Below, piece after piece: positions 1 through 7,929 of a stretch of DNA of 7,929 nt. The notes beneath the pieces are model-generated. The model was not told the DNA's origin. It saw only the letters and a program-made list of their open reading frames with translations, and made no database searches. Location: assembly GCA_946478975.1 (NCBI GenBank), contig CAMLEO010000310.1, positions 1 through 7,929 on the forward strand, given 5' to 3'. Every line of letters begins with the position of its first letter. Within the stretch, counting starts at the first letter, position 1. This DNA is from an uncultured Steroidobacter sp. (GTDB taxonomy: Bacteria; Pseudomonadota; Gammaproteobacteria; Steroidobacterales; Steroidobacteraceae). A program made the translations under genes and the position numbers.

Positions 1-1
1 C

Positions 2-334
2 TGCTTCCTGGCGCCGCGGGCGAACGAGCAGATCTACAACAACGCGACCGAGCGCGCGAAGGTCGTCTATGTCGGATCACTCGCCGGCGTGGTGCCCGGC
101 GGCCCCGGCCACTCGCATCAGGCGGTGCGCGACATTTCGGCATTGGCGGCCGTGCCGGGCCTCGTCCTCGTCGAAGGCGCCGACGAGGCGGAGACCGCGC
201 GCGCGCTCGACTGGTGCCTCAACGCGCACAAGGGTGCCGCACTCGGTGATGGCACGTGCGTTCAAAGCGGCGGAGAGCCAGTGGGCGCGTCCGGATTGGT
301 TGCAACAAAGCCTGAAGCGCTACGCCGCCGATGA
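2..334 (+). CDS. Transketolase-type pyrimidine-binding domain fragment, both ends lost
   Basis: In frame 2 the first 78 or so codons read as the central (pyrimidine-binding) domain of a transketolase-family protein. This is a thiamine-diphosphate enzyme of the pentose phosphate pathway or a related C-terminal subunit. Recognisable pieces are ANEQIYNN, then VVYVGSLAG, then PGGPGHSHQAVRDISAL and VPGLVLVEGADEAETARALDWC. The 5' end lies outside the window. After the HKG at about 230-235 the usual continuation (a YLRL-type strand) is missing. The frame then runs through unrelated codons to TGA at 332-334, while frame 3 takes over as an M48 peptidase. The family call rests on the conserved block; the exact enzyme cannot be told from a fragment. 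The gene is either broken here or joined artificially. Confidence 0.7.
   Translation, partial: CFLAPRANEQIYNNATERAKVVYVGSLAGVVPGGPGHSHQAVRDISALAAVPGLVLVEGADEAETARALDWCLNAHKGAALGDGTCVQSGGEPVGASGLVATKPEALRRR
225..250. other. Junction between transketolase fragment and M48 peptidase fragment
   Basis: Family resemblance in frame 2 (transketolase) stops at about 235. Resemblance in frame 3 (M48 peptidase C-terminal region, from about VPHSVMARAF) begins at about 234-249. No intergenic sequence, ribosome-binding site or insertion-sequence end lies between them. Two unrelated gene interiors are thus abutted out of frame. This is either a deletion or recombination scar or a chimeric assembly; the sequence alone cannot decide. 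Confidence 0.6.
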
Positions 335-911
335 CGACACTCATCCGAGCCTGGCCGAGCGGCTCGCGGCGCTCGACCTCGAACCGACCGTGCCGGTGCA
401 CGATGCCGATCATTCAGCGCTGTCGTTGTTTTTTCCGGCGACGCCGTCGCTGGTGAAATTCTTCGACGACGAATGGCAGCAGGAAACCGGCCCGAAATGG
501 CGCAAGCGCTACACCGAGATCAGCGAAGCGAAGGCCAAGCTCACGCTGATGGAAGATGCCGGCAGCGAAAGCCTCAACGACCAGGAGCTGTGGGACAAGG
601 TGCTGCTGCTGCTGGAGATCGATCACGACGTCGAAGCGATGGAGGCTTTGGAAATATTGCTATCGCGCGGCGGCGAGTATCCCAAGGCGCATCTGTTGAT
701 GGGCCGCATGCTGCTGGAAAGGGCCGACGACCGCGGCTTGAAACATCTGCTGCTCGCGGTCGAGCAGGACCTGGAGCTCACCGACGAGGCCGGCCGTGCC
801 GGCTATGTTTACCTGATGCGTCGCGGGCGTGAAAAAGAAGCCAAACGGTTCTGGGCCAAGGCCCAGGAGCTTTACGAAAATCCGCGCCTGCCCGACTCGC
901 TCGAAGAGTAG
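249..911 (+). CDS. M48-family metallopeptidase, C-terminal fragment with TPR-like helices
   Basis: The frame is open from the window start, but recognisable protein begins at about 234-249, so ATG 249 is only a nominal start with no clear Shine-Dalgarno. The DDDTHPSLAERLAAL motif is typical of the region after the catalytic core in M48 (HtpX/Ste24-like) zinc peptidases. The following SLVKFFDDEWQQETGPKWRKRY block is also seen in long bacterial M48 proteins. The last 110 or so residues are alternating amphipathic helices (DVEAMEALEILL, YPKAHLLMGRML, EAKRFWAKAQELYE), which look like tetratricopeptide repeats. The HExxH zinc site and membrane helices expected upstream are absent, because the 5' half is replaced by the transketolase fragment. 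The fragment should not have peptidase activity. It ends with TAG at 909-911, convergent with the CsbD gene. Confidence 0.65.
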   Translation: MARAFKAAESQWARPDWLQQSLKRYAADDDTHPSLAERLAALDLEPTVPVHDADHSALSLFFPATPSLVKFFDDEWQQETGPKWRKRYTEISEAKAKLTLMEDAGSESLNDQELWDKVLLLLEIDHDVEAMEALEILLSRGGEYPKAHLLMGRMLLERADDRGLKHLLLAVEQDLELTDEAGRAGYVYLMRRGREKEAKRFWAKAQELYENPRLPDSLEE

Positions 912-912
912 C

Positions 913-941
913 CGCCCCGCCGGCCCGACGCCGGCAGGGCG
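913..941. terminator. Hairpin between convergent genes, possible bidirectional terminator
   Basis: Arms 913-924 and 930-941 form a 12-pair GC-rich stem with one mismatch (C918/A936) and a 5-base loop. The hairpin begins two bases after the M48 stop and ends 15 bases before the CsbD stop on the other strand. No T run follows on either strand, so intrinsic termination is uncertain; it could also protect mRNA 3' ends. Confidence 0.45.
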
Positions 942-955
942 AATACTCACAACCC

Positions 956-1162
956 TCACTGCCAATTATTACGAGAGCGGAAGTCGCGGGCCTGCCGTTC
1001 CGCGTCATCCTTCGCCAGGCCGTAGCGTTCCTGCAGTTTGCCGGCCAGGATTTCCGCGTTGCCTTCCATCTGGTCGATCTCATCGTCAGTGAGCTTGCCC
1101 CACTGCTGCTTGATCTTGCCTTTGAGCTGCTTGAAATTGCCGCTGGTAATATCTTTGTTCAT
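956..1162 (-). CDS. CsbD-family small stress-response protein
   Basis: A 68-residue protein, MNKDITSGNFKQLKGKIK..., with the typical CsbD/YjbJ (UPF0337) pattern: a short hydrophilic protein with GNFKQLKGKIKQQWGKLTDD, then a GNAEILAGKLQERYG stretch, and highly charged helices. Members are small, abundant general-stress proteins of unclear biochemical function (known of the family). The start at 1162 is chosen over an upstream start at 1222 for two reasons: MNKD is where the family begins, and a GGAGA Shine-Dalgarno sits about 6 bases before this ATG on the minus strand. The extra 20 residues of the longer form are not family-like. It is transcribed away from the aspartate kinase fusion gene and convergently with the M48 fragment. 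Confidence 0.88.
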   Translation of the reverse strand: MNKDITSGNFKQLKGKIKQQWGKLTDDEIDQMEGNAEILAGKLQERYGLAKDDAERQARDFRSRNNWQ

Positions 1163-1199
1163 GCCTGTCTCCGGTGATGCGCTGCTGCGCCATGAGCTG

Positions 1200-1230
1200 A
1201 AATAACGGGTCGCGGCCCGCAAAGTTTCAA
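1200..1230 (-). promoter_or_regulatory. Weak candidate promoter for the CsbD gene
   Basis: On the minus strand a TTGAAA (1225-1230) lies 18 bases before GTTATT (1201-1206). This is a passable -35 with a poor -10, about 40 bases upstream of the CsbD start. It is listed because no better match was seen. Stress-sigma control is plausible for this family but not shown. Confidence 0.25.
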
Positions 1231-1273
1231 CGGTGATTCGCGGCGCCCCGGCCCGTTGCGGGTAGGCCCTTTC

Positions 1274-1302
1274 TTGACACTCCGCTGCCGACGCTTTAGC
1301 GT
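1274..1302 (+). promoter_or_regulatory. Candidate sigma-70 promoter for the riboswitch-aspartate kinase transcript
   Basis: A perfect TTGACA (1274-1279) is followed, after 17 bases, by TAGCGT (1297-1302). TAGCGT keeps the first two and the last base of the -10 consensus. Transcription would then start near 1309, immediately before the aptamer at 1310, which is where a 5' leader riboswitch should begin. The position supports the call more than the weak -10 does. Confidence 0.6.
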
Positions 1303-1309
1303 TCGCACC

Positions 1310-1357
1310 TGCGCCGATTTGAGTTCAGCTTGCGGGCGCGTAAGAAATGCGGCTAAA
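1310..1357 (+). promoter_or_regulatory. SAM-II riboswitch aptamer (S-adenosylmethionine sensor)
   Basis: The stretch matches the SAM-II H-type pseudoknot. In order it shows a 5' P1 arm 1310-1314, the GAUUU block 1316-1320, UUGC 1330-1333, a 3' P1 arm 1336-1340, an A-rich linker with AAAUG 1345-1349, and GCUAAA 1352-1357. P1 pairs are U1310.G1340, G1311-C1339, C1312-G1338, G1313-C1337 and C1314-G1336. The P2 pseudoknot can pair G1328-C1353, C1329-G1352, U1331.G1351, G1332-C1350 and C1333-G1349. Against the crystallised marine metX SAM-II aptamer, recalled from memory, 1330-1357 aligns without gaps with 22 of 28 bases identical, and the first loop is two bases longer. SAM-II RNAs bind S-adenosylmethionine and repress methionine-pathway genes. 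The next gene makes homoserine, which fits. SAM-V shares the same core and is the main alternative. Confidence 0.88.
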
Positions 1358-1384
1358 GCGAAGCACACCTGCTTGAGCTTTGGC
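1352..1384 (+). promoter_or_regulatory. Antiterminator hairpin overlapping the SAM-II aptamer
   Basis: Bases 1352-1359 (GCUAAAGC) can pair with 1377-1384 (GCUUUGGC) as eight continuous pairs, one of them U.G. Inside, 1361-1365 (AAGCA) pairs with 1370-1374 (UGCUU) around the loop 1366-1369. The outer strand is the aptamer's own P2 and ligand-site strand. The inner 3' strand takes bases 1370-1374 needed by the terminator stem. The structure therefore excludes both the ligand-bound aptamer and the terminator, as expected of the ligand-free, gene-on state. This is inferred from pairing only. Confidence 0.7.
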
Positions 1385-1398
1385 GAGCGGGTTTTTTT
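1367..1398 (+). terminator. Intrinsic terminator in the riboswitch expression platform
   Basis: Arms 1367-1375 and 1384-1392 form nine continuous pairs (two of them G.U) around the 8-base loop 1376-1383. The stem is followed by an unbroken T run; the whole run is 1392-1398. It starts 10 bases after the SAM-II aptamer and ends 70 bases before the start codon, so it is a leader attenuator and not the end of an upstream gene on this strand. SAM binding, by holding 1352-1357, should block the antiterminator and let this hairpin form. Confidence 0.75.
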
Positions 1399-1411
1399 AT
1401 GCCCGCTTGCC
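1382..1411 (+). other. Alternative hairpin with a T-rich loop across the terminator
   Basis: Bases 1382-1391 can pair with 1402-1411 as ten continuous pairs (one G.T), with the T run 1392-1398 in the loop. It competes with the terminator for the 3' arm, but it would be transcribed only after the T run. It cannot prevent termination in time and more likely forms in read-through RNA. The rest of the leader, 1412-1458, shows no further structure or gene that I can support. Confidence 0.4.
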
Positions 1412-1468
1412 GACCGCATTCCCCGCCGGCTCTCGTCGACGCGTCTACGTGTCCATGCGGAGAGTGGC

Positions 1469-3214
1469 GTGAATTCATCCATCGTCGTGCTCAAGTTCGG
1501 CAGCTCGGTGTTGCGAACCGAGGCCGAGCTGCCCCAGGCCATCGAAGAAATTTATCGCGAGTGGCGCGCCGGCCGGCAAGTCATCGCAGTCGTGTCCGCG
1601 TTTGCGGGCGTGACCGATCAGCGTTACGCACAGACGCGTGCGATCACCGACGATTTGTTCGAGCAAGCCGCGTGGGTGGCGGGCGGCGAGGAAGAATCGG
1701 GAACGAAGCTCGCGGCGGCGTTGGTTGAAAGCGGCGTGTCTGCTCGTTACGTTGATGCGCGCGAGGCGGGCTTGCGAGCGCATGGCGATCCACATGAGTC
1801 CACGCCGGTCTCGCTCAACGCTGATCATTTGCGCGCTTGTTTGCACGATCACGCGGTGCTGGTGTTCCCGGGGTTCATCGCACAGGACATTCAAGGCCGC
1901 TGCGTGCTGCTCGGTCGCGGCGGCTCGGATCTCACAGCGTTGTTTCTTGCCAAAAATCTCAACGCACGCTGTCGCCTGTTGAAAGATGTCGACGGCGTGT
2001 ATGAAAGCGATCCGGCGATTGCCGAAAATCACGCGCGTCGTTTTCACCGCCTCAGCTGGCGCAGCGCGCTCGACATCGGCGGGCGGATCATTCAACCGCG
2101 AGCGCTGCAATTCGCGCAGTCGCACGGACAAACATTCGAAGTCGCGTGCGTGGGATCGAATCTCTCGACGCATGTCGATCACGGTCCGGATGAGTTCGCC
2201 GCCGTGCCTCACGAAACGATTCAACCGGTGCGCGTCGTGCTGCTCGGCTTGGGAACGGTCGGCCGCGGCGTGTACGATCACCTGGTGCGGCATGCCGATT
2301 TGTTTCGAGTCGTGCGCATCGTGGTGAAGGATCCTCACAAACCCCGCGACGTGCCCGCCGAGTTGTTATCTACCGATCCGTGGGACGCGATCGCTCAACC
2401 GGCCGACGTGGTCATCGAAACGATCGGCGGTCTGGAACCTGCGGGTGAGATCGTCCATGCGGCGCTCACGCGCGGACGTGCGGTGATTACGGCCAATAAA
2501 GCACTCATTGCTTCGCGCTGGTGGGAAAAACTTTCGCGCTTTGCCGCCGGCGACGCGCCGTTGCTACGTTATTCGGCGGCGGCAGGTGGCGCGGTACCCG
2601 TAATCGAAACGGTTGCAGCGGTTGCCCACCACTCCGGGGTCCAGCAGATTCGCGCTATCCTCAACGGCACGTGCAATTTCATCCTGGACGCGCTGGAGCG
2701 CGGGGTGGAGTTTCAAGCCGCGGTCGCGCATGCGCAGGCCTGTGGATTTGCGGAGGCCGATCCGCACGACGATCTGGTCGGCCTGGATGCGGCCCGCAAG
2801 CTCGAGATCATTGCCCGGGCGGCATTTGGCGAGGCGTTGCCGTTCGAATTGAGCGTCCGTGGCATCGCCGGCGTGACCGCGAGCCAGGCCGCCCTGGTGC
2901 GCGAAGAAGGGCTGAGCTTGAAGCTGGTCGCGACCTGCGAACGAACTGCAGGACAGGTGCGCGGCGTCGTCAAATTGCAGGAACTGCCGGCCCACGATTT
3001 TCTGGCCGGCGCCCGCGCCGAGGAAAATCGCGTCGAGATCCTGGCACGAAACGGCGAGGTCGTGCGTCTGGCAGGCAAGGGGGCGGGCCGGCGGCCAACC
3101 GCACTTTCGGTGCTCGGCGATGTCCATGAATATCTGCGGGACCGGCGCGCCGCGCTCGGCCTGGCGGGCACGTCCGGGGACGCTGCGGAGGTGGCCGCTG
3201 TTGTGAACGCGTGA
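1469..3214 (+). CDS. Bifunctional aspartate kinase/homoserine dehydrogenase without ACT domains
   Basis: A 581-residue fusion catalysing the first and third steps of the aspartate pathway: phosphorylation of aspartate, and NAD(P)H reduction of aspartate semialdehyde to homoserine, the precursor of threonine and methionine. Kinase domain (about 1-235): KFGSS at 9-13, VSAFAGVTD, FPGFIAQD, LGRGGSD ending at 154, and KDVDGVYESDP from 172. Dehydrogenase domain (about 250-575): Rossmann GLGTVG 260-265, ANKALIA with Lys344, NGTCNFI from 399, and Glu429, Asp435, Asp440 and Lys444. These four have the same spacing as Glu208, Asp214, Asp219 and Lys223 of yeast homoserine dehydrogenase. GKGAGRRPTA lies at 536-545. 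ThrA/MetL of E. coli are about 810-820 residues with ACT domains between the halves; here the halves are joined directly. The kinase motif is KFGSS instead of the usual KFGGTS. GTG 1469 is chosen because GGAGAG lies 4 bases upstream and the kinase fold begins there; an in-frame TTG at 1256 would translate through the riboswitch. The gene is preceded by a SAM-II riboswitch, so a methionine-directed role is likely. Confidence 0.92.
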   Translation: MNSSIVVLKFGSSVLRTEAELPQAIEEIYREWRAGRQVIAVVSAFAGVTDQRYAQTRAITDDLFEQAAWVAGGEEESGTKLAAALVESGVSARYVDAREAGLRAHGDPHESTPVSLNADHLRACLHDHAVLVFPGFIAQDIQGRCVLLGRGGSDLTALFLAKNLNARCRLLKDVDGVYESDPAIAENHARRFHRLSWRSALDIGGRIIQPRALQFAQSHGQTFEVACVGSNLSTHVDHGPDEFAAVPHETIQPVRVVLLGLGTVGRGVYDHLVRHADLFRVVRIVVKDPHKPRDVPAELLSTDPWDAIAQPADVVIETIGGLEPAGEIVHAALTRGRAVITANKALIASRWWEKLSRFAAGDAPLLRYSAAAGGAVPVIETVAAVAHHSGVQQIRAILNGTCNFILDALERGVEFQAAVAHAQACGFAEADPHDDLVGLDAARKLEIIARAAFGEALPFELSVRGIAGVTASQAALVREEGLSLKLVATCERTAGQVRGVVKLQELPAHDFLAGARAEENRVEILARNGEVVRLAGKGAGRRPTALSVLGDVHEYLRDRRAALGLAGTSGDAAEVAAVVNA

Positions 3215-3280
3215 GGAACAGGCGATTCTTCATAGCCGAACCCGCGCCAGGCGTAATGCAAGCGTAACTAACAATCAGGC

Positions 3281-3298
3281 CCGCCGCGCCTGCGGCGG
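3281..3298 (+). terminator. GC hairpin between the kinase fusion and the M13 peptidase
   Basis: Arms CCGCCGC (3281-3287) and GCGGCGG (3292-3298) form seven GC pairs around a 4-base loop, 67 bases after the fusion gene stop. No T run follows, so it is only a possible weak terminator or transcript-end structure. I see no clear promoter in the rest of 3215-3319. Confidence 0.3.
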
Positions 3299-3319
3299 CC
3301 CAAGCAGGAATGCAAAGGC

Positions 3320-5374
3320 ATGAAGAAATCGGTGGCTTTCATGGTGGCGTTCGCGCTGCTCTCCGGCTGTGCCAAGAAACAAGAGCCCGTTGCCGCCGCG
3401 CCTCCGCCGGCACCGGCGCCCAAGGCGGAGTTGGGCGATTTCGGCCTCGATCTCACGGCCGGCAATCCGAGCGTCAAACCCGGCGATGATTTCTTCGCCT
3501 ATGCCAGCGGCAAGTGGTACGACACGTTCGAGATTCCGCCCGACCGCGCCGCCTTCGGCCCGTTCAACAAGCTCAACGACCTGTCCGAGGAGCGCGTCAA
3601 GAAGCTGATCGAGAAAGCGGCCGCCACCAAGCCCGCCGCCGGCACGCCGGAACAGAAGGTCGGCGATTATTTCGCGAGCTTCATGGACCAGGACGGCATC
3701 GAAGCCCGAGGCCTCGCACCGCTGGAAGCGGACCTGGCACGCATCAAGGCCGCGAGCTCGAAGAAAGACATCGCGGCCTTGTTCGGACTGCAGGGTTTCA
3801 TGTCGACGTTCGGCGCCGGCATTTCTCCCGATCTGAAAGATCCGAATCGTTATTCCGTCGACATCGTCCAGAGCGGCCTCGGCCTGCCGGATCGCGACTA
3901 CTACATCAAGAACGATCCCAAGCTCGCCGAGCATCGCGCCAAGTACGTCGAATATATCGGCACCATGCTGAAGCTCGGCGGCGTGGAGGATTCGGAGAAG
4001 AAAGCGCGCGCCATCATGGATTTCGAAACGGCGATCGCGAAGGTGCAATGGCCGATCGAAAAGCTGCGCGAGGCGGAGCTCAACTACAACCCGCGCACCA
4101 AGGCGCAGCTGCTCGCCTATGCGCCGGGCTTCGACTGGCAGGCGTTCCTCGACGCCAGTGACATCGGCAAGCGCGAGAACTTCGTGCTCGGTCCGCTCAC
4201 TGCGATTCGCGACAGCGCCAAGGTCGTGAATCAAACGTCGCTGCAGACGCTGAAAGATTATCTGACGTTCCATTTGCTGCGGGCGAATGCGGCGTTCCTG
4301 CCCAAGCGCTTCGACGAAGCGAACTTCGCGTTCTACGGCAAGCAGCTGCGGGGCCAGCCTCAGCAGCGCGATCGCTGGAAACGCGGTGTAGCGATCACCG
4401 GCGATGCGCTCGGCGAGCTGGTCGGCCAGGTGTACGTCAAGGAATATTTCCCGCCCGAGTCCAAGGCGAAGATGGAAGTGCTGGTGAACAACCTGCGCGC
4501 GGCCCTCAAGCAGCGGCTCGCGACGCTGAGCTGGATGAGCGAGGACACGCGCAAGCGCGCCGAGGAAAAACTCTCCACGTTCGTGGCGAAGATCGGCTAT
4601 CCGGACAAGTGGAAAGATTACTCCGCGCTGGAAGTGAAACGCGACGACATCGTCGGCAACGTGCGTCGCGCGGCGCTGTGGGACTGGAATCGCCAGGTGG
4701 TGCGCCTGGATCAGCCGGTCGATCGCAGCGAATGGTTCATGAACGTGCAGGACATCAACGCCTACTACAATCCGCTCAACAACGAGATCGTGTTCCCGGC
4801 CGCGATCCTGCAGCCGCCGTTCTTCGATCCCGCTGCCGACGATGCAGTGAATTACGGCGGCATCGGCGCAGTGATCGGTCACGAAATCGGCCACGGTTTC
4901 GACGACCAGGGCCGCAAGTTCGCGCCGGACGGCAGCCTGCGCGACTGGTGGACCAAGGTCGACGCGGATGCCTTCAACGTCAAGACCAAACAACTGGTGG
5001 AGCAATATTCCAGCTTCGATGCCTTGCCGGGTCAGAAGGTCAACGGCGCGATTTCGCTCGGTGAAAACATCGGCGATCTCGGCGGCCTGAACATGGCGTA
5101 CGCGGCTTATCACAATTCCCTGCAAGGCAAAGAAGCGCCGGTGCTCGACGGCCTGACGGGAGATCAACGTTTCTTCCTGTCGTGGGCGCAGGTGTGGCGA
5201 ACCAAGATTCGCGACGAAGCGCTGCGCGCGCAGGTGCTCTCTGATCCGCACAGCCCGCCGTACTTCCGCGTCAACGGCGCCGTCCGCAACATGGACGAGT
5301 GGTACAAAGCGTTCGATGTGAAGCCGGGCGACAAGTTATATCTGCCGCCTGAGCAGCGGGTGAAGATCTGGTAG
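3320..5374 (+). CDS. M13-family zinc metallopeptidase lipoprotein (neprilysin/PepO type)
   Basis: A 684-residue oligopeptide-cleaving zinc metallopeptidase predicted at the cell envelope. The N-terminus is a lipoprotein signal (MKKSVAFMVAFALLSGC) with lipobox Cys17. There is no Asp at +2, so outer-membrane sorting is expected. A Pro/Ala-rich linker follows. The M13 N-terminal domain starts around PGDDFFAYASGKW (Trp66). The C-terminal catalytic domain shows NAYYNP from Asn480, zinc motif HEIGH (His521, Glu522, His525), ENIGD (third zinc ligand Glu582 and Asp586), and His644 and Arg650, which match neprilysin His711 and Arg717 in spacing. It ends RVKIW, typical of the family's C-terminus. Length and all catalytic residues are intact, so it should be active. 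The start follows an AGGA (3306-3309) ten bases upstream and gives a proper signal peptide. The next lipoprotein gene begins four bases after its stop, so the two are probably co-transcribed. Substrates cannot be deduced. Confidence 0.95.
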   Translation: MKKSVAFMVAFALLSGCAKKQEPVAAAPPPAPAPKAELGDFGLDLTAGNPSVKPGDDFFAYASGKWYDTFEIPPDRAAFGPFNKLNDLSEERVKKLIEKAAATKPAAGTPEQKVGDYFASFMDQDGIEARGLAPLEADLARIKAASSKKDIAALFGLQGFMSTFGAGISPDLKDPNRYSVDIVQSGLGLPDRDYYIKNDPKLAEHRAKYVEYIGTMLKLGGVEDSEKKARAIMDFETAIAKVQWPIEKLREAELNYNPRTKAQLLAYAPGFDWQAFLDASDIGKRENFVLGPLTAIRDSAKVVNQTSLQTLKDYLTFHLLRANAAFLPKRFDEANFAFYGKQLRGQPQQRDRWKRGVAITGDALGELVGQVYVKEYFPPESKAKMEVLVNNLRAALKQRLATLSWMSEDTRKRAEEKLSTFVAKIGYPDKWKDYSALEVKRDDIVGNVRRAALWDWNRQVVRLDQPVDRSEWFMNVQDINAYYNPLNNEIVFPAAILQPPFFDPAADDAVNYGGIGAVIGHEIGHGFDDQGRKFAPDGSLRDWWTKVDADAFNVKTKQLVEQYSSFDALPGQKVNGAISLGENIGDLGGLNMAYAAYHNSLQGKEAPVLDGLTGDQRFFLSWAQVWRTKIRDEALRAQVLSDPHSPPYFRVNGAVRNMDEWYKAFDVKPGDKLYLPPEQRVKIW

Positions 5375-5378
5375 CACG

Positions 5379-7712
5379 GTGGCTCGACGCCTCCTTCAAA
5401 CAGCGGCAGCGGCGCTGCTCGGCGCCGCGCTGCTCGGCTGCAACAGCAAAGAACCGCCGCCCGCGCCGCCACCTCCGCCGCCCCTGACCGATCAGGGGCT
5501 GGTGTTCTCGTCCTGGAAATCCGCCGCCCCGGAGCTGCACGATCGTTTGCTGATCGCGCACGCCATCGCACGAGGCAGAAACGAGGCGACGGTGATGGTC
5601 GCAACCAGCATGGGCGGCACGCCGGCGGTCGCCAGTGCCATCGCGAGGCTCGGCGGTCAGATCCAGCGTCGTTTCGATGACGTGGGATATTTGTACGCGG
5701 TGCTGCCCATCGAGCGCTTGTCCGAAGTGAGCGCGCTGCCGGATGTGCTGATGGCGCATTTGGATGGCGGCAGGCCGGGTGCGATGCCGCCGCTGCTGGA
5801 TATGTCGGCCGAAGCTTCGATGCAAACTATCTCGACCGACATCGGCAGCCTGATCGAAGCCGCGCAGTCTGCGCCGCTGGACTTTATTCCTGAGGCATAT
5901 TCCGACGCGCGCTTCGCCGGCGGCGGACAAGATATATATGCACTGATCGCCAATCGCGCTGTCGAGACGTATCGCGGGCCGATATTTGCTGTGGCGGGCG
6001 AGGGTGCCCGCGTCGACAGCATTGACGGTGCCGCAGCGGCGCGGCGAGTGCTCGCTATCGCAGGTCCCAAGGCGATTCGGATTCTCGATGGCGACCCTGC
6101 GGTCGAGCGTGCGCCTGCCGACTGGCCCAGCAAAGGCCCCGCGGCCGACGGCGGCGCCAAGCCCGATTTGATCGTCGATCCCGGCGACTCGAACGCATCG
6201 CCGAATGGAATGTCATTGAAGATTGCTGAGCTGGTGAGAGCGGCGCGCGAGCAGCAGCTGCCAGCCGATGCTCGGCACATTTTGTGGGCGCTGCGCATGG
6301 GAGCGCGGCGCCTGGATGGTTATCAGGCGCATGAGCAAGGGTTCGGCGTCATGGACGTGGCGCGTGCAACCGAGCTGCTTCGGGAAGTGAAGTCTCGTGG
6401 CTTCGACCTGCCGGACATTCTCACGCGCGCTCCGGTCAAAACATTTCTGGCGCGCTTCCTGCCCGAGCCGGGCGTCGGGCAAGGTTTGTATGAACGCGAA
6501 GGCTGGCTGCTGAAGCGGACCGACAAACGCGTCATCACCCTGGTGCGACAGAACGGCCCGTCGACGCCGGTGACGTACGCTCTGCAATGGCGCGGCAACG
6601 ACGGTACGTTCAAAACCTTGCAAGACGACGTGACGCTGCCGTTCGATACGCCGGTCGAGGTCCAGATCGAGATCACGCCCGAGGAGATCGGCATTCACAG
6701 CGCGCATTTGTATCTGCTCGACAAGTCGACTTCGTTGCCGGTGCACGCGGTGATGACGACCATCGTTGCCTCCGAACAGTTCACCGCCGCGAATGGCTAC
6801 ACGATCCGTCACGAGCAGCAGGCGCTGACAAACAAACGTTCCAGGAGCTACTTCCTGGAGGTGCCGCCGAACGTTGCGTCGCTGCGCGTGAATGTGAGTG
6901 CGACAGCGGGGCAGGCCGAAGTGCTGCTCGGCATGGGCGGTCCAGTGAACGATCGTTTCAATCTTCCACGCCCGGGCAGCCCGGTGAGCTCGGGCAAGCC
7001 GGTGGCGATGACAGTGGCGTATCCGCCCCCTGGAGTTTATGAGCTGACCTTGCTGCCGTCGGGAAACGCGCAAGTGGCAATGAACGCGTCGATTTATTAC
7101 ATCGATTCGCAGCTCGACGAGGCGCCGCCCAAGAACAACGGCACGACGTTGTGGATGAACAATATCTACGCACCGCTGCAGCGAAGCTCTGTGCTCACCG
7201 AAGTGGGCGCACGACGAGTGCTCGAAGACGCGGGCGGGCCGACCGGCATGCGTGCATACAACATCGCCGTGCCCGCCGACAGCACGACGCTGCGAGTTGC
7301 CGCGTCGCCGCCGGATGGCCGGGCGCGTCTCGGCCTGTATCTCTACGACTGCTCCAGCGGCTCCTGCGTTTTATGGGGCAGCGATGCGCTCACCAAGACC
7401 ACGGAGAAAATCCTGATCGTGCCGGCTCCGCATGCCGGTTTGTGGCGAGTGATCGTCGACGCGAGTGCTCCCGGCACTGCGTTCAAATACTCGGAGCTCA
7501 TCACCAATCCCCGCTTCGGCTCGGGCACGGCGGGCGGCACCGACGAGCCTCGCCCCATCGGTGCGCGCTGGAATCAAGTGGTGAATTTTCGAGCGCAGCA
7601 GCCGGTGCCGTTTGGATACGAGGCGGTCGCGGTGATGGACGTGATCGATCGAGAGAACGACCAGGTGCCGCAGCCGCTGCGACTGACCACGCAGGTGTTC
7701 AAGCTGCATTGA
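5379..7712 (+). CDS. Degenerate subtilisin-like (S8) lipoprotein, probable pseudopeptidase
   Basis: A 777-residue lipoprotein with GTG start, signal ending LLGC (Cys21), and a Pro-rich linker (about 26-36). Residues 71-130 resemble an S8 propeptide (I9-like; AIARLGGQIQRRF, then LPIERLSEVSALPDV). Residues 185-350 follow the second half of an S8 catalytic domain: DIYALIANRAVETYRGPIFAVAGEG, WPSKGP where active enzymes have FSSRGP, GAKPDLIVDPG (Lys261-Asp263), SPNGMSL (Ser279) where SPNGTSM is usual, and YQAHEQGFGVMDVARA. The section with the catalytic Asp and His is missing: no D-[ST]-G or HGT motif, and no histidine at all between residues 128 and 299. The oxyanion Asn of AGN is Glu208. The C-terminal part (GLYEREGW from 369, LQWRGNDGTF, FTAANGYTI) resembles the beta-rich tail of large tripeptidyl-peptidase-II-like S8 proteins. 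The frame is intact over its full length, which argues for a retained non-catalytic role, perhaps peptide binding or partnership with the M13 peptidase four bases upstream. A weak Shine-Dalgarno suggests translational coupling. Confidence 0.65.
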   Translation: MARRLLQTAAAALLGAALLGCNSKEPPPAPPPPPPLTDQGLVFSSWKSAAPELHDRLLIAHAIARGRNEATVMVATSMGGTPAVASAIARLGGQIQRRFDDVGYLYAVLPIERLSEVSALPDVLMAHLDGGRPGAMPPLLDMSAEASMQTISTDIGSLIEAAQSAPLDFIPEAYSDARFAGGGQDIYALIANRAVETYRGPIFAVAGEGARVDSIDGAAAARRVLAIAGPKAIRILDGDPAVERAPADWPSKGPAADGGAKPDLIVDPGDSNASPNGMSLKIAELVRAAREQQLPADARHILWALRMGARRLDGYQAHEQGFGVMDVARATELLREVKSRGFDLPDILTRAPVKTFLARFLPEPGVGQGLYEREGWLLKRTDKRVITLVRQNGPSTPVTYALQWRGNDGTFKTLQDDVTLPFDTPVEVQIEITPEEIGIHSAHLYLLDKSTSLPVHAVMTTIVASEQFTAANGYTIRHEQQALTNKRSRSYFLEVPPNVASLRVNVSATAGQAEVLLGMGGPVNDRFNLPRPGSPVSSGKPVAMTVAYPPPGVYELTLLPSGNAQVAMNASIYYIDSQLDEAPPKNNGTTLWMNNIYAPLQRSSVLTEVGARRVLEDAGGPTGMRAYNIAVPADSTTLRVAASPPDGRARLGLYLYDCSSGSCVLWGSDALTKTTEKILIVPAPHAGLWRVIVDASAPGTAFKYSELITNPRFGSGTAGGTDEPRPIGARWNQVVNFRAQQPVPFGYEAVAVMDVIDRENDQVPQPLRLTTQVFKLH

Positions 7713-7762
7713 TGAAGGCCGGTGCGCACGTTCATTCCTAGCCTTGCCGCGGAAACTTCCGG

Positions 7763-7768
7763 TATAAA
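7763..7768 (+). promoter_or_regulatory. Possible -10 element for gnd
   Basis: A TATAAA hexamer lies 39 bases before the gnd start in the 95-base gap 7713-7807. No good -35 sits at the right distance (TTGCCG at 7744-7749 is only 13 bases away), so the call is tentative. A GAGG Shine-Dalgarno (7795-7798) precedes the start codon by nine bases. No terminator for the preceding operon is evident. Confidence 0.3.
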
Positions 7769-7807
7769 CGGCGTCTACACAAATCGGATCGGACGAGGTG
7801 CGAACAC

Positions 7808-7929
7808 ATGAGCACTGCATTGGCGGACGTGGGACTGATCGGTCTCGCGGTCATGGGCGAGAACCTGGCGTTGAACATGGAAAGCCGGGGCTTGCGGGTC
7901 GCCGTCTTCAATCGCACCACGTCGCGGGT
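7808..7929 (+). CDS. gnd: 6-phosphogluconate dehydrogenase, N-terminal part (cut by window end)
   Basis: The 40 codons in view read MSTALADVGLIGLAVMGENLALNMESRGL... and continue VAVFNRTTSR. This is the Rossmann NADP-binding start of 6-phosphogluconate dehydrogenase: GLAVMG at 12-17, ENLALNMES right after it, and NRT at 35-37 where the cofactor phosphate is recognised. The enzyme oxidatively decarboxylates 6-phosphogluconate to ribulose 5-phosphate with NADP+ in the pentose phosphate pathway in the cytoplasm. GAGG at 7795-7798 supports the ATG at 7808. The catalytic domain lies beyond the window. Confidence 0.93.
   Translation, partial: MSTALADVGLIGLAVMGENLALNMESRGLRVAVFNRTTSR

Follow-up and report, generated by a model that had tools for sequence, protein, structure and literature searches.

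The leader at positions 1274-1468 of the window, by which we mean the whole 7,929-nucleotide stretch of DNA from an uncultured Steroidobacter sp. that was analysed here, is identified as a SAM-II riboswitch with an intrinsic terminator by all of the sequence and structural tests applied except the Rfam cut-off, and its ligand binding and switching are predicted. It lies ahead of a gene for an aspartate kinase/homoserine dehydrogenase fusion (AK-HSD) that is devoid of ACT domains, and very probably acts as a SAM-II switch that turns transcription off in response to SAM. The basis for an OFF switch consists of the sequence of the leader, its conservation, the covariation of its P1 stem, the mutual exclusiveness on paper of two pairings, and the identity of the gene. 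The features of the leader are summarized in Table 1.

Table 1. Features of the SAM-II leader and of the gene that follows it, in window coordinates.
Feature	Position	Strand	Basis or remark
Candidate sigma-70-type promoter	TTGACA 1274-1279, 17 nt, TAGCGT 1297-1302	+	by eye; boxes recur in L001-L005
SAM-II aptamer	1307-1368 (R1 model span)	+	RF00521, 30.2 bits at 1301-1373; R1, 79 bits (not independent, the window being 1 of 11 training rows)
P1	1310-1315 with 1335-1340	+	six pairs, outermost U-G
GAUUU	1316-1320	+	sequence; directly after P1 5' strand
P2 pseudoknot	1328-1333 (GCUUGC) with 1352-1353, 1355-1356, 1358-1359	+	six pairs possible
UUGC	1330-1333	+	sequence
AAAUG	1345-1349	+	sequence
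GCUAAA	1352-1357	+	sequence
Predicted antiterminator	GCUAAAGC 1352-1359 with GCUUUGGC 1377-1384; AAGC 1361-1364 with GCUU 1371-1374	+	pairing, folding
Intrinsic terminator	1367-1398; stem 1367-1375/1384-1392, T run 1392-1398	+	consensus scan, conservation, folding
Shine-Dalgarno GGAGAG	1459-1464	+	by eye in sequence
AK-HSD, 581 aa, ACT-less	GTG 1469 to stop 3214	+	Pfam, NCBIfam

The aptamer and its conservation in related leaders

Promoter-like boxes open the leader and are followed by a complete SAM-II aptamer and then by an intrinsic terminator; after a spacer come the Shine-Dalgarno sequence and the GTG start codon. An earlier note on this DNA had claimed a full SAM-II signature, and each of the elements that it named is present; its P1 arms (1310-1314/1336-1340) are correctly located, and the stem extends over six pairs rather than the five proposed. 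The covariance-model searches for SAM-II and SAM-V that it had suggested were carried out with cmscan, in which the top match in the window among 4227 Rfam families is to RF00521 (positions 1-79 of the 79 in the model), with E-values of 8.8e-4 over the whole window and 3.4e-5 over 301 nt. The score of 30.2 bits is below the RF00521 gathering cut-off of 36 bits, a curatorial threshold and not a biological feature; no Rfam family reaches its gathering score in the window and hence the default annotation is empty. No SAM-V match is among those listed for either the 301 nt or the whole window, other SAM riboswitch classes were dropped because no match to them is listed in the window, and an anti-hemB match of 15.2 bits was dropped against a cut-off of 49.5. 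In 10 related genomes RF00521 is above its cut-off in none, yet it matches at E <= 1e-3 in 8. A single copy of the spaced motif GATTT-TTGC-GCTAAA is present in the window, and none of 200 dinucleotide shuffles contains it. The features of SAM-II membership found in the window comprise P1 with GAUUU, the P2 pseudoknot, the conserved boxes and a position in the leader of a methionine/SAM gene.

The boxes, the aptamer, the terminator stem and the T run are common to five records (L001-L005, viz. Steroidobacter agaridevorans, S. gossypii, a Steroidobacter MAG, Peristeroidobacter soli and P. agariperforans). An aptamer and a terminator, with different loops and more varied boxes, are also present in four MAG loci (L006 and L008 from Gammaproteobacteria, L007 from Proteobacteria and L010 from Steroidobacteraceae), and beyond the T run the conservation of the leader fades. 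The earlier note had mentioned a candidate promoter, whose boxes were read here by eye, and a transcription start is expected at about 1308-1310; the automatic scan of the window returned no promoter, and the -10 box is weak. The terminator that had been placed directly after the aptamer is present and conserved in the relatives; it is one of two found by the consensus scan, where 1.2 are expected by chance in the region, and its weight derives from this conservation. The distance from GCUAAA to the GTG start is 111 nt, as previously stated, and masking of the ribosome-binding site was rejected for the window because the Shine-Dalgarno sequence lies about 100 nt below the aptamer. The AK-HSD reading frame is open through the entire leader (1256-1468), probably a coincidence of GC-rich sequence. 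Elsewhere in the window, positions 2-911 hold a fragment of a transketolase pyrimidine domain in frame 2 and then, from about 240, another long frame in frame 3, a change that may reflect a gene remnant, a frameshift or an assembly join.

Eleven leaders, that of the window among them, were used to build the aptamer model (R1), and no covariation was found on these training rows. In a larger set of 111 aptamers (107 distinct, from 100 loci out of 257), changes on both sides are seen at 5 of the 6 pairs of P1 among the distinct sequences. P1 and P2 taken together contain 63 cells with double changes, P1 accounting for 62, whereas shuffles give 24.2 and none of 500 shuffles is as high; the shuffles ignore kinship, and related sequences may beat them without structure. 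Slid-structure controls gave at most 12 such cells. In P2, 92.6% of cells are paired, three of the six pairs are invariant and a double change is seen at only one, so that this nearly invariant helix is hardly tested by covariation. R1 matches (E <= 1e-3) lie upstream of AK-HSD genes, or head runs of genes that end in one, in 20 of 80 related loci as well as in the window; of these 20 loci, 10 were, like the window, training rows, one (L069) has the kinase part only and one (L025) scores 26.1 bits; a match of 15.5 bits at L037 was dropped because the motif is absent there. The covariance models, the conservation and the covariation of P1 bear out the SAM-II identity that had been proposed, and they support the terminator as its expression platform.

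Terminator, antiterminator and other readings of the leader

The segment GCUAAAGC comprises the eight nucleotides from GCUAAA on and constitutes the 3' strand of P2, and its complement GCUUUGGC consists of the terminator loop together with the first base of the terminator 3' arm. In the window and in L001-L006, all eight positions of the pairing between them form standard or G-U pairs. Among the 113 leaders that were classified (see below), the segment at the position of GCUAAAGC has an ungapped 8-of-8 partner (G-U allowed) within the next 100 nt in 47, where 4.2 are expected, and a partner of at least 7 of 8 in 88, where 45.0 are expected, 7-of-8 partners being common by chance. A U-tract hairpin (threshold -8 kcal/mol or better) is present in 87 of the 113; partners of at least 7 of 8 and of 8 of 8 are found in 76 and 41 of these leaders, and in 12 and 6 of the 26 leaders that lack such a hairpin. 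In L007, L008, L010 and L094 a terminator is present but the complement extends to only 6 of 8.

Sixteen leaders chosen from the 113 were folded. When the terminator 3' arm is left out, the antiterminator that uses GCUAAAGC is the minimum free energy structure in 13 of the 16, including the window, and L007, L008 and L010 pair differently. With P1 enforced and the strands of P2 held, the terminator forms in all 16, and with GCUAAAGC alone held it appears in 10, the window not among them. The minimum free energy structure of the full, unconstrained window leader is neither state, as the 3' arm of the terminator pairs with the P1 region instead. A hairpin with a T run that is exclusive with an aptamer-linked antiterminator is found in the window on paper only, and the exact terminator-antiterminator pattern was found in 10 of 257 loci, all from the genomes of L001, L003 or L004, this pattern needing 4 nt where the window has 3 and hence being of little informative value. 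These folding results fit, short of proof, a kinetic OFF switch.

In such a switch, RNA polymerase would start near 1308 and transcribe the aptamer. When SAM is plentiful, it would be bound, P1 and P2 would form and P2 would occupy GCUAAAGC; with this segment tied up, the terminator would be expected to fold and transcription in the cell to stop before the gene. When SAM is scarce, GCUAAAGC would pair with the terminator loop and AAGC with the terminator 5' arm (1371-1384 in all), no terminator would form, and the ACT-less AK-HSD would be made and would feed homoserine to methionine.

The alternative that survives best, to which we assign a small probability, is that a real SAM-II aptamer is followed by a constitutive terminator (an attenuator that gives rise to a short RNA) and that the effect of SAM is chiefly on RNA stability or somewhere else. 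The terminator below the SAM-II element of Sinorhizobium metA is not predicted to be switched, and stability-type action is reported in part, in the available sections of PMC9373788, and the unconstrained fold of the window favours neither state cleanly. Against this reading, an 8-of-8 complement to the 3' segment of the aptamer is retained in 47 of 113 leaders, where 4.2 would be expected, and 41 of these leaders belong to the 87 that have a terminator.

The presumed SAM contacts (viz. UUU of GAUUU, UU of UUGC, and U, A, A and A of GCUAAA), whose letters were assigned by motif mapping from the contacts described for SAM-V, are kept in 108-111 of 111 aligned aptamers and in the window, where the aptamer is predicted to bind SAM. 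This retention, together with the statement that SAM-V binds as SAM-II does, makes it quite improbable that the aptamer is degenerate or has been re-specialised for another ligand, such as SAH, although the RF00521 score below the cut-off, and a ligand predicted from sequence alone, would be compatible with that reading.

It is very improbable that the functional RNA is instead an sRNA of the Bp2_287 family (RF02424) on the other strand. This family matches the window at 1446-1275 on the minus strand with 27.6 bits in cmscan, but its cut-off is 70 bits, the promoter and terminator of the window read on the plus strand, and an R1 match is present on the opposite strand in all 30 loci taken from the 43 weak RF02424 matches listed (three of these being partial). 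In our sample of the class, RF02424 is over its cut-off in 0 of 369 genomes and has weak matches in 42. In reverse complement, the RF02424 consensus is GCGUC-GAUUUGA-CAGCUUGC-GACGC, followed by an insert and then by GAAAC, GCUAAAGCGAAGG and a hairpin with a T run; this antisense strand carries a SAM-II signature with a compensated P1. The RF02424 family appears to be a terminator-bearing SAM-II riboswitch read on its antisense strand, and a trans-acting sRNA on the minus strand was rejected on account of the opposite-strand R1 matches and this antisense signature. According to the portions of PMC3521395 available, Cand287 is located upstream of methionine genes and a cis-acting element was already suggested. 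The corresponding portions of PMC4239095 describe an orphan metXZ element of Betaproteobacteria that has a pseudoknot and a terminator before metX/metZ, and from this text description, the sole basis of the comparison, we infer its identity with SAM-II. RF02424 and this published element are probably the same riboswitch, and RF02424 differs from the window in its insert between P1 and the AAA segment. The SAM-II elements before metZ at L151 and L153 (from 1501) and L162 (from 1538) likewise carry an additional hairpin-like sequence at this place.

The reading of the leader as chance or coding sequence, in which the AK-HSD frame that is open from 1256 (652 codons) makes the stretch the start of a longer protein, is hardly credible, since nucleotide-level conservation, the T run and covariation argue against coding, the protein family aligns from the VVLKFGSSVL region on, and open-frame lengths vary from 590 to 654 among relatives.

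The AK-HSD enzyme and the distribution of SAM-II leaders

The protein encoded after the leader contains the AA_kinase, NAD_binding_3 and Homoserine_dh domains in a Pfam scan, and NCBIfam matches were also obtained, in agreement with the gene identity given in the earlier note; the protein is predicted to have both enzyme activities. No ACT family is matched in the window protein by the Pfam scan, and the ACT domains that lie between kinase and dehydrogenase in the ThrA type are absent from it. The motifs KFG, VVSA, GRGGSD and DVDGVY are present in its kinase part and GLGTVG, NGTCN and GLDAARK in its dehydrogenase part, where we take them to serve these respective functions. Most of the full-length relatives align over about 1.6 to 1.75 kb, which leaves no space for ACT domains, and the named ones among the 120 best protein matches are mostly from Steroidobacter. 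At L032, L041, L042 and L058 the sequence LNFGHSVL replaces the LKFGSSVL of the window, and with the loss of this lysine the kinase may be inactive.

All 7 related genomes searched have a second homoserine dehydrogenase, whose open frame spans 842-884 codons, and one of them (G002) has a third, weaker match. In the only one of these longer paralogues that was scanned (L225), ACT_9 is matched by Pfam in two stretches, and the neighbouring frame reads by eye like a homoserine kinase. The SAM-controlled AK-HSD looks like a methionine-dedicated isozyme. In Escherichia coli one such fusion, ThrA, serves threonine and another, MetL, serves methionine under the control of MetJ; in comparison with these, the window has an RNA switch in place of MetJ and an enzyme that is ACT-less.

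In a sample of 60 genomes of the family, R1 matches are present in 11 (one weak, at 28.5 bits) and strong AK-HSD protein matches in 8. Five of the latter are intact fusions (G001, G006, G007, G008 and G035) and all five have the aptamer directly upstream, G035 alone being new, as the others were already known from training loci. The aptamer precedes a dehydrogenase without a kinase part in G032, and no R1 match is found in G033, where AK-HSD is broken at contig ends, or in G050, which has the kinase part only. In the larger sample of the class (as defined by GTDB, and searched with the stricter filters of Infernal), R1 matches at E <= 1e-3 are found in 183 of 369 genomes, and RF00521 matches are found at that threshold in 118 and over the cut-off in 30. 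It looks as if gammaproteobacterial SAM-II is under-annotated and commoner than Rfam lists.

The 113 leaders consist of 10 found via AK-HSD, including that of the window, and 103 others, viz. R1 matches from the family and class samples (the best and a hand-picked spread rather than all 183 genomes), 4 RF00521 loci and 3 RF02424 loci. A methionine/SAM gene lies downstream of 86 of the 103, the names of downstream genes having been assigned by eye and by BLAST to one representative each, with a Pfam check (Cys_Met_Meta_PP) for MetZ only. The commonest is metZ (66), followed by metK (10), metF (4) and AK-HSD-like genes (3, viz. the full fusion in L096, the dehydrogenase only in L094 and the kinase only in L174), and the rest are metN (1), metE (1), homocysteine-methyltransferase-like (1), LysR (1), MoxR-like (2) and unclassified (14). 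The metK-like (SAM synthetase) leaders are L171, L183, L184, L188, L192, L196, L199, L204, L207 and L222. Eleven of the 17 leaders without a methionine gene sit in tandem arrays. Tandem SAM-II elements are seen at L163-L167 (five pairs in one genome), L169, L170, L117, L214, L215 and L138, where an aptamer and a terminator are followed by a second, lower-scoring aptamer and then by genes not recognised as methionine genes, including MoxR-like genes (by eye) in L117 and L214.

Other arrangements were observed around AK-HSD and its relatives. A SAM-II aptamer lies upstream of single-domain relatives of the fusion in L069 and L174 (kinase part) and in L094 (dehydrogenase part). In L045, L048, L025 and L012, the aptamer is followed, by eye, by metX and/or a PLP enzyme of Cys/Met metabolism and then by AK-HSD, the R1 scores of the last two being 26.1 bits and 18.4 bits (E 0.01), respectively. 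A SAM-I riboswitch is present in 10 of the 40 loci scanned with Rfam, on the same strand and 2.3-2.4 kb upstream of AK-HSD in L022, L027, L038, L040 and L044, and on the opposite strand in L033, L035, L050, L052 and L053. The SAM-I elements of the first five and the SAM-II elements of L045 and L048 lie at a similar distance upstream of AK-HSD, which may reflect replacement of one riboswitch class by the other. In four Hellea MAG loci (L032, L041, L042 and L058) the aptamer adjoins the Shine-Dalgarno sequence and start codon of AK-HSD, an arrangement that looks like translational control.

Relation to known SAM-II systems and significance

The SAM-II class, its terminator platform and its hom targets are already known, and what is unusual here is AK-HSD as the controlled enzyme. 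We take PMC2258182 and PMC4239095 to be Barrick and Breaker (2007) and Leyn (2014), respectively. In the excerpts of these and other papers that were available, many SAM-II members have intrinsic terminators and are likely genetic OFF switches (PMC1273637, Corbino 2005, a figure legend of which lists Coxiella and Bordetella), in alpha- and betaproteobacteria the commonest association of SAM-II appears to be with terminators (PMC2258182), and terminators are its commonest platform (PMC6061858). The earlier note had presented both a termination platform and an early-pathway target as unusual, and neither framing can be retained, since terminators are the majority SAM-II platform in print (PMC1273637, PMC2258182) and hom targets have been reported in Hyphomonadaceae, where SAM_alpha lies ahead of hom-metXC (PMC4239095). 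Within the genome set of that paper, its excerpts place SAM_alpha only in Rhizobiales and Rhodobacterales.

A literature search that covered few subscription journals found no paper on Steroidobacter and a riboswitch together or on metXZ with a riboswitch in betaproteobacteria, and for metXZ with an RNA element, as for SAM-II or SAM_alpha with Gammaproteobacteria, it found PMC4239095 alone; the available part of PMC12452182 contains nothing on SAM-II before hom. The window shares its aptamer, terminator platform and predicted OFF logic with the metZ element of S. meliloti, studied in vivo together with that of metA (PMC9373788), and with the original SAM-II set (PMC1273637), as these are described in the excerpts, and it differs from them in its AK-HSD target, in having Steroidobacter as its closest named relatives and in scoring below the Rfam cut-off. 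With the SAM_alpha elements of Hyphomonadaceae (PMC4239095, in part) it shares a SAM-II position before a homoserine dehydrogenase gene, but those elements are alphaproteobacterial and head an operon that also contains metX and metC, whereas no methionine gene follows within the window. SAM-V has the same pseudoknot fold and SAM site, according to the excerpt of PMC6061858, but it is translational and no match to it is listed in the window.

On balance we lean, without great confidence, towards a broader reading of these results. It holds that RNA-level feedback by SAM has replaced allosteric feedback on a methionine-dedicated, ACT-less AK-HSD found across several phyla, and that the leader is a member of a large SAM-II clade of Gammaproteobacteria (found ahead of metZ, metK, metF and AK-HSD, and related to the strand-flipped RF02424 and to the orphan metXZ element of Betaproteobacteria). 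In many of these bacteria the clade would be a main sensor of SAM, and the Rfam cut-off would have missed most of it. In practical terms, R1 finds the element in 183 of 369 genomes of the one class sample, against 30 with RF00521 over its cut-off. RF02424 and the orphan metXZ element being probably the same riboswitch, the question of the orphan's ligand becomes directly testable. If the broader reading is true, the supply of homoserine for methionine would be set by SAM at the level of RNA, through an enzyme without an allosteric sensor, and a longer, sensor-bearing enzyme (with ACT in the one case scanned) would stand alongside the SAM-controlled AK-HSD.
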